Below, piece after piece: positions 1 through 64,000 of a DNA stretch of 64,000 nucleotides. Origin of the DNA: Methanolobus psychrophilus R15. Lineage in GTDB: Archaea > Halobacteriota > Methanosarcinia > Methanosarcinales > Methanosarcinaceae. The stretch covers positions 1,798,001 through 1,862,000 of the forward strand of contig CP003083.1 in assembly GCA_000306725.1 (NCBI GenBank), written 5' to 3'. The translations under genes were made by a program, and so were the position numbers. The stretch's first letter is position 1. Each line of letters begins with the position of its first letter. Below the pieces are notes generated by a model, which did not search any database, was not told the DNA's origin, and saw only the letters and a list, made by a program, of their open reading frames with translations.

Positions 1-95
1 CCATAGCTATTGCAGTGCTTGTAGATAAAAGCGGCTCCGAGACCATTTCGGAAGTGCCTGTAAGTTCCCTTGTACGCATTGTGCGTGTAGACTGA
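1..95 (+). CDS. C-terminal end of an unidentified protein (partial)
   Basis: An open frame enters from the left edge and stops with TGA at 93-95. The roughly 30 visible residues include VLVDKSGSETISEVPVSSL and end in VRIVRVD, which looks like ordinary coding sequence. The gene runs convergently toward the DHH protein whose stop is at 141. Too little is present to name a family. Confidence 0.4.
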   Translation, partial: IAIAVLVDKSGSETISEVPVSSLVRIVRVD

Positions 96-140
96 TCAGG
101 GACAGAAAAAGTCAAAAAATAATTTGGCTGCGTAGAAGTA

Positions 141-2264
141 TTATTCTACTTCTACAGCGCCTATTTTCTCAGCCAGTTTTGAAAGCACCTCGGTGCGCAT
201 CCCTTCGACGAACTTGATGCTGCCGACCACAAGGTGTCCTCCTCCGTTCACGCCGCCACCCTTTACTTCCTCATGAAGCTCCCTGACCATGCGCGGGATA
301 TTCATCTTTACTCCCTTTGACCTTATAACCGCAAAGTCCGGCCCAAAACCCAGGGTAATAAGTGGCTTTCCTTCAAACTTGCGGCACAGCTGGTCGTGCA
401 CTTCCCCGGAAGTCTTTCCCGGTGGCGGGAAGGTGAATGTGTGTGCATAGTTCTCCACATCAAGGACGTTAAGTAACGCTCCGTTGGGGAGTGTCTGTGT
501 TTTGACATGGGACATGCATACATCTATCTGCTCATTTATCATTTCGTTAGCCTGCTCGCAGAGCACCTTCACCAGGTTCCTGTGTATCTTTTCGTCTCCA
601 AAATTGAGAATATCGTCAATTATGCCTTTACCATTATTGAATTTTAGCCAGTAGGCTTCAAAGTCAAGTGCAAGGGCCATATCCTTCAGATCCTGCAGGC
701 TGTACTTATCGGATACCATCTGGATGTACACCTTCGCCTCAGGTGCTTCAGAGCGGTCCCCGACAGCAGCAACTGCAGGCAGATGTCTGATGTCGTTCTC
801 CACATCCTTGTTGATCATGCGTGCCACTTCAGTGCAGAGCATCCCGGCTGTTATGCCGAAGTCCCCGCCCACATGTGCAGGATTGACGTGCGCTATCAGG
901 AACTCATCAACTTCCTTGTCCGGGTGGTGATGGTCAACAACTATCATCCTGATGCCATATACACTGGCCTGCCTCATTGCAGGTATATTCTCTATCGAAG
1001 AGCCGTTGTCAACACTGACAACAAGGGGCATCTTCTGCCCGTGGCGCGCCGCATCCTCTAGCGCGAAGCTGATATCGCGCACAACATCGGCCATCTCATA
1101 GAACGGTGCCTTTGAAGGTGCCCTCTTGTAGAAGTAATACTCGCCATCCTGTCCATTGACTTCCTTTATCAGGGGAACCATGGCCTTTTCAATTGCCAGG
1201 GCTGCGGTCATTCCGTCAGCATCGGCATGGTGGCGCAATAATATAGGTGTGGAAGTGATTATCGCTTTGCGTATCTCTTTTGCGACTTTGCGCATGGAGG
1301 GCCTTAGTCTCTCAAGTATCTCGCTCTCTACCATGAACTGGATATCATGCGGCTCCGCCCTTCTGTCAAGGGCAGCCTCGATACGTTTACGTATCTCTGC
1401 CTCTTTTGGACCGCTCTGTTTCTTGAGGCTCTTTATCTCCAGTTGCACACTGTCCCCGCGGGCAGTGATATCGCCGGTGGCGGACACTATCATGTCCGAA
1501 GTGATATGGGGGTATGCCCTCTCGCCTGCGCTCTCGAACGCTGCTGCGGATATCTGTCCGGTCTCGTCGGCAATGGTGAATATGGTCGGACCTGCGGTCT
1601 GTTTGACCTGTATGATCTCCCCCTCCACCCTTACGCTGGTCCCGACAAGCTTCTGGATCTCTGACGCAAGCTTTGTGGGAAGGTCCTTCTCAAGGTCCAC
1701 GGTCTGGTACTCTTTAAGCTTACGTGGCACAAGGTCCATTTTTCCCCTTGGCTTTATTTCCTTGACAGCTACAATTACATCCTCGCCGACTTTAAGCTCT
1801 TCCTTCATGTTGCTGGAATGGATGAGTCCTCTCATGTTGGAGTTCATGTCTACGAAGACCCCGAAATCCGCTATGTTCCTGACAACAGCATGGTAAAGTT
1901 TTCCAACTTCCAGCTCTTCGATATTGCAGGAATCATCGAGCTTATACACTATCTGCTTTTTAGCACAGGACGGGCAGACCTCTTCGCCGTTGTACAACCC
2001 CTCGGTTGCCACCCCGCATATACTGCACTTGTAAAAAGCACCTCTTCCAGAGCATGCAATACATTGTTCTGTAATCTCTATCTCTCCGGTGCCGTTGCAC
2101 TTCATGCAGCTGGAACCGTTCTTGAGGAAACTATCCATATCTTTTTCTGAAAGCTTCATCAAATCGACCGATCTGGACTTACCTGCCCCTTTACACTCGG
2201 GGCATTTCTTCGAGTCGACGACCTTGTGTCCCTTTCCGCCGCACTCCTGACATTTTTCGCTCAT
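141..2264 (-). CDS. DHH-family phosphoesterase with zinc-finger, S1 and OB domains (RecJ-like)
   Basis: Predicted cytoplasmic nuclease or phosphodiesterase of the RecJ/DHH superfamily, 707 residues. The N-terminus has repeated CxxC pairs, several of DnaJ CxxCxGxG type (C5/C8, C21/C24 and further pairs to about residue 100). An S1-like RNA-binding domain follows (about 118-185), then an OB-fold region (about 200-290). The catalytic part has HHADADG, VSVDNGSS and VVDHHHPD, the metal-binding DHH motifs. The C-terminus has GGGVNGGGH, the DHHA1 substrate-binding signature. This architecture is typical of archaeal DHH proteins annotated as single-strand-specific exonucleases. Whether DNA, RNA or a nucleotide is the substrate cannot be read from sequence. 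A TATA-like box near 2329-2337 suits its promoter. Confidence 0.88.
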   Translation of the reverse strand: MSEKCQECGGKGHKVVDSKKCPECKGAGKSRSVDLMKLSEKDMDSFLKNGSSCMKCNGTGEIEITEQCIACSGRGAFYKCSICGVATEGLYNGEEVCPSCAKKQIVYKLDDSCNIEELEVGKLYHAVVRNIADFGVFVDMNSNMRGLIHSSNMKEELKVGEDVIVAVKEIKPRGKMDLVPRKLKEYQTVDLEKDLPTKLASEIQKLVGTSVRVEGEIIQVKQTAGPTIFTIADETGQISAAAFESAGERAYPHITSDMIVSATGDITARGDSVQLEIKSLKKQSGPKEAEIRKRIEAALDRRAEPHDIQFMVESEILERLRPSMRKVAKEIRKAIITSTPILLRHHADADGMTAALAIEKAMVPLIKEVNGQDGEYYFYKRAPSKAPFYEMADVVRDISFALEDAARHGQKMPLVVSVDNGSSIENIPAMRQASVYGIRMIVVDHHHPDKEVDEFLIAHVNPAHVGGDFGITAGMLCTEVARMINKDVENDIRHLPAVAAVGDRSEAPEAKVYIQMVSDKYSLQDLKDMALALDFEAYWLKFNNGKGIIDDILNFGDEKIHRNLVKVLCEQANEMINEQIDVCMSHVKTQTLPNGALLNVLDVENYAHTFTFPPPGKTSGEVHDQLCRKFEGKPLITLGFGPDFAVIRSKGVKMNIPRMVRELHEEVKGGGVNGGGHLVVGSIKFVEGMRTEVLSKLAEKIGAVEVE

Positions 2265-2631
2265 TATATCAAACCTTAAAAGGCATATATGTGATTTATG
2301 TCTTTGCTTCGGGGCTCACTTATTTATATACTTTTCACTATGTTCTAAGTTATCTGATGGCGTTTTTCTCTCCAACTGTTTGAAATTGTTAACGGCAAAA
2401 TCAATCACATTAATAAGCGATAAGTGAGATTATTGTTTATCGGGTCTGAAGGTTATTATTATAATAACAACTGGCAGTAATGCTTTCGTGTACATCCCCT
2501 CAGACAAAGGCTTCAGGCCCGTCTCCTATTAATTCCTCTGAGTCCTTGTGAATGTAAGCGATGTCTTTTTAATGCACGGATTCTTTTTAGTATTGTATAA
2601 CCTTTTTTAATCTCCCGGGAGTTTCAATAAA
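2265..2631. other. AT-rich divergent promoter region
   Basis: This 367-bp gap separates the divergent DHH gene and slipin-nfeD operon. It holds a TATA-like box near 2329-2337 (suited to the DHH gene), a second AT-rich box near 2590-2600 (suited to slipin), and a small hairpin with arms GTTATTA at 2452-2458 and TAATAAC at 2462-2468. No convincing open reading frame was found. Confidence 0.5.
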
Positions 2632-3399
2632 ATGGTATTAGATCAAATCATAATTATAGCAGCAGTAGTTGCAATTTTCATTCTTTCCAAAGCGATACAG
2701 ATTGTCAAGGAATACGAGCGTGTTGTTATTTTCCGTCTTGGAAGACTAAGCGGTGTAAAAGGACCGGGTCTTTTCTTTATAATCCCTGTCATCGATACAG
2801 TGGTAAAAGTGGACCTGCGTGTGGTTACCATAGATGTTCCCAAACAGGCCGTCATTACCAGGGACAACGTGACCGTTGCAGTTGATGCAGTTGTGTATTA
2901 CAAGGTTGTCGACCCTTCAAGGGCTGTCAACGAAGTTGAGAACTACAAGTATGCGACCTCTACCCTTTCACAGACAACGCTTCGTGATGTCATAGGCCAG
3001 ATCGACCTTGACGATGTGCTGTCCAAGAGGGATGAGATCAACCTGAACATACAGGAATCCCTGGATATCTCCACGGACCCATGGGGTATCAAGGTAACAG
3101 GTGTGACCCTCAGGGATGTCAGCATTGACGATACAATGCTGCGTGCAATTGCAAAGCAGGCAGAGGCAGAGCGTGAGAAACGTGCCCGTATAATCCTTGC
3201 AGACGGTGAGTTCATTGCGGCTCAGAAGATGATGGAGGCTGCAAAGTTGTATGAAGAGGTCCCTGTAACCATCAAGCTCAGGGAACTGCAGACACTGGCA
3301 GAGATCGCAAGGGAGCGGAACATGATAGTCGTTGCCAACTCCATCGAGATGGGGGAGATCGCGGCCATGTCCAAGGCTCTTCAGAACAAACCCAAATAA
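2632..3399 (+). CDS. Slipin / stomatin-like SPFH-domain membrane protein
   Basis: 255 residues, the normal length for prokaryotic slipins. An N-terminal hydrophobic helix (about residues 6-24) is followed by an SPFH/band-7 domain with EYERVVIFRLGRL, GPGLFFIIPVID and a charged coiled-coil segment (KQAEAEREKRARII). Slipins form membrane-associated oligomers that organise membrane proteins. It is followed after 9 bases by an NfeD-type protease, the conserved slipin-NfeD pair (stomatin operon partner). Archaeal NfeD proteases are known to cleave the C-terminus of the partner slipin, so the two products probably act together at the membrane. Confidence 0.93.
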   Translation: MVLDQIIIIAAVVAIFILSKAIQIVKEYERVVIFRLGRLSGVKGPGLFFIIPVIDTVVKVDLRVVTIDVPKQAVITRDNVTVAVDAVVYYKVVDPSRAVNEVENYKYATSTLSQTTLRDVIGQIDLDDVLSKRDEINLNIQESLDISTDPWGIKVTGVTLRDVSIDDTMLRAIAKQAEAEREKRARIILADGEFIAAQKMMEAAKLYEEVPVTIKLRELQTLAEIARERNMIVVANSIEMGEIAAMSKALQNKPK

Positions 3400-3408
3400 G
3401 GTAACAAT

Positions 3409-4731
3409 ATGAATTTTCAAAACAGGCTTTTTATAAGCCTTCTTTTTTTTCTGACACTAACCACTATCCTATTGTCCTCTGCCGCCGGAGCCCAGGAGAA
3501 CCGGAATGTGCTGGTGCTTGAAATATCGGGTGCTATTACTCCTGTAACAGATGATATTGTGGCAGACGCCATAGCCATAGCAGAGGATGAGGGCTATGAG
3601 GCACTTATCATAACTCTCAATACTCCCGGTGGCGGGCTGGATGAAACGCTCAGGATCACGGAGATGATACCGAAGACCGACATACCTGTAATAGGGTATG
3701 TGTATCCTGAAGGTACGCAGGCCTGGTCGGCAGGGACACTCATACTGATCAGTACAGATGTTGCTGCGATGGCCCCTTTTACTGTCATTGGTTCTGCCCA
3801 GCCGGTCAGCGTGACACCCAGTGGCTCAGAGCCAGTCACAGATTCCAAGATAGTGAACGCCCTTGTCGAACGAGCCACCGAAAATGCCAGGATGCATGGC
3901 AGGAATGAGACGGCAGCCCGTGAGTTCATAACTGAGAACCTTAATCTCAATTCGGAAGTAGCTCTTGAGTACGGTGTGATAGAATATGTTGCTCCTTCTA
4001 TAGAGGACCTGCTTGAACAGGTTGACGGACTGGAGATAAAAAGCAGGACGCTTGAAACCGCAGGTGCAGAGATAGTTTATTATGAAGCTCCCCTCAGGCT
4101 TGGTTTTATGAACATCGTCTCAAATCCTATTGTTTCCTCGCTGCTCTTGCTGTTGGGGGTGTATGCTGTGATCCTTGGCATCTCAAATCCTGGTTTTGGC
4201 GCTGAAGTTTTCGGCGTGGTCGCCATCGTGCTGGGACTCATTGGCACAGGTTTTGATGTGAACATAGGCGCCATTTTCCTCATACTTGTGGGCATAGCCC
4301 TGCTCGCCCTGGAACTGCAGTCGCCGGGTGTGGGTGTGTTCGGTATAGCGGGGATGATCTGCATAGTGGCCGGGAGCGTGCTGCTTGCACCCACTGATTT
4401 CCCGCGCAATTATTCGCCTGCCGAGTTCCAGAGGACCATTATCGCTTCGATAGTGACCCCCACTATCATTGTGGGGCTGTTCCTGCTATTTGCTATGTAC
4501 AAGGTCCTTGAGGTGAGGAAACGCAAGCCTCAGTTCGGAGAGCTCATAGGGGATACTGCAATAGTCCACAAGCCCATATCCCCCGACCAGACCGGTTATG
4601 TCATACACAGGGGAGAATACTGGAAAGCACGCTCTGCAGAGGCCCTGGACAAAGGTGAAAAAGTCGTAATACTGGAAAAGGACAATGTGGTGCTGGTAGT
4701 GGAAAAGTTGAGAGAGGCCGGTAATCAGTAG
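3409..4731 (+). CDS. nfeD: NfeD-family membrane-bound serine protease
   Basis: 440 residues with a signal peptide (1-28), a ClpP/SppA-like protease domain (about 32-225), four or five membrane helices (about 235-360) and a C-terminal NfeD OB-fold (about 375-440). The likely Ser-Lys dyad is S107 in QAWSAGTL and K147 in TDSKIVN, by analogy with the Pyrococcus horikoshii 1510-N protease; GSAQPV also fits the family. It is co-transcribed with slipin, its expected substrate and partner. The stop lies 1 base from the convergent AIR-synthase-like gene. Confidence 0.92.
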   Translation: MNFQNRLFISLLFFLTLTTILLSSAAGAQENRNVLVLEISGAITPVTDDIVADAIAIAEDEGYEALIITLNTPGGGLDETLRITEMIPKTDIPVIGYVYPEGTQAWSAGTLILISTDVAAMAPFTVIGSAQPVSVTPSGSEPVTDSKIVNALVERATENARMHGRNETAAREFITENLNLNSEVALEYGVIEYVAPSIEDLLEQVDGLEIKSRTLETAGAEIVYYEAPLRLGFMNIVSNPIVSSLLLLLGVYAVILGISNPGFGAEVFGVVAIVLGLIGTGFDVNIGAIFLILVGIALLALELQSPGVGVFGIAGMICIVAGSVLLAPTDFPRNYSPAEFQRTIIASIVTPTIIVGLFLLFAMYKVLEVRKRKPQFGELIGDTAIVHKPISPDQTGYVIHRGEYWKARSAEALDKGEKVVILEKDNVVLVVEKLREAGNQ

Positions 4732-4732
4732 A

Positions 4733-6055
4733 TTACCTGCTCCTTACTTTCTCTATTATTCTCTTTTTCTTTCCGATGGCCTCAAGCGCGGCACTGTCAA
4801 TTGCCTTTTGCATTTCCTCAAAGTTGCGGGGCTGCTCTTCACCTATCATTTTCTTGATGGGAGTGTATGCGGATTCCCTGAACCGCGGGGTGAAGTCCCT
4901 CAACTCACTGTCGACCATGATCATGGAGCCACTACCTTCCTCTACTTTTCCGATGATGCTTATTTCCACACCTGCAGCCCTTACGGTTCTCATGATATCC
5001 TCAGCCACTTCCGCCGGGGCAATGATGAGCAAAGCATCCAGTGATACTCCAAGATAATCTATCTCGAGGGATTCCAGCATCTGGAGGACTACAGGGTTCA
5101 CTAGTTTACGCATCTCTTTTTCATCGAACACAAGCTTTACTCCGGCTGTCCTTGATATTTCCTTTGCGTCCCCGCGTATCCCTCCGTTGGTCACGTCTGT
5201 CATGGCGTGGATATACCTGACAAGGCCGGAATCAAGTATCTTCTCACATGCTTCCAGAAACTTGATATTGATCGTTTCGTCAACGACCTCGTGCATATCA
5301 TAGTAGAGTGCGGCTGTGGATATTGTGCCACCGCCCGCTCCCTCGGTCATGAGGATGACATCTCCTACCCGGGTCTGCTGTCTGGCAGTGAGGTCAGATG
5401 ACACTCCAACAGCGCCTACACCGCCTGTCATGCGCTCCCCTATTACCATATCCCCGCCTATCCTCAGGGTGCTGCCTGTGATGAGCGGTATGCCTGAGAG
5501 CTCAGCAACGGCAGTTATGCCCGCTATGTGGTCAAAGATCTTTGCGACGTCGCCGTCATCTGCAACATGGATGTCAGAAAGCATCGCCACCGGGCGGGCG
5601 CCCATGACATAAACGTCCCTCAAGGCCGCACGGGCCACGTGGAAACCCGCAAGGAATGGGAAATCGCTGAGTCTGGAATGTATGCCGTCTATTGTGACTA
5701 TGACATATTCACCAGGGTCTTTTGATCTGACAACGCCTGAATCGTCAAGATGTGTTGTGTCCACTACGGCGCTGGTCTTGCCAATTACCTCCGCTATCTT
5801 TTCATGGGTGTAGAAATCACCGATCCCTCTTGAGCCAACCCCGAACTCTCCCATCGTCACGCCGGAGATGGTGGGTTCCAGTGCATCGCCGCTGACATGC
5901 AGGGTAGCCTTCGCTTCCACAATGGCAGCTCTTGCAAGTTTGCGGGCATGCTCCGATGTTGTCTTTTTCACTTCCAGTATCCTGGATGTGAGCTTATCCT
6001 CAAGGTCGGGGTCACTATCTTTGAGCCCTCTTTTTGCGTAGCCTTCGATATCCAT
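4733..6055 (-). CDS. AIR synthase-related (PurM/HypE superfamily) protein
   Basis: 440 residues. Recognised by the PurM-like arrangement of motifs: GSRGIGDF near the start of the ATP-binding domain, TIDGIHSRLSDFPF, MSDIHVADDGD, TGSTLRIGGDM and TDVTNGGIRGDA. The superfamily includes AIR synthase, selenophosphate synthetase, thiamine-phosphate kinase and HypE, all using ATP to activate a substrate. An extra N-terminal segment of about 70 residues makes it longer than classic members, as in several methanogen AIR-synthase-related proteins of unknown role. Substrate unknown. It lies 21 bases downstream of hisH on the same strand and may share its transcript. Confidence 0.8.
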   Translation of the reverse strand: MDIEGYAKRGLKDSDPDLEDKLTSRILEVKKTTSEHARKLARAAIVEAKATLHVSGDALEPTISGVTMGEFGVGSRGIGDFYTHEKIAEVIGKTSAVVDTTHLDDSGVVRSKDPGEYVIVTIDGIHSRLSDFPFLAGFHVARAALRDVYVMGARPVAMLSDIHVADDGDVAKIFDHIAGITAVAELSGIPLITGSTLRIGGDMVIGERMTGGVGAVGVSSDLTARQQTRVGDVILMTEGAGGGTISTAALYYDMHEVVDETINIKFLEACEKILDSGLVRYIHAMTDVTNGGIRGDAKEISRTAGVKLVFDEKEMRKLVNPVVLQMLESLEIDYLGVSLDALLIIAPAEVAEDIMRTVRAAGVEISIIGKVEEGSGSMIMVDSELRDFTPRFRESAYTPIKKMIGEEQPRNFEEMQKAIDSAALEAIGKKKRIIEKVRSR

Positions 6056-6076
6056 GTAAGCCTCGTTCTAACAATT

Positions 6077-6685
6077 CTAACACATATTGACGAAATTCCT
6101 GAGCATCTTCAGGCCTATATCCCCGCTCTTCTCGGGGTGGAACTGTGTGCCTATGACGTTGCCTGCATTATTGACAACGGATGCTGCGAACTTTGTGCCA
6201 TATTCGCACACTGCAAGTGCATTACTTCCTGCCGTATCCACATAATAGGAGTGCACAAAGTACACATACGTGTTATCAGGTATGCCTTCAAAGAAAGGAT
6301 GCTGCCGGGTCATACCGATGGAATTCCATCCAATGTGGGGTACTTTCAGATCACTGTGAGGAAATCTCAGGACACTGCCCTTTATCAGGCCAAGTCCCTC
6401 TGTATGCCCGCCTTCCTCGGACCGGCTCATGAGGATCTGCTGTCCCAGGCAGATGCCTAGCATGGGCTTACCTGAATCGACGTAGCTGCCAATGGTGCCA
6501 AGCAGTCCCTGGATGTTCTTCATCGCATCCCTGAAGGCACCAACCCCCGGAAGGATGACACCGTCGGCACCCAGAATCTCCGAGGGGTCACTGGATATCA
6601 GCACATCAGCGCCGGCATGTTCCAGGCCCTTGCGGACGCTCCTGAGATTACCGAGCCCGTAATCGATGATAACTATCTTTTTCAT
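6077..6685 (-). CDS. hisH: Imidazole glycerol phosphate synthase, glutaminase subunit HisH
   Basis: Supplies ammonia from glutamine to HisF in histidine biosynthesis. From the methionine at 6685 the protein is 202 residues, the family length, starting MKKIVIIDYGLGN. The class I amidotransferase triad is visible: C79 in GICLGQQ and H183/E185 in FHPEKSG. The frame stays open upstream to 6829, but those 48 residues are AT-rich and non-conserved, so 6685 is preferred. Other his genes in the window are hisI (27.0 kb) and hisG-hisA-hisB (56.2-58.5 kb). hisF is not present here. Confidence 0.94.
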   Translation of the reverse strand: MKKIVIIDYGLGNLRSVRKGLEHAGADVLISSDPSEILGADGVILPGVGAFRDAMKNIQGLLGTIGSYVDSGKPMLGICLGQQILMSRSEEGGHTEGLGLIKGSVLRFPHSDLKVPHIGWNSIGMTRQHPFFEGIPDNTYVYFVHSYYVDTAGSNALAVCEYGTKFAASVVNNAGNVIGTQFHPEKSGDIGLKMLRNFVNMC

Positions 6686-7112
6686 GTGTGATTTAAAGCA
6701 GGGTTTTGGTACATGAATGTGACGATTATTTATTATTAGCGACTCTTTATAAAAAATCAGGAACAAATCGGATAATTTATATACAAGGTTATTTTCTTGT
6801 ATGTCGGTGGTAATTTTTGAAAAAGACAAGAAAATTGTTTAGTAATGATTCGGCTATTGAAGAAAGTTACGATGCGCATTCCCCCGTCTTCAGACGGAGA
6901 TTAGCATCGTCCCTGCGAAGGCATTACTCCAGTAAACAATATCAATAAAAAAAGCATACACTTACCAAACAAAAAAGAAGGATTTTTTATGGTACGCAAG
7001 CCAAAGAATGCTGATAATCTTTATGGATATACTTACGAGATATATCCAGATGAAGAGCAAATAACTCAGATCAACAAGACCTTTGGCTGTGTTCGTTTTA
7101 TCTATAACTATT

Positions 7113-8250
7113 GAGGATTTCGATAAACTAGACCCACATTAGACTAAAATATAAATAATAGATAAACAAATTAAGTATTATGGATGATTTGACTGATTTT
7201 GCTCTTAATGAAGAATATAAACGCCTTCAATCCGTTGGAGACAAGCTTGCAGAAATAGAATCACTTATTGATTGGAAACCGTTTCGTCCAATTCTGGAAT
7301 CAATGTACAAGAACAGAACAGCTTCAGGCGGCAGGCCTGAAGCTGATGTTATTGTGATGTTTAAAATGCTTGTTCTACAACAGTGGCATGGTCTTTCTGA
7401 TGCTGAACTTGAAAGACAGTGTATTGACAGAATATCCTTTAGGAAATTTCTGGGGTTTCCTGAATATGTTCCAGACAGTAAAACTGTCTGGTCATTTAGA
7501 AAGAGAATTAGCGATAATGGAAAAGAGAAAGAAATATGGGACGAGATGCAAAAACAGCTTAATGCTCTTGGATTGAAGATCAAAAAAGGGATGATCCAGG
7601 ATGCCACATTCATCCACTCCAACCCTGGACATGCTAAAGCTGATGAACCTCGTGGAAAGGATGCTAAAACAGCTAGAAGCAAAGATGGAACCTGGGCAAA
7701 AAAAGGTGGCAAATCTCATTTTGGCTACAAGCTTCATACAATTATTGATAAGGAATATGAACTGATCAGAAGATTTGAAACAACAACTGCATCAGTACAT
7801 GATTCACAGGTAGATCTATCTGAAGTGGGTGAAGTAGTCTACCGTGACAAAGGATACTTTGGAGCAGTTGCAAAGGGTTTTGCAGCAACAATGCAAAGAG
7901 CGGTAAGAGGACATCCATTAGGAATAAACGATGTTCTCAGAAATGAAAGGATAAGTGTACAGCGAGTTCCATGTGAAAGAGTCTATGCAGTAGCAAAGGA
8001 AGTGTTCAAAGCAGGAAAAGTGCTTGTCACAAATGTGGAAAGGGTGAATGTAAAAATGCTGATTACAGCTTTTTCTTTTAATCTTCATCAATTGAGAACA
8101 CTGAAAAGGAAGGGAACTATCTAAGATAGCGTAAGCTATCCTAAAATTAAGGTGAAAAGGAACAAAAACATAAAAATCTTGGATGAAGTGGGACGAGTAA
8201 CAACTTAGATTTATCCGATACTTAAAAAAGAGAGGTTAATCTGAATCCTC
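7113..8250 (+). mobile_element. IS5-family insertion sequence, copy 1 (full length)
   Basis: 1138 bp. The left end begins GAGGATTTCGATAAAC and the right end finishes GTTAATCTGAATCCTC, imperfect terminal inverted repeats matching at 13 of 16 positions. A 4-bp target-site duplication TATT flanks it (7109-7112 and 8251-8254). It carries one transposase gene. A second, shorter copy in the opposite orientation lies at 47928-48883. The insertion point is inside tnpB of a pre-existing IS605-type element, so this is a nested mobile element. Confidence 0.95.
7180..8124 (+). CDS. IS5-family transposase (DDE), intact copy
   Basis: 314 residues. An N-terminal DUF772-like region (about 35-115, with GGRPEADVIVMFKMLVLQQW) precedes the DDE domain. 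Likely catalytic residues are D141 (MIQDATF), D223 (YRDKGYFG) and E266 (VPCERVYA). The frame is complete and lies within intact inverted repeats, so this copy could be active. It differs from the 48-kb copy by only a few residues over the shared 288, plus an intact C-terminus here. Confidence 0.94.
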   Translation: MDDLTDFALNEEYKRLQSVGDKLAEIESLIDWKPFRPILESMYKNRTASGGRPEADVIVMFKMLVLQQWHGLSDAELERQCIDRISFRKFLGFPEYVPDSKTVWSFRKRISDNGKEKEIWDEMQKQLNALGLKIKKGMIQDATFIHSNPGHAKADEPRGKDAKTARSKDGTWAKKGGKSHFGYKLHTIIDKEYELIRRFETTTASVHDSQVDLSEVGEVVYRDKGYFGAVAKGFAATMQRAVRGHPLGINDVLRNERISVQRVPCERVYAVAKEVFKAGKVLVTNVERVNVKMLITAFSFNLHQLRTLKRKGTI

Positions 8251-9568
8251 TATTACTTATCTCAACAAACAGAAGACCACCAGAACAACAAGTTGCCATG
8301 GAATGCTACCAGATGGAACAATCATTGCAATCAGGTACTCAAGGATCAGCATACATGGCTTAAGGAAGTAGACAAGTTTGCTATTACAAATGCTCTGATC
8401 CATCTGGCAGCTGCTTACAAGAACTGTTATGTTGATCATAATTCTAATCCACCTTCCTTCAAATCCAAGCATTCTCACTATCAGTCATACACTACCAATA
8501 TGACAAATTACAACATCAAAGTTGACCATGAGAACAGGACAATCCAACTACCAAAGCTCGGTAAGGTAAAAGCTCATTTACACCGGGATTTCAACGGAAG
8601 TATTAAGAGTATAACCATTTCCCGGACACCAGACAACAGATACTTTGTCTCTTTACTGATCAATGTAGAACCCCTGCCGGGAAAACCAGAAGAAAACAAC
8701 AATATCATTGCTTTTGATGTTGGTATCAAGGATTATCTGGTAGATAGTAACGGTAATAAGGTTTCGAATCCGAAACATTACAAAAAGAACGAGAAGAAAC
8801 TTGCTCAAAGACAACATGACCTTTCAAAGAAACAGAAAGGTTCTAAAAACTATGAGAAACAGAGAATACATGTTGCTGAAATGCATTCAAGAACAGCAAA
8901 CTGCAGGACTGATTTTCTCCATAAACTGAGTTATGGAATAGTAAAAGAGAACCAATTTATTATTTCCGAAGATCTCAGCATCCTTTCAATGTCAAATGGT
9001 CAGAAGAACTCCAAAGGTATCTACGATGCTTCATGGGGAAAATTCTTCAGGATGCTGGAATATAAGGCCAGGAAGTTCGGCAAGATCTACCATCAGATAG
9101 AGAAGTATTTCCCATCAAGCCAGATCTGCTCTGTCTGTGGACATAAGAATGTTAAGGTCAAAGATACTTCTGTCAGGGAATTCGACTGCGATTGTTGTGG
9201 TCAGCATCATGACAGGGATGTCAATGCAAGCATTAACATTCTTAACAAAGGACTACAGGAACTTGGCATAACTCTAAAATACGCTACAGGAACTAGCGGA
9301 ATTGGTGTTTGTTGTTCTCCATAAAAGATCAATAAACACTAACGCCCTCGAGATACGGGAAAAGGAAAGAAACAAAGAAATTCTTTCGTAATAACCTGGA
9401 TCGGTGAAACGGGAAGCCTCTCTAGTCAGAGGGAGGAGGTTCACTTGCCCATCAATATCTTTGTGATGCTTGTGGTGGGAATGGGCTCACCGAGCACAAC
9501 GTCTCCACGTTCACTGTTTTGCAATATAGGACAAGTAATATACCAAATTTCCCTTACTATTAGCATAA

Positions 9569-10660
9569 ATGCTGTATCCTTACATTATTATTCACGTGGT
9601 TGCAATGGACTGGCTCAATAATCCTGTGCCTTTCACGTATCATGTTAAACCTATAAAATGCATATTTGATCTAGATGAGCTTGATCAAAATGACTTTGGT
9701 AAGCTGATAATGCACCTTGAATATGTGAAAAAACTGTCTGCAGGTGAGGTAAGGAATTACAAAAAAGTCACCAAGAAATTCTTCGGATATCTTTATAAGG
9801 GTGATGACCCAAAGTGGGTGAGATTAATCAAATTGAAATCAATCGAGACCCCGGTCCAACCATCTGATCTGCCCACTCAAAAGGAAATCGATAAAATGTT
9901 GGCTGCATGCACGAATCCAAGAGATAGGGCCTTAGTTGCTGTACTTACAGATTCAGGTATGAGGATAGATGCGCTTGCATCCTGCAGAATCAAAAATGTG
10001 GAATCCACTCAGTTCGGATGCATAATCTACAGAAGCAAGACAAGCCGCAGCAAAAAGACCGCATCTCCAAAGGGCTTGCCTTTGACATGGTCTTCCGGAT
10101 ATTTACAGCAGTGGATAGCAGTGCATCCTTTAAGAGAATATGCAGAAGCTCCACTATGGATAACCCTTGATAAATCAAGACCTTTGAAATATAAAAGCGT
10201 TAGAATGACCCTGAATAATATAGCTAAAAGAGCTGGCGTCAAAAGGCGCATCCATACTCATCTTTTCAGGCACAAGGCAATTACCAACTGGATACTTGAC
10301 GGTTTCAATGAACAGACTATTAACCATAGATCAGGTTGGTCCAAAGGCAGTACTCAGATGTTCAAGATATACAGCAATTTCACTGGCCAAGAAATGAATG
10401 ATGACATCTATAAGAAATATGGTATCAAAAAAGAAGAGAAGAGACATGTAACACTTATAAGTTGTCCTCGTTGCAACCATATTCTACGTCCTGATGATCG
10501 ATTCTGCAGTCGTTGCTCTCTTGTGCTTGACCAGAAGATGGTCCAAAAAATGGAAGAGACAAGTAAAAAAATCCCTGATGCCCTGAGTTTACTGCTATCA
10601 TACCCCGAGACTCAGGCACTGATAGCGCAGAAGCTGGGCAAGTCCATGGGGTCGAAATGA
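9569..10660 (+). CDS. Tyrosine recombinase / integrase with C-terminal zinc ribbon
   Basis: Site-specific recombinase of the XerC/D-phage integrase family, 363 residues from 9569 or 351 from the methionine at 9605. Catalytic residues seen: Arg in DSGMRIDALAS, HxxR in HLFRHKAIT and Tyr in MFKIYSNFT, plus H in INHRSGWSK. A C-terminal zinc ribbon CPRCN...CSRCS (about residues 303-322) is common in archaeal integrases. The N-terminal SAM-like DNA-binding domain looks short, and the start lies only about 125 bp after the right end of the TnpB element. The gene may have lost its 5' end to that insertion or may use a non-ATG start. Confidence 0.85.
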   Translation: MLYPYIIIHVVAMDWLNNPVPFTYHVKPIKCIFDLDELDQNDFGKLIMHLEYVKKLSAGEVRNYKKVTKKFFGYLYKGDDPKWVRLIKLKSIETPVQPSDLPTQKEIDKMLAACTNPRDRALVAVLTDSGMRIDALASCRIKNVESTQFGCIIYRSKTSRSKKTASPKGLPLTWSSGYLQQWIAVHPLREYAEAPLWITLDKSRPLKYKSVRMTLNNIAKRAGVKRRIHTHLFRHKAITNWILDGFNEQTINHRSGWSKGSTQMFKIYSNFTGQEMNDDIYKKYGIKKEEKRHVTLISCPRCNHILRPDDRFCSRCSLVLDQKMVQKMEETSKKIPDALSLLLSYPETQALIAQKLGKSMGSK

Positions 10661-10752
10661 TCTGCATGGGAAGCATACTTTGGTATGAGTGGAATTATCT
10701 CTGCATTCATTCCCTCTTTCAGCGTAGGCTTTCAGTTCACTCCAACAGGCAA

Positions 10753-10767
10753 CGTTGCGTAGCAACG
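10753..10767. repeat. Perfect small hairpin downstream of integrase
   Basis: CGTTGC / GCAACG arms separated by GTA. It lies between the integrase and the next gene. It could be a terminator without a T-run or part of a recombination site; nothing in the sequence decides which. Confidence 0.35.
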
Positions 10768-10822
10768 ACCAGTTTTCGTTGTAACACTAAGGAGTAAAAA
10801 AATTATCTAGCGACTTGTTCTT

Positions 10823-11356
10823 ATGACCAGCACCTGCCCATCATGTGGTTTTGACAAAGAGATAGAAACAAAGCCTCTTTGTGTGTACTGCTATTACAGA
10901 GGTACCACAGGTGCTGCAAAACTACTCCTATTCCAAACTATGAGGGATAACGACAATAAATATCTGACCATTGAGGAGTTGACCGAACTTGTTAACAGGA
11001 ATCCAAACAAAAAAGAACAAATCACCAGAAGTGCAGTGTACAAGATCATCCATCGATACTCCAAGTACTACGACCAGGCAAAGAGGAGAAGGAGCAGTTA
11101 CCTTATCCTCAAAAAAGAGATCCCCCGTAAAAAAGGACAGGCAGGCAGGCCCAAAATAAAGTACAAACTCAGCATGCGATTATTAAAAAGGCTCAAAGAT
11201 TATGAAAAGCGATGGAAAATGGGTTTTCCAATTAACAAAAGAGTAAAAGAAGGGAAAAAGTTCAGGATGACACAAGAGTACACAAAAAGGGCACAAGGGA
11301 TTTCAATGAAGTTACGAAAAGGGGAGTATGACCTTTACACTTATATTCTGGTATAA
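10823..11356 (+). CDS. Unidentified zinc-ribbon, lysine/arginine-rich protein of the integrase island
   Basis: 177 residues. The N-terminus has CPSCG...CVYCYYRG, a probable zinc-binding motif. The middle (TIEELTELVNRN, ITRSAVYKIIHRYSKYY) resembles a helix-turn-helix, and the C-terminal half is very basic (RRRSSYLILKKEIPRKKGQ, RLLKRLKDYEKRW). These traits fit a nucleic-acid-binding accessory protein of the adjacent recombinase. I do not recognise a named family. It is AT-rich like the integrase and lies 162 bp downstream of it on the same strand. Confidence 0.6.
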   Translation: MTSTCPSCGFDKEIETKPLCVYCYYRGTTGAAKLLLFQTMRDNDNKYLTIEELTELVNRNPNKKEQITRSAVYKIIHRYSKYYDQAKRRRSSYLILKKEIPRKKGQAGRPKIKYKLSMRLLKRLKDYEKRWKMGFPINKRVKEGKKFRMTQEYTKRAQGISMKLRKGEYDLYTYILV

Positions 11357-11362
11357 AGCCAC

Positions 11363-11732
11363 TTATCTCCCCTTATGAGGAATTTGTTTATCTACAACTT
11401 CTTTGCATACCTCGATAACAGCTCTTTCGATGGGGCTGAAAAGTGGCAGCATTTGTGGTTCTATGGAGGTCAGCTTCTGGATGAGTGGATATGATGCTAA
11501 ATCCATGAAATCTCAGATGCTTTTTGCACTCTTCATCAGAACAGATATGATTAGTTGTTAAACAAACGATCAATCCATGACTTGAGATTATATACCGTTT
11601 ATATGATTTATGTGGTTTTAGATCACAACCACACACAGAACATCATTCTGGAGAAATTACCGTAAACAATGGGTACATTTTTTCATCATACTTTGTTTCA
11701 GGAAGTTCTTGTATTACTTTTCCATCCTGCAT
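11363..11732 (-). pseudogene. Degenerate zinc-ribbon, transposase-like gene with in-frame TGA and frameshift
   Basis: Reading from the ATG at 11732 gives MQDGKVIQELPETKYDEK and continues to VISPE, then a TGA, then in the same frame CSVCGCDLKPHKSYKRYII and an ICSDEECKKH zinc motif. Near 11490-11510 the sense frame switches: the downstream frame reads YPLIQKLTSIEPQMLPLFSP and ends PHKGR before the TAA at 11363-11365. One nonsense codon and one frameshift therefore break a gene of about 120 residues. The paired-cysteine head resembles the N-terminus of archaeal transposases, but this is a judgement from pattern only. Confidence 0.7.
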
Positions 11733-12216
11733 TTATTTTGCCAGTGATTTATTGAGGGAAATGTTTCCTCTATTCACATATATAGTAATTGTTTGCATTA
11801 TATTCAAATTTATCTGTACTGTATTCAGATGAATGCAAACAAAGAAGATGAGTTATAGTAGAAACAGAAAATATTAAAAAATCTCTCTTTTACCTGGTTG
11901 TCGTTTTTCATGACCTGCCCACCAATTGAACTGATATTTTTTCACGCTATGGACATAATACTTTTGCCTGTCCAGCATGACGTATGTTGACTTCTTCGGG
12001 AAGAACAGGTTGAGTCCGTGACCGTGTTATCCTTTTGATAAAAGGAGCCCGATAGAGAAGGGTATTTTCCCCGGCCATCCAGCAGTAGATAATGTCCACG
12101 ATGCTCCCGAAAAAGCTGCTCTTGCTCGTTTTCCTTTCTCCTGTTCCCGGGGTGGATCTTTCTGTCATGGTAAGATTCCATTGATATGTGAGCGGGTACA
12201 CTTCCTGCCTTCATGC
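11733..12216. other. Intergenic stretch with one doubtful small ORF
   Basis: 484 bp between the transposase-like pseudogene and the UDP-sugar dehydrogenase. The part to about 11900 is very AT-rich. The remainder is GC-richer and has overlapping open frames on the minus strand, including a 73-codon one from an ATG at 12168 to 11947. None shows a motif I can recognise, so they are not called as genes. This could be the eroded remnant of a gene that followed the dehydrogenase. Confidence 0.4.
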
Positions 12217-13512
12217 TCACCAGCAGATGCCTTCGTAATCGATCTTTGTCTTGAGCTGATTGGGTTTGAGCATATGCCGCCCGTCGATGACCACCCTGTC
12301 GGCCATACCCCCGAACTCGCTGTCCAGTTTCCCGAACTCTTCCCATTCTGTCATTATCAGGCATCCATCGGCCCCTGCGAGGGCCTCGGATGATGTGGCG
12401 CAATAAGTGATATTGCTGAATACCTTCTTCATGTTCCCTGCGGCCATGGGGTCGTAGGCTACGATATCGGCCCCAAGGCGCAGCAGTTCAGCAATCACGG
12501 GGATGGAGCGTGATTCCCTTATGTCGTCGGTGTCGTTCTTGAAGGCCAGCCCCAGGACAGCTATTCTCTTGTTCCTGATATGTCCTGTTTTGCGTTGCAG
12601 CAGCTCCACCATCTTCAGGGGCTGGTGGTCGTTGACAGCAACCACGGACTCAAGGAGCTGAGGCTCGTAGCCCATCCCCTTTGCCTTGCCTATGAGCGCC
12701 TTGACATCCTTGGGAAAGCATGACCCCCCAAAGCCCGCGCCGCAATTGAGGAACCTGCGCTCGATCCTAAAGTCCGTGCCCACGGCGTCCATGACCTCGT
12801 AGGTGTCGATTCCCAGCTGCTTGCAGATGTTTCCCACCTCGTTGGCAAAGGAGATCTTGGTCGCCAGGAAGGAGTTGTTGACGTACTTGATCATCTCCGC
12901 ACTCCTCGGATTGGTGCGCGTGACCGCACATTCCAGCCCCCGGTAAAGCTCGGCCACCACAAAACCCGACCTCTCATCAATGGCGCCCACCACTATCTTG
13001 TCCGGATGCATGAAATCATAAACAGCCTTGCCCTCTCTCAGAAACTCCGGGTTCATCGCCACCCCGAAATCCTTCCCCGCCTTCTTCCCAGAGAACTCCT
13101 CAACGATGGGCAGCACCACTTTCTCTGTAGTCTCCGGCACCACGGTGCTCTTGACCACGACCACATGATAACCATCCTTCCTCCCGATGGCCGCACCCAG
13201 GCTGGCACTTGCCGCCTTCACGATGGACAGGTCGATGCTCCCGTCCTCCCCCGATGGCGTCCCCACGCAGATGAAGGACACATCGGAGTTCGCCACCGCA
13301 TAATCGTAATCCGATGTCGCGATAAGGCTCTTCTGCGAGTGCTTCATCAAAAGCTCGTCCAGCCCCTCCTCCCAGATAGGCGCCTTACCTGCATTGATCA
13401 TCTTTACCTTCTCTTCATCGACATCTATACAGATGACCTCATGGCCAAGTTCAGCAAAGCAGGCTGCTGAGACTGATCCGACGTAACCGGAACCTATTAT
13501 CGAGACTTTCAT
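12217..13512 (-). CDS. UDP-glucose / GDP-mannose dehydrogenase family protein, probably UDP-glucose 6-dehydrogenase
   Basis: NAD-dependent four-electron oxidation of a nucleotide sugar to its uronic acid, supplying precursors for surface glycans. 431 residues with the N-terminal Rossmann motif (IIGSGYVG), the central dimerisation helix and family motif NPEFLREGKA, the catalytic cysteine in GGSCFPKD (about residue 258), and a C-terminal UDP-binding domain with LGLAFKNDTDDIRES. The substrate (UDP-Glc rather than UDP-ManNAc or GDP-Man) is inferred from overall similarity. No glycosyltransferase cluster accompanies it. Its GC content is clearly higher than that of the AT-rich operon upstream. Confidence 0.9.
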   Translation of the reverse strand: MKVSIIGSGYVGSVSAACFAELGHEVICIDVDEEKVKMINAGKAPIWEEGLDELLMKHSQKSLIATSDYDYAVANSDVSFICVGTPSGEDGSIDLSIVKAASASLGAAIGRKDGYHVVVVKSTVVPETTEKVVLPIVEEFSGKKAGKDFGVAMNPEFLREGKAVYDFMHPDKIVVGAIDERSGFVVAELYRGLECAVTRTNPRSAEMIKYVNNSFLATKISFANEVGNICKQLGIDTYEVMDAVGTDFRIERRFLNCGAGFGGSCFPKDVKALIGKAKGMGYEPQLLESVVAVNDHQPLKMVELLQRKTGHIRNKRIAVLGLAFKNDTDDIRESRSIPVIAELLRLGADIVAYDPMAAGNMKKVFSNITYCATSSEALAGADGCLIMTEWEEFGKLDSEFGGMADRVVIDGRHMLKPNQLKTKIDYEGICW

Positions 13513-13585
13513 GATTGGGATTCTCCTGTGTGAGGATTGTTGGGGAGTGTATATTAGGGTAATGACTATCCTTGTGTACTAGTTT

Positions 13586-16510
13586 TTAACTGCATGGTGC
13601 TGTAATATATTCATAAATCGAATCTTCAACTGGATGCTTCATCCGAAATCTGACTTTTACAACAGAAACATTTTTGCCATCATCATCGACTAAAGTAGCT
13701 TCTTCGAAACTTTCATCTATGGGAGTCACATCTCCCATATAGTAAAAATCATTGCTTTCTCCATTACTCTTTTTAATGAATAAAAGCAATCTAACTCCAG
13801 CTCTATAATTTCTAATAGTAATTACATCATTACTCTTCAATGTTCTTCTAGATTTAGACATCCATTCAAATTCAGAGTTATTGACAAAGCCTTCTTCATA
13901 TTTTGTAGTACTCGAGATGTGCTCTTCTTTATGATAGTTTACAAATATTGGACAATTTGTCTTCTGAGGACTGATAAGATAGCCTCCGACATTCTGTGCT
14001 AAAGGATTCTGATCCCAGTTCAAAATTCTAAACACATCTTTTCTGGAATACTTCTGATATAATATGAAGCCATCAACATACTTATTTTTGTCAAAATTTC
14101 GATCATAAATTGCTTTGGAATATTCCAACATATCATTTAGAAAAATCAAGAAAGTCTCATTTAGGAGTGAATCCATAAAATCCTTATTAAATGAGATCAC
14201 CCCGTTTGCATAAGAAATGATTTTTAAATCATATATTTTACTTACACTAACTAGCTTTTTATTATGACTTTCAGTTACAAAACCAAAATTGATGTTTTTG
14301 ATACACGATTCTATTGTTTCATCAGAAAGCGAAAATCCATATTTCTCAAAAATAATTACTTTTAAATCTTCATTTAGAAGAATATTTCCAGAAATCAGTT
14401 TTTTAAGAATAATAACTTCCTCGATCCTTTTAGTGTTTGCAATTTCATTAGAGAATAACTCAATAAGTTTAATCTCTTTTTCAGATAGTTTGTTTCGTAA
14501 GGATTCTTCTTGACTTAATACAAAGTTAAAATAAGATTTCGAGTAGTTTACATACAATTGTGGGTCTCGAGAACCATGTTCTACAAAGTCCATCATCATA
14601 GGGATTTGACCAATCTTGAATTTCAAGAGCTCGTAGTCTTTGACAAGATCTTTTTTGAGCTGTAAATTAGCGTTGTCAATTGCTGCAAAAATCCTCTCAT
14701 GCGTGATTTTATCAAAATTAATGGTTGAAGAACCCGGAATCAAACTACTTCCGGTTAACATCAATTTGCGCAGTGTATCTTTGTTGTAAGTAGTATCCCC
14801 ATACAATGCAATTGGAATTAAGTAATTGTTATTGTAATTGCCTATGAAATCAATTACAGTTAGGTATTCTTTGTCGTTAACTTTACGCAACCCTCTTCCT
14901 AATTGTTGTACAAATATGATGGCTGATGCAGTAGGCCTTAACATAATAATTTGATTTACTTTTGGAATGTCCACGCCCTCATTGAAGATGTCAACAGTAA
15001 AGATATAGTCTAATTTCTCGGAAGGATCAGAACTCTCCAATCTATTTATTGCTGTAAATCTCTCCTCTTCACTACTCTTGCCCGATAAAGAGACAGTTCT
15101 GTATCCTTTTTTGTTAAATGCATCAGAAATCCCTTGACTTTCATCAACACTGCTACAAAAAATAAGTCCTCTCACACAGTCATTATCACATCCGTAAAAT
15201 TCAGCTTTTTCAATAACTCTATCGATACGTTCTTTTGCTGTTAACAACGAGAAAGCCGCATCTTCATCTAAAACTTGGCCGTCTATTGTAACATCAGTTA
15301 CACCGAAATAATGAAAATTCGATAACATTTTTTCTTCTAAAGCTCTATGCAACCGAATTTCGTATGCGATATTGTGTTCAAATTGAGAAAAGATATCGAA
15401 TCCATCGGTTCTCTCAGGAGTAGCAGTCATGCCTAACAAAAATTTTGGTTTAAAATGATTGAGGATTTTTTGATAACTTTCTGCCCCTGCTCTATGGGTT
15501 TCGTCTATAACTATATAATCAAAATGTCTTTGATCAAATTGATGCAAATGTTCTTCCCTTGAAATAGTTTGAATTGTTGAAAAAATAAAATCTGCATGAA
15601 ATTCTCTTTCATTTCCTGAGTAAATACCCATGCTTTGACTGTCGCCAAAAATCTTTTTGAAGCTTTTCATGGCATTTTCTGCGATGTTTCTTCGATGTAC
15701 TATAAACAAAAACTTTTTAGGATTGTATGCTTTCACATCAAATGCAGATAGATATGTCTTTCCTGTTCCGGTTGCAGAAATTAACAAAGCCTTATCTTTA
15801 CCTTTTGACCTTAACTTTCCCAAGTTTGCCAATGCTTCAATTTGCATTGCATTGGGAGTTATTGAATCATTGTGGTGAGATTCGATGCTTTTTCTTGAAA
15901 TTGAAATGAACTTCTTTTTCAAACCATAATCTATCTCATAGGATTCAATAAATTTATCATCAACGAATTTAGCATTTTCAAATTCACTTCTAAATTCTTT
16001 AATGGAATCGGATATCAATTTAGAGTCACAAGTAGCTGAAACTTTTAAGTTCCATTCTTTATTTGAGCACAATGCATTAGCTGTAAGATTGCTACTTCCA
16101 ATAATTAAGTTATATCTATTGTTTTTTTTGAAGAGGTATCCTTTTGCATGAAAATCACTATCAACTGCTATTTTTAAATCAATGTTTTTAAACTTTGACA
16201 AACACTTTAATGCTTCTGGTTGAGTGAAATATTGATATTGAGATACCAGTATTTTTCCATTAATTCCACTACTTTGAAGTTCTTCAAATGAATTAATTAG
16301 AGTAGTTACTCCGCTTTTTGTAGCAAATGCTACTGAAAACCAAAATTCGTCACAATTTTTTAGCTCTCTGGAGATGCTCTGTAGTACTTTTTTCCCATTA
16401 TCAGCATCATTTACTAGTAACTCAGGAAGATACTCTTTTTTTGAAGCAAAAGACTGGTCAATAAAACCAGTTTTCAAACTATCTAATAAATGTACAGGAA
16501 AGTTATCCAT
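13586..16510 (-). CDS. PLD-nuclease / SF2 helicase / DUF3427-like fusion protein (candidate defence effector)
   Basis: 974 residues. A phospholipase-D-like nuclease domain (about 40-175) has H121 and K123 in DFHAKGYLF followed by IIGSSNLTANA. An SF2 helicase core follows: Walker A ATGTGKT (246-252), Walker B DETH (336-339), MTATPE (361-366) and arginine-finger motif QQLGRGLRK (about 550). The C-terminal third matches what is usually annotated DUF3427. It probably moves on and cuts nucleic acid. Its start is 1 base after the NUDIX stop, so the two are co-translated. The operon is much AT-richer than both neighbours, which suggests horizontal acquisition. A defence role is inferred from domain logic and context, not shown. 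Confidence 0.85.
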   Translation of the reverse strand: MDNFPVHLLDSLKTGFIDQSFASKKEYLPELLVNDADNGKKVLQSISRELKNCDEFWFSVAFATKSGVTTLINSFEELQSSGINGKILVSQYQYFTQPEALKCLSKFKNIDLKIAVDSDFHAKGYLFKKNNRYNLIIGSSNLTANALCSNKEWNLKVSATCDSKLISDSIKEFRSEFENAKFVDDKFIESYEIDYGLKKKFISISRKSIESHHNDSITPNAMQIEALANLGKLRSKGKDKALLISATGTGKTYLSAFDVKAYNPKKFLFIVHRRNIAENAMKSFKKIFGDSQSMGIYSGNEREFHADFIFSTIQTISREEHLHQFDQRHFDYIVIDETHRAGAESYQKILNHFKPKFLLGMTATPERTDGFDIFSQFEHNIAYEIRLHRALEEKMLSNFHYFGVTDVTIDGQVLDEDAAFSLLTAKERIDRVIEKAEFYGCDNDCVRGLIFCSSVDESQGISDAFNKKGYRTVSLSGKSSEEERFTAINRLESSDPSEKLDYIFTVDIFNEGVDIPKVNQIIMLRPTASAIIFVQQLGRGLRKVNDKEYLTVIDFIGNYNNNYLIPIALYGDTTYNKDTLRKLMLTGSSLIPGSSTINFDKITHERIFAAIDNANLQLKKDLVKDYELLKFKIGQIPMMMDFVEHGSRDPQLYVNYSKSYFNFVLSQEESLRNKLSEKEIKLIELFSNEIANTKRIEEVIILKKLISGNILLNEDLKVIIFEKYGFSLSDETIESCIKNINFGFVTESHNKKLVSVSKIYDLKIISYANGVISFNKDFMDSLLNETFLIFLNDMLEYSKAIYDRNFDKNKYVDGFILYQKYSRKDVFRILNWDQNPLAQNVGGYLISPQKTNCPIFVNYHKEEHISSTTKYEEGFVNNSEFEWMSKSRRTLKSNDVITIRNYRAGVRLLLFIKKSNGESNDFYYMGDVTPIDESFEEATLVDDDGKNVSVVKVRFRMKHPVEDSIYEYITAPCS

Positions 16511-16511
16511 T

Positions 16512-16907
16512 TTAATATTCCTTCATTAATTTTGAAACAATTGGCAGGTCTGCTTCAGCCCAATCCAAATTTGATAAATTTTCTGGATTTACCCACTTGA
16601 AATCGATATGTTCTTTCAGATTGAATGTTGAATTTGAAACACTGCAGATGAAACTGTGCATAGTAACACTAAAATCAGGATACTGATGATTTACAGTTAG
16701 AAACTCTCTTTCAATTTCTATCTTCATTTCAAGCTCCTCTAATAATTCGCGTTCTAGTGCTTGTTCTTTAGTTTCATCAGATTCGATTTTTCCACCTGGG
16801 AACTCATATTTTAAAGAAATGTACTCGTATTTTCCACGACTTCTTTGAACACAGAGAACCTTATCATCATCAATTATTATTGCTGCAACTACTTTTAAGT
16901 GTTTCAT
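16512..16907 (-). CDS. NUDIX hydrolase (MutT-like) paired with PLD-helicase
   Basis: 131 residues. The Nudix box is GGKIESDETKEQALERELLE followed by ELEM. The metal-binding REx2EE part is complete, but the penultimate glycine of the consensus is replaced by Glu. The N-terminus (KVVAAIIIDDDKVLCVQRS) and GKYEYISLKYEFPGG resemble (deoxy)nucleoside triphosphate pyrophosphohydrolases of the MutT/CTP-hydrolase group. First gene of the operon, 1 base ahead of the PLD-helicase gene. It may sanitise or deplete nucleotides, or remove a nucleotide signal; the substrate is unknown. Confidence 0.88.
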   Translation of the reverse strand: MKHLKVVAAIIIDDDKVLCVQRSRGKYEYISLKYEFPGGKIESDETKEQALERELLEELEMKIEIEREFLTVNHQYPDFSVTMHSFICSVSNSTFNLKEHIDFKWVNPENLSNLDWAEADLPIVSKLMKEY

Positions 16908-16937
16908 CTGTCTCGTACATCCCAGAAAATATGATAA

Positions 16938-16953
16938 TTTATATACTTTATAT
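16938..16953. promoter_or_regulatory. TATA elements between NUDIX and methyltransferase genes
   Basis: TTTATATACTTTATAT lies 31 bases upstream of the NUDIX start on the minus strand and about 60 bases upstream of the methyltransferase start on the plus strand. Either strand can be read as an archaeal box A, so it may serve both divergent genes. Confidence 0.5.
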
Positions 16954-17011
16954 CTGTTTTTAAAATTGTCGGGCTGATCTACTACCTCTTCTCAAATAGG
17001 AGAATCCCATA

Positions 17012-17566
17012 ATGAGTATAAATGACCGCGTATTCCCCGTAGAACGCTCCGGCCGCCTCGACAGCAGTATCCGCAGATGGCTGCAGAACTCCCAGAAAAT
17101 CCTCGCACCCTATGTCAGAGAAGGGATGGACGTGCTGGAAGTGGGGTGCGGGCCGGGATTTTTCACGCTTGACATAGCCCGCATGGTCGGGAAGAGCGGG
17201 CGGGTGGTGGCTGTTGATCTGCAGGAAGGCATGCTTCAGATAGTGAGGGATAAGATCCGGAGGACTGAAGTGGAAGGGAATATCGTACTGCATAAGTGCG
17301 AGGAGGACCGGCTGGGCGTGTCAGGGAGCTTTGACTTTGTGTTCCTGTTCTACGTGGTCCATGAGGTGCCGGACAGGAGGGCGCTCTTCCGGGAAGTGGT
17401 GGCGCTGCTCAAGGACGGCGGGCTGGTCTATGTTGAAGAGCCGCCCTTTGAGGTATCAGGGAAGGCTTTTGAGGAAACGCTCAGGATTGCCGGTAAGGCG
17501 GGGCTTGAGGTTGTGGGGAGGCCGAAGAGGTTTCCGGACAGGGCGGCGGTGTTGAAAAAGCCGTAG
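17012..17566 (+). CDS. Class I SAM-dependent methyltransferase
   Basis: 184 residues. Motif I is VLEVGCGPGFFTLDIA, with the acidic residue of motif II in VVAVDLQEGML. FVFLFYVVHEVPDR and LLKDGGLVYVEEP correspond to motifs IV and V, the UbiE/Methyltransf_11 pattern. AGGAGA sits 8 bases before the ATG. The substrate cannot be predicted. The ORF is GC-rich, unlike the operon to its left. Its stop is 25 bases before the first palindromic repeat of the 17-25 kb array. Confidence 0.85.
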   Translation: MSINDRVFPVERSGRLDSSIRRWLQNSQKILAPYVREGMDVLEVGCGPGFFTLDIARMVGKSGRVVAVDLQEGMLQIVRDKIRRTEVEGNIVLHKCEEDRLGVSGSFDFVFLFYVVHEVPDRRALFREVVALLKDGGLVYVEEPPFEVSGKAFEETLRIAGKAGLEVVGRPKRFPDRAAVLKKP

Positions 17567-17591
17567 GATGAGTATCTATCTGTTTTAGAGG

Positions 17592-17626
17592 GGTGACCAC
17601 ATCCTGGCCGCACTATTGTGGTCACC
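17592..17626. repeat. Palindromic repeat copy 1 (of 6)
   Basis: Arms GGTGACCACA (17592-17601) and TGTGGTCACC (17617-17626) with a 15-nt spacer. It lies between the convergent methyltransferase and hicA genes. The hicA stop codon (17622-17624 on the minus strand) falls inside the right arm. Confidence 0.97.
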
Positions 17627-17846
17627 TCTCTCTCATAAAATCGTCAAGCTGTACATTAGCTTGCTTAAGTATACTATTCAATGTGCCCTTTTTCAGAGGG
17701 TCGTGCAAAGGTACGGTCACGGTGTCGTGTCCGCGTTGAAGGAATACGTGGCTGCCCTTCTGTCTTACGACTACAAAACCAAGTTTCACCAGAATTTTGA
17801 TAATCTTCTGGCCGGAAATTACTGGCAGTTCAGGCACTTGCAACAT
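17622..17846 (-). CDS. hicA: HicA-family toxin (mRNA interferase)
   Basis: 74 residues from the ATG at 17846, the normal HicA size. The dsRBD-like fold signature is clear: SGQKIIKILVKLGFVVVRQK then GSHVFLQ with catalytic H33, and TVPLHDPLKKGTLNSIL. HicA cleaves mRNA when not bound by HicB. The chosen start overlaps the end of hicB by 17 bases, which implies translational coupling. The frame is open further upstream, but that part runs through hicB and is not conserved. The last codons lie inside palindrome copy 1. Confidence 0.9.
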   Translation of the reverse strand: MLQVPELPVISGQKIIKILVKLGFVVVRQKGSHVFLQRGHDTVTVPLHDPLKKGTLNSILKQANVQLDDFMRER

Positions 17847-18042
17847 CAACCTTTGCGATCTCGCCAAGTACCCTGGCCTGTTCCTGAGTGACCTCAAGCA
17901 CCAGTTCAATGGCTTCCTTGACGTTTTCAAGCGCTTCTTCTCTGGTATCTCCTTCACTTATCGCTGCCGGGAGTTCAAGGCAACGTGCTGTGTATCCGCC
18001 CTCTTCTGCTATTTCAAGAACGATTGTGTACTCCATGCTCAT
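17830..18042 (-). CDS. hicB: HicB-family antitoxin
   Basis: 70 residues, MSMEYTIVLEIAEEGGYTAR followed by CLELPAAISEGDTREEALEN, the partial RNase-H-like fold typical of HicB. It is short and ends soon after this domain, so no separate DNA-binding domain is visible; autoregulation may rely on the complex or be absent. It precedes and overlaps hicA, forming a type II toxin-antitoxin pair in antitoxin-first order. Confidence 0.9.
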   Translation of the reverse strand: MSMEYTIVLEIAEEGGYTARCLELPAAISEGDTREEALENVKEAIELVLEVTQEQARVLGEIAKVDVASA

Positions 18043-18152
18043 TCATCAGTGGTTCTGGTATAAATTTATTTGTTAAGCAAAGCTCCTATAAGAGTGACTG
18101 CTGTTTTGAATATTCTCAAGTCGGCTATTCTGATGAGGATTCTGAGAACAGC

Positions 18153-18548
18153 TTACTTTTGCGCCGTTTGTTGTATTTGTATCAGGTTGCCACAGCTATC
18201 GTCAAAGACTGCTATGGTTACCTTGGGCATCACTTTTGTCGGCTCCATCGTGAACTTCACACCCAGTTCTTTTAGCTTTTCATACTCTGCACGGACATCC
18301 TCGACACCAAAGGATGCGGCAGAGATACCTTGTTCAAATATTCCTTTCTGGTATGCCTGTGCTACTGGATTGTCGTTGGGCTCAAGCAAAAGCTCGGTTC
18401 CGTTCTGATCGTCAGGGGGAACGACGGTAAGCCACCTGTAGTCTCCGGCAGCAACATCGTTCTTTTTCACGAAGCCCAGCACTTCGGTGTAGAACTTCAG
18501 AGCCTTGTCCTGATCACTTACAAATACTGAGGTTAGTATGATTTTCAT
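18153..18548 (-). CDS. VOC-family (glyoxalase/bleomycin-resistance-like) protein
   Basis: 131 residues with the paired beta-alpha-beta-beta-beta modules of the vicinal oxygen chelate fold: ILTSVFVSDQDKALKFYTEV at the N-terminus, GTELLLEPNDNP at mid-protein, and ITIAVFDDSCGNLIQI-type C-terminal metal-ligand region (here VTIAVFDDSCGNLIQI). Members bind a divalent metal and act in detoxification or antibiotic binding; the actual substrate is unknown. It is upstream of hicBA on the same strand but 110 bases away, so a separate promoter is likely. Confidence 0.87.
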   Translation of the reverse strand: MKIILTSVFVSDQDKALKFYTEVLGFVKKNDVAAGDYRWLTVVPPDDQNGTELLLEPNDNPVAQAYQKGIFEQGISAASFGVEDVRAEYEKLKELGVKFTMEPTKVMPKVTIAVFDDSCGNLIQIQQTAQK

Positions 18549-18891
18549 AGTTATTCATTTGGAGTTAGCTGCTTATAAATATTCGTTTTCTTAGGTCAAG
18601 TAGAAAAAATATATTATACTCCACAAAAAAATAAAATTTTCTTCTATTTGAAATCCTGTAGACATCACTCGTCAAAGAAAATATTATCATAATGAAATAT
18701 AATTGCCACATGGCAGAAATCAAGGGATATCTACCTGTTTCTCTGTTTTCTCTTTTCGATATAATACTTAGACGGGTGACCACATCTTGAATGCATTATT
18801 GTGGTCACCTGCAGCCTTCAAAGTACGTGGGTCAGGGCAATAGCAGCATGGACTATTTAATCAAAGAGGACAGGTTCTATCACAGGAAAAT
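18549..18891. other. AT-rich divergent intergenic region with palindrome copy 2
   Basis: 343 bp between the divergent VOC and DUF3795 genes. It is AT-rich from 18560 to 18720 and holds palindrome copy 2 at 18775-18809. No open frame with coding character was seen. Confidence 0.5.
18775..18809. repeat. Palindromic repeat copy 2 (of 6)
   Basis: Arms GGTGACCACA (18775-18784) and TGTGGTCACC (18800-18809), 15-nt spacer. It lies in a divergent gap, so it cannot act only as a terminator. Confidence 0.97.
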
Positions 18892-19446
18892 ATGGATATA
18901 AGATACCCTGAAATTGGAATATGCGGGCTTTCCTGCAGGCTTTGTCCAAATTATCACATGACCACAGAAAGCCGGTGTTCAGGCTGTAAAAGTGAAAGCA
19001 GGATGAATGTCGGCTGTCCTTTCATCACCTGTGCGGTAAAGAAGAAAGGGATCGAGTTTTGCTGGGACTGCGGGGAGAATGAAACCTGCCAAAAGTGGAA
19101 AAAGCACAGGGATGCAGGGAAAAAGAATGACTCCTTCAAGTGCTATCAGAAACTTGAAGACGATATCGCCTTTATCCAGAAAAATGGTGTGGCCGAATTT
19201 GAGAAGTCACAAAAGGTAAGGGAACAGCTGCTACAGGCAATGCTGCAGCAATTCAACGAGGGGCGTTCGAAAAGTTATTTCTGTATTGCAGCCACGGTTT
19301 TAGAGGTAGAGGAATTAAAAGAGGCATTGGATAAAGCAACAAAGGGATCTGAAGGATTAGCCCTCAAAGAAAGATCCGGATTACTCCATTCTATGTTAGA
19401 CGATATCGCCGCCAGAAAACATTACAATTTGAAACTGAGAAAATGA
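18892..19446 (+). CDS. DUF3795 cysteine-rich protein
   Basis: 184 residues beginning MDIRYPEIGICGLSCRLCPN. The N-terminal half has the DUF3795 cysteine set (CGLSCRLC, CSGC, GCPFITCAVKKKGIEFCWDC, CQKW), which probably binds metal. The C-terminal half is helical and charged with no recognised domain. Such proteins are frequent in methanogens and clostridia and have no established function. It stands alone between palindrome copy 2 and the convergent GyrI-like gene. Confidence 0.85.
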   Translation: MDIRYPEIGICGLSCRLCPNYHMTTESRCSGCKSESRMNVGCPFITCAVKKKGIEFCWDCGENETCQKWKKHRDAGKKNDSFKCYQKLEDDIAFIQKNGVAEFEKSQKVREQLLQAMLQQFNEGRSKSYFCIAATVLEVEELKEALDKATKGSEGLALKERSGLLHSMLDDIAARKHYNLKLRK

Positions 19447-19548
19447 TTTGTAAGGCTGTCCAAAGTATAAAACAGCCTGTTATCGCTATTCATATCACAT
19501 AGCCGGCAGCAATCCAGAATACTCTGCTGCAGCAACACCCAAAAGTCA

Positions 19549-20013
19549 TCATTCAACCGGCATCACGATGCGGGTCAGGAGTTCACTTTCAGGTACTTCC
19601 ATGGGAGAATTGTAGTAATACTCGTAAGAGATACCCTTTGCTCTGTACCCATTTTCCTCGATCCATTTTGCCATATCAGTATAGGGTTTTTCCATGCCTG
19701 CATAAGGGCCCTTGTAGGTCATGGATACATATTTCCCTGCGGGTATCTCTGACCTGTTGATCTCATCGTTCCCATCCAGTGGCTTCGCAACCGGAAAGCC
19801 GATCTCCAGGTCAAGGTCTTCCATATCCATATTATAGTAGGCAACAAAAGGAGCTCCTGCGGGCTGTTGGCCGATCATCTCCAAATGCTGCATGATCTTT
19901 CCGTAGCTCTCCCCGATTATGTTTGGAAGGTCTTGAACTGTCGCCCTGGTCCTGATCGAGAGGACTGGCTGTGCTTTTTCTTCTTTCATCTCAATTCCAC
20001 TGTTCATATTCAC
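19549..20013 (-). CDS. GyrI-like / AraC effector-binding domain protein
   Basis: 154 residues forming a single GyrI-like small-molecule-binding domain (SHS2 duplication): VLSIRTRATVQDLPNIIGES, APFVAYYNMDMEDLDLEIGF and AGKYVSMTYKGPYAGMEKPY are characteristic. Standalone members bind hydrophobic ligands, and some hydrolyse cyclopropanoid toxins. No DNA-binding domain is attached. It is convergent with the DUF3795 gene. Confidence 0.87.
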   Translation of the reverse strand: MNMNSGIEMKEEKAQPVLSIRTRATVQDLPNIIGESYGKIMQHLEMIGQQPAGAPFVAYYNMDMEDLDLEIGFPVAKPLDGNDEINRSEIPAGKYVSMTYKGPYAGMEKPYTDMAKWIEENGYRAKGISYEYYYNSPMEVPESELLTRIVMPVE

Positions 20014-20376
20014 TTCTCCAATTTTTAAGCGTAAGAATTACTGTGCACTTCTGGTAAATAAATCTTCTTGTTGTAACTCTTAATCTGTTGCTATTGATTT
20101 GAATGGCTTATCTGAGGACATCAAACTCGCTCCTAAACCCTCACTTCTAATTTGATAAAAAGCTCCATAACTCAAAATCCGTGTAAATCCGTGTCCCAAA
20201 GAAGATTGCGAAAAAGCATCAGTCTGAATGGAAAAGAAAGAAGGCTTTTGAATGAGAAATCTGATCTGGTGTTTTCTATCGACAGAGCGCAAAGCAGCAA
20301 AAATATCCCTTGATGTTCTTCTGGATTTTCGTTCATCTGCCTCATTTAACGAAAAACAGCCAGTGTAGTTCAGATA

Positions 20377-20411
20377 GGTGACCACAGATATCTATCCATT
20401 TTGTGGTCACC
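20377..20411. repeat. Palindromic repeat copy 3 (of 6)
   Basis: Arms GGTGACCACA (20377-20386) and TGTGGTCACC (20402-20411), 15-nt spacer, preceded by AGATA as in copies 4 and 6. It lies in the divergent GyrI-like/tetR gap. Confidence 0.97.
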
Positions 20412-20492
20412 TTTGTTTCAAAAGCCGGCTCTTTGGCCCTTCGGGCCGGATATCTCTTTCTTTTGAACTTCATGCCTCAAAATGCTTAAATA

Positions 20493-20520
20493 TGACTACG
20501 GTCATTAATGACCGCGGTCA
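20493..20520. promoter_or_regulatory. Double palindromic operator at the tetR promoter
   Basis: Two 12-bp palindromes, TGACTACGGTCA (20493-20504) and TGACCGCGGTCA (20509-20520), enclose a central CGGTCATTAATGACCG dyad. They directly follow a TATA-like CTTAAATA (20485-20492), 34 bases upstream of the tetR start. The position just downstream of box A suits repression by the encoded TetR protein (inference). Confidence 0.75.
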
Positions 20521-20553
20521 CATTTATATCGGCCAGCAAATAAATGAGGCAAT

Positions 20554-21165
20554 ATGTCCCTGCGTGAAAAAAAGAAACAGGAAACTAGAGACCGGATCTT
20601 TGAGATCTCCGGAAGGCTGTTCAGGGAAAAGGGTTTTGAGAACACCACAGTTGATGAGATCACACAGGAAACCGGCATAGCCAAAGGTACGTTCTTCAAT
20701 TACTTCCCCACAAAAGAATCGCTTCTGCTTTACTTCAGGGATCGCAAGGAAGAACTTGTTTTCAATATACTTGGATCACAGATGGCCACAAATGCGCCTG
20801 CAAAGGAGAAAATAAAGAATTTCCTTGTTCTCCTTGCAGAGAACTATGAAAAGGACAAGGCGCTTTTGAGAATGCTGTTCTTTGAACACAGGCGATTGGT
20901 CATGGCCTCCGGGCAGCAGCCGGGCAGAAAGCAACACGGACACGGCAATCAGCAACGGTTCATCAGCATACTCCGTGATCTTCTCAAAGAGGGTGTGGAG
21001 AAAGGAGAGATCAAGGAAAGGATTGACCTTCAGATCGCATCAGAGACCCTGCATGCCGTCTATTTCCACTCACTTATGATGTGGATGCACTCAGATACGG
21101 ATGACTCGTTTTCCAGGGATCTGTCTGCAAAGATAGACTTAGTGTTCGAGGGCATCGGAGAATGA
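20554..21165 (+). CDS. TetR/AcrR-family transcriptional regulator
   Basis: 203 residues. The N-terminal helix-turn-helix (about 5-52) reads RDRIFEISGRLFREKGFENT followed by TVDEITQETGIAKGTFFNYF, the classic TetR signature. The C-terminal ligand domain is helical. It is the first gene of a three-gene operon with an ABC ATPase (4-base overlap, ATGA) and permease, so it most likely senses a substrate of that exporter and represses the operon through the double palindrome at 20493-20520. Confidence 0.94.
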   Translation: MSLREKKKQETRDRIFEISGRLFREKGFENTTVDEITQETGIAKGTFFNYFPTKESLLLYFRDRKEELVFNILGSQMATNAPAKEKIKNFLVLLAENYEKDKALLRMLFFEHRRLVMASGQQPGRKQHGHGNQQRFISILRDLLKEGVEKGEIKERIDLQIASETLHAVYFHSLMMWMHSDTDDSFSRDLSAKIDLVFEGIGE

Positions 21166-22151
21166 AAATGTCTGCAATTACAGTTAAGGATCTTACTAAG
21201 AAATTCGGTGATTTTACCGCCGTAAGCAACCTTTCCTTTGATATAGAAAAAGGTGAGGTATTCGGCCTTCTTGGACCCAACGGGGCCGGGAAGAGCACTA
21301 CCATGGCCATGCTGTCAACAATGCTCAAGCCAAGTTCAGGACAGGCATGGGTCAATGGATATGACATACTCAGGAACGAAGACGAAGTACGCAAGTCCAT
21401 TGGGATAGTTTTCCAGGACCCGAGTCTGGATGAAGAGCTCACAGCCTATGAGAATATGGATTTCCATGCCCGGCTTTATCGTATCCCCAAAAATGAACGG
21501 CAAAAAAAGATAACCGAGCTCCTTAAGCTGGTGGAGCTGGACGAGAAAAAGGACAATCTTGTCAAAACATACTCCGGAGGTATGAGGCGCCGCCTGGAAA
21601 TCGCAAGAGGCTTGCTGCATGAACCAAAAGTGCTGTTCCTGGATGAACCAACCCTCGGGCTTGACCCACAGACAAGGAACCACCTATGGGATTATATTGA
21701 CAGGCTGAACCAGGAAAAAGGTATCACGATCATCCTTACCACTCACTATATGGAAGAGGCAGACAAACTCTGCCACAGGATAGCCATTATAGACAAAGGC
21801 CAAATTATAGCCCTTGACACCTCTGAAAAATTGAAAAACGATGTTGGTGGCGATATCATTACTATAGTGTCTTCTAAAAAGGATAACCTGTATTCGGTTG
21901 TCAGATCCCTGCCGGGGATCAGCAACATTGAAGTTCATGATTCGTCCATCACCATTGGCTTACATAACGCGGAAAAGCATGTTGCACAGATAGTCAATAT
22001 GGCTTCCGAAAGTGGTGTTCCCATCGACTCGATCTCCATCCATAAACCAACTCTTGAAGACGTCTTCCTGCACTTCACAGGCCGGACCATCAGGGAAGAG
22101 GAAGCCAGCGGGAAAGAGCAGATGCGCATGATGCACAGGAGCAGGAAGTGA
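21162..22151 (+). CDS. ABC-2 type (drug/DrrA-like) exporter ATP-binding protein
   Basis: 329 residues. Walker A is GPNGAGKST (about residue 41), the signature is YSGGMRRRLEIAR, Walker B is LFLDEPTLGLDP and the switch histidine is in LTTHYMEE. After about residue 230 comes the C-terminal extension of the daunorubicin-resistance (DrrA) group. It energises the permease encoded next. Its start overlaps the tetR stop, and the permease begins 4 bases after its own stop. Confidence 0.93.
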   Translation: MKMSAITVKDLTKKFGDFTAVSNLSFDIEKGEVFGLLGPNGAGKSTTMAMLSTMLKPSSGQAWVNGYDILRNEDEVRKSIGIVFQDPSLDEELTAYENMDFHARLYRIPKNERQKKITELLKLVELDEKKDNLVKTYSGGMRRRLEIARGLLHEPKVLFLDEPTLGLDPQTRNHLWDYIDRLNQEKGITIILTTHYMEEADKLCHRIAIIDKGQIIALDTSEKLKNDVGGDIITIVSSKKDNLYSVVRSLPGISNIEVHDSSITIGLHNAEKHVAQIVNMASESGVPIDSISIHKPTLEDVFLHFTGRTIREEEASGKEQMRMMHRSRK

Positions 22152-22155
22152 TAGA

Positions 22156-22905
22156 ATGGACATAGTTTATACTCTCTGGTTAAGGAGTGTAAAACGTTAC
22201 ACTCGTTCAAAAAGCAGGATGGTAGGTAGTCTGGGTATGCCCGTGTTCCTTCTGCTCGTACTCGGATTTGGTCTGAATTCCGTAGTTGCGATCCCGGGTA
22301 TGGAACAGGGATATATCGGCTTCATAATTCCCGGAATAATTTCCATGAGCGTTCTTTTCACTTCCGTGTTTGCTGGCATACAGATAATATGGGACAAGCA
22401 GTTCGGTTTCCTGAAAGAGACGCTGGTAGCTCCAGTTTCAAGGCTTGAGATAATGCTTGGTCAGACCTTCGGGGGAGCCACCACAGCCGTCATACAGGGA
22501 CTCATGATATTTGTCCTCTCATTATTGATAGGTCTTGAGATCAGCAGTATTCCGGGATTCCTGATAGCTATAGTTTTTATGATGCTCATCGGGATCTCAT
22601 TCACAGCATTTGGGATTGCCATAGCTTCAAGAATGGAGGATATGCACGGTTTCCAGCTGATAATGAACTTTGTCATCTTCCCGATATTCGGTTTATCGGG
22701 TGCACTGTTCCCTATTGAGAGCCTGCCCGGATGGGTCAGATACCTTACATTGCTGGACCCTCTTACATACGGTGTCGAAGGCATCAGGTATGGTCTTCTT
22801 GGTAGCTCTCATATAGATCCGGCCATCTGTTTTGTAATCCTTTCTGGATTTACCATCCTGATGGTCGGATTTGGTTCCTATCTGTTCAGGAAGATAAGCA
22901 TTTAA
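22156..22905 (+). CDS. ABC-2 type (DrrB-like) exporter permease
   Basis: 249 residues with six predicted membrane helices and the ABC-2 permease pattern (MSVLFTSVFAGIQIIWDKQF, FGFLKETLVAPVSR, FGLSGALFPIESLPGW). It forms the channel for the DrrA-like ATPase upstream. The likely cargo is a hydrophobic drug or lipid, inferred from family and from the TetR-type control. Confidence 0.92.
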   Translation: MDIVYTLWLRSVKRYTRSKSRMVGSLGMPVFLLLVLGFGLNSVVAIPGMEQGYIGFIIPGIISMSVLFTSVFAGIQIIWDKQFGFLKETLVAPVSRLEIMLGQTFGGATTAVIQGLMIFVLSLLIGLEISSIPGFLIAIVFMMLIGISFTAFGIAIASRMEDMHGFQLIMNFVIFPIFGLSGALFPIESLPGWVRYLTLLDPLTYGVEGIRYGLLGSSHIDPAICFVILSGFTILMVGFGSYLFRKISI

Positions 22906-22925
22906 GAATCCGTATACTTTAGATA

Positions 22926-22960
22926 GGTGACCACAAACCCTGCGCAATATTGTGGTCACC
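22926..22960. repeat. Palindromic repeat copy 4 (of 6)
   Basis: Arms GGTGACCACA (22926-22935) and TGTGGTCACC (22951-22960), 15-nt spacer AACCCTGCGCAATAT. It lies in the convergent gap between the permease and fic genes. Confidence 0.97.
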
Positions 22961-22977
22961 TCCATCCGCCTTTCAAC

Positions 22978-23886
22978 TCAATCCAGTCCTTTCCTGTACT
23001 GCTCCACAAGAAATTCCAGTGTCTCCTCCAATTTATCTTCGCTGGAATACTTCCGGAGGCAATGATAGTACTTCCCCCTCTCCTCGAACAATATGTTGAT
23101 GGGAGGGTAACCATGCCGGAGCAGGACATAGTTCAGCAGCAGTCTTCCAACCCTGCCGTTGCCGTCCTCGAAGGGATGGATGAACTCGAACTGGTTATGG
23201 ATGAGTGCGGCCAGCACGAGTGGTTTCAGTTCATCGGCATTGTCCCTGTACCAGTTAGCCAGTTCCTCAAGCTCGCTCCTGATATCCTCTTTCGGGATTC
23301 CGCGGTGCACCACCTCGCCATAGGAATTGCGTATCACCACTTCCACATCCCTTAAGTTACCGGCAAACTTCTTGGAGCCCTCAAAGCACAGCCAGTGCAG
23401 CTTCGTTATCAGCTCAAGAGAGAGCTCTTCATCGGTGTTATGTATGAACTCCACGGCCCTTGCAACATTTAGCGCCTCCAGTTCATCAGAATTAGTAATG
23501 TTCCGGTTCTCATCCGGGTGCCGGAGCAGGTCATGGACCTCATCAGGGGTCACCTGCGAACCCTCGATGGCGTTGGTATTAAAGACGAACTTCTCTGTAA
23601 AGACTTTCCAGCCCTCCACGTCAAGATGGACTATCTCGATCTCCCTGTCGTATTCATTAAGCTTTTCGATTTCTTTTTTGGTCAGGGAGAACTTCAGCAG
23701 GTCGGTCCTGGCCTCTATCTGCTGCTTTATCTCTTTTTCCGCTTCTTCCCTGCGCTCCTCAATCTCCCGCTCCGTCAGGTTAAGGCCCAGGTAATGCCTT
23801 ATCTTCCTTGTCTTTTTTCCGACGCGGTAGGAATGGGACAGGTAGTATTTCGTGTTGTTTCCCTGTTTTCTTTTTTCAATATGCAT
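22978..23886 (-). CDS. Fic-domain protein (AMPylase-type), self-inhibited class
   Basis: 302 residues. The Fic active-site motif HPFEDGNGRVGR starts at H237. An inhibitory motif TNAIEG (T104-G109, matching [S/T]xxxE[G/N]) lies N-terminal to the Fic core, which places it in class II. A charged coiled-coil (about 38-80) precedes it. Fic proteins transfer AMP or another nucleotide moiety onto protein hydroxyls, sometimes as toxins. No separate antitoxin is adjacent, consistent with built-in inhibition. The gene is framed by palindrome copies 4 and 5, 17 and 8 bases from its two ends. Confidence 0.93.
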   Translation of the reverse strand: MHIEKRKQGNNTKYYLSHSYRVGKKTRKIRHYLGLNLTEREIEERREEAEKEIKQQIEARTDLLKFSLTKKEIEKLNEYDREIEIVHLDVEGWKVFTEKFVFNTNAIEGSQVTPDEVHDLLRHPDENRNITNSDELEALNVARAVEFIHNTDEELSLELITKLHWLCFEGSKKFAGNLRDVEVVIRNSYGEVVHRGIPKEDIRSELEELANWYRDNADELKPLVLAALIHNQFEFIHPFEDGNGRVGRLLLNYVLLRHGYPPINILFEERGKYYHCLRKYSSEDKLEETLEFLVEQYRKGLD

Positions 23887-23894
23887 AATAAATG

Positions 23895-23930
23895 GGTGAC
23901 CACATTCTATATAGCACTTTTGTGGTCACC
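23895..23930. repeat. Palindromic repeat copy 5 (of 6)
   Basis: Arms GGTGACCACA (23895-23904) and TGTGGTCACC (23921-23930), with a 16-nt spacer, one longer than in the other copies. It lies in the divergent fic/mntA gap and begins 8 bases from the fic start codon. Confidence 0.97.
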
Positions 23931-24050
23931 TACCGGGGTAAAAAATATGTTCTTCCGGAACCTGGTCAAGAACCAAAAGCATTCATCAACAGGTGACTTA
24001 ACCTTTATCATCTATAAGCACCTACAAAACTTTAGAAGAAGGCCTCTTAA

Positions 24051-24509
24051 GTGACTCTTATGAACCCACAAACCTCTATCCTGGAAAAAGAGCAACTTCT
24101 CCCTCTCCTCAAAGAATTCTTCCGGGCAGAGGATCAAGTGGAGCTTGCATATCTTTTCGGGTCGGTGGCGGAAGGGAAGATCGGTGTTCTCAGTGATATT
24201 GACATTGGCGTCTATCTTTCAGACAAGTTGACAACGATTGAAAGGGGTCGCAAGCGTATTGAGCTGATCGGCAAACTCATGTCCCTTCTCAAGAGCGACA
24301 GGGTCGATCTCTTGATCATCAATGATACTTCGCCAGTACTTAAGTTTGAGATCATAAGGCCAAATGTCCTGATATTTGAAAGGGATCCTGACCTGAAGGT
24401 GGATGTCGAGCAGTGCATCATGTCGGTGTATCTGGACTGGAAATACTATGAGGATCGCCTGAACCGGAATACGCTCAAAAGGATCATGGAAAAGGGGCTG
24501 GCTGAATGA
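24051..24509 (+). CDS. mntA: MntA-like minimal nucleotidyltransferase (type VII antitoxin)
   Basis: 152 residues from the GTG at 24051; an ATG at 24060 is an equally good start. The nucleotidyltransferase motif GSx10DxD is present: G37, S38, D49 and D51 in FGSVAEGKIGVLSDIDIGVY. In characterised HepT/MntA pairs this protein AMPylates a tyrosine of the HEPN toxin and neutralises it. It overlaps the next gene by 4 bases (ATGA). Confidence 0.92.
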   Translation: MTLMNPQTSILEKEQLLPLLKEFFRAEDQVELAYLFGSVAEGKIGVLSDIDIGVYLSDKLTTIERGRKRIELIGKLMSLLKSDRVDLLIINDTSPVLKFEIIRPNVLIFERDPDLKVDVEQCIMSVYLDWKYYEDRLNRNTLKRIMEKGLAE

Positions 24510-24928
24510 ACGCTGAAGACAGGATACTCAGGAAACTGAACTTCATGCAAAGGTGCGTCAGTTATCTGAAGTCCGTAGATGCGGGCAGTACCGAGCTGGA
24601 AAACAATTACGAGTTGCGCAGTGCGGTTGAGCGGAACTTCCAGATTGCAATTGAAAGTGCAATAGACATTGGCGAAATAATAATTTCAAGAGAGGGATTT
24701 GAAAGGCCCGAGATATACAGAAGTGTGTTCCTCATACTTGGGAAGAACGGGATCATTCCTCCGGGATTTGCAGAGTTTTTCTCTCAGGCAGCAGGGTTCA
24801 GAAATGTTCTGGTTCATATATACGAGGACATAGATATGAGCATCCTTTACATGTTCCTTACAGAGCGACTGGATGATTTTGATGAGTTTGCAGGATACAT
24901 CGCACAATATCTGCGTAGCCATTCATGA
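24506..24928 (+). CDS. hepT: HepT-like HEPN-domain ribonuclease toxin (DUF86)
   Basis: 140 residues, all helical, with the HEPN catalytic signature Rx4HxY as R99, H104 and Y106 in FRNVLVHIYED. Y106 is the residue expected to be AMPylated by MntA. Together with the overlapping upstream gene this forms a type VII toxin-antitoxin unit bounded by palindrome copies 5 and 6. Confidence 0.92.
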   Translation: MNAEDRILRKLNFMQRCVSYLKSVDAGSTELENNYELRSAVERNFQIAIESAIDIGEIIISREGFERPEIYRSVFLILGKNGIIPPGFAEFFSQAAGFRNVLVHIYEDIDMSILYMFLTERLDDFDEFAGYIAQYLRSHS

Positions 24929-24976
24929 CTCGCCCCTATTGATATTGTCTGCAAATGTCAGGTCGGTTCTCAGATA

Positions 24977-25011
24977 GGTGACCACAATATTGCGCAAGAT
25001 GTGTGGTCACC
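24977..25011. repeat. Palindromic repeat copy 6 (of 6)
   Basis: Arms GGTGACCACA (24977-24986) and TGTGGTCACC (25002-25011), 15-nt spacer ATATTGCGCAAGATG, preceded by AGATA. It lies in the convergent gap between hepT and the PIN-ATPase gene. No further copy was noticed elsewhere in the window. Confidence 0.97.
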
Positions 25012-25046
25012 TATATCCATTATCTTGAGCAAGTCTCTTTTTGGTC

Positions 25047-26897
25047 TCAGGCCACTTTCACCCACACGGACTCTCCTGTTTCCACTGCTTCCATAATGTT
25101 GTCTGCAACGTCTGAGTCAGTGCGGACCTTGATATCGCCGTGCCTGCCGACAGTGGCTGAAAAGAGGAATTTTTCTTCAGCGTAGACCTCCACATCCTGG
25201 GTGGCAAGTTCGGGGACGTTAAGGATGACATGCCGGCTAGTACGCTCGATAATGGGACGGTGGGGCCTTGTGTCTTTTGCACCTTTCTTCTTTTCCTCTT
25301 TCTCCGACTCGAACTTGCGCACATCTATATGAATGCCGAGTAGCTTCTCGATATCATCGATGGTGCTGCCTCCTTTCCCGATAATGCGGGGCATGTCCTT
25401 TTCCCGGACCTTCACCATTGCGCGGCTATCTGAGATCATTTCCACGCTCACCGGGCCGCTGGCATAATCCTGCAACACAGACTGCACTTCGCCCTCAGCC
25501 AGTGCCCAGGCGGGTTTTCTGGCCTCCTCATTTCCGAGAGGCATCACCACCACCTGTTCTCCGTAGGTGTATATTTCGAACTCGTTCCTTCCGGTCTCGA
25601 AATCGGATATCAGGATGACCGGCCTTGCGAGGTCTTCCTCCATCATCCCGGCGGGTACCTTTACTGTGAACTGCAGGGTCTGCACCTTGGCGACCTCTCC
25701 CTTGTCTATGAATATCACAGTGTCCACCACCTGAGGTATAACCCCAAGTTCCACTCTGCCGATAAGCCTCTGGATTGCATCCACAGCGCGGTTTGCATGC
25801 ACCACGCCGATCATGCCCACGCCTGCCAGCCTCATATCTGCAAAGATCACAAAATCCCTGGTCTTACGCACCTCATCGTAAATAGTGTAATCCGGGCGCA
25901 CCAGCAGCAGCACATCGGCAGTGTTCTCCATATTGCCGTCAAGGGGTGCGTACTGGGTAATTTCCGGCGGCACCTGCAGGTCGCGGGGAGACTCCATGGT
26001 CTTTACCACGAATCCCTTATCATTCAGGAAAGTCGCTATTCCTGCGGCAAAAGTTGACTTGCCGGCTCCGGGAGGTCCTGATATCAGTATTCCCCTCTGG
26101 GCGCGTATCCTCTCCTTGAGCATCTCGCTCATGCGGTACTGGTCAAGAGACACCGACGCCACAGGACGCACGATCGTTATCTCCACATCGTCCGAGAAAG
26201 GTGGGTTGGCTATGGCGATCCTCATCTTGCCTATCTGCAGCACTGAAGCTCCGGTAAAGGAAAGCTCAAAGAAAGAGTTCTGGTCTGAGCGGGCCCTGTC
26301 CATCAGTTCCCTGGATATCTCCTTCAGTTCATAGAATGTACAGGGCTCATCCCTTATCTGTACGTACCTGACTTCTTTGATGGACCCCTTCTTAGCCATG
26401 GGGGGAACCTTGTTCTTCAGGTGCACCGACATTGTATCGGGTGTGAAGAACTTATCAACTATAAGGGGTCCCCGCTCTTTGTACTCCGGTTTCACGAAAT
26501 CAACATCTATTCCCTTCGCCCTTGCAATCATGGACTGGATGCGGTCTCCCGTGATGAACTTTCCTTTCGCTTCCCTTGCAGTCTCACGTATAAGGGCATC
26601 TATTTCCCCGCCTCTCGCGAGTTTCACCTGATCCAGGTTTGGCCTCTTCCCACAGAAATAGAGTCTGATAGCGCCTCCTTTTGCCATCTCCTGTAGTCTC
26701 TGTAGCTCTTCAAGCCCTCTGAATCCTATTTCCAGTCCCCGGTTAGCCTGAGCTTCCAGCTCTGCAACTACACCTTCAGGTATGCAGACGTCATAATCCC
26801 TATAATCTCCCCTTTCCACACCAGTAGAGATAATGCCGTCAATGACAGAACTTGTATCCGGTATTATCCTTTGTGCATTCTTTTTGCCTTCTTTCAT
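25047..26897 (-). CDS. PIN-domain / secretion-type ATPase / KH-domain protein
   Basis: 616 residues in the well-known archaeal PINc-ATPase-KH arrangement. The PIN domain (about 8-130) starts IIPDTSSVIDGIIS with acidic metal ligands and FITGDRIQS. The VirB11/PilT-like ATPase has Walker A GPPGAGKST (274-282) and Walker B-like TIYDEVR. The KH domain reads IIGKGGSTIDDIEKLL near residue 505. These widespread euryarchaeal proteins are predicted RNA-binding or RNA-cleaving ATPases; the cellular role is not established. It lies just outside the last palindrome, so it probably marks the return to core sequence. Confidence 0.9.
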   Translation of the reverse strand: MKEGKKNAQRIIPDTSSVIDGIISTGVERGDYRDYDVCIPEGVVAELEAQANRGLEIGFRGLEELQRLQEMAKGGAIRLYFCGKRPNLDQVKLARGGEIDALIRETAREAKGKFITGDRIQSMIARAKGIDVDFVKPEYKERGPLIVDKFFTPDTMSVHLKNKVPPMAKKGSIKEVRYVQIRDEPCTFYELKEISRELMDRARSDQNSFFELSFTGASVLQIGKMRIAIANPPFSDDVEITIVRPVASVSLDQYRMSEMLKERIRAQRGILISGPPGAGKSTFAAGIATFLNDKGFVVKTMESPRDLQVPPEITQYAPLDGNMENTADVLLLVRPDYTIYDEVRKTRDFVIFADMRLAGVGMIGVVHANRAVDAIQRLIGRVELGVIPQVVDTVIFIDKGEVAKVQTLQFTVKVPAGMMEEDLARPVILISDFETGRNEFEIYTYGEQVVVMPLGNEEARKPAWALAEGEVQSVLQDYASGPVSVEMISDSRAMVKVREKDMPRIIGKGGSTIDDIEKLLGIHIDVRKFESEKEEKKKGAKDTRPHRPIIERTSRHVILNVPELATQDVEVYAEEKFLFSATVGRHGDIKVRTDSDVADNIMEAVETGESVWVKVA

Positions 26898-27002
26898 ATT
26901 GAAGGTTTATGAATTGGATTATATAATTCAGTTGCGACTCATAAAATATCCGGGGAGTCTCTCCTTCTGGAAATTTATTCCCTCGTCTTTTCAAAATAAT
27001 TG

Positions 27003-27374
27003 TCAGTAAACATCATCCGGCTCAAAGACCTTCTCACCGGTAACTTCTCCTTCCATGTTACGGTAGAAGCACGACCTGTATCCGGTGTGGCATGCGCCGC
27101 CTTCCTGTTCCACCAGGATAAGCACTGCGTCCATATCGCAGTCTATGAACATTTCTTTAACCTTCTGCATATGGCCTGAGCTCTCTCCCTTTTTCCAGAG
27201 TTTCCCCCGGCTTCGGCTCCAGTAGTGTGCAATGCCTGTTTCCATTGTCTTCTGAAGTGCTTCCTTGTTCATGAAAGCGCACATGAGCACTTCTTTTGTG
27301 GTATGGTCCTGTGCAATTGCCTGAATGAGCCCATTCTCGTATTTTAGGTCGTCTATATTGATCATAGCGGTCAC
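27003..27374 (-). CDS. hisI: Phosphoribosyl-AMP cyclohydrolase HisI
   Basis: Third step of histidine biosynthesis, opening the adenine ring of PR-AMP. 123 residues, the size of the monofunctional enzyme without a HisE domain. Metal-binding residues are in [12 protein letters not shown] and [34 protein letters not shown] is a family hallmark. A methionine four codons in (MINIDD) is an alternative start. It is isolated from the other his genes in the window. Confidence 0.95.
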
Positions 27375-27505
27375 TTACACCTTACTTAATAATATAACAG
27401 ATAGCAATCACTAATTGATATATACTATAAAAGCCTATTATTATTCAATCTAAATATAATTTCCACATATTTTTATTAATTGCACATTTGATAGAAGGTG
27501 AAAAA

Positions 27506-28270
27506 ATGGATTTCAGTTTTGAAGGTACCGGTGGCTGTCGTGTCGCTACGGGTATAGGGGGCCTGGATATACAACTGGGTGGAGGTGTGCCCGCCGGAAC
27601 CACTATTCTTGTGCTCGCAGAGCCGGGGGCTAATGGCGATCTGTTTGCGAGGCAGTTCGTTCAGGGCGGTCTCTCAAACAACGAAGATGTCTATTATTTT
27701 TCTTCGGAACATCCCGTACAGGAGATAATATTTGACATGCAGGATATGAAACTGGACATCCGCAAATACATCGACAGTGGCTCGCTTGAATTTATTGACG
27801 CTTACAGCCCCAGGTTCTACAACGTGCTTCCCAAAGAGTTCACAAACACCATCTCTGCGAAGGATTTCCTTAAAAAGGGAACCGACTCCATGAATATGTT
27901 AAAGGGTACTGTAGTGCAGAAGAGGGTTAACAAGTATCGTGGTGTGATTGATTCCATATCTTATTTCCTGCGCTCATATCCCTTGAACAATGTAGTTGAA
28001 GCTATAGAGATAATGTCTTCCGTAGGCAAGGCAACAGGTGCCATCCAGATGATACTGATGACCAGCGGCATGCATGATTCCATTACAGAGAATAACCTTA
28101 AGCATATCTGTGATGGTGTGATCGAACTAAGGTTAAGGGAGCATGGCAGTGAGATAGAGCGTACGATCATGATACGGAAAATGCGTGGCATGCTGGTCCC
28201 AAACAGAACTATCCCATTTTCGGTTACTGCAAAAGGAATTGAACTTGAAACCACTACTCGTGTGCTCTGA
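27506..28270 (+). CDS. RAD55/KaiC-like RecA-superfamily protein with degenerate Walker A
   Basis: 254 residues from the ATG at 27506, preceded by GGTGA; the TTG at 27488 is less likely. The KaiC-like opening ATGIGGLDIQLGGGVPAGTT is clear, but the P-loop position reads EPGANGDLF (39-47), so the invariant lysine is Asp. ATP hydrolysis is therefore doubtful. The later KaiC-type core (VEAIEIMSSVGKATGAIQMI) is kept. Such inactive paralogs are known in methanogens without assigned function. A TATA-like TATATACTATAA lies at 27419-27430. Confidence 0.8.
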   Translation: MDFSFEGTGGCRVATGIGGLDIQLGGGVPAGTTILVLAEPGANGDLFARQFVQGGLSNNEDVYYFSSEHPVQEIIFDMQDMKLDIRKYIDSGSLEFIDAYSPRFYNVLPKEFTNTISAKDFLKKGTDSMNMLKGTVVQKRVNKYRGVIDSISYFLRSYPLNNVVEAIEIMSSVGKATGAIQMILMTSGMHDSITENNLKHICDGVIELRLREHGSEIERTIMIRKMRGMLVPNRTIPFSVTAKGIELETTTRVL

Positions 28271-28394
28271 TACACCAAAATCCCGTGTCATTCTGTTTTT
28301 TCACGTTGGATCACTTATTAATTGAGTATTAATTGCTTATCTTTTTATTTAATGAGCCCTATTTTAGTTTTCAAAACAACGGATGCTGATTTTT

Positions 28395-29525
28395 ATGAAA
28401 CAGGACCTAGTGCGCATATTAAAAGATATATTTACTTCGGCAGGCTATGCTGTCGTTGATTCTTACCAGCATGATCTGATCGCCGAAAAGAACGGCCAAA
28501 AGACATTCATCAAACTTGCCGTTCACGCCGATATCGCTGAAACGAACAGTTTCATCAGTATGATAGCCGATGGTGAGGGGCTTTATGTTGTGACAGGGAA
28601 GGCTGACAGGGATTTCTTGCAGCACGCCCGGGATTCCGGCCTCAGGGTGTGGGATCGGGATGATGTGGCGCTGCAGATTGGCAGGGCTGTACTTGCTGAT
28701 ATCGAGGGAAGTAACGGTGAGCTTGACCTACTGGGTGACCCTGTGAAAAAGACTGTATCCAAAGCTGACGAAGTTGCAAAAATGGCCATAAATGCGATAT
28801 TTGGCGGTGGGGGTCCTGTGAGAGAGGAGCCTGTTGCACAGGGAAGCCCTCTTCTCGCTCGTATGTCTCAACGTGCTGAAAGAGTTCCTGAAAGAGCTCC
28901 TATCGCTCCCCCTGTATTAATGGAGGAAAGGCAAGCTGCTGCTTCGGCCATAGATCCTGATAGTATTCTTCTCAACCTGAGGGCGGTCCCTCTGAATGTC
29001 ACAAAGGATCATGCTGTAACTATTGCAAAACCCCACATCCATACATATCAGAACGCTGTCCTGAAACTGGTGCCTTTCTGGAAATATAATTACACCCTTA
29101 AGAGCGAACAGAAATACAGGTCAAAGATCGTAGACATAACAGGAGAAGGTTCAGGCTGTCTGAATGCCCTTAACGGGCAGAGTGAGAACTTTGTGCTGCA
29201 CGATGTGCGCGAGAGCATAGCCATCCCGGATATGCCCTATGAATTAAGGCAGTCCGCCAGTACAAAGGAGGAAGCCCGCAAGAACATGCTTGCCAGGATC
29301 ATTGATGAACACACAAAGGACCTGCGTTTTGATAATACCCAGGGTGATGCTATCATCTCTGAGCACAAGCGTTTCAAGCCCTCACTCTCCGATATCCAGT
29401 TGGACATCGACCTGGTCTATATACCCATCTGGGAAGTAAAAGGACCGCGTAATTCCATTGAGGTGAATGCTTATACCGGAGAAGTGTTGCATAACCCTGT
29501 GGATGATGATGCTGAATTTGTTTAA
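28395..29525 (+). CDS. Uncharacterised protein with endonuclease-like N-terminus
   Basis: 376 residues from the ATG at 28395 (another ATG lies 12 bases upstream). The N-terminal 90 residues (LVRILKDIFTSAGYAVVDSY, KTFIKLAVHADIAE) look like the alpha-beta start of a restriction-endonuclease-like fold, but a full active site is not evident. A low-complexity linker around 130-190 is followed by a C-terminal beta-rich domain with IWEVKGPRNSIEVNAYTGEV. I do not recognise a named family. It lies 124 bp after the KaiC-like gene on the same strand. Confidence 0.65.
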   Translation: MKQDLVRILKDIFTSAGYAVVDSYQHDLIAEKNGQKTFIKLAVHADIAETNSFISMIADGEGLYVVTGKADRDFLQHARDSGLRVWDRDDVALQIGRAVLADIEGSNGELDLLGDPVKKTVSKADEVAKMAINAIFGGGGPVREEPVAQGSPLLARMSQRAERVPERAPIAPPVLMEERQAAASAIDPDSILLNLRAVPLNVTKDHAVTIAKPHIHTYQNAVLKLVPFWKYNYTLKSEQKYRSKIVDITGEGSGCLNALNGQSENFVLHDVRESIAIPDMPYELRQSASTKEEARKNMLARIIDEHTKDLRFDNTQGDAIISEHKRFKPSLSDIQLDIDLVYIPIWEVKGPRNSIEVNAYTGEVLHNPVDDDAEFV

Positions 29526-29646
29526 GGGTGCAAAGGGATTTCAGTAATATTGTTCGCACTGGCACGAATATTTTATATAGCAATAAATCATATAAAGGAT
29601 TACCCAGTAAATCACCTTGAACTAAGTTAAACAAAGAGGACTTAAT

Positions 29647-29973
29647 ATGGTAGAAGTAAGCGAAAAGGCAGCATCAGAATTGAAATCCCTGCTTCAGGAG
29701 CAGGATAAGCAGGATTATTCACTGAGAGTATTCGTAGCAGGCATGAGCTGTTGCGGTGTCCAGTATGGCATGTCACTGGACAATGATATCAGTGAGGACG
29801 ACGATATTGTGGAAGAGAAGAATGGGCTGAAGATCGTCATCAACAAGAATGATGTAGAAGGCCTTACCTCAGCAACCATTGACTATGTCGAAGGTCCGCA
29901 GGGCAACGGTTTTATCATTGATAATGCCTCTTCTGCAGGCTCATGTGGTCCGTGTGGCGGCGGCTGCCACTAA
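29647..29973 (+). CDS. HesB/IscA-like (A-type) iron-sulfur protein
   Basis: 108 residues. The HesB fold is recognisable in VSEKAASELKSLLQE, YSLRVFVAGMSCCGVQYGMS and a cysteine-rich C-terminal tail SCGPCGGGCH. A-type proteins bind Fe-S clusters or iron and deliver them to targets. The tail has more cysteines than the classic CxC motif, so cluster ligation may differ. It appears monocistronic with its own AT-rich promoter near 29570-29600. Confidence 0.85.
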   Translation: MVEVSEKAASELKSLLQEQDKQDYSLRVFVAGMSCCGVQYGMSLDNDISEDDDIVEEKNGLKIVINKNDVEGLTSATIDYVEGPQGNGFIIDNASSAGSCGPCGGGCH

Positions 29974-30038
29974 TTGTAACGAATGCACATAAGAATATTT
30001 AAATAGATACAGATTGGGTATTGTTATAAGGTGATTAT

Positions 30039-30389
30039 ATGCTTCCGGGAATTGGCGGTAGGGGTATGAACCCCGCAAAAGTCAAACAGATGATGAAACA
30101 GATGGGTATAAACGTTAACGAGATCAACGATGTGCAGCAAGTGATAATCAGGACTCCTGATAAGGATATCGTGTTCAATGATGCAAACGTTTCTGTGATG
30201 ACCGCCCAGGGTGTCGACACTTACCAGATAGTCGGCACTCCGGAAGAGATTGCCAGGCAGACCGAGATACCCGAAGATGACGTAAGGCTGGTTGCAGAGC
30301 AGACAGGAGTTCCGGCAGAGAAAGCAAGGCAGGCATTAAAGGATGCCAACGGTGACCTTGCAGAAGCTATACTGGCTCTCTCTTCCTGA
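30039..30389 (+). CDS. nac: Nascent polypeptide-associated complex protein (alpha-NAC homolog)
   Basis: 116 residues. The NAC domain (about 25-75; VQQVIIRTPDKDIVFNDANV, TYQIVG) is followed by a C-terminal UBA domain (about 78-116; VRLVAEQTGVPAEKARQALK). Archaeal NAC is a homodimer that binds ribosomes and shields emerging chains. Length and architecture are standard. Confidence 0.95.
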   Translation: MLPGIGGRGMNPAKVKQMMKQMGINVNEINDVQQVIIRTPDKDIVFNDANVSVMTAQGVDTYQIVGTPEEIARQTEIPEDDVRLVAEQTGVPAEKARQALKDANGDLAEAILALSS

Positions 30390-30649
30390 ATTTCCTTTTT
30401 AGGCTTGCCCCTTACATGGGCATAAATGCCTTTTTTAATTAAAGTTTGATTTCATGTAACTTTGTTTTTAACGCTGTTAATTTTCTCAGACCACAATAGA
30501 CTTATATTAATATCATGATTATCCATTATATAAGAAGCCGTATAATCTTCTTTGATGGTGTGGGTGTGGCGGAGATTTGTACCCGTTTGGTCGGAAGGCA
30601 AGACCAGTTCATGAAAATAAGCAGTCATTGATTTGCATTCGAGGTGAAT

Positions 30650-32539
30650 ATGTCTGAGAATTTTGATGTAAAACTGAGCGGCAAGAGTTACCTGCCAGAT
30701 CCCTCTGCTAAAGAGAATTCCTGGATACAGGATTATGAAACTGCCTACGCCGGATTTCTCAAGGATCCTGAAAAGCACTGGGAAAGTATTGCAGAGGAGC
30801 TGGATTGGTTCAAAAAATGGGACCATGTCCGTGAATGGGAGCACCCGCATGCAAAATGGTTCACTCATGCAAAACTGAATATAACCTATAATTGCCTGGA
30901 CCGCCACATCTTCAATGGTAAAAGGAACAAAGTCGCAATAATATGGGTTGGCGATGATGGCAAAGAGCAGGTGATCACATATCGGCAGCTTTACCGTGAG
31001 GTCATGAGATTTGCCAATGGTCTGAAGTCACTGGGCGTGGGCAAGGGAGACCGAGTCTGCATCTACATGCCCTTGGTGCCCGAGCAGATAATTGCCATGC
31101 TGGCATGTGCCCGTATAGGTGCGGTACATAGCGTTGTGTTCGGCGGTTTTGGCTCCAATGCACTGCATTCAAGGATCAAGGACGCGCAGGCAAAGATAGT
31201 CATAACTGCAGATGCAGCTATAAGACGTGGCAAACGTATCGATCTTAAATCCCTTGTTGACAAAGCTGTTGTAAATGCTTCCTGTGTGGAAAAGATAATT
31301 GTTCTCAGGAGAATGTCCCCCCCAATGGAGCTCTTCTCGGAGATAGAGGTCGACTTTAATGACATCCTGGAGAAAGAGGATAAGGAATGCGAACCGGAAG
31401 TGATGGATTCCGAGGACCCGCTCTTTATACTTTATACCAGTGGCACCACAGGACCTGCAAAAGGTATTGTCCATACATGCGGTGGCTATATGGTCGGAAC
31501 ATATTACACCACTAAGTGTGTGTTAGACCTGAAAGACAGCGACGTGATGTGGTGTACGGCCGACCCGGGCTGGATCACCGGGCACAGCTACATAGTCTAT
31601 GGTCCTCTTTCTCTGGGTGCTACAATACTGATAACGGAGGCAACTCCTGATTATCCTGACCCCGGCATCTGGTGGAGCATCATAGAAGAGTTCGACGTGA
31701 CCGTCTTCTACACAGCGCCGACCGTTATTCGTATGTTCATGAGACAGGGTGAGCAGTGGCCGCAACAATATAACCTGAATTCCCTTCGGATACTGGGTTC
31801 TGTAGGCGAGCCTCTCAACCCGGAGGCTTTTGAGTGGTACTACAGCGTCGTCGGTAAGAATAAATGCCCCGTCCTGGATACCTGGTGGCAGACAGAAACG
31901 GGCATGCACATGATCACCACGACTGTAGGCGAACCCATGAAGCCGGGATTTGCAGGCCGTGCCGTTCCGGGCATTGTTGTGGACGTTGTCGATGAGAACG
32001 GCCAGCCCGTGCCTCCGGGTACAGGTGGTCTTCTGGTCATTAAGGAACCCTGGCCCTCAATGATGAGGACTGTATATGGTAATGATGAAAGGTACAGGCA
32101 GTACTGGAGCACCATTGGCAATTATTACACTGCCGGTGACCTTGCTGTGAAGGATGAGGACGGCTATATAATGATACTGGGCCGTTCTGACGATGTCCTT
32201 ATAGTTGCTGGCCATAACATAGGCAGTGCGGAAGTGGAAAGCGCACTTGTCTCCCACGAAGCCGTTGCTGAGGCAGCGGTCATAGGCAAGCCCGATCCCC
32301 TCAAAGGAGATTCCATCAAAGCCTTCATCATACTTTGCATAGGTTACAAGCCCAGCGATAAACTCAAGCTGGACCTTGTATATCATGTAAGGATGGATCT
32401 GGGTCCTATCGCCATACCTTCAGAGATAGAATTCGTGGAATCCCTGCCAAAGACCCGCAGTGGCAAGATTATGAGGCGGGTGCTCAAAGCCAGGGAGCTT
32501 GGCATGGATCCGGGAGACCTTTCCTCTCTGGACGACTGA
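30650..32539 (+). CDS. acs: AMP-forming acetyl-CoA synthetase
   Basis: Activates acetate to acetyl-CoA via acetyl-AMP. 629 residues from the ATG at 30650, which has GAGGTGA 3 bases upstream; the in-frame GTG at 30644 is part of that site. The AMP-binding motif is [14 protein letters not shown], with [11 protein letters not shown] and the hinge [15 protein letters not shown]. The C-terminal lysine that is acetylated in regulated Acs enzymes is in [10 protein letters not shown]. The gene seems to stand alone behind a leader of about 100 bases. In Methanosarcinales it allows high-affinity acetate use or assimilation. Confidence 0.96.
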
Positions 32540-32598
32540 ACTCCCTTTTCCATTTTTAAGGCGCATGGTTCATATTGGCCATAAAAAGCTGTGTGAGC

Positions 32599-33363
32599 CT
32601 AGCGCTTTGAATTTCCTTTAGCCCTTTTATTTCCAAGCTCAATGTCTGTCTTTACTTTCCGTACTGCAAGGTCTGCTGCAAGCCCCCTGAGCATCCACCT
32701 CAGGGCAGAGGCCTGATGCAGTTCATCCTGTGGGAATTCTTTCAGGACAAGAGCCGCTGCACTTACACCCGCCTGCTTTTTCAGGTCTTCTAGCTTGATC
32801 CTGGAATAGGCGTCCATCCCACCTACTTTCAATCCGGCGAAGCTTTTGAACCCCGGGGATGGATGTGCGTTCAATTCATTGATCTGTATCCTAAGCAAGG
32901 GCAGGGCTTTGGATGTGTTCACGTCTGCTATCAATTTCCTTTCAACGGGCCTCGCTGGTGCATCACCCGGCATTGCCAGTCTGTCAGCTATACTATTCTC
33001 ACCCCGGGGAATCCATTTGAACGTTACCCTGAGACCGTTACTTTGTATGAGCGATGCTATCTGCTCTTTGATTATCGCAAGATTCTCGTTATTTATCTTC
33101 CATTTTCCTGACATCTGGCTGATGACCAGCTGGCTGTCGCCGCACACCCGGAGAGGCCCCTTTCCGCCAAGTTCCAGGTAATTCACTATTCCCTCCTTCA
33201 GTGCAGTGTACTCCGCTACATTGTTTGTGTTTGCGGGGGAACGCTGCTTCTCTTTTCTTCCTTCTGTGGGAGCTTGTTTGCTCTTCCAGCTAATAACCCA
33301 TCCAAATCCCATCCTTCCTCCGGGGTTTGGATCGCATGAGCCGTCAAAGTTAAGTTGGTCCAT
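32599..33363 (-). CDS. rnhA: Ribonuclease HI with extra C-terminal domain
   Basis: 254 residues. The RNase H core has catalytic acidic residues in NFDGSCDPNPGG, AEYTALKEGI, VCGDSQLVISQ and NSIADRLA. It removes RNA from RNA-DNA hybrids. The last 100 residues, beyond a normal RNase HI (about 150), form an additional helical domain (GGMDAYSRIKLEDLKKQAGV) of unknown role. The gene is convergent with acs. Confidence 0.92.
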   Translation of the reverse strand: MDQLNFDGSCDPNPGGRMGFGWVISWKSKQAPTEGRKEKQRSPANTNNVAEYTALKEGIVNYLELGGKGPLRVCGDSQLVISQMSGKWKINNENLAIIKEQIASLIQSNGLRVTFKWIPRGENSIADRLAMPGDAPARPVERKLIADVNTSKALPLLRIQINELNAHPSPGFKSFAGLKVGGMDAYSRIKLEDLKKQAGVSAAALVLKEFPQDELHQASALRWMLRGLAADLAVRKVKTDIELGNKRAKGNSKR

Positions 33364-33534
33364 AGCGTATTTGAACTACCTCTTTGCTTTTTTACTTGTC
33401 TGTTGACATAGCTGCAATACTCGCTTCAATGTCTGCTCCCCTACGTGTTCTTACATTTTCTGCCATGACAGCCTTACACTATAGTAACAGTTATGAAGTA
33501 TGTATACCAAGTATTGCTGATCACAGGTGATATC

Positions 33535-34326
33535 ATGGTTGATTTTTTTGATCTTTACCTCTCGGAAGATTGCCCATACGGTGATGAGACCACAGAGCTT
33601 CTGGGTATAACGGGCAAGGGAAAGCTGCGTATCATGTCTCGGGAGCATGGTGTAGCTGCGTGCATGGATGACCTTGCTGATTTCTACCGGAAAAACGGCC
33701 TGGAAGTTATCAGCAGCCTCGGCAACGGTGCAGAATTCAATGCGCATGATGTGATATTTGAGGCACAGGGTGATCTTCCTGCGCTTTTCAGGCTCTGGAG
33801 GGTATCACAAACTTTCCTTTCACTTGTCTGTGCTATCGCTTCCAATACCCGGTTTAGCGTCGAGCTGGCACATAAGGTCAACCCTGATCTGATAATAGCT
33901 ACCAGCAGGAAGACACATCCTGGTTTTCGCAAATATGAACTCAAGGCCGTGAAGACAGGAGGCGGTCAGCATCATCGCAATTCTCTGAGTGACTCTGTTC
34001 TGCTCAGCCAGAACCATCTCAGTATCATTGAGGATATCGGAAGGCTGAGGTCCACGAGGAAGATAGAGATAGAACCACGCAGCAGGGAGGAGGCATATAA
34101 ATACGCGCCTCTTGCAGATGTGCTGCTGCTTGACCATTTCAGTCCTGAGGAACTGGAATCCTTTGTGCCTGAGCTTCGCTCTCTAAATCCGGGGCTTGAA
34201 GTTGCAGTGGGTGGCATTGATCTGAAAAGAGTTGCTGAATATGCAAAATTTGTCGATATCATTGTCACAAGCGAGCTTTACTATTCAAAGCCACTGGACC
34301 TGACGGCAAAGATACGGAAACTATAG
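33535..34326 (+). CDS. ModD-like nicotinate-nucleotide pyrophosphorylase family protein
   Basis: 263 residues from the ATG at 33535, preceded by AGGTGAT; upstream in-frame codons are not conserved. It has the type II phosphoribosyltransferase layout of NadC: N-terminal sandwich (LSEDCPYGDETTELLGITGK), then the barrel with SNTRFSVELAHK, TSRKTHPGFRKYELKAVKTG and GGQHHRNSLSDSVLLSQNHL. The sequence resembles ModD, a NadC paralog of unproven function often linked to molybdate transport, more than NadC itself. No mod or nad gene is adjacent, so its substrate is open. Confidence 0.82.
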   Translation: MVDFFDLYLSEDCPYGDETTELLGITGKGKLRIMSREHGVAACMDDLADFYRKNGLEVISSLGNGAEFNAHDVIFEAQGDLPALFRLWRVSQTFLSLVCAIASNTRFSVELAHKVNPDLIIATSRKTHPGFRKYELKAVKTGGGQHHRNSLSDSVLLSQNHLSIIEDIGRLRSTRKIEIEPRSREEAYKYAPLADVLLLDHFSPEELESFVPELRSLNPGLEVAVGGIDLKRVAEYAKFVDIIVTSELYYSKPLDLTAKIRKL

Positions 34327-34526
34327 TTGTGGCGGTACTTCGAAAGATATATATAATTTTGGCGCAGAGGTTGTGTGTAATATTTGCATGACCGCTGTAT
34401 ATTGACTATGTCGGAAGGCAAGGAATCTAAACAGATCCTCTGCCTTTGAACATGCCAGTAAAACAGTTATATCAACAGGTCATTCTTAATCTTGACAACT
34501 CTTAATTTGAAATATAAGGTGTTAAC

Positions 34527-34796
34527 ATGAGCAAACCTGAACTATTGGATTTTAGTGCAACGTGGTGCGGACCCTGTAAGATGCAGAAGCCCTTCCTTGA
34601 GAAAGTAAAGGAGGAACTGGGGGATAAAGTCGAAGTAAAGGTCATCGATGTTGACCAGAATCAGGAACTTGCATCAAAATATGGCATTCAGGCAGTTCCA
34701 ACTCTTGTCATCCTGAAGGATGGAAATCCTGTAAAGCGTTTTACAGGTGTCACGACAGCAGGTGTTCTTATCGAAGAGCTGAAAAAGGTGCTTTAA
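34527..34796 (+). CDS. Thioredoxin
   Basis: 89 residues with the WCGPCK active site (residues 13-18) and the cis-proline motif VPTL. This is a short archaeal thioredoxin of standard fold for reducing protein disulfides. A TATA-like GATATATATAATTTT at 34346-34360 predicts an unusually long leader of about 150 bases. Confidence 0.93.
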   Translation: MSKPELLDFSATWCGPCKMQKPFLEKVKEELGDKVEVKVIDVDQNQELASKYGIQAVPTLVILKDGNPVKRFTGVTTAGVLIEELKKVL

Positions 34797-34869
34797 GCGC
34801 CTTCCTTTTTTTACAAATCTTTCATTATATTTTTACTACAGTCCCCATTTCTGAATAAGCGTAAATACT

Positions 34870-35916
34870 ATGAGTTTAATCCATGTTCGAGGAATACGGA
34901 TATTGCAGGAAATGATCGATCTTGGGGTAATGGTCTTCAGGCAGAAGAACACAAAAGGTACATTCAAGCCTCATCTTTCCGTTAAGTTCAGGTCCTGCGA
35001 GGGAGAACTTGTCACTTTTTCCATAGATACCACCAGGAACCCTGCAAAATATGTTCAGCCTGACGCCTATCTTATCACTCATGCGCACTCTGACCACCAT
35101 GGCATGTCTGCCATGCTCTCAGAACGCGCCGTCTGTTCTGTTAAGACGGCCCAAGCTCTTGAAATCAGGCATGACCGTTCCTATAAAGGCAGAACAATGG
35201 ATATTGGCGGCTCCATTGAAGTCAATGGTGTCACAATAACTGCCTATCCTAATTTTCATACTGTGGGATCCACATCCTTCTACTGGGAGAACGAAGTAGG
35301 TACTCGTATCCTGGTCACGGGGGATGTTAAGGATGCTTCCATGCTGCCCAAATGTGATGTGCTCATTACCGAAGCCAACTACGGAGATCCCGGGGATGCG
35401 ACATGCTATTTTGATGACGATATCATAGGTTTCAGGAACATCCTGCAGGACAACGCCTGCCTCGCCTTTGGAGCATATGCCTTTGGTAAGGCCCAGAGGG
35501 CTGTGGGATTGCTTAGAGGCCTGGGGTATAACGGTGCAATAGCCATGGAGGAGAAATCCCTTGCCCTGACACGCTACCTGCTTGAAGATGCTGGTGACAT
35601 CATCGGGCTGGGAGAGGCATGTGGCGACTCTATCTGTGTCGTGCCACCCTGGGACCTTGACAAGCTTCCCATGAACATGTCCAAATATGTGATGACAGGC
35701 AGATGCGACTACAAATATCCGTCCATACATATAAGTGACCATCTGGACGCAAGGGGGCTGACTGGCATGGTGCAGGCTATGGATCCGGAGTTCACGCTGG
35801 TCTATCATCCGTCAGGGCACAGGCCCGGCAGGTTCGCCAGTCACCTTAGAGGACTTGGCTTTAATGCCATTTCTCTTGATAAGGTGAACAATATATTGAG
35901 CAATCATTTTATCTAG
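34870..35916 (+). CDS. Metallo-beta-lactamase-fold hydrolase, exonuclease-like
   Basis: 348 residues from 34870. An ATG at 34912 (MIDLGVMVFRQ), with GGAA just before it, may be the true start. The metal site motif HxHxDH is THAHSDHHGMS. Later ligands lie in GSTSFYWENEVG, LVTGDVKDASM and ISDHLDARGL near the C-terminus. The layout resembles SNM1/RNase J-like nucleases, but no distinct beta-CASP insert is obvious, so nuclease activity is inferred. Confidence 0.8.
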   Translation: MSLIHVRGIRILQEMIDLGVMVFRQKNTKGTFKPHLSVKFRSCEGELVTFSIDTTRNPAKYVQPDAYLITHAHSDHHGMSAMLSERAVCSVKTAQALEIRHDRSYKGRTMDIGGSIEVNGVTITAYPNFHTVGSTSFYWENEVGTRILVTGDVKDASMLPKCDVLITEANYGDPGDATCYFDDDIIGFRNILQDNACLAFGAYAFGKAQRAVGLLRGLGYNGAIAMEEKSLALTRYLLEDAGDIIGLGEACGDSICVVPPWDLDKLPMNMSKYVMTGRCDYKYPSIHISDHLDARGLTGMVQAMDPEFTLVYHPSGHRPGRFASHLRGLGFNAISLDKVNNILSNHFI

Positions 35917-36010
35917 TTATGGCATATTACCCTGCGCTGGATAAAAGTTTATATAATTACCAGCTTTCTATAGTATCCACATTATCCAAGTTGTTCCAGG
36001 AGATTGTCAA

Positions 36011-36430
36011 TTGTCAAAATCGTCCAAGAGAAAACAAGCGCTTGCTCCTTCTGTCCCTTCCATGGAAGAGCCCGTCGAGGCAGGGGCGGTGCAGCCAGAT
36101 ACAGGTGCAGGCGCCGCGAAACCTGTTATTAAGGTAAAGACTCCCGAGGAGAGAAAACAGGCACACATAGAGGGTATAATAAAGACAGCAGTTGCATCTA
36201 TCATTGGTATCATAGCCGGTATACTGGCTTATACTCAGTTTGGTGTCGGTGATGAGATAAGGTGGTATGCAGTGCTCATTATCGTTGCTGCTCTTGCTTA
36301 TTATGCACAGAAGCTGATTTTCCCGCTCATTAAGATCGATACCAAGGAGTTCGGTTTCAAGGATTGGTTCTTTGTTGAGTTCCTCGTCATAGATTTCTGT
36401 CTTGTGACATGGACGCTGCTTCTGAATTGA
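36011..36430 (+). CDS. Small membrane protein, possibly archaeal EMC6-like
   Basis: 139 residues starting with TTG at 36011, supported by AGGAGA at 35998-36003. A polar, Pro/Ala-rich N-terminus (about 1-50) is followed by three hydrophobic helices (TAVASIIGIIAGILAYTQF, WYAVLIIVAALAYYAQKLIF and FFVEFLVIDFCLVTWTLLL). A resemblance to archaeal EMC6-like three-helix proteins is possible but uncertain. A TATA-like box lies at 35945-35955. It precedes the RLI gene by 48 bases. Confidence 0.7.
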   Translation: MSKSSKRKQALAPSVPSMEEPVEAGAVQPDTGAGAAKPVIKVKTPEERKQAHIEGIIKTAVASIIGIIAGILAYTQFGVGDEIRWYAVLIIVAALAYYAQKLIFPLIKIDTKEFGFKDWFFVEFLVIDFCLVTWTLLLN

Positions 36431-36478
36431 TCATCTCTTTTTTGAACATGCACCTTATTTAAATGTCAGGGATCCCAC

Positions 36479-38248
36479 ATGCGAATAGCCATATTGAACA
36501 AGGACAGGTGCCAGCCAAGGCGCTGCAGTCATGAATGTGAAAAGTACTGTCCCAGGGTAAGGACAGGGGACGAAACCATCGTTTTCCCGGAAGGCGGCGG
36601 AAAGCCGATCATCTCGGAAGAGCTCTGCGTAGGTTGCGGTATCTGTATCAACAGGTGCCCTTTCGATGCTATTATGATCATCGGCCTTCCGGAAGAGCTG
36701 AAAGAACCCACTCACAGGTACGGAGCAAATGCTTTTGCGCTTTATGGCCTGCCGGTTCCTCAGGTGGGCAGGGTCACAGGTATTCTGGGTCCTAACGGCA
36801 TCGGAAAAAGTACGGCGGTGCAGATACTGTCAGGTGCCCTTATACCCAACTTCGGAGATGGCGCAGGTGACTGGGAAAATGTGCTCCGGCATTACGCGGG
36901 CACAGCTCTGCATGACTACTTCAGTGACGTGGCTGACGGCAATACGAAGGTCTCCCAGAAGCCCCAGTATGTGGATATGATCCCCAAGGCCTTTAAAGGG
37001 AAAGCCAGTGAACTGCTTGACAGGACCGACGAGCGTGGCGTTCTCGGGGAACTGATAGAAAAGCTTGGCCTGTCTCCTGTTATTGACAGGAATATATCCG
37101 AGCTTAGTGGAGGAGAACTCCAGAGAGTAGCCATTGCAGCATGTGCTGCAAGGGACGCTGACTTCTATTTCTTTGACGAGATCAGCCCCTATCTTGATAT
37201 ATACCAGCGCATCAACTCCGCCCAGCTTATCCAGGAAATAGCCAGGGATAAAGCGGTGCTTGTTGTCGAGCACGACCTGGCCATCCTTGACATGCTGGCA
37301 GATGTTGTGCATGTGGCGTACGGGCAGCCGGGAGCCTATGGTGTCATAACCTATCCAAAAGGTGTGCGTATCGCAATCAACCAGTATCTTAAGGGTTACC
37401 TGCCCGAGGAGAACGTACGTATCAGGCCCGATGCCATAAAGTTTGAGGTGCATCCTCCGCGTGTAGGATCAGATATTGCGACCCTGGTAAATTACGATCA
37501 TTTCTCCAAGAAATACGGGAATGGTTTTTCTCTTGAGACTGATAGCGGCTCCCTTAAACAGGGTGAAGTTCTGGGAATAGTCGGACCCAACGGTATCGGT
37601 AAATCCACTTTTGTAAAGATACTGGCCGGAGAGGTCGACCCGGATGAAGGCAAGATGGACCTGGGCATCACTATTTCCTATAAGCCTCAATATATCAAGC
37701 CTGATGTCTCCATGCAGGTGCAGTACTTCCTGCGTGGCGTCTCCCGCAAGTTCGATACAAGCTATTTCCAGTCCGAAGTAGCCAAACCCATGCAGCTTGA
37801 GCCCCTGTATGAACGTGATCTTAAGGACCTCAGTGGTGGAGAGCTCCAGAGGGTAGCCATTGCAGCCTGCCTGTGCAGGGATGCAGACATGTATATCCTT
37901 GACGAGCCAAGCGCCCACCTGGATGTCGAACAGCGCTCCATGACTACCAGGGTGATCAAGAGATTTGCCGAGAACAGCGGTAAGACTGCCATGGTGGTCG
38001 ACCACGACATCTATTTGATAGACATGCTTAGCGAGCGCCTCATAGTCTTTGAAGGTGAGCCTGCAGTCAACGGTAAGGCTCACCGGCCTTTCAGCATGCA
38101 GGATGGCATGAACAAGTTCCTGGCGAACCTGCATATCACCTTCAGGCGTGATGAGGATACATCCCGGCCCAGGGTTAACAAACCGGAATCAAGGCTTGAC
38201 AGGGAGCAGAAGGCCAGCGGGGAGTATTATTACCATAATCTCGAGTAA
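36479..38248 (+). CDS. Ribosome biogenesis/recycling ATPase RLI (ABCE1)
   Basis: Splits ribosomes after termination. 589 residues. The N-terminal Fe-S domain has CQPRRCSHECEKYC and CVGCGICINRCPFDA. Two ABC ATPase domains each have Walker A GPNGIGKST and signature LSGGELQRVAIAA; Walker B sequences are FDEISPYLD and LDEPSAHLD. Length and motif set are those of canonical ABCE1. Confidence 0.97.
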   Translation: MRIAILNKDRCQPRRCSHECEKYCPRVRTGDETIVFPEGGGKPIISEELCVGCGICINRCPFDAIMIIGLPEELKEPTHRYGANAFALYGLPVPQVGRVTGILGPNGIGKSTAVQILSGALIPNFGDGAGDWENVLRHYAGTALHDYFSDVADGNTKVSQKPQYVDMIPKAFKGKASELLDRTDERGVLGELIEKLGLSPVIDRNISELSGGELQRVAIAACAARDADFYFFDEISPYLDIYQRINSAQLIQEIARDKAVLVVEHDLAILDMLADVVHVAYGQPGAYGVITYPKGVRIAINQYLKGYLPEENVRIRPDAIKFEVHPPRVGSDIATLVNYDHFSKKYGNGFSLETDSGSLKQGEVLGIVGPNGIGKSTFVKILAGEVDPDEGKMDLGITISYKPQYIKPDVSMQVQYFLRGVSRKFDTSYFQSEVAKPMQLEPLYERDLKDLSGGELQRVAIAACLCRDADMYILDEPSAHLDVEQRSMTTRVIKRFAENSGKTAMVVDHDIYLIDMLSERLIVFEGEPAVNGKAHRPFSMQDGMNKFLANLHITFRRDEDTSRPRVNKPESRLDREQKASGEYYYHNLE

Positions 38249-38296
38249 TAATACTTCTCTCTATTCCTTTTTTGTCATATTTGTCTCCCTTTCGCG

Positions 38297-38307
38297 AAAT
38301 ATATAAG
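38297..38307 (+). promoter_or_regulatory. TATA box of the ferritin-like gene pair
   Basis: AAATATATAAG lies about 100 bases upstream of the first ferritin-like ATG, implying a leader of about 80 bases. It is the strongest box in the 160-bp gap after RLI. Confidence 0.55.
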
Positions 38308-38407
38308 TACATGCGGGTCTCATCAAATATGGGAACTGGAACAGTGGCTGATAAGCATACATGTCAAATGAGCGGTTGCTGTATCTGTATATCAGGGAGT
38401 GTGAGTT

Positions 38408-38689
38408 ATGTTATCAAAGATACCGGTGGACCTTTCCAAAGTCGATCAGAAGGATATAAACAAAGAGATATTAAGGGCGGCAATAGTTGCCGAACTGGAT
38501 GCCATCAATCTCTATGAGCAAATGGCAGGTCTCACAGACAACGATGAAGTAAAGAGGGTCCTTATGGATGTTGCACTTGAAGAGAAGACCCATGTGGGCG
38601 AGTTCCAGACTTTGCTCTTAAGGGCTGATGAGCAGCAGAAAGAGGAACTCAAGGCAGGGGAAAAAGAGGTCGAGGAGCTTTCAAAGTAA
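38408..38689 (+). CDS. Small ferritin-like protein A
   Basis: 93 residues, mostly two long helices. The sequence EILRAAIVAELDAINLYEQM contains an ExxxE-type helix and ALEEKTHVGEFQTLLL an ExxH-type helix, the ligand pattern of the ferritin/rubrerythrin superfamily. It is only half the size of a four-helix ferritin, so it probably dimerises to form a di-iron site, as encapsulated ferritins do. The tail is Glu/Lys-rich. It is followed after 14 bases by a paralog. Confidence 0.75.
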   Translation: MLSKIPVDLSKVDQKDINKEILRAAIVAELDAINLYEQMAGLTDNDEVKRVLMDVALEEKTHVGEFQTLLLRADEQQKEELKAGEKEVEELSK

Positions 38690-38703
38690 GCCAGGGGGTA
38701 AAC

Positions 38704-38979
38704 ATGTTATCAGAGATACCTATTAACCTGCAGATGGTGAATAAAGAGGACCTTGATAAGGAGATAATGAGAGCTGCCATGATTGCAGAACTGGATGCTG
38801 TGAACCTGTACGAATCAATGGCCTCGCTCACTGATAGCGAGGATCTTAAAGTGATCCTCCTGGATGTCGCCAAAGAGGAAAAGGTCCATGTAGCAATGTT
38901 TCAGACAGTGCTCATGGAAGTTGACAGGGAATACCTGAAGATCATGGCAGATTACGCTCTAGGAAAAGGGAGGATGTGA
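38704..38979 (+). CDS. Small ferritin-like protein B
   Basis: 91 residues, clearly a paralog of the preceding gene (both open MLS-IP and share EIxRAAxIAELDAxNLYExM and AKEEKVHVxxFQT). The C-terminus differs, lacking the charged tail. The tandem arrangement suggests hetero- or homo-oligomer partners for iron or peroxide handling. No encapsulin shell gene is adjacent in the window. Confidence 0.75.
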   Translation: MLSEIPINLQMVNKEDLDKEIMRAAMIAELDAVNLYESMASLTDSEDLKVILLDVAKEEKVHVAMFQTVLMEVDREYLKIMADYALGKGRM

Positions 38980-39077
38980 TTCTCCGGTTGCCGGTAGGCA
39001 CTAAAAATCATTTTTCACCCCGCTGTCACAAGCCGGGACATTGATACGAATGCATGTAGCTGTCAAGAGGCAGTTAT

Positions 39078-39382
39078 TCATGAGAGTTTCTTTGCACCGG
39101 AATAAGCATCGTAGATATTATAAAGCCAGAAGATCGCAAGTATTATAAGAGTGACTAACAGATGTCCTGCAATTATCAGGGTGAATGCAATAGCAAAGAA
39201 CAACAGTCCTCTGCTCATATTTCCGTTGTTCAACTGTCCAAGACCCGGAAACACCAGTGAATAGATGGCCGACTTCCAAGGGATCGGCTTTCGCTGCCCG
39301 GTGCTTCCACTTCCCGTATCATCTGTCCTGATATTCTGCTCATCTTCCAGATAGATTCCCCCAATTGGTTTTTATCTCCCAT
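39078..39382 (-). pseudogene. TM2-like small membrane protein with apparent frameshift near its start
   Basis: The conserved frame on the minus strand reads IYLEDEQNIRTDD, KPIPWKSAIYSLVFPGLGQL and a hydrophobic segment (LLFFAIAFTLIIAGHLLVTL), ending YDAYSGAKKLS. PGLGQLNNG is typical of TM2/DUF5683-type membrane proteins. That frame has no start codon. An ATG at 39382 (MGDKNQ) leads into it only if one base is gained or lost in the run of five identical bases at 39358-39362. Either the gene is frameshifted, the assembly has an indel, or a non-standard start is used. It would be the last gene of the ABC export operon. Confidence 0.6.
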
Positions 39383-39391
39383 AGTATTTTA

Positions 39392-39808
39392 TCATTTGCC
39401 TGATGGTCCGCGTTTCAGGAACACATTCCTTATCTTGAAGATAATATTACTACCCTTTTTATGTGCTCCCTCAGATGCACCTGAGGCCTTTATTTCTTCC
39501 TTTCTTCTCTTTCCTTTTGTAAGATACCAGGTAAGGAATTCAGTATAGAGGATAATTCCTGTCAGTGTTGACCACATCATTAGAAGTATATGGAAATTGT
39601 TGACAGGCACCAGACCTTTTGCAAAAAGGAAATGCTCGTATGAGAGGAAAGCCACAGATGTGCCGGGCATTATGATAACTGCAAACAGAGGCACAGCTAC
39701 CAGGACCAGCATCGCCAGCCGGGATGATATCTTTATAAGTATGAACAGCACGGTGAGTGCAAAAGTGATAAAAAGCATTGCACCCCCTATAAAAGCCAGA
39801 ATCTCCAT
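39392..39808 (-). CDS. Unidentified membrane protein of the ABC export locus
   Basis: 138 residues with three predicted membrane helices (about 3-25, 28-50 and 72-96) and a basic cytoplasmic tail (KGKRRKEEIKAS). No family is recognised. It begins 23 bases after the large surface-protein gene and is followed 9 bases later by the TM2-like gene, so it is very likely in the same operon. Confidence 0.7.
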   Translation of the reverse strand: MEILAFIGGAMLFITFALTVLFILIKISSRLAMLVLVAVPLFAVIIMPGTSVAFLSYEHFLFAKGLVPVNNFHILLMMWSTLTGIILYTEFLTWYLTKGKRRKEEIKASGASEGAHKKGSNIIFKIRNVFLKRGPSGK

Positions 39809-39831
39809 TCAAATCCTCCTTCCGTTTTGTT

Positions 39832-41673
39832 TCATCTGTAAACACCCCTGATAGCTAAATACATAAGAGCCGGTATGATCGCAAGCAATGAGAACAGGGT
39901 GATAAAAGCAGATAGCAGGAAGCCGGCAGCCTCAATGCGTGTCAACTCAGCATTTCCAGTGTCCGGGATTTCGCCGGTCAGTGCATTTAACGAACTCGGC
40001 TTTGCTTCATTGCTTATCTGATTATGTTCAGTAGTGAGTACATCATCGATGTAGATCACAGGAGTATCGGAAACGGCACTGTACTGTTTTCCCTCCACGT
40101 CAGTGCAATCTGCCCTGGCAGCAGGCAACATGACGTTTCCGGCTCTCCCGGCCTTTACAACATAGCTGATCTTCTTTGATGCACCTGCTTCAAGGTCTCC
40201 TTCCCATAAGAGCTGGCCTGAAATTAAGGAAAGCCCCCCGGGAACACTGTCAGCAAGGGTAATGCGGACATTGCTGTTTCCTGCATTCAATGCGGTTACA
40301 ACTATCTCGGTCATCTCTCCGGTATACAGGTAGCTGGAAACAGTACTCTTCTCAACAATGACTTTCGATCCCCTGACAATGAAAGCATCTGTAAGGGGGC
40401 TGGATTCCACAATATATGTTTCTCCTTCGTCTTTCCACTGAGCCGTCGCGGGCCTGAAAGTGAAACTGCCTGCTTCAGTTGGCTTTGCAATGTAGCTGAT
40501 CTCTTTTGTAGCACCGGCATCAAGCAACACTGTCCATTCCGTTCCCTCCACGCCTTCAGGGATCATTGATGATGGCAGTTCGTCCCGTACTTCCAGAGTT
40601 GTCCTGTAGCCTGCCGTGTTCTTAAGTGTGAGCGTTATCATGAAATGCCCGTCAGTTCCCATTTCACTGTCCTTTGGGGATTTCCTGACAGCTTCCACCT
40701 TTTTCTCGATAGAGATGTAGGGCCTGACCTGTACTTCAAAAGATGCTGGCTCTGAGTATGCTTTACCCTTGTAATCATGTCCTGTAACCTGGGATTCTAT
40801 CAGTATGTTCCTGGTGACAGGAGTTACAGGGGTTCTGACAGGCACAATGAACTTCTTCACTTTCAGCGGATCAAGAACTGCCTGCTGGAGTTGTGGTTCC
40901 CCAACCACTCCTGCTGAGGAACTGGTTGTCAGGGTAATACCATGCAGTGGAATAGTGCCGCTATTGGTGAGGGTTAATACGTACGATATATCCTCATTTG
41001 AGCTATAGTCTGTCTTGTCTGTCAGGATATCGACTGTTAATGCGGGCGCACCCGGCCTGAAAGTCTCAATGGATACATCTCTGGTGTTTTGATTGATATA
41101 GATGACACGGACCATGAACTCGCCGGTGAATTTCCTGTAGCTGCCCGATTGGTATGTTTCTTCAAAAACACCATTCTTACCTTCTATGCTGACAAGAGCG
41201 CCGCTCTCACCAACTTCTTTGAGTTTCACACGGTAACTGCCATCCTCCAGTGTGTCACCAGTTTTCATGTTTGTTTTCGGAACGCTTGTGACCCAGACCC
41301 TTTCCGATTTCTGTTTATATGTCTCCAGTGAAACAATGCCCGAGTTAATACTAAGGACATTGATCTTCAGTTCATTATCATAGATATGCTCACTGTTTGC
41401 AGAGGCATCCATGAAGAATGATCTCTTGAAGTCCCTGTTGCGGTAAACAAGAACTATGGCAGAAGGTTCAGCACTATCCATATCTACAGAATGTACTTTA
41501 ACTGTGAACCCTTCGAGTTCCGCTCTGTTTCCGGCAGCAAGTTCGTAGGTACCCTGGAATATCCATAGGTTCTCATTCTGGATATCGTAGGCACTGACCG
41601 GATACACTAAAGCTGGTAGCATTGCGATTGCAAGGATCAGGACAGTCAGTGTTCTCACAGCCATTTGGAGCAT
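39832..41673 (-). CDS. Large exported, membrane-anchored protein with repeated CARDB-like beta domains
   Basis: 613 residues. A signal peptide (1-28) is followed by an N-terminal beta domain and several CARDB/DUF11-like modules (FEVQVRPYISIEKKVEAVRK, VSSYLYTGEMTEIVVTALNA, GGLSLISGQLLWEGDLEAGA). A C-terminal membrane helix (about 588-608) ends in a short basic tail. Archaeal COG1361-type surface proteins look like this. It lies 17 bases downstream of the ABC permease, which suggests it is an extracytoplasmic partner of that transporter. Confidence 0.8.
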   Translation of the reverse strand: MLQMAVRTLTVLILAIAMLPALVYPVSAYDIQNENLWIFQGTYELAAGNRAELEGFTVKVHSVDMDSAEPSAIVLVYRNRDFKRSFFMDASANSEHIYDNELKINVLSINSGIVSLETYKQKSERVWVTSVPKTNMKTGDTLEDGSYRVKLKEVGESGALVSIEGKNGVFEETYQSGSYRKFTGEFMVRVIYINQNTRDVSIETFRPGAPALTVDILTDKTDYSSNEDISYVLTLTNSGTIPLHGITLTTSSSAGVVGEPQLQQAVLDPLKVKKFIVPVRTPVTPVTRNILIESQVTGHDYKGKAYSEPASFEVQVRPYISIEKKVEAVRKSPKDSEMGTDGHFMITLTLKNTAGYRTTLEVRDELPSSMIPEGVEGTEWTVLLDAGATKEISYIAKPTEAGSFTFRPATAQWKDEGETYIVESSPLTDAFIVRGSKVIVEKSTVSSYLYTGEMTEIVVTALNAGNSNVRITLADSVPGGLSLISGQLLWEGDLEAGASKKISYVVKAGRAGNVMLPAARADCTDVEGKQYSAVSDTPVIYIDDVLTTEHNQISNEAKPSSLNALTGEIPDTGNAELTRIEAAGFLLSAFITLFSLLAIIPALMYLAIRGVYR

Positions 41674-41690
41674 ATATGTATTTTTATCTT

Positions 41691-42800
41691 TTAATTGTTT
41701 TTATATGTCTTTTTCACCGTGGCAACTGTAAGCATGCACAGCGCCAAGGCCACTAACGTATAGAGGCCAACCCAGAGGGCTGATTCGGATGCACCTATAC
41801 TATCGATCGAGAGTCTTGTTACAAGATTGAGCGGTGAATTTGTGAACAGGTAGGAGGCCATGAACAGGAAGATGAGCACCATGGAATACAGAAGCTGGGC
41901 AACGCCTCTCTCCCTGAAAATGACAGATATGATGCTGCTCGTCAGGACAAGTATCAGCCCGATAAGCGTAACCATGAGCAGTATCGTGAAGAAATTCATG
42001 ATGGCAATCCTGTTCATACTCAATAGCAGCATCCATGCAAGAGCCTGCAGTGGCACAATGGCGACAGCAACAAGCACCTTCCCGCTAACTATTTCCAGCA
42101 TGGACGCGGGAGTGACAAGCAGTAATTCCATTGTCTTCCTTTCGAACTCCTCGGTAATGAAGTCAATAACAAGCCCTCCTGAAATGAACGCCGGTGTAAA
42201 TACCAATAGTGGGAGCAGTGCAACGTAAATGAACTCGAAATAAGTGGATGAGGTCTTTATACCTCTCTTGTTGATGTTGACCTCTATCGGGGAATATCCT
42301 GGCAGGCGCTGGGTCCTTATGTCACGCACATGCTGTTCAAACTTTTCAAGTGGCTCTTTTAACTGAAGTGATATCAGGGTAGCCTTAATTTCCGACTTGG
42401 GAAGATATATGTCCACGTTCAGTATATCCGTCCCTTCCGGGGGGCCGGGAGGGGCTATTACTATGGCGTCGACCCTGTGTTCATAGAAGTCCCCGTAAGC
42501 AGGTGTCAGGTCACTGTACAGGCGGGTATTGATCTTACTTTCCTGAAGCAGCTTGTACAGTTCATTTTCTTCAGTTCCGACAACTGCCACGCTTATGCCC
42601 TGCATCTCTATATCACCCATGATCGTGGGATCGTAGAACGAAGTGAGCCCTATGACAAGAAATGTTGAGAATGATGCTATGAAAAGCTGGATCAGTAAGG
42701 AAAGTATGAACGTTTTCTCACGCATGAGCTCGCCTACTTCCTTTTTAGCGATACTCCTTACTTTTTTGCAATATCTTGCACGCTTAGCCAAAAAGAACAC
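41691..42800 (-). CDS. ABC-2 family transporter permease
   Basis: 369 residues. One N-terminal helix (about 30-55) and a large extracytoplasmic domain are followed by five C-terminal helices, the NatB/ABC-2 type 3 layout. FITEEFERKTMELLLVTPAS is the family hallmark coupling segment. It overlaps the upstream permease-protease gene by 17 bases. The ATPase is encoded divergently from 44972. Confidence 0.9.
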   Translation of the reverse strand: MFFLAKRARYCKKVRSIAKKEVGELMREKTFILSLLIQLFIASFSTFLVIGLTSFYDPTIMGDIEMQGISVAVVGTEENELYKLLQESKINTRLYSDLTPAYGDFYEHRVDAIVIAPPGPPEGTDILNVDIYLPKSEIKATLISLQLKEPLEKFEQHVRDIRTQRLPGYSPIEVNINKRGIKTSSTYFEFIYVALLPLLVFTPAFISGGLVIDFITEEFERKTMELLLVTPASMLEIVSGKVLVAVAIVPLQALAWMLLLSMNRIAIMNFFTILLMVTLIGLILVLTSSIISVIFRERGVAQLLYSMVLIFLFMASYLFTNSPLNLVTRLSIDSIGASESALWVGLYTLVALALCMLTVATVKKTYKNN

Positions 42801-44598
42801 CTCTGAGAATGAAAAGATTGTATGCGCTATGGACCACGGTTGCCAGTATCACTGAGAGCAGGTATCTCCTGGTACCGAACCTGTACATTACTATCGAACT
42901 GACCGCCGCAGTCGACATGTGCAGCAGGAGGGGAATTAGCAGGAGCGTGCCCATTGTCATCACTGCCCCAAATGCGGAACTTGCAATGGGCGCCAGAGTA
43001 AGGACGGCAACTGCCTTTTCTCCGACAAAGAAGCCTGTACCTGAAAGGATAGCAAGCCTGAGAGCGTTTTTCATAGTGACCAGCTGAAGCTTTCTTTTGA
43101 AGATTGTGTATATTCCGGCTGATTTGACCAGTTCTTCTGCCATCGCAGAAAGTGCTATCATCACGATGACAGAATGCGGGGCCGGCAGGTTGAACAGCAT
43201 GACGATCAGCATCAATTGAGTCATGTAAACGAACGGGATGAAGATAATGCTCAGCAGGAAAACAGAGCCGTATGGGTTCAGAAGGAAAATCTCCAGGCAA
43301 TCTGTTATCTTCTCTGATACTGCTTTCTGTGTGAAGAGGTCCTCTTCCCTGTATATATAGGTCCCGAATAAAAAGGCGGAAAACGCGACAAAATAGAATG
43401 GCAGGGTTGAGAACAGATATGTGCCGATCTGCAGGGTCTCGCCCTCTATAAGGCGGACAATAAGGGTGATCGGGGAGATGGAACTGATGGCGTGGATATT
43501 TGTAAACATCGCCGGGAAGAAGAGGTATCCGGAGATTATCACTGACAGGAAGACGCTTGTGAAGGTCAGTTCCTTGAAGCTCCTTGAAAGTATGGCGCCG
43601 AAAAATGATAGCGCGAAGAACAGAAGCACAACCGGCAGTATTGCTGCAAGGATCAGTAGTGAGCTCTGTGCTGTTCTAATGTCCGCCGGGATTCCCATGA
43701 TATACATAGTGATAACAGCCTGGATGAGAAGGGTGACGAGGATATAGGGTAATGTTTTACCGATTACGATCTCTCTACTGGACAGAGGCGCGGCAAGTAT
43801 GAGTTCTCCTTTTTTATTGGTGCGCTCATCCATGATACTTGTGGAATAGAACTGCGAGATGAAATATATGGGGAATATGAACAGGAAAGCATAGAGTATC
43901 GCCGTGAATGGAATAGGCGGTGAGAAGAAAGATGGCGTAGAGAGCGTCTGCTTCTGGAAGAATGCCCTTGCTTTGTAATCGTCAAGATCGCTGATGTCCT
44001 GCGGAAGTGTGAACGAGGAGCCTGCATTGAGGTATTCTGTTGTTATTTCTCCTGCAGGGTAACCTTGGTGGGACCGTGCATTAGGGCCGCTATCCATGCC
44101 TGTATCCAGGCTTCCGGCAGCACCCTGTGCACTCAATAGCTGGAAGTTCTGAGGTCTCTCAATATCGTGCACAGTGACCCAGACCGGATGGCTGTTGTTA
44201 ATGTCATTGTAGGAAGTCAGTACGATCTCACGGTATTCCTTTATGGTATTCTCAAGTGCACTTCCGGCAGCAGCTGACTTGGGATTATCTCCAAGATATA
44301 CATTATTACCGATAATTACGAAATCTGCTCCGTACAGGTAGAACTGGGTGGCATCATATATTGTGACAGGCAGATAACTGAATCTCTGGTCACTTTCAAG
44401 TATGGGGCGAAGTGCAGGTTCTGTAGATGCCGCAGTGTATATTTTCTGGTTCATGCTCATCTGTGTCTGTGCGGCTGCAAAGGATGCTGCTATGACCAGT
44501 GCCAGGGTAAGTGTCAGCAATATGGCTGACCTTGAATCGAATTTGAGTTTGGACCTGAAAAACTCCCATTTTGCTATCGTTAACCATCCGGACATCAC
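42784..44598 (-). CDS. ABC-2 permease fused to a PrsW-type intramembrane protease
   Basis: 604 residues. The first about 420 form an ABC-2 permease: N-terminal helix (about 27-45), large outer domain, and helices with ERTNKKGELILAAPLSSREI. The C-terminal about 160 residues are a separate membrane domain with the PrsW/CPBP-like motif set: MAEELVK (E488, E489, K492), GTGFFVGEK (E527), LLHMSTA (H560) and VVHSAYN (H590). Those positions match the glutamate and histidine motifs of glutamic intramembrane proteases. The protein could export and process a peptide. It is the first gene of the five-gene minus-strand operon. Confidence 0.82.
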   Translation of the reverse strand: MMSGWLTIAKWEFFRSKLKFDSRSAILLTLTLALVIAASFAAAQTQMSMNQKIYTAASTEPALRPILESDQRFSYLPVTIYDATQFYLYGADFVIIGNNVYLGDNPKSAAAGSALENTIKEYREIVLTSYNDINNSHPVWVTVHDIERPQNFQLLSAQGAAGSLDTGMDSGPNARSHQGYPAGEITTEYLNAGSSFTLPQDISDLDDYKARAFFQKQTLSTPSFFSPPIPFTAILYAFLFIFPIYFISQFYSTSIMDERTNKKGELILAAPLSSREIVIGKTLPYILVTLLIQAVITMYIMGIPADIRTAQSSLLILAAILPVVLLFFALSFFGAILSRSFKELTFTSVFLSVIISGYLFFPAMFTNIHAISSISPITLIVRLIEGETLQIGTYLFSTLPFYFVAFSAFLFGTYIYREEDLFTQKAVSEKITDCLEIFLLNPYGSVFLLSIIFIPFVYMTQLMLIVMLFNLPAPHSVIVMIALSAMAEELVKSAGIYTIFKRKLQLVTMKNALRLAILSGTGFFVGEKAVAVLTLAPIASSAFGAVMTMGTLLLIPLLLHMSTAAVSSIVMYRFGTRRYLLSVILATVVHSAYNLFILRGVLFG

Positions 44599-44615
44599 TT
44601 TTTATTAGTAATTTA

Positions 44616-44873
44616 TTATATTAATATGTATGTAGTTATTTGGGTATTAGAGGTCATTGTTACATTAGATGGGGAAGTCTCAATGTCAATCTCATGCGTA
44701 TGCCAGTTCGCAGGGTCCGCGTTGATGTTGGAATAAGTTACGGAACCGATTCTGGCAGGCCTGTCAAAAATGACCTTACCATCGCTATATATGATGCTTT
44801 CAACAGGGAAGGTATAAGCATCCGGTTCCCGCAGATGGATGTCTATATCAGGAGCATCCCCGGTAGTAAGCAA
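44616..44873 (-). CDS. Possible small exported protein or gene remnant
   Basis: 85 codons from a TTG at 44873. The inferred sequence (GDAPDIDIHLREPDAYTFPV, IIYSDGKVIFDRPARIG) looks like a genuine beta-rich extracytoplasmic domain. The frame continues upstream through hydrophobic residues (FTLTLISTLL), as in a signal peptide, but reaches a TAG without an ATG. It is immediately upstream of and parallel to the permease-protease gene. It could be a 5'-truncated gene or use a TTG start; no family is recognised. Confidence 0.4.
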   Translation of the reverse strand: MLTTGDAPDIDIHLREPDAYTFPVESIIYSDGKVIFDRPARIGSVTYSNINADPANWHTHEIDIETSPSNVTMTSNTQITTYILI

Positions 44874-44941
44874 AGTACTGATTAAGGTGAGAGTAAACCG
44901 CGGTTGCCACGAACAATCGTATCTCTATTTTTATAACATTG

Positions 44942-44950
44942 CTTATATAT
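44942..44950 (+). promoter_or_regulatory. TATA box placing the ATPase start at GTG 44972
   Basis: CTTATATAT is centred about 26 bases before the GTG at 44972, so transcription should begin at or next to that codon. This points to a leaderless mRNA and rules out the upstream in-frame start at 44939, which lies inside the promoter. Confidence 0.6.
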
Positions 44951-44971
44951 AGTGAAGTATATTCTGTTTAT

Positions 44972-45886
44972 GTGGAACAGAAGATCATCGAAGTAGAAGG
45001 GCTCAGGAAAGAATACGGGGATTTTGTTGCAGTCGAAGACCTCAGTTTCTCTATCTCAAAAGGCGAGATATTCGGAATAGTGGGTCCCAACGGTGCAGGC
45101 AAGACAACCACTTTGAAGATGCTGAGCGGCCTTGTCAGGCCAAGCAGGGGTACTATTACGATGAAGGGACTGGATATCGGTCGGGATGCTGTTAAGATCA
45201 AATCCTTCCTGGGTTTTCTTCCCGAAGAGTCACCCCTGTATGAAGGCATGGAAGTTGATGATTATCTGATGTTCTTTGCGGAGCTCTATGGCGTCGAAAA
45301 GAACGTCGCCAGGAAAAGGATTAATGACCTGCTTTTTGATCTATCTCTCAACGCTGACGGCAAGAAAATAGGCGACCTCTCCAAGGGTATGAAGCGCAAG
45401 GTTGCTATCGCCCGCTCACTGATAAATGACCCTGACATCCTGATATATGATGAGCCGTCTTCAGGCCTTGATCCGATGACCTCCAGGTATATCACGGATT
45501 ACGTGCGGTCTCTCAAGGGGGCGGGTAAAACGATTATTTTCAGTGCCCACAACCTGTACCAGGTTGAAAGCCTGTGTGACAATATCATGATCATGAAGAA
45601 CGGCAGGCTCATTACTCTGGGGACGGCAGCCGATATCCGCGAGGAGTTCGGGCGGATACAGTACCGGCTTGAGTTCAGGGTGGATAATATCGATGATTAT
45701 AGCCTTGCCGAACTGAAAAAGACCGATGATGGCTATGTTGTTATCACCCATGATATCAGCATTATTAACAATACCACCAAATGGGTCGCGTCAAAAGGCG
45801 GGGATATCGTTGAGATGCGTACGATAGTACCTTCGCTGGAAGAGATCTTCCTAGAGCTGATGGGAGTCGAACTGTTCGTAGATTGA
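44972..45886 (+). CDS. ABC transporter ATP-binding protein (ABC-2 type exporter)
   Basis: 304 residues from the GTG at 44972. Walker A is GPNGAGKTT, the signature is LSKGMKRKVAIAR, Walker B is ILIYDEPSSGLD and the switch region is FSAHNLYQVE. The C-terminal 75 residues are the usual NatA/CcmA-like extension. It presumably powers the two permeases encoded divergently at 41.7-44.6 kb, since no other permease is adjacent. Confidence 0.92.
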   Translation: MEQKIIEVEGLRKEYGDFVAVEDLSFSISKGEIFGIVGPNGAGKTTTLKMLSGLVRPSRGTITMKGLDIGRDAVKIKSFLGFLPEESPLYEGMEVDDYLMFFAELYGVEKNVARKRINDLLFDLSLNADGKKIGDLSKGMKRKVAIARSLINDPDILIYDEPSSGLDPMTSRYITDYVRSLKGAGKTIIFSAHNLYQVESLCDNIMIMKNGRLITLGTAADIREEFGRIQYRLEFRVDNIDDYSLAELKKTDDGYVVITHDISIINNTTKWVASKGGDIVEMRTIVPSLEEIFLELMGVELFVD

Positions 45887-45906
45887 TCTGGCCGGCAAAG
45901 CGATTT

Positions 45907-45954
45907 TTTTATATACTATTTGTTGAGTATGCAATTGTTGCATCAGCAACAAAT
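45907..45954 (+). promoter_or_regulatory. MarR promoter with nested palindromic operator
   Basis: A TATA-like TTTTATATAC (45907-45916) is followed at once by an outer inverted repeat ATTTGTTG (45918-45925) / CAACAAAT (45947-45954), enclosing an inner one ATGCAA (45929-45934) / TTGCAT (45938-45943). The dyad covers the expected transcription start and ends 11 bases before the TTG start, as expected for autorepression by the MarR protein (inference). Confidence 0.7.
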
Positions 45955-45965
45955 AGAGTGGTTAT

Positions 45966-46451
45966 TTGACTTCTTCACTTAAAAGCATAGATTGCCTCGC
46001 GTCAAGAGGCCATCAATCCATCGGAAGAGATGCATTCCTGTTCTCCAGGGAAATTCATACTTTCATTGCAAGAGAGATGGAGCCATATGGTATAGGTAGC
46101 GGACAGTTTCCTTTCCTGATGCGCCTGCTCCATCACGATGGTATCAGCCAGGAAGTCCTTATAAGAGACCTGAATTGTGACAGGGCCACAGGTACCAGAG
46201 CCATTAACAAGCTGGAAGAGAACGGGTATGTTCTCAGGGAGACAGACCCGCAGGATAAGCGTGCCTACAGGGTATGCCTGACTGACAAATCCAGGCAGCT
46301 GGAGCCGGTAATTAAGCAGATGTCCGTGCTGATCAATGATATTGTATTTGATGGTTTCACCGGGGAAGAAAAAATCCTTTTCGTTCAAATGATAAAGCGG
46401 GCCATAGGCAATCTATCCCGTGAGAACGATGCCAGGAAGGCCGGCAAATGA
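45966..46451 (+). CDS. MarR-family transcriptional regulator
   Basis: 161 residues starting with TTG at 45966. The winged helix is visible in SQEVLIRDLNCDRATGTRAI, NKLEENGYVLRETDPQDKRA and YRVCLTDKSRQL. MarR proteins usually repress efflux genes and are released by the drug. Its stop overlaps the MATE start by 4 bases (ATGA), forming a regulator-efflux operon controlled by the dyad at 45918-45954. Confidence 0.93.
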   Translation: MTSSLKSIDCLASRGHQSIGRDAFLFSREIHTFIAREMEPYGIGSGQFPFLMRLLHHDGISQEVLIRDLNCDRATGTRAINKLEENGYVLRETDPQDKRAYRVCLTDKSRQLEPVIKQMSVLINDIVFDGFTGEEKILFVQMIKRAIGNLSRENDARKAGK

Positions 46452-47848
46452 GAGAGGGAATTGAAGCAGGCACATCCGGTCTGCAGACAATGGCAGGGGA
46501 TCCTAAGCAAGCCATCCTTAAACTGGGCCTGCCGATGATGTTTGCGATGTCCATCCAGACCGTATATAATCTGGTTGACACTTTCTGGGTGTCAGGCCTA
46601 GGATCTGATGCACTTGCAGCAGTAGGTTTTGTTTTTCCATTCTTTTTTGCCTCGATAGCCATCTCCACGGGACTTGGCGTAGGCGGAGGCTCGGCCATAT
46701 CCCGCAGGCTTGGTGCAAAAGATAAGCTGGGGGCTGATAACGTTGCAGTGCACACGATGATCATAATGCTTATTCTATCACTGCTGTTCGCTGTCCCGCT
46801 GTTTATTTTTGCGGAGAGCATCTTCATTTCCATTGGTGCGGGAAGTACAGCAGATATGGCGACTTCATACGGGAAGATCATCTTTGCAGGTACTCTCTTC
46901 ATATTCTTCCCCAACGTTGCAAATGCCATCCTCCGCAGCGAGGGAGACACCAAACGAGCCATGAATGCCATGATCCTTGGGTCCGTACTGAATATCATAC
47001 TGGATCCGATACTGATATACGTGCTTGACATGGGTATAGCCGGTGCTGCATGGGCGACCGTGATATCTCTTGCTGTCACTGCTGTCCTTATGTCCAACTG
47101 GCTCTTTTTCCGCAAGGACACCTACATATCTTTTGATTTCAAGGACTTCAGCTTCGACAGGGGTATCCTGAAAGACATCTTCAGGGTGGGTTTCCCGGCA
47201 TCTGTCCAGCAATCCTCAATGGCTTTGATGATGCTTGTCATGAACATGATACTAATAACAGTCAGTGACACTGATGGGGTGGCTGTCTATACAGTGGGCT
47301 GGCGCGTTGCTACTATTGCTATCGCTCCTCTGATGGGAATCTCGACAGCTGTTGTTACGATGAGCGGATTTGCGTATGGGGAGCGGTCTTACAGTAAGTT
47401 GTCTTCTTCACATCTTTATGCAACAAAGATATCCTTCATTGTGGAAACAGCCATAGCTGCCCTTACTTTCATCCTGGCTCCCCAGATAGCGTATGTTTTC
47501 ACAATGTCAGAAAGTGCTTCCCACATCACCGGCGATCTGGTGATATTCATCAGGATCATCTGCCTGTTCTACCCCATGGTCTCCCTTGGAATGCTCTCGT
47601 CATCGCTCTTCCAGGGAATAGGTAAAGGTGTGAATGCACTTATCGCAACTATTCTGCGTGCTGTCATATTGGTTCCCCTTTTTGCGGCACTGTTCGCTAT
47701 ATACTTCGGGCAGGGGCTTGTTGGTATCTGGTGGGGCATAGTGGTCGGTAATGTCCTTGGGTCACTTGTGATCTTTATCTGGGCACGGTTGCATGTGGGG
47801 GCCTTGCTAAAGAAGGAGTCTGGCTTTTCAACTGCAGAGCCAGTGTGA
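46448..47848 (+). CDS. MATE-family multidrug/sodium antiporter
   Basis: 466 residues with twelve predicted membrane helices in two six-helix halves. Typical MATE sequence includes LGLPMMFAMSIQTVYNLVDT, WVSGLGSDALAAVGFVFPFF and STGLGVGGGSAISRRLGAKD in the first half and GFPASVQQSSMALMMLVMNM in the second. It exports cationic drugs or metabolites using an ion gradient. Translation is coupled to marR. The stop is 79 bases before the second IS5-family copy. Confidence 0.93.
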   Translation: MREGIEAGTSGLQTMAGDPKQAILKLGLPMMFAMSIQTVYNLVDTFWVSGLGSDALAAVGFVFPFFFASIAISTGLGVGGGSAISRRLGAKDKLGADNVAVHTMIIMLILSLLFAVPLFIFAESIFISIGAGSTADMATSYGKIIFAGTLFIFFPNVANAILRSEGDTKRAMNAMILGSVLNIILDPILIYVLDMGIAGAAWATVISLAVTAVLMSNWLFFRKDTYISFDFKDFSFDRGILKDIFRVGFPASVQQSSMALMMLVMNMILITVSDTDGVAVYTVGWRVATIAIAPLMGISTAVVTMSGFAYGERSYSKLSSSHLYATKISFIVETAIAALTFILAPQIAYVFTMSESASHITGDLVIFIRIICLFYPMVSLGMLSSSLFQGIGKGVNALIATILRAVILVPLFAALFAIYFGQGLVGIWWGIVVGNVLGSLVIFIWARLHVGALLKKESGFSTAEPV

Positions 47849-47871
47849 ACCATGCTTGGGGAATGTTATTC

Positions 47872-48816
47872 TTATGTTATTCCTATATTCAGGTCTCTTG
47901 TGCAGGTCCTGCTCATTTTAAACATCTGAGGATTCAGATTAACCCCTCTTTTTCTTTCCACATTTGTGACAAGCACTTTTCCTGCTTTGAACACTTCCTT
48001 TGCTACTGCATAGACTCTTTCACATGGAACTCGCTGTACACTTATCCTTTCATTTCTGAGAACATCGTTTATTCCTAATGGATGTCCTCTTACCGCTCTT
48101 TGCATTGTTGCTGCAAAACCCTTTGCAACTGCTCCAAAGTATCCTTTGTCACGGTAGACTACTTCACCCACTTCAGATAGATCTACCTGTGAATCATGTA
48201 CTGATGCAGTTGTTGTTTCAAATCTTCTGATCAGTTCATATTCCTTATCAATAATTGTATGAAGCTTGTAGCCAAAATGAGATTTGCCACCTTTTTTTGC
48301 CCAGGTTCCATCTTTGCTTCTAGCTGTTTTAGCATCCTTTCCACGAGGTTCATCAGCTTTAGCATGTCCAGGGTTGGAGTGGATGAATGTGGCATCCTGG
48401 ATCATCCCTTTTTTGATCTTCAATCCAAGAGCATTAAGCTGTTTTTGCATCTCGTCCCATATTTCTTTCTCTTTTCTATTATCGCTAATTCTCTTTCTAA
48501 ATGACCAGACAGTTGTACTGTCTGGAACATATCCAGGAAACCCCAGAAATTTCCTAAAGGATATTCTGTCAATACACTGTCTTTCAAGTTCAGCATCAGA
48601 AAGACCATGCCACTGTTGTAGAACAAGCATTTTAAACATCACAATAACATCAGCTTCAGGCCTGCCGCCTGAAGCTGTTCTGTTCTTGTACATTGATTCC
48701 AGAATTGGACGAAACGGTTTCCAATCAATAAGTGATTCTATTTCTGCAAGCTTGTCTCCAACGGATTGAAGGCGTTTATATTCTTCATTAAGAGCAAAAT
48801 CAGTCAAATCATCCAT
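47872..48816 (-). pseudogene. IS5-family transposase, C-terminus lost by internal deletion
   Basis: Nearly identical to the copy at 7180-8124 through VLVTNVER (288 residues, including D141, D223 and E266), then diverges. The normal C-terminal about 26 residues are replaced by KRGVNLNPQMFKMSRTCTRD and on, read through the IS right end into flanking DNA to a stop at 47872. A deletion of about 182 bp next to the right inverted repeat explains this. Activity is uncertain, but the catalytic residues remain. Confidence 0.92.
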
Positions 48817-48883
48817 GATACTTAATTTATTTATCTATTATTTATATTTTAGTATAATGTGGGTATAGTTTATCGAAATCCTC
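47928..48883 (-). mobile_element. IS5-family insertion sequence, copy 2 (internally deleted)
   Basis: 956 bp, compared with 1138 bp for copy 1. On the minus strand it begins GAGGATTTCGATAAAC at 48883 and ends GGTTAATCTGAATCCTC at 47928, so both inverted repeats are retained. It is flanked by the 4-bp duplication ATCT (47924-47927 and 48884-48887). The orientation is opposite to copy 1. It sits between the MATE gene and the promoter of the CbiZ gene. Confidence 0.95.
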
Positions 48884-49152
48884 ATCTATTTAAGATAGTC
48901 CTGATAATTACCTGTTATTAACACATAAAGACTTGATGTATCTCATTTACCAATGCCTCTATCTTCATAAACACTCAAATTGAACGGCACTTAAATTGAA
49001 CAATTCCACTTTACATATAATATCTATAAAATGAAGGTGATATTATAGGACAGAATCCGGGAACAGAATCCCATGTAAACCCCGATCCAGAAGAATGTGA
49101 GCCGTTACTCAATGAAGGAGCTGTACTCCTGTTAGAGACCTCCGGCGGTGAG

Positions 49153-50274
49153 ATGATATACAGGCATAAGGATTCCATTGTAGTCATGCTGCCTGATGGC
49201 AGAAACACACTCACGACCTCATGGGTCGGCGGCGGATACAGGGAAGACCTTCAGGCTATCTTCAATCATCACGTTCCCCGGGACAAAAAATCTGCAAAGG
49301 AACTTGAGGGTGGCAGTATACATGCTTATCTGGATCTCATTTCCACAGGATTGGGACTTGATCCGGAGAGGTCCTCAGGATTGCTGACAGCAGCCGGTAT
49401 GGAGAATGCTTCCATTGTCACGCGCTCTTTCAGGGGTGTTGAGGTAACTGCCATTGTCACTGCAGGTATCGAGATAAATGGTGGCAGGGTGGGCGACCCT
49501 GCCTCATATTACGAGGAAAATGGTACGTTCCAGTTCATACCGGGCACGATCAACATGATATTGCTTGTCGGCGCAAACCTGCCCCAGCATACGATGACGA
49601 GAGCTATTGTCACAGCAACCGAGGCAAAGACCGCGGCTTTGCAGCAACTCATGGCCCCAAGCCGTTACTCCCAAGGCATTGCCACCGGATCAGGTACCGA
49701 TATGATCGCAGTGGTCGCAGACAGGACAAGCCCTCACTGTCTGACGGATGCCGGTAAACATTCCAAGCTGGGGGAAATGATAGGGTTGTGTGTGCTTGAG
49801 GCGATAGTTAAGGCACTCGAACTGCAATCTGAAATGACAGCCCTTTCCCAGAGGGATATGCTGGTGCGCCTTGAAAGGTTCGGTGTTGACGAAGCCATGT
49901 ACTGGAAAGCGGCTTCGAGAATCGAAGGTGAGAACCGTAAGGCCGGATTTTTAAGGGCACTCAGGGATGCTTCCAGGAACCCGTCTCTTGTGGGAAGCAC
50001 GTGCGCTGTCCTGCATGTGATGGATGAGATATCCTGGGGGCTTCTCCCTGAGACTGCCGGACGGAAGGCTGCAATATCGATAATGAAGGGGCTGCCGGAA
50101 CTGCTGGGATATAATGGGGTTGTGCCGCTGGATGATCTGCTGGATGAAAAGGACTCCATCATAGACAATTGGGTTGGAATCACTGCATGGCTGATCAAGA
50201 ACGGAAAATGTAATTTCATGCCTAAGGTATTGAATGAAGGTGAAAAGGAAGGTTGCTATGAAGGAACTGATTAA
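49153..50274 (+). CDS. cbiZ: Adenosylcobinamide amidohydrolase CbiZ-like protein
   Basis: 373 residues from the first ATG. CbiZ removes the aminopropanol tail of adenosylcobinamide so that archaea can salvage corrinoids into B12. Family features are TSWVGGGYRED, TRSFRGVEVTAIVTAGIEIN and GTINMILLVGANL. The C-terminal about 150 residues (from about 225) are an added helical domain. The frame stays open and coding-like for 36 codons upstream (EGAVLLLETSGGE) back to an ATA at 49045, just after GGTGA (49036-49040). The real start may therefore be a non-ATG codon there. Confidence 0.85.
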   Translation: MIYRHKDSIVVMLPDGRNTLTTSWVGGGYREDLQAIFNHHVPRDKKSAKELEGGSIHAYLDLISTGLGLDPERSSGLLTAAGMENASIVTRSFRGVEVTAIVTAGIEINGGRVGDPASYYEENGTFQFIPGTINMILLVGANLPQHTMTRAIVTATEAKTAALQQLMAPSRYSQGIATGSGTDMIAVVADRTSPHCLTDAGKHSKLGEMIGLCVLEAIVKALELQSEMTALSQRDMLVRLERFGVDEAMYWKAASRIEGENRKAGFLRALRDASRNPSLVGSTCAVLHVMDEISWGLLPETAGRKAAISIMKGLPELLGYNGVVPLDDLLDEKDSIIDNWVGITAWLIKNGKCNFMPKVLNEGEKEGCYEGTD

Positions 50275-51265
50275 TCTCTCGACTTATAAGGTCGAGATGG
50301 ATATATTTGACTCTGACTGGGGAAAGGTGGAAAGTTTCCTGGATCGGCACCAGCTTGATGGAATAGAGCTGTATGTGGACCAGTCCCCACTCCCTGATGG
50401 CATCCCTGACCGCCTTATACAGGGTGTGCATCTTCCTTACTGGATGGGACGGCATAGGGCCTGGATGGACAATGATGCCTTCTCTTGCGGAATGGATGAA
50501 TCCGAAAAGATATACCTTTTCGGCGGACTCAGCCGTGGTGAAGTTGTCGGGAATTTCCGCAGGGCCATGGAAAATGCGCATTTCCTGGATGCTGCATATG
50601 GAGTGTTCCATGTTGCCTATGTGGAGCTTGAACATGTGTTCACCCGCTCCTTCGATTGTACTGACAGAGATGTGATGGACACAACTGCAGCCTTTCTCAA
50701 CGAGTCAGTTTCCTTTTTTCCCGGTGGGGAACCGCCTGTGCGCCTTTTCTTTGAAAATCTCTGGTGGCCGGGACTCACGTTACTGGATCCGGGGGCTGTC
50801 ACGCACTTCACTGAGCAGCTTGATTTTGACAACTGGGCGTTTGTGCTTGATGTCGGGCATCTCATGGCTGCCACCATGCGATGCAATAAAGAGGGGGATG
50901 CCGTGGATACGATCCTGGAGGTGCTTTCAAAGCACTCTGATGACATAGTGGATCGCATCGAAGGAATGCATTTCCATTGCAGCCTCTCCGGTGAGTATAT
51001 GCGTGCATGCCTGGACATGGATATGCCCAAAAACTTCGATAAAATGCCGTTCTACGACCGCCTGGGCAAAGTTATGCAGGTCGTTGAAAGAATGGATCAG
51101 CACATGCCTTTCACAGATGAGAGATGCTCTGAGATCGTTGACTATGTTTCTCCGGACTACCTGACACATGAATTCATACTTCGCGACCTGCAGTCAATAG
51201 AGCATAAGCTCAGGATTCAGAGGGCTGCACTGAACAAAGGCATGCGAAGAATATCAAAAACATAA
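50258..51265 (+). CDS. TIM-barrel (sugar phosphate isomerase/epimerase-like) protein linked to CbiZ
   Basis: 335 residues from the ATG at 50258, preceded by GGAAGG and overlapping cbiZ by 17 bases. Segments such as GIELYVDQS, GVHLPYWMGRH, RLFFENLWWPG, NWAFVLDVGHLMA and GMHFHCSLSG follow the strand-end pattern of xylose-isomerase-like TIM barrels, with potential metal ligands (E, D, H). The overlap with cbiZ suggests a role in corrinoid salvage, but the reaction is unknown. Confidence 0.75.
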   Translation: MKELINLSTYKVEMDIFDSDWGKVESFLDRHQLDGIELYVDQSPLPDGIPDRLIQGVHLPYWMGRHRAWMDNDAFSCGMDESEKIYLFGGLSRGEVVGNFRRAMENAHFLDAAYGVFHVAYVELEHVFTRSFDCTDRDVMDTTAAFLNESVSFFPGGEPPVRLFFENLWWPGLTLLDPGAVTHFTEQLDFDNWAFVLDVGHLMAATMRCNKEGDAVDTILEVLSKHSDDIVDRIEGMHFHCSLSGEYMRACLDMDMPKNFDKMPFYDRLGKVMQVVERMDQHMPFTDERCSEIVDYVSPDYLTHEFILRDLQSIEHKLRIQRAALNKGMRRISKT

Positions 51266-51365
51266 TTCTTATGCCTTCAGAATCTTAGTTAGGTGCTATA
51301 AATTTTATTCAAGAGTATCCATTATCAGGAACATATTTATATAAGACTTTATATCCCTTATATTT

Positions 51366-51932
51366 ATGAGCATGCCCGATAACAACGATATTGAAGACCC
51401 TGAACATCTGGATCGCCTGAAACTGTTCAGTGCTCTTGGTAGTGAGACGCGCCTCCGGATGCTGGAAAAGCTTACCGAGGGAGAGATGCATATCTCGGAA
51501 CTTGCCAGGGAGCTTCATATTTCTGTCCCTGTTGCAGCAAAGCATGCTAATATCCTTGAAGCTGCCGCACTTATCCAGCGCAAGGTATATGGTAAGACGC
51601 ACGTGCTTAAACTGAACAACAGGAATCTCTTCAATGCACTTGACATGTTCGCGCCATCCAAGACCGTTGAGGTCGAGAAAGGCGCTACACTGCTTGAAGC
51701 AATAAAGAAGGTGGCTGTAGTCGAAGTCCGGAATATAAGAGGTCAGGAGAATGTCGTTTCCACGAATGGTGAGGAAGGCTTCTTCGTTTACGAAGTTAAT
51801 GGTGAATTCTCTGACAAGACGGTGAACAATTTCACCTTCGATAAAAACTCCACAGTCATGTGGAAAAAGCTTGAACCCGTTAGCATCCTGAAGGTCAAGG
51901 TCCGGGTCAGGGATAAAGATACCACGAATTAA
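51366..51932 (+). CDS. ArsR-like winged-helix regulator with C-terminal domain
   Basis: 188 residues. The winged helix (about 15-85) reads LKLFSALGSETRLRMLEKLT, EGEMHISELARELHISVPVA and AKHANILEAAALIQ, as in ArsR-type regulators. The metal-binding ELCVCDL motif of ArsR is absent. The C-terminal about 90 residues (ATLLEAIKKVAVVEV, GEEGFFVYEVNGEFSDKTVN) form a beta-rich DUF4430-like domain, perhaps a ligand sensor. A TATA-like segment lies about 25 bases upstream (TTTATATAAG near 51333-51342), so it may have a very short leader. Target unknown. Confidence 0.82.
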   Translation: MSMPDNNDIEDPEHLDRLKLFSALGSETRLRMLEKLTEGEMHISELARELHISVPVAAKHANILEAAALIQRKVYGKTHVLKLNNRNLFNALDMFAPSKTVEVEKGATLLEAIKKVAVVEVRNIRGQENVVSTNGEEGFFVYEVNGEFSDKTVNNFTFDKNSTVMWKKLEPVSILKVKVRVRDKDTTN

Positions 51933-51945
51933 AGGCAAAGATTAT

Positions 51946-51989
51946 CTGAGAGTTAAAGCCTATGCTAAAGCAGGCTGTTATTCTCTCAG
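51946..51989 (+). terminator. Hairpin after the ArsR-like gene
   Basis: Arms CTGAGAG (51946-51952) and CTCTCAG (51983-51989), with an inner AGCC/GGCT pairing, begin 14 bases after the stop. A T-rich stretch follows from about 52010. It is a probable transcription terminator. Confidence 0.5.
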
Positions 51990-52116
51990 TGTCATTAACT
52001 CGTATTCATTCTTTTTTTTACTTTCATTTCATCTCTATTTTGCCTCTATAACTATCTGGAATACTTTCACCCCGCATGGTTCCAGCTTATATATTCAGGA
52101 AAGACATTAGTACGCA

Positions 52117-53259
52117 ATGATAAATCGGCACACTGCTAACGAACATCACTTCACTCTCACGGAAAGGATGAAAATACTCTCGGAGGGAACAAAGTATGAT
52201 AGTTGCAACCAGAGTGCGGTGTGCCATGCCTTTGGTCCCGACGGACGATGCATACAGCTCTACAAGACCCTTCTTACGAATGCATGTGCTGGTGAGTGTA
52301 CATACTGCCCCAACAGGTGTGGCCGTCATTCCACGCGCACTTCCCTTACGCCGGAAGAGATAGTAAAGATCACCTGGTCCTTTTACAGAAGAAATGCAGT
52401 TGAGGGGCTGTTCCTGTCTTCCGGGATAATCGGAGATGCCGAAAGGACCGCGGAAAAGCAGCTTGAAGTTGCAAAGCTCCTGCGCAGTCAGGGATTTACC
52501 GGGTATGTCCATATGCGTGTGATGCCAGGCACTCCTTTGTACTTGCTTGAGGAAATTGCGGACTACGCCAACAAGTTCGGTGTGAACGCCGAAACGACCA
52601 GTTCAGTTAACTATTCGGAGATATGTCCCAATTTCGATTACACCAGCGATGTACTCCAGCGCCTCAAATGGACAAGGGATCTGATAAATAAGAAACGGCG
52701 GGAAACTGGGTATGGGGGGCGAATTATTGGTGCCAACGACACGCAGTTTGTCGTGGGGGCCCTGGACGAACCTGACAGGGAGATAATCGGGACCGTGGAC
52801 AAGTTCATGGTGGAGTATGAGCTGAGACGCCCTTATTTTATGAGCTTTGACCCGGTCCCTTCCACGCCCCTTGAGAATAATCTTCCCTCCCCTAAATGGA
52901 GGGAGATCCGGCTTTATCAGACTTCCTATCTGCTGAAAGACTATGGCCTGAAAGCTTTTGATTTCGATGCTGTTTACGATGACAATGGCTTTCTGCTGGA
53001 CACCGATCCCAAGCTCCTTCTGGCGATGTCGCATCCGGAGCGGTTCCCGGTGAACGTGAACTCCGCAAGCAGGGATGAACTGTTACTTGTGCCGGGGATT
53101 GGCCCGGTAAGCGCGAACAGGATAATCCAGTCCCGGCCCATATCTTCCGAGAAGGAGCTCATGCGTATGGGCATTGTGGTCTCAAGGGCCCGGCCCTATA
53201 TAGAGATCAATGGCTGCAGGCAGACAAACCTTTCTTCCTTCATGGGGGCCGGCGCATGA
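52117..53259 (+). CDS. Radical SAM protein, putative DNA modification/repair (TIGR03916-like)
   Basis: 380 residues. The 4Fe-4S/SAM motif is CAGECTYC (CxxxCxxC), with further cysteines upstream (SCNQSAVCHAFGPDGRC). A C-terminal helix-hairpin-helix (FPVNVNSASRDELLLVPGIG) indicates DNA binding. The family is annotated as a putative DNA modification or repair enzyme and is normally followed by a TIGR03915-type partner, as here with a 4-base overlap. Reaction and lesion are not established. Confidence 0.9.
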   Translation: MINRHTANEHHFTLTERMKILSEGTKYDSCNQSAVCHAFGPDGRCIQLYKTLLTNACAGECTYCPNRCGRHSTRTSLTPEEIVKITWSFYRRNAVEGLFLSSGIIGDAERTAEKQLEVAKLLRSQGFTGYVHMRVMPGTPLYLLEEIADYANKFGVNAETTSSVNYSEICPNFDYTSDVLQRLKWTRDLINKKRRETGYGGRIIGANDTQFVVGALDEPDREIIGTVDKFMVEYELRRPYFMSFDPVPSTPLENNLPSPKWREIRLYQTSYLLKDYGLKAFDFDAVYDDNGFLLDTDPKLLLAMSHPERFPVNVNSASRDELLLVPGIGPVSANRIIQSRPISSEKELMRMGIVVSRARPYIEINGCRQTNLSSFMGAGA

Positions 53260-54101
53260 GTCCGCAGATGATAGCTTTTAAAGATAATGTGGAAGGGGTG
53301 CTCCTTGCATGTCATGAACTGTTGCAGCACCCTGATTCGGAGCTTCTTTTTGCAAAGGATATGGATGAGCTCAGGAGCAAGATCTCTTTCTCCGGGATTG
53401 AATCTGACCTGAAGGCTGTGGGGTTCAGGCCAGTGGCAAACTGTTCTGTCCTTGTGCAAAGTCTTCTTGGTAAAAGGAAGAGCCGCATGTCCGCAAGAGA
53501 CCCGGACGTGGAAGGTTATATCCGCCTGGTCCTCCGTCATTCTTCATGCGAGCCTACAGAGCTGGTTCGTTTCATGTGCTCCTGTGAAGGCAATGCAGAT
53601 ATGTTATATTCCGGCAAGACTCCCACAGGCAGGAAATATTACAATTATATGCGTGATGTGTCACGTTCCTATCACAGGTTGTCCATGTTCGCGCGGCCTG
53701 ACTTTGTGAACGGCATACTTTCGGTGAAAGTAGATTCCCCCCACAGGATTGGCGATATGTTCTGCCGCTGGCTCTCAGGAAAGAACCCGGACCTTCCTGT
53801 TGCTGTCATGGAAAAGGAAACTGCCTGGATCGGCAATGGTAGGTACCTGGGTCTTGAGAATTTCACGCATATTCGCTCCTCTTTCCTTGGAAGTCTGAAA
53901 TTTTCAAGGGAAACGGATGATGTTGATGACCTTTGGGATATCTATTATGATTCCCAGATGATACCTGTGAGGAGGAACAAAAAGCATGCTCAGCATCTGC
54001 AGCCCAAAAGTTCATCCGCCATTAGTGAGATGTCCGCACGGGACAGGTATAAGGTGGAAAGAGGCATCTCGAACTGCACTCTTGACAATTTTACCGGTTA
54101 A
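53256..54101 (+). CDS. TIGR03915-like (DUF4130) putative DNA repair protein
   Basis: 281 residues. LLQHPDSELLFAKDMDELRS, MRDVSRSYHRLSMFARPDFV and DNFTG near the end match the family found next to, or fused with, uracil-DNA glycosylase-like domains in bacteria. Here there is no glycosylase domain. It is translationally coupled (ATGA) to the radical SAM gene, and the two probably act as a complex on DNA. Confidence 0.85.
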   Translation: MSPQMIAFKDNVEGVLLACHELLQHPDSELLFAKDMDELRSKISFSGIESDLKAVGFRPVANCSVLVQSLLGKRKSRMSARDPDVEGYIRLVLRHSSCEPTELVRFMCSCEGNADMLYSGKTPTGRKYYNYMRDVSRSYHRLSMFARPDFVNGILSVKVDSPHRIGDMFCRWLSGKNPDLPVAVMEKETAWIGNGRYLGLENFTHIRSSFLGSLKFSRETDDVDDLWDIYYDSQMIPVRRNKKHAQHLQPKSSSAISEMSARDRYKVERGISNCTLDNFTG

Positions 54102-54133
54102 TTGTTTATGTTTAAAAATGAAAGGTAGTTTTC

Positions 54134-56248
54134 ATGTCGGTTGATATCAGGAGCTTACGTGATATACCCCGCATCGGGGACAAGATGGCCAAGCGCTTTA
54201 TAGAGCATTTCGGCAGTGAGAGCCTGGCCCTCGAAGCTATAGTAAGTGGTGATATTGCCAGCATTTCCCAGGTGGAAGGCATGGGACAACGTTATGCGAT
54301 TTCCCTTGTACACGATGTACAGTCTAAAAAAGACGGTGTCACAGTCTCTGATCTATTAAAGACCAGAGAAGCGATGGATGTGTATGAGAAAGTGCTTGAT
54401 CTTGTGAAAGGTTTTGCCCATACTTCCTATGCCAGGGATAAAATTAACATTTTCATTCCTTATCCTTCAAGCCGATCCGATATCATTCTGGAGATGCGCA
54501 GGTCCGTATCTTCCTATATGGAGACTGCAGCTCTCCTGCAGGATGATAAGGAAATAATATTTCTGCTCACGAAAGTAAAACAGCTCAATTTGAAATTCAC
54601 AATCCCTAAGGTGCGGGACAGGGTGGTCATAACAGCGGAGCAGAAGATGTTCGAGTATGCCAGGGAAAGGTTTGGCTCGATGCTGGATGTGCATCTGGCA
54701 AGGTCTCTTTCAGAGTTCATTGATACTGCAAGGGGTTACTCCCATGTTATTGCAGCAGATGACACTTACCTTGCCTTTGATTTCCCTGAAGATGTCAAAC
54801 CTGAGTTCCTGTCTGACCTGAAAAGTGCCGGGAACTGGCAAATTATCCCGGAGAAAGATATATCGGTATTTGCCAAAAACCTTGAGAGCATCACCTGCTC
54901 TATACAGGCAGTGCAATTGCTCCGCTCAAAAGGTATTAAGTTCTGTGCTAGCATTCCTGACAGTGATCTACTAAAACTTGCTTCTGTCCTGTCAGTGATA
55001 GATGAGAGCGGCAATATAACTGCGGGTACGGACAAGGAGGTTGACAGGCTGCGCTCTGCCACAACTGGCATTGATCAGTGTGTCACCGATGCCGTGAAGA
55101 ATGCCAACTCAAAACTGGATGAATGTCTTCTGAACAGTGAGTTCACACTGCGCGGACAGGAAATGCTGAAAGTGATGAAAGGGTCGGTGGAACTGAAGGA
55201 GCTTGTCGGGAAAAAGCTTCGTACATCCTATCATGCCGTTGTAAAGGAATGTGCCAGCGAGATATGCAACACGCTGAACCTGGAAAAGAAAGAAACTATC
55301 TTTATAGACTCATTATTCCCGGAAGAGATCACTCATCCGCTTGAGGCTGACCGCGAACAACTGACTGCCTTTAAACAGCATCTTGAGAAAAAGATTCTCA
55401 AAAGGCAGCTTGAGCACAAGCGCGAGGTTTCTAAGGTGCTTGCATCCTCCCTTGGAGTCGTCAGGGACATGGTAAGGGAGGTGCTGGACTTTGATGTTGG
55501 TTTTGCTATCGGGTGTTTTGCATCCGCTCACTGCCTGATCATGCCGGAAATAGTTGAAGGCCCTGGTTTTGGTTTTGAGAAGGGAAGGAACATGTTCATC
55601 CTTTCCAGGCATGGAAAAGTTGTCCCGATAGACTATTCGGTAGGTATGACCAGTTTCAGCCCGCAGGGCGATGCAAATCGCGTTGTGTTGCTCAGCGGAG
55701 TGAACTCCGGAGGTAAGACCTCCATGCTTGAACTTCTTGCACAGTCAGTCATCCTGGCACATATGGGCTTCCCGGTGCCGGCTTCCGCCTTTGAGATATC
55801 CTTTACTGACGGGATCTACTATTTTGCCAAATCAAAGGGTACCCTGGATGCAGGAGCCTTTGAAACAACGCTGACCGAGTTTGCCGTGGTTGCGGATGAT
55901 TCCAGTAAGCTTGTGCTGGTGGATGAGCTTGAATCAATAACCGAACCGGGAGCTTCGGCAAAGATAATTGCCGGTATACTGGAAGTGTTGGCAGAGAATA
56001 AGCAGAGCATGGCTGTGTTCGTATCTCACCTGTCGGAGCTGATACTGGAGAATACGGAAAGTAGTATCCGCGTGGATGGTATCGAGGCCAGTGGGCTTGA
56101 TGCCGACCTCAACCTTATTGTGGACCGGAGCCCCAGGTACAATTACATAGCAAAGAGTACGCCTGAACTCATAGTAGAGAGGCTTTCAAAGAAAACGAGT
56201 GGCAGGGAACAGGCCTTTTATGCAAAACTGAGGGAAAAGTTCAGGTGA
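54134..56248 (+). CDS. MutS-family ATPase with N-terminal helix-hairpin-helix
   Basis: 704 residues. The N-terminal about 60 residues contain two HhH motifs (LRDIPRIGDKMAKRFIEHFG and ISQVEGMGQRYAISLV). The long middle region is helical lever/clamp. The C-terminal ATPase has Walker A GVNSGGKTS (522-530), DAGAFETTL (the MutS signature region) and VLVDELESITEPG. It lacks an obvious N-terminal mismatch-recognition domain and Smr nuclease, as in archaeal MutS-related proteins of unsettled function. It begins 32 bases after the TIGR03915 gene, so the three genes form a likely DNA-repair operon. Confidence 0.88.
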   Translation: MSVDIRSLRDIPRIGDKMAKRFIEHFGSESLALEAIVSGDIASISQVEGMGQRYAISLVHDVQSKKDGVTVSDLLKTREAMDVYEKVLDLVKGFAHTSYARDKINIFIPYPSSRSDIILEMRRSVSSYMETAALLQDDKEIIFLLTKVKQLNLKFTIPKVRDRVVITAEQKMFEYARERFGSMLDVHLARSLSEFIDTARGYSHVIAADDTYLAFDFPEDVKPEFLSDLKSAGNWQIIPEKDISVFAKNLESITCSIQAVQLLRSKGIKFCASIPDSDLLKLASVLSVIDESGNITAGTDKEVDRLRSATTGIDQCVTDAVKNANSKLDECLLNSEFTLRGQEMLKVMKGSVELKELVGKKLRTSYHAVVKECASEICNTLNLEKKETIFIDSLFPEEITHPLEADREQLTAFKQHLEKKILKRQLEHKREVSKVLASSLGVVRDMVREVLDFDVGFAIGCFASAHCLIMPEIVEGPGFGFEKGRNMFILSRHGKVVPIDYSVGMTSFSPQGDANRVVLLSGVNSGGKTSMLELLAQSVILAHMGFPVPASAFEISFTDGIYYFAKSKGTLDAGAFETTLTEFAVVADDSSKLVLVDELESITEPGASAKIIAGILEVLAENKQSMAVFVSHLSELILENTESSIRVDGIEASGLDADLNLIVDRSPRYNYIAKSTPELIVERLSKKTSGREQAFYAKLREKFR

Positions 56249-56254
56249 GCTGAA

Positions 56255-56830
56255 CTAGAGTGTTCCCTTTGTGCTCTTTATGCTCTGTCCCTCAATAACT
56301 GTGGCTCTCTTAAGGGCGTATGCGAATGCCTTGAAAAGTGCCTCTATCTTATGGTGGTCATTATCTCCGTAGACGCTTGCGTGCATGTTGATTTTTGCAT
56401 GCTGGGCTATGGATTCGAAGAAGTGCCTGACCATCTGGGTACTGAACTCGCCTACTTTAGGAGATATGAACGCTGCTTCAAGTACCAGGTAGCTGCGTCC
56501 TCCGATGTCCAGGGCCACACTTGCAAGCGCCTCATCCATAGGAATACGGGCCTCGCCGAATCTGGCAATGCCGGCCTTGTCCTCGAGGGCTTTTGCGATT
56601 GCCTGTCCCAGGACGATGCCTGTGTCTTCTATGAGGTGATGGTCATCCACGATAAGGTCACCGCTGGCACTGACAACAAGATCGAAACCGCTGTGTTTTG
56701 AGAATGCCGTAAGCATGTGGTCGAGGAACCCTATTCCTGTATCAATGGTAGATGAGCCGGTTCCGTCCAGGTTGAGTTCTATGCGGATGTCAGTTTCGCT
56801 GGTCTTGCGTGAAATCTTTGCCTCTCTCAT
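56255..56830 (-). CDS. hisB: Imidazoleglycerol-phosphate dehydratase HisB
   Basis: 191 residues from the ATG at 56830; an upstream in-frame start at 56851 adds seven non-conserved residues. Manganese-binding motifs are [32 protein letters not shown] and [10 protein letters not shown]. Last gene of the minus-strand cluster hisG-hisA-hisB; the stop is convergent with the MutS-like gene 6 bases away. Confidence 0.96.
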
Positions 56831-56871
56831 GGTGCACCCCGTGTTTATCAATTTCTACAATTATTCTATAA

Positions 56872-57612
56872 TTATACGTCTTTTTCAATAATAGTTATCG
56901 CTTCTGTCAGTGTGAACTTGCCTGTATAGAGGGCGCTTCCGACAACAACAGCTGAGGCGCCTGTTCTTTTGATGGCTATGAGGTCTGCAAGGCCTGTGAC
57001 TCCGCCGGATGCGATGACAGGGACACTGACGGACTTTACCAGTTCTTCAGTTGGTTTAGTGTTAACACCCTGCATAAGCCCCTCGGTATCTATGTTGGTG
57101 AAAAGCAGGCTACCTGCACCCAGTTTTTCGAACTTGATCCCCATCTCTACAGCAGTGTGCTCGGATTGTTTTTTCCAGCCTTCGATGGATATCTTTCCGT
57201 TGCGGGAATCAAGGGCAACATTGACATGCTCACTGCCAAATGAATCCGCCAGTTGCTTTACCAGTTGGGGATCATTGATGGCAGCAGTGCTGAGTATCAC
57301 CCTGTCAACCCCAAGCCTGAGCAGGCCTGCAGCATCCTCAAGAGAACGGATACCTCCTCCTACCTGGATGCTTATGCCCATAGGTTTACACTCTTTAACT
57401 ATCTCTTCTATGATGGGGGCGTTGTGGCGTGTACCATCGATGGCACCGTCAAGGTCGATAAGATGGAGGGTCCTTGCACCCTGGGATACCCAATCCTTTG
57501 CAACCGCCACAGGGTTATCAAGGCTTACAAGTTCGCTGCCGGGTACGCCCTGCACAAGCTGGACGCATTTACTATTTCTCATATCTACCGCGGGTATGAT
57601 CTCAAACGTCAT
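56872..57612 (-). CDS. hisA: ProFAR isomerase HisA
   Basis: 246 residues, a TIM barrel with FEIIPAVDMRNSKCVQLVQG at the start (catalytic Asp in PAVDM), GGGIRSLED and IASGGVTGLADL phosphate-binding loops, and the second catalytic Asp in TNIDTEGLMQG. It begins 8 bases after the hisG stop, so the two are probably co-transcribed. Confidence 0.96.
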   Translation of the reverse strand: MTFEIIPAVDMRNSKCVQLVQGVPGSELVSLDNPVAVAKDWVSQGARTLHLIDLDGAIDGTRHNAPIIEEIVKECKPMGISIQVGGGIRSLEDAAGLLRLGVDRVILSTAAINDPQLVKQLADSFGSEHVNVALDSRNGKISIEGWKKQSEHTAVEMGIKFEKLGAGSLLFTNIDTEGLMQGVNTKPTEELVKSVSVPVIASGGVTGLADLIAIKRTGASAVVVGSALYTGKFTLTEAITIIEKDV

Positions 57613-57620
57613 GGGAACAC

Positions 57621-58475
57621 CTAAGGCATCATCCTTTCAATAGGCATGACCAGTATATCTTTTGCCCCGGCCGCTTTAAGCTCGCTCACTGTTGCAAAGA
57701 TCATATCTGACTGGACCACGGCATGGACTGCAAGCATGGCTTCATCAGACTCTACTTTCATCACTGTGGGACCCGCAAGTCCCGGAAGCACCTTCTTGAC
57801 CTTCTCAAGGCTTTCGGCAGGTACGTTCATCATAAGATAGCGTTTTCCTTTCGCACGCAGCACGCTTTCAACAGCGGTCTTTATCTGGCCGATCTTGCCA
57901 TCCTTGTCCATGCTTTTCTTGTTCGCTATCAGGTAAACTGAAGAGGAAAAGACCTTCTCTATCATTTTGAGGTGATTGGTGACAAGAGTGGTACCTGAGC
58001 TTGAAATGTCCACTATCGCGTCGGCAATGCCGACATGCGGTGTCATCTCACATGCGCCACTGACCTTTATTATTTCTATCCCCACTCCTGCGTTCTCGAA
58101 GTACTTACGGGTGATATTTGGGAATTCCGTAGCCACACGCATGCCTTTAAGCTGCTCTGCGGATGTTATGGACGAATCTTCAGGGACCGCCAGTACAAGA
58201 TTGGCGCTTCCGAATTTAAGGTCCAGTAGCACTTCCACGCTGGCATCTGTTTCGTTTATTAGGTCAAGCCCGGTGATGCCTACATCTGCCGCACCGTCCT
58301 GGACATACTCGGGTATGTCTGCTGCCCGTGCGAAAAGATATGTTACTTCGGGATCTGTGGTTTTTGCAAAAAGCTTCCTTGTGGTGCCTTCAAGCACAGG
58401 GAGTCCCGCTTCCTTGAGCAGGCTGACTGTTGGGTCGTGCAGGCGCCCCTTATTGGGTATAGCAATACGTATCAT
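57621..58475 (-). CDS. hisG: ATP phosphoribosyltransferase HisG (long form)
   Basis: 284 residues from the ATG at 58475 with GGATC upstream; the frame extends 12 codons further without support. MIRIAIPNKGRLHDPTVSLL, DVGITGLDLINE and VDISSSGTTLVTNHLK are typical. The C-terminal ACT-like domain (from about 210) marks the long, histidine-inhibited form, which does not need HisZ. First gene of hisG-A-B. Confidence 0.96.
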   Translation of the reverse strand: MIRIAIPNKGRLHDPTVSLLKEAGLPVLEGTTRKLFAKTTDPEVTYLFARAADIPEYVQDGAADVGITGLDLINETDASVEVLLDLKFGSANLVLAVPEDSSITSAEQLKGMRVATEFPNITRKYFENAGVGIEIIKVSGACEMTPHVGIADAIVDISSSGTTLVTNHLKMIEKVFSSSVYLIANKKSMDKDGKIGQIKTAVESVLRAKGKRYLMMNVPAESLEKVKKVLPGLAGPTVMKVESDEAMLAVHAVVQSDMIFATVSELKAAGAKDILVMPIERMMP

Positions 58476-58787
58476 ATATGATCCTTCTGGTAAAAGTGAA
58501 TGGCCGGACATTTGAACGTTTGATAGGCCGGACAGCTGTCTGATGCTGTCCGGTGATGTTCGGTTGTTATTTGGAATGTTCTCTCAAAGTCCTTTATATG
58601 ATATAGATTTCACGCTGATGGAAGTATCCTTACATATTGCTTATATGCATAAATAATTACCTATGGTAATAATGATTAATGGATAATATTAAATAATACA
58701 TGGTTAGTTGATACAGAAAGAATACTTAATTATTTGTCCGATTATCTATTCTTATAATGTGTTATTTAATTCACATGAGGATATAAA
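58476..58787. other. Divergent hisG / methionine adenosyltransferase promoter region
   Basis: 312 bp. The hisG-proximal part contains a GGCCGGACA repeat and a perfect hairpin (separate entry). The rest is strongly AT-rich, with a TATA-like TTCTTATAATG near 58749-58759 about 35 bases before the MAT start, and GAGG at 58777-58780 as ribosome binding site. Confidence 0.55.
58528..58553. promoter_or_regulatory. Perfect hairpin upstream of hisG
   Basis: CCGGACAGC (58528-58536) and GCTGTCCGG (58545-58553) form a 9-bp perfect inverted repeat with an 8-base loop, 53-78 bases upstream of hisG. A partial direct copy GGCCGGACA occurs at 58502-58510. It could be an operator or a leader structure for the his operon; no regulator is identified. 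Confidence 0.5.
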
Positions 58788-59984
58788 ATGATGCGTAATA
58801 TCAATGTCGAACACCTGATACAAACGCCTATTGAAAAGCAAAAGATCGAAATTGTGGAGAGAAAGGGTATTGGTCACCCTGACAGCATTTCAGATGGTCT
58901 TTCGGAGGCAGTGAGCCATGCATTATGCAAAGAATACATCAAGAAATGCGGTTTCGTATTGCACCACAATACCGATGAGACGCAAATAGTGGCAGGCAGG
59001 TCCAGCCCGAAGTTCGGTGGCGGAGAGGTCATCCAGCCTATATACGCCCTGCTTGTGGGAAGGGCTACAAAGGAGTTCGAAGGTGTGGAGATACCTGCAG
59101 AGGCAGTGGCTCTTTCAGCTGCAAGGAATTACATCCGCAGGACGATAGTTGATCTTGACCTTGAGAGGGATATGATCATCGACTGTAAGATGGGCGCAGG
59201 CTCATCTGATCTTAGGGATGTGTTCAACAGGGCTAAGGTGCCGGTTGCAAACGACACTTCCTTTGGTATCGGCCACGCTCCCTTCTCAGAACTTGAGCAG
59301 ATAGTGTATGAGACCGAAAGGAAACTCAACACAGACCTGAAAAAGAAGATTCCGGGAATAGGTACTGATATTAAGGTCATGGGACTCCGGAATGACAATG
59401 ATATCACTCTGACAATGTGCTGTGGAATGGTCGGACGCCACATCGATGATATGGACCACTATATCAACATCAAGGAAGAGATGGTTGAATATGTCACCGA
59501 CCTTGCTATGAAGCATACTGAGAGAAATGTGTCTGCTTCCCTGAACACGGGTGACAATGAGTGCTGTGGTTCGGTCTTCCTGACAGTTACAGGTACATCC
59601 GCAGAGATGGGCGACGACGGTTCGGTAGGGCGCGGTAATCGCTGCAACGGTCTTATCACTCCGGGCAGGCCGATGAGCATGGAAGCCACCAGCGGCAAGA
59701 ACCCAATAAATCATGTTGGTAAGATCTACAACTTGCTCTCTACCCAGATGGCCAGGGATGTCGTAAAGGCTGTGCCTGAGGTGCAGGACGTCCACATACG
59801 CCTGCTGTCCCAGATAGGCAAGCCCATAGACCAGCCTCTTATGGCAAGCGCCCAGATAATCCCGCAGGACGGCGCGAATTTTGCATCCATCAGGACGGAA
59901 ACCGAGGCTGTCATGGATGAATGGCTGGCCAATATCACCAGGATCACTGAGATGCTGAGCAGGGGCGAGCTGGACACCTTCTAA
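58788..59984 (+). CDS. Methionine adenosyltransferase (archaeal type)
   Basis: Makes S-adenosylmethionine from methionine and ATP. 398 residues, the archaeal MAT length. Motifs include VERKGIGHPDSISDGLSEAV, HHNTDETQIVAGRS, DCKMGAGSSDLRDV and GRGNRCNGLITPGRPMSMEA. The start at 58788 (MMRNINVEH) is preceded by GAGG. It is monocistronic with a terminator at 60018-60054. Confidence 0.97.
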   Translation: MMRNINVEHLIQTPIEKQKIEIVERKGIGHPDSISDGLSEAVSHALCKEYIKKCGFVLHHNTDETQIVAGRSSPKFGGGEVIQPIYALLVGRATKEFEGVEIPAEAVALSAARNYIRRTIVDLDLERDMIIDCKMGAGSSDLRDVFNRAKVPVANDTSFGIGHAPFSELEQIVYETERKLNTDLKKKIPGIGTDIKVMGLRNDNDITLTMCCGMVGRHIDDMDHYINIKEEMVEYVTDLAMKHTERNVSASLNTGDNECCGSVFLTVTGTSAEMGDDGSVGRGNRCNGLITPGRPMSMEATSGKNPINHVGKIYNLLSTQMARDVVKAVPEVQDVHIRLLSQIGKPIDQPLMASAQIIPQDGANFASIRTETEAVMDEWLANITRITEMLSRGELDTF

Positions 59985-60017
59985 GCCGAAGCCTGTTTAT
60001 TCCTGCATATATCTGAA

Positions 60018-60054
60018 GGCACTTCGGCAGAGGTGCCCAATGATTCCTTTTTTT
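60018..60054 (+). terminator. Terminator of the methionine adenosyltransferase gene
   Basis: Stem GGCACTT (60018-60024) / AGGTGCC (60031-60037) with one G-T pair and a 6-base loop, followed by seven T residues at 60048-60054. It lies 34 bases after the stop codon. Confidence 0.65.
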
Positions 60055-60225
60055 GTACACTCTCTTGTTTCTGCTGTCAGTTTGTCCTTACCGGACTTAT
60101 CACTGTCTTACTTCTCCTGTCTTTCCAGGATTTAGCAGGTTTTGCGGCGAAAGAGATAAGTACGATTGTGCGTATTGGAGTGTTGCATCGCACAGCAATG
60201 CCGTGACGATTCATGGTTTGCAAGA

Positions 60226-60335
60226 CTCGCCTTAACTCAGTGGTAGAGTGCGCGGCTGTAGTATGGTTCATGTGACTTGTTCACACATACCGCGCAGGCA
60301 CCGCGATGTCCCCGGTTCGAGTCTGGGAGGCGGGA
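60226..60335 (+). tRNA. tRNA-Tyr (GUA) with a 38-nt intron
   Basis: The acceptor stem CTCGCCT/AGGCGGG starts with C1-G72, the archaeal tRNA-Tyr identity pair. The D-stem is ACTC/GAGT, anticodon stem CGCGG/CCGCG, T-stem CCCGG/CTGGG with loop TTCGAGT, and discriminator A. The anticodon loop is CTGTAG + A once bases 60262-60299 are removed. Splice sites fit a canonical bulge-helix-bulge: central helix CTGT/GCAG and 3-nt bulges AGT and GCA cut after the second base. CCA is not encoded. Confidence 0.92.
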
Positions 60336-60408
60336 CTTCCAAAACCAGAAAAAGGTTTATATGCTAAGAGTTCCTTTTAGGGGTGCTCAAAAGCGATAAC
60401 CTCCGCGT

Positions 60409-60481
60409 GTCCGAATAGTGTAGAGGCCTATCATGAAGCCCTGTCGAGGCTTCGACCCGGGTTCGAATCCCGGTTCGGGCG
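60409..60481 (+). tRNA. tRNA-Asp (GUC)
   Basis: The acceptor stem GTCCGAA/TTCGGGC has one T-G pair and discriminator G. The anticodon stem-loop is GAAGCC CTGTCGA GGCTTC with anticodon GTC, and the T-arm contains CCGGGTTCGAATCCCGG. No intron. A TATA-like GGTTTATATG at 60353-60362 lies about 50 bases upstream. Confidence 0.95.
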
Positions 60482-60490
60482 CTAAATCTT

Positions 60491-60523
60491 AAATCCCGGT
60501 TTTTCCGGGATTTTTCTTTTTTT
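60491..60523 (+). terminator. Terminator after tRNA-Asp
   Basis: Perfect 9-bp stem AAATCCCGG (60491-60499) / CCGGGATTT (60505-60513) with a 5-base loop and a T-rich tail to 60523. Confidence 0.75.
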
Positions 60524-60659
60524 AACAAGATTTGAGTTTTAACTTCTTTATATGGGTTTTTGCATCTCTGTATCAATATTTCTCTGTAGTATTTACAAAT
60601 GTTAATTAAGTTTTATGCAGTTTTTTACATGGTAAGTATGGAGATTTGCGGCAATTATA

Positions 60660-61755
60660 GTCCCTAACTCAACAAATCACACTTTTTATTTGTGCATTAA
60701 ATGTTTCTATCCATTTTTTTGCAAACGATAATGAGCTCTCTATCCTCATAAATTCCATTTTGATAATATTCCTCAAATGTTCTTTTGATTTGACAAATTT
60801 GACTGACACTTCTCTTTTGATTGTTTTCCAGACAAATTCTACTGGATTTAGATCAGGTGAATAAGGTGGTAGGAACACAAGTGTTATTTTTAAATCTCTC
60901 GCTTTACTTATCGTTTTCTTTGCATGATGCGATCTTGCATTATCGAGAACAAGAATTATTCTTTTCCCTGGGTTTTGCTCTACAATTTTTTCCAGGAATT
61001 CACACACATCTTCTGTTTTTGAGCTTTTCATAAAATCAATGATACTGTTCCCGTTGATCGAATAAAACGCAAATGCATTTGCTTTAACGTAATCCGTATT
61101 TTTTATTATCAACGGTTTTTTAAATGACCATAATCTTTGCGTGTTTGCTTTTGTTTGTGGTGAAGATTCATCCAGAAAACCTATGATATACTGCTCATCT
61201 TGACCAATATTTTTTGGAATTGCTTCGGTTAGTTTTTTTTAAGATCTCTTCAGCGTTTTTAGGTCTTCTGTAGTCAAGGGGATATGGCTTTGAGTGATAC
61301 ATGTTAAAACTGTGAAGTATAACTCCTACTTGTTTCTCTGAATATTCTACGCCATATTTTTCCTTTATTAACTTCCAGACTTCTCTTGTAGTCCAGTAAT
61401 CCTTATTTTCCAACAAAGCTCTTAATTCCTTTTTTTGTTCATCAGTAAGTTTGGATTTCCTACCTCCGCCAAAATTTGGCATTAAGGCGGCATAGCCGCC
61501 TTTATTCCAACTTTCTTGCCAGCAATATCCTGTTTTCTTAGTCACTCCTACTTTAGTAGCAGCTTCTTCTACAGAATCCCCTAAATATCTAAATTTAACA
61601 AAATAGAGCCTTTTCAACACTCTTGAATTGTTCTCGTGTGTGATCAAATCGTTAATCTCGTCGAGAATTACCTTTCGGTCAATCAGAATTTGTTCTTTCC
61701 CCGCCATAAAACAAAATAGGAATTAATACGTGTAGTAAGTTGTGTTGAACACTAT
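60660..61755 (-). mobile_element. IS630-type insertion sequence (approximate ends)
   Basis: Contains a two-frame IS630-type transposase. The approximate ends carry related but imperfect sequences: AACTCAACAAATCACAC on the left and, inverted, a TGTTGAACAC segment on the right. A TA dinucleotide lies at each side, as expected for IS630 target duplication. Boundaries could be off by tens of bases. It is markedly AT-richer than the tRNA/MAT region. Confidence 0.6.
60669..61707 (-). pseudogene. IS630-family transposase in two frames (frameshift at an A8 run)
   Basis: The 5' part (61707 to about 61240) encodes a helix-turn-helix region (DSVEEAATKVGVTKKTGYCW, then winged helix). The 3' part encodes the DDE domain: D in GFLDESSPQT, D in LVLDNARSHHA and E in YSPDLNPVEFVW. 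The two frames join at eight A residues (minus strand; T8 at 61233-61240): a +1 shift turns EILKK-T into EILKKKLTEAIPKNIGQDEQ. This may be a disabling mutation, or slippage on the A-run may produce the full protein, as reported for some IS630 members. Confidence 0.85.
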
Positions 61756-61949
61756 AGTTAGTCAATCGAATGCGCCACTTTTTAACGTGGGGACTCTTGC
61801 AGCGTCATGAATACTTAAATGTTTAGCACATTTTTGATATTCCATTGTTGCTCAAATCAGACTATTTATAGAAAGGCTTATGAATACATGGACAATATAT
61901 GCTTTTATGATTTTCAAGAGAGTCTAAATTTGAATCTGGAGGAAAATAC

Positions 61950-62252
61950 ATGACAGATAGTAAAATTATGCCACCAAAATACTGGCTTTTTATCTGGGCA
62001 ATACTCGCTGCCTTTTTTGCATTCTCATACGTAGCATACGCACCAAGCGAAATTGCTTCTGGAATTCTGTCGAGCATTCTAGTTGCAGCAGTTTTCACCT
62101 TATGGCTAGCAGTCATACACACGCTATGGTATGCAGGCCACATTATATACAAAATACTGGCAGTGCTTCTTGCCGGAATAGTTGCTTTAATTGTAGTTCT
62201 TTTAATTCAGTTTGTATATGAAAATTTCATATGGAACAAAAAAAGTGATTAA
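61950..62252 (+). CDS. Small membrane protein, unidentified
   Basis: 100 residues with three predicted hydrophobic helices (about 10-28, 38-58 and 64-90). GGAGG lies 8 bases before the ATG. No family recognised. AT-rich, like the rest of this end of the window. It is followed after 12 bases by another membrane-protein gene, so the two are likely co-transcribed. Confidence 0.65.
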   Translation: MTDSKIMPPKYWLFIWAILAAFFAFSYVAYAPSEIASGILSSILVAAVFTLWLAVIHTLWYAGHIIYKILAVLLAGIVALIVVLLIQFVYENFIWNKKSD

Positions 62253-62264
62253 AAAGGTTTAAGC

Positions 62265-62666
62265 ATGAACTATTTCCAAATACTGGGAATCATTTTTGGG
62301 CTTGCAGCATTGATTAAACCTTTTTATATGCACTTTCTTCTAAAGGGAGGAAACCAATTCATTTCTAAAGCCTATACTAAAGAACGTCCTAAATGGATAG
62401 TTCCTATAGCAATTATAGGTTTATCTCTGGTTGCTTTTACTTGGTACAAAGAGTTAACAACTGACATTCCATATTCAATCATAATTACAGTTCTTTTCTC
62501 ATTGACAGCTATAAAAGCAATCTACTTCTTAGTGAATTACGATGCCTTCCAGAAATGGGTAGCTGGCATGCTTGAAAAAGATGATAGAAAGAAAATAACA
62601 GTTCTTAATGTTTTAACTGGAGTATTTGGATTAATTGTTATACTCATTTCATTGGTTTTATATTAA
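62265..62666 (+). CDS. Small four-helix membrane protein, unidentified
   Basis: 133 residues with four hydrophobic segments (about 4-22, 45-61, 70-90 and 110-132) and short polar loops such as NQFISKAYTKERPKW. No family recognised. It shares a transcript direction and a short spacer with the preceding gene. Confidence 0.65.
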   Translation: MNYFQILGIIFGLAALIKPFYMHFLLKGGNQFISKAYTKERPKWIVPIAIIGLSLVAFTWYKELTTDIPYSIIITVLFSLTAIKAIYFLVNYDAFQKWVAGMLEKDDRKKITVLNVLTGVFGLIVILISLVLY

Positions 62667-62740
62667 ACTTGCTTAAAAAATTAGTTATTTGAATCTTATT
62701 ATATTTTTAATAAGTCCACTTTAATCTTGGAGGGTTTTCA

Positions 62741-62884
62741 ATGCAGAAATATGAATATAAATGTGTTTCAATGCTGGGCATGGGTAAAAGAACCACGAGA
62801 ATATTAAATGAATATGGCCAAGAGGGATGGGAGCTCATTGAAGTTGTATGGGCGTGGCATTATTTCAAAAGGCCGATTGAATGA
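62741..62884 (+). CDS. DUF4177-like microprotein
   Basis: 47 residues: MQKYEYKCVSMLGMGK, TTRILNEYGQEGWELIEV and a YFKRPIE end. The pattern YEYK...LNEYGxEGWELxxV...YFKRP is that of DUF4177-type small proteins. It has a strong GGAGGG at 62729-62734, 6 bases before the ATG. It was found by reading the 400-bp gap between two membrane-protein genes and is below the size usually called. Function unknown. Confidence 0.75.
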   Translation: MQKYEYKCVSMLGMGKRTTRILNEYGQEGWELIEVVWAWHYFKRPIE

Positions 62885-63062
62885 TTTAAAATATACTCTC
62901 TTAGAGACAATAGCAGTGCAGCAGTCAAAACAAGGCGTTAGTATGTATGCACTGCTGCACTAGAACATGTAATATGTTAGTTGCTGAAAAATAACTCCAT
63001 TTGGTAACACTGATTTCGGGGCCATATATCCAAATGTATTATATAATCATAGAATACAATAA

Positions 63063-63257
63063 ATGTACATGCAGCTTTTCCACTCTTATACATTTACCTG
63101 GTGGCAAATAGGAATATTCAAACTTGCACTTCTCTCCATCGGCTTTTCTATTGGTGCTTACTGGAACGAATTTTTCATTGATCACTTAATCGCTTTAATT
63201 GTCATTGCAATAATCACAAGTGCATACATAGCATACATATCCCTGAAACAGACCTGA
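63063..63257 (+). CDS. Small two-helix membrane protein
   Basis: 64 residues with two hydrophobic helices (about 12-33 and 38-60). A TATA-like TATTATATAATC lies about 25 bases before the ATG (63037-63048), so the transcript would have little or no leader. No family recognised. The stop abuts that of the convergent LiaF-like gene. Confidence 0.55.
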   Translation: MYMQLFHSYTFTWWQIGIFKLALLSIGFSIGAYWNEFFIDHLIALIVIAIITSAYIAYISLKQT

Positions 63258-63953
63258 TTAATCCTTTATAGAAAAGTCACCTAGCATAACAAATCCTGTA
63301 ATTATGAGATGAGGCTTTTCGAACGTGCCTGATCTTTGTGCAGAAGTGCTTGGTCTTTTATCATGGACATCTCCAAGTATGTTGACCACATCCATTTCAA
63401 CCTGCCAGCTGTCAGGAACTTTGATATTAATTTCACCGAGCAAGACCATAATATTGATCTTTGCAGGCGGAGATTTGATCACTGATTCTTTCATATTAAG
63501 TTCTGAGTCCCCTAGTACTACAGTTATGTTTCCCCCAACAAAATCTTTGGAAATATTAGACACTTTTACATCATCAAAAACTGCAGTCATATCAACTTTC
63601 TGATCGCTGCTTTTTGAAGGGGAAAAAAGGTTCTTTCGATTAAAGAGTATATCAACACCTATGAGAACAAGGATAAGTGGCCACCAGGTAAAAAGAATGT
63701 TCCAGGAAACGATGCCAAGGACTAGCAACTGGACGAATGTACCCACAAGGATTAGAATTAGTGGGCCTGTTATACTGTGAAATCTGGTTTTGTAAAGCGC
63801 ATACAAACCCATTAAAATAAAGAGGGAGGGGATATACAACAGCAGTTGACCGGTGTCATATAATCCTAGATTTCCGGCCAGAAGAAGAATTCCAATAATC
63901 AGGATGATGATGCCTAGTAATGCCTGAGATGAGATTTTAACCATAATAGTCAC
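63258..63953 (-). CDS. LiaF-like membrane protein (DUF5668 plus C-terminal beta domain)
   Basis: 231 residues. Four N-terminal membrane helices (about 8-28, 32-50, 60-82 and 85-104) correspond to the LiaI/LiaF transmembrane domain. The C-terminal beta domain (about 118-231; MTAVFDDVKVSNIS, GGNITVVLGDSELNMKES, INIMVLLGEINIKVPDSW) matches the cell-wall-active antibiotic response domain. In Bacillus, LiaF inhibits a cell-envelope stress system; no LiaRS-like pair is nearby, so the role here is unknown. Confidence 0.87.
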   Translation of the reverse strand: MTIMVKISSQALLGIIILIIGILLLAGNLGLYDTGQLLLYIPSLFILMGLYALYKTRFHSITGPLILILVGTFVQLLVLGIVSWNILFTWWPLILVLIGVDILFNRKNLFSPSKSSDQKVDMTAVFDDVKVSNISKDFVGGNITVVLGDSELNMKESVIKSPPAKINIMVLLGEINIKVPDSWQVEMDVVNILGDVHDKRPSTSAQRSGTFEKPHLIITGFVMLGDFSIKD

Positions 63954-64000
63954 ATATATACTATTATTGGCAGTCGGTAAAATACATATTCCTTAGGAGA

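Follow-up and report, generated by a model that had tools for sequence, protein, structure and literature searches.

An ABC-2 half-permease joined to a PrsW-type intramembrane protease domain is a conserved archaeal family across Halobacteriota

Introduction

Characterized PrsW is a site-1 signalling protease tied to antimicrobial peptide resistance (PMC4602095, PMC9263693), and modelling of this protein has described an EExxK motif, an additional histidine in helix 5 that is absent from CAAX proteases, and an HxxxD motif (PMC4602095). Standalone PrsW proteins have no permease attached. In polymorphic toxins, PrsW is joined to a secretion function, lying N-terminally on the toxin (PMC3482391). 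ABC-2 exporters of the DrrA/NatA/GldA type resemble the locus described here in their ATPase and in their half-permease folds, but the matched families carry no protease on the permease. The closest described layout is that of NF041647, an NCBIfam family named permease subunit/CPBP intramembrane protease, in which the permease (about 3–300) precedes the protease (about 424–635) in a model of 636 positions. The principle of joining both activities has thus already been named, in a different branch of the protease superfamily. No paper on a PrsW-permease fusion was found in the open full-text literature, subscription papers being outside the search; a paper on myxosortase was considered as a direct precedent and set aside, since it describes no ABC fusion.

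The fusion gene of Methanolobus psychrophilus R15 has the same domain order as NF041647, but its protease is of the PrsW type instead of the CPBP/Rce1 type, and it does not match the model. Among the 100 genomes searched in Halobacteriota, none contained a protein above the NF041647 cut-off. With the PrsW family (PF13367; Bacillus subtilis PrsW) the fusion shares EExxK, FxxxE, the extra histidine of the penultimate helix, and HxxYN, HxxxN replacing the HxxxD of modelled B. subtilis PrsW (PMC4602095). As in the polymorphic toxins, PrsW is linked to a secretion function, but in the present fusion it sits at the C-terminus of a transporter and no toxin domain is present. An earlier note on this DNA called the fusion unusual, which is only partly right: the gene is conserved across Halobacteriota, and a family with the same layout had been named before.

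Gene organization and layout of the fusion protein

The window is the whole stretch of DNA that was analysed, 64,000 nucleotides of the M. psychrophilus R15 genome (contig CP003083.1), and its relevant features are listed in Table 1. The fusion gene is present as a single copy in the 3.07-Mb host genome. Its reading frame starts with GTG, immediately followed by ATG, and comprises 604 codons without an internal stop. Pfam ABC2_membrane_2 and ABC2_membrane_3 score above cut-off on the N-terminal part (residues 22–401), and the four PrsW-like motifs that the earlier note had placed behind an ABC-2 permease in this frame are all present and conserved in the orthologues.

Table 1. Features of the fusion locus, with coordinates within the window
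Feature	Coordinates	Strand	Evidence
ABC-2 half-permease and PrsW-type intramembrane protease in one chain, 604 aa	42784..44598	-	
Permease part of the fusion, about residues 1–430	43309..44598	-	Pfam ABC2_membrane_2/3, AF2 helices, Foldseek
PrsW-type domain of the fusion, residues 439–604, five TM helices	42784..43284	-	Motifs, profiles, predicted fold
Second half-permease of the ABC-2 type (NatB-like); its start overlaps the fusion gene's end	41691..42782	-	Pfam ABC2_membrane_3, 4.9e-18
ABC ATPase (DrrA/GldA/NatA-like), divergent from the fusion gene	44951..45886	+	
Intergenic region, presumed promoter region of the ATPase and fusion genes	44599..44950	.	Position only
Surface protein; signal peptide at the N-terminus, BatD/DUF11-like domains, a single TM helix at the C-terminus	39832..41673	-	
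Small membrane protein of 138 aa, encoded by the next gene of the row	39392..39808	-	
TM2-like very small membrane protein (GLGQLNNG), 58 aa	39078..39254	-	

In the full-length AF2 model (mean pLDDT 74.8), the permease part consists of TM1, an extracytoplasmic domain (about 50–140), a disordered linker, and TM2–6, the six predicted helices spanning residues 22–44, 231–260, 274–301, 307–337, 341–364, and 391–415. It also contains a cytoplasmic coupling segment (D257-E-R ... G-K-x-x-P-Y), and a charged stretch, REEDLFTQK, separates TM6 from the protease-domain helices. When the full-length model was compared with known structures using Foldseek, ABC-2 type exporters (8k1n, ABCH-9C, TarGH, and Wzm) were among the top matches, none of them with an E-value below 0.1. 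A solved structure with sequence kinship was found for none of the three proteins or parts searched, i.e. the full-length fusion, its C-terminal domain, and the second permease.

The PrsW-type domain

The motifs of the C-terminal domain are E488-E489-x-x-K492, G522-F-F-x-G-E527-K528, H560, and H590-x-x-Y-N594. In the AF2 model, EExxK is situated within the helix 473–501, E527 in the helix 509–534, and H560 in the helix 551–574. E488, E489, K492, E527, K528, H560, and H590 are invariant in all 113 distinct full-length orthologues, a set that was partly recruited with a GEK-containing pattern or the PrsW model. N594 is kept in 111 of them (the others having one D and one gap), and F523 is replaced by Tyr in three. 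Because of this partial recruitment by motif, the unbiased set is that of the 50 orthologues chosen by overall similarity, and in all 50 the catalytic positions are kept. The larger set is diverse, with a median pairwise identity of 34% and a lowest identity to the Methanolobus fusion of 26%. Since the catalytic positions are invariant across the orthologues, the motifs are not chance matches.

The Methanolobus protein itself falls below the gathering score of Pfam PF13367 (PrsW), which has no match in the whole host genome; a Methanosarcinaceae orthologue passes it with 31.1 bits (cut-off, 23.5), as do fifteen further confirmed orthologues. By hhalign, residues 447–603 were aligned to standalone haloarchaeal PrsW with a probability of 95% (E-value, 3e-8); for the C-terminal domain, CPBP proteins from the same genome gave a probability of 5%, and unrelated membrane proteins gave 0.2–2%. 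Standalone PrsW proteins of the same phylum carry EExxK, GFxxxEN, and HxxYN. Assignment to the CPBP/Rce1 group was rejected on the basis of EExxK in place of EExxxR, the 5% hhalign probability, and the lack of a match to NF041647.

The AlphaFold2 model of the C-terminal domain has a mean pLDDT of 87.5. Its first three Foldseek matches in the PDB are APH-1 of gamma-secretase (5a63_C and 8oqy_C) and a chain of the multipass translocon (7tm3_6), which we take to be TMEM147; a BOS-complex chain, 9c7u_C, follows at rank 9. As the E-values of the first three are weak (0.28–0.7; TM-scores, 0.47–0.55), this match rests on ranking and not on significance. APH-1 and TMEM147 belong to the PrsW/APH-1 superfamily but, unlike the fusion, they are subunits of gamma-secretase and the multipass translocon and have no ABC permease. 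Conservation, profile comparison, and the predicted structure thus all support a PrsW-like nature of the C-terminal domain, as the earlier note had proposed.

In the protease domain, the loops between helices 2 and 3 (FKRKLQLVTMKN) and between helices 4 and 5 (YRFGTRRY) are positively charged and are read as cytoplasmic, which would place the C-terminus of the fusion outside. Based on helix order and the positive-inside rule, we infer that the active-site residues lie near mid-membrane, and this predicted depth is compatible with a cut of the site-1 type.

The second permease and the ATPase

The earlier note assigned the second permease to the same machine, and this is borne out by gene neighbourhoods. 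Flanking DNA was long enough at 84 distinct loci; the fusion gene is accompanied by the second permease in 82 of these, by the ATPase in 81, and by both in 80, which indicates that the fusion is one subunit of a heteromeric ABC-2 transporter. The ATPase gene, which the earlier note had left out, is divergent from the fusion gene in 55 loci and on the same strand in 26. Its motifs are intact (Walker A, GPNGAGKT; signature, LSKGMKR; Walker B, ILIYDEP), and it scores 248 bits against TIGR01188, below the cut-off of 312.

The permease part of the fusion and the second permease are homologous (profile comparison, 93%) and have in common a coupling segment, E-R-...-E-L-(L/I)-L-x-x-P. The second permease matches only the permease half of NF041647, with 57 bits against a cut-off of 435. 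In 68 loci, the distances of the permease part, the protease part, the second permease, and the ATPase correlate at 0.87–0.90, which is consistent with joint inheritance of the four parts and would likewise result from shared genome ancestry alone.

Departures from this arrangement were also recorded. Halorussus salinisoli has a lone fusion gene with neither ATPase nor second permease, and an HNH-repeat protein is encoded next but one downstream. In one relative (L050, 9269–13394), the ATPase gene is absent beside the fusion gene, and glycogen-debranching and glucoamylase-like genes are found there instead.

Distribution in Halobacteriota

The earlier note had suggested a search for the domain order across archaea, and the search made here covered genomes of the order and of the phylum. 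Of 186 genomes from the order, 76 carry a full-length fusion in a single frame. In Halobacteriota as a whole, 294 genomes were at least 90% complete with no more than 5% contamination, and 172 of these carry it. Almost always there is one match per genome, and few genomes have two or three. Named carriers among the matches listed are Methanolobus, Methanomethylovorans, Methanosalsum, ANME-2c, Candidatus Methanoperedens, Natrinema, Haloterrigena, and Haladaptatus. The best 80 of the 172 matches of a two-motif scan were all archaeal. The permease-PrsW fusion is a conserved archaeal family across Halobacteriota. The public annotation of the Haladaptatus orthologue is 'ABC transporter permease subunit', with the protease unmentioned.

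Proposed mechanism and alternative explanations

We see about an even chance that the locus encodes a transporter in which a single ATPase serves a pair of dissimilar half-permeases, one of which bears a PrsW-type protease complete in its active-site residues, and that this transporter both moves and cleaves a cargo. ATP hydrolysis by the divergently encoded ATPase would drive the permease pair, which would export a membrane-anchored peptide or protein or pull the cargo out of the membrane; in the course of the transport cycle, the fused protease would cleave this cargo inside the membrane and so release or mature it. The export direction is suggested by family resemblance. That the fusion occurs widely and usually as a single copy points towards housekeeping in the cell envelope and away from a mobile bacteriocin or toxin function. 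The peptide or lipoprotein maturation and export machine envisaged in the earlier note is plausible.

The permease pair might instead serve mainly as a sensor of membrane-active compounds or of stress on the envelope. Its conformational change would activate the PrsW domain, and this domain would then cut a regulatory membrane protein, by analogy with B. subtilis PrsW, which cuts RsiW as a site-1 signalling protease (PMC4602095, PMC9263693). All PrsW residues are kept in the fusion domain, which fits such a role, but the intact ATPase motifs suggest real transport work. Moreover, archaea to our knowledge have no sigma factors, and no conserved membrane-bound regulator was found beside the trio of fusion, second permease, and ATPase, and we regard signalling as unlikely.

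Quality control, in which the ATPase-driven pair would extract membrane proteins or lipoproteins that are misfolded or surplus and pass them to the fused protease, agrees with the housekeeping-like distribution of usually one copy per genome, with the lack of a fixed cargo gene, and with the covalent joining of permease and protease in every intact gene seen. Nevertheless, we know of no ABC-2 transporter that serves as a protein dislocase of this type, and proteases of the PrsW superfamily usually cut at specific sites, so that this role appears decidedly unlikely. The PrsW domain might also be a non-catalytic structural module, like APH-1 in gamma-secretase, and stabilize the permease or recruit cargo. 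This would fit its best structural matches, since neither APH-1 nor TMEM147 is proteolytic although both belong to the superfamily; however, a scaffold would not need the six core catalytic residues that are invariant in 113 of 113 orthologues, and this role is very improbable. Fusion of separate genes by a sequencing or assembly error has a practically negligible probability: frames are broken in a few metagenome-assembled relatives (L102, L136, and L158), but these breaks fall inside the permease half and not at the domain border, and many genera have the single frame intact, in closed genomes as well as in drafts. Adjacent split permease and protease genes, the search for which the earlier note had proposed, were not seen. 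The superfamily fold match and the conserved single frame thus speak against both a missing PrsW fold and a joining error.

A known anti-phage defence system was rejected as a further candidate, since PADLOC gave no match for the fusion, the second permease, or the surface protein, and only generic ATPase matches for the ATPase.

Returning to the transporter that both moves and cleaves its cargo, recurrence of the fusion with two partner genes across a large archaeal group suggests a conserved, unstudied complex for cutting and moving cargo, and the parallel permease-CPBP fusion suggests that the joining of both activities arose more than once. A bolder version, which we offer tentatively and consider unlikely, is an ATP-coupled intramembrane protease: the ABC-2 transporter would actively pull membrane-anchored proteins into a built-in glutamate protease, the whole being a conserved machine by which archaea cut or remove membrane proteins, and permease-CPBP fusions would be its independently evolved counterpart. 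If the proposed mechanism is true, it would represent a phylum-wide archaeal system in which ATP-driven membrane transport is physically coupled to intramembrane proteolysis. Because the fusion is carried by cultured archaea (Methanolobus and several haloarchaea), such coupling is testable by gene removal and point mutation.

Clade-specific neighbours and other genes in the window

A search across families for conserved neighbours beyond the trio found none, and hence no conserved cargo gene. Of the neighbours that the earlier note had included in the machine besides the second permease, the surface protein encoded after the second permease (25 loci), the small membrane protein that comes next (19 loci), and the TM2-like protein after it (10 loci) occur in Methanosarcinaceae only, and because they are so confined, they cannot define the general function of the machine. 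A homologue of the TM2-like protein matches DUF5683. Within this family, the surface protein, encoded in the same direction as the fusion, would be the first candidate for the cargo.

In Methanoperedens, the ATPase of the trio has as its neighbour a lipoprotein of the DUF5803 family that ends in a TM helix (L037, 9442–10185, and 13 related loci). This lipoprotein family is phylum-wide; it was rejected as a firm partner because it also occurs in genomes without the fusion and elsewhere usually lies tens of kb or more away.

Several other genes in the window were recorded. An EMC6-like archaeal protein (EMC6_arch) is encoded at 36011–36430 (+), directly upstream of an ABCE1/Rli1-type gene (36479–38248). 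Tandem small proteins are encoded at 38408–38689 and 38704–38979 (+); the first matches encapsulated-ferritin-like/rubrerythrin families, and the second product resembles a duplicate of the first. A MarR-like regulator and MATE-like efflux pair (45966–47848) is followed downstream by a transposase-like gene at 47872–48816 (-).
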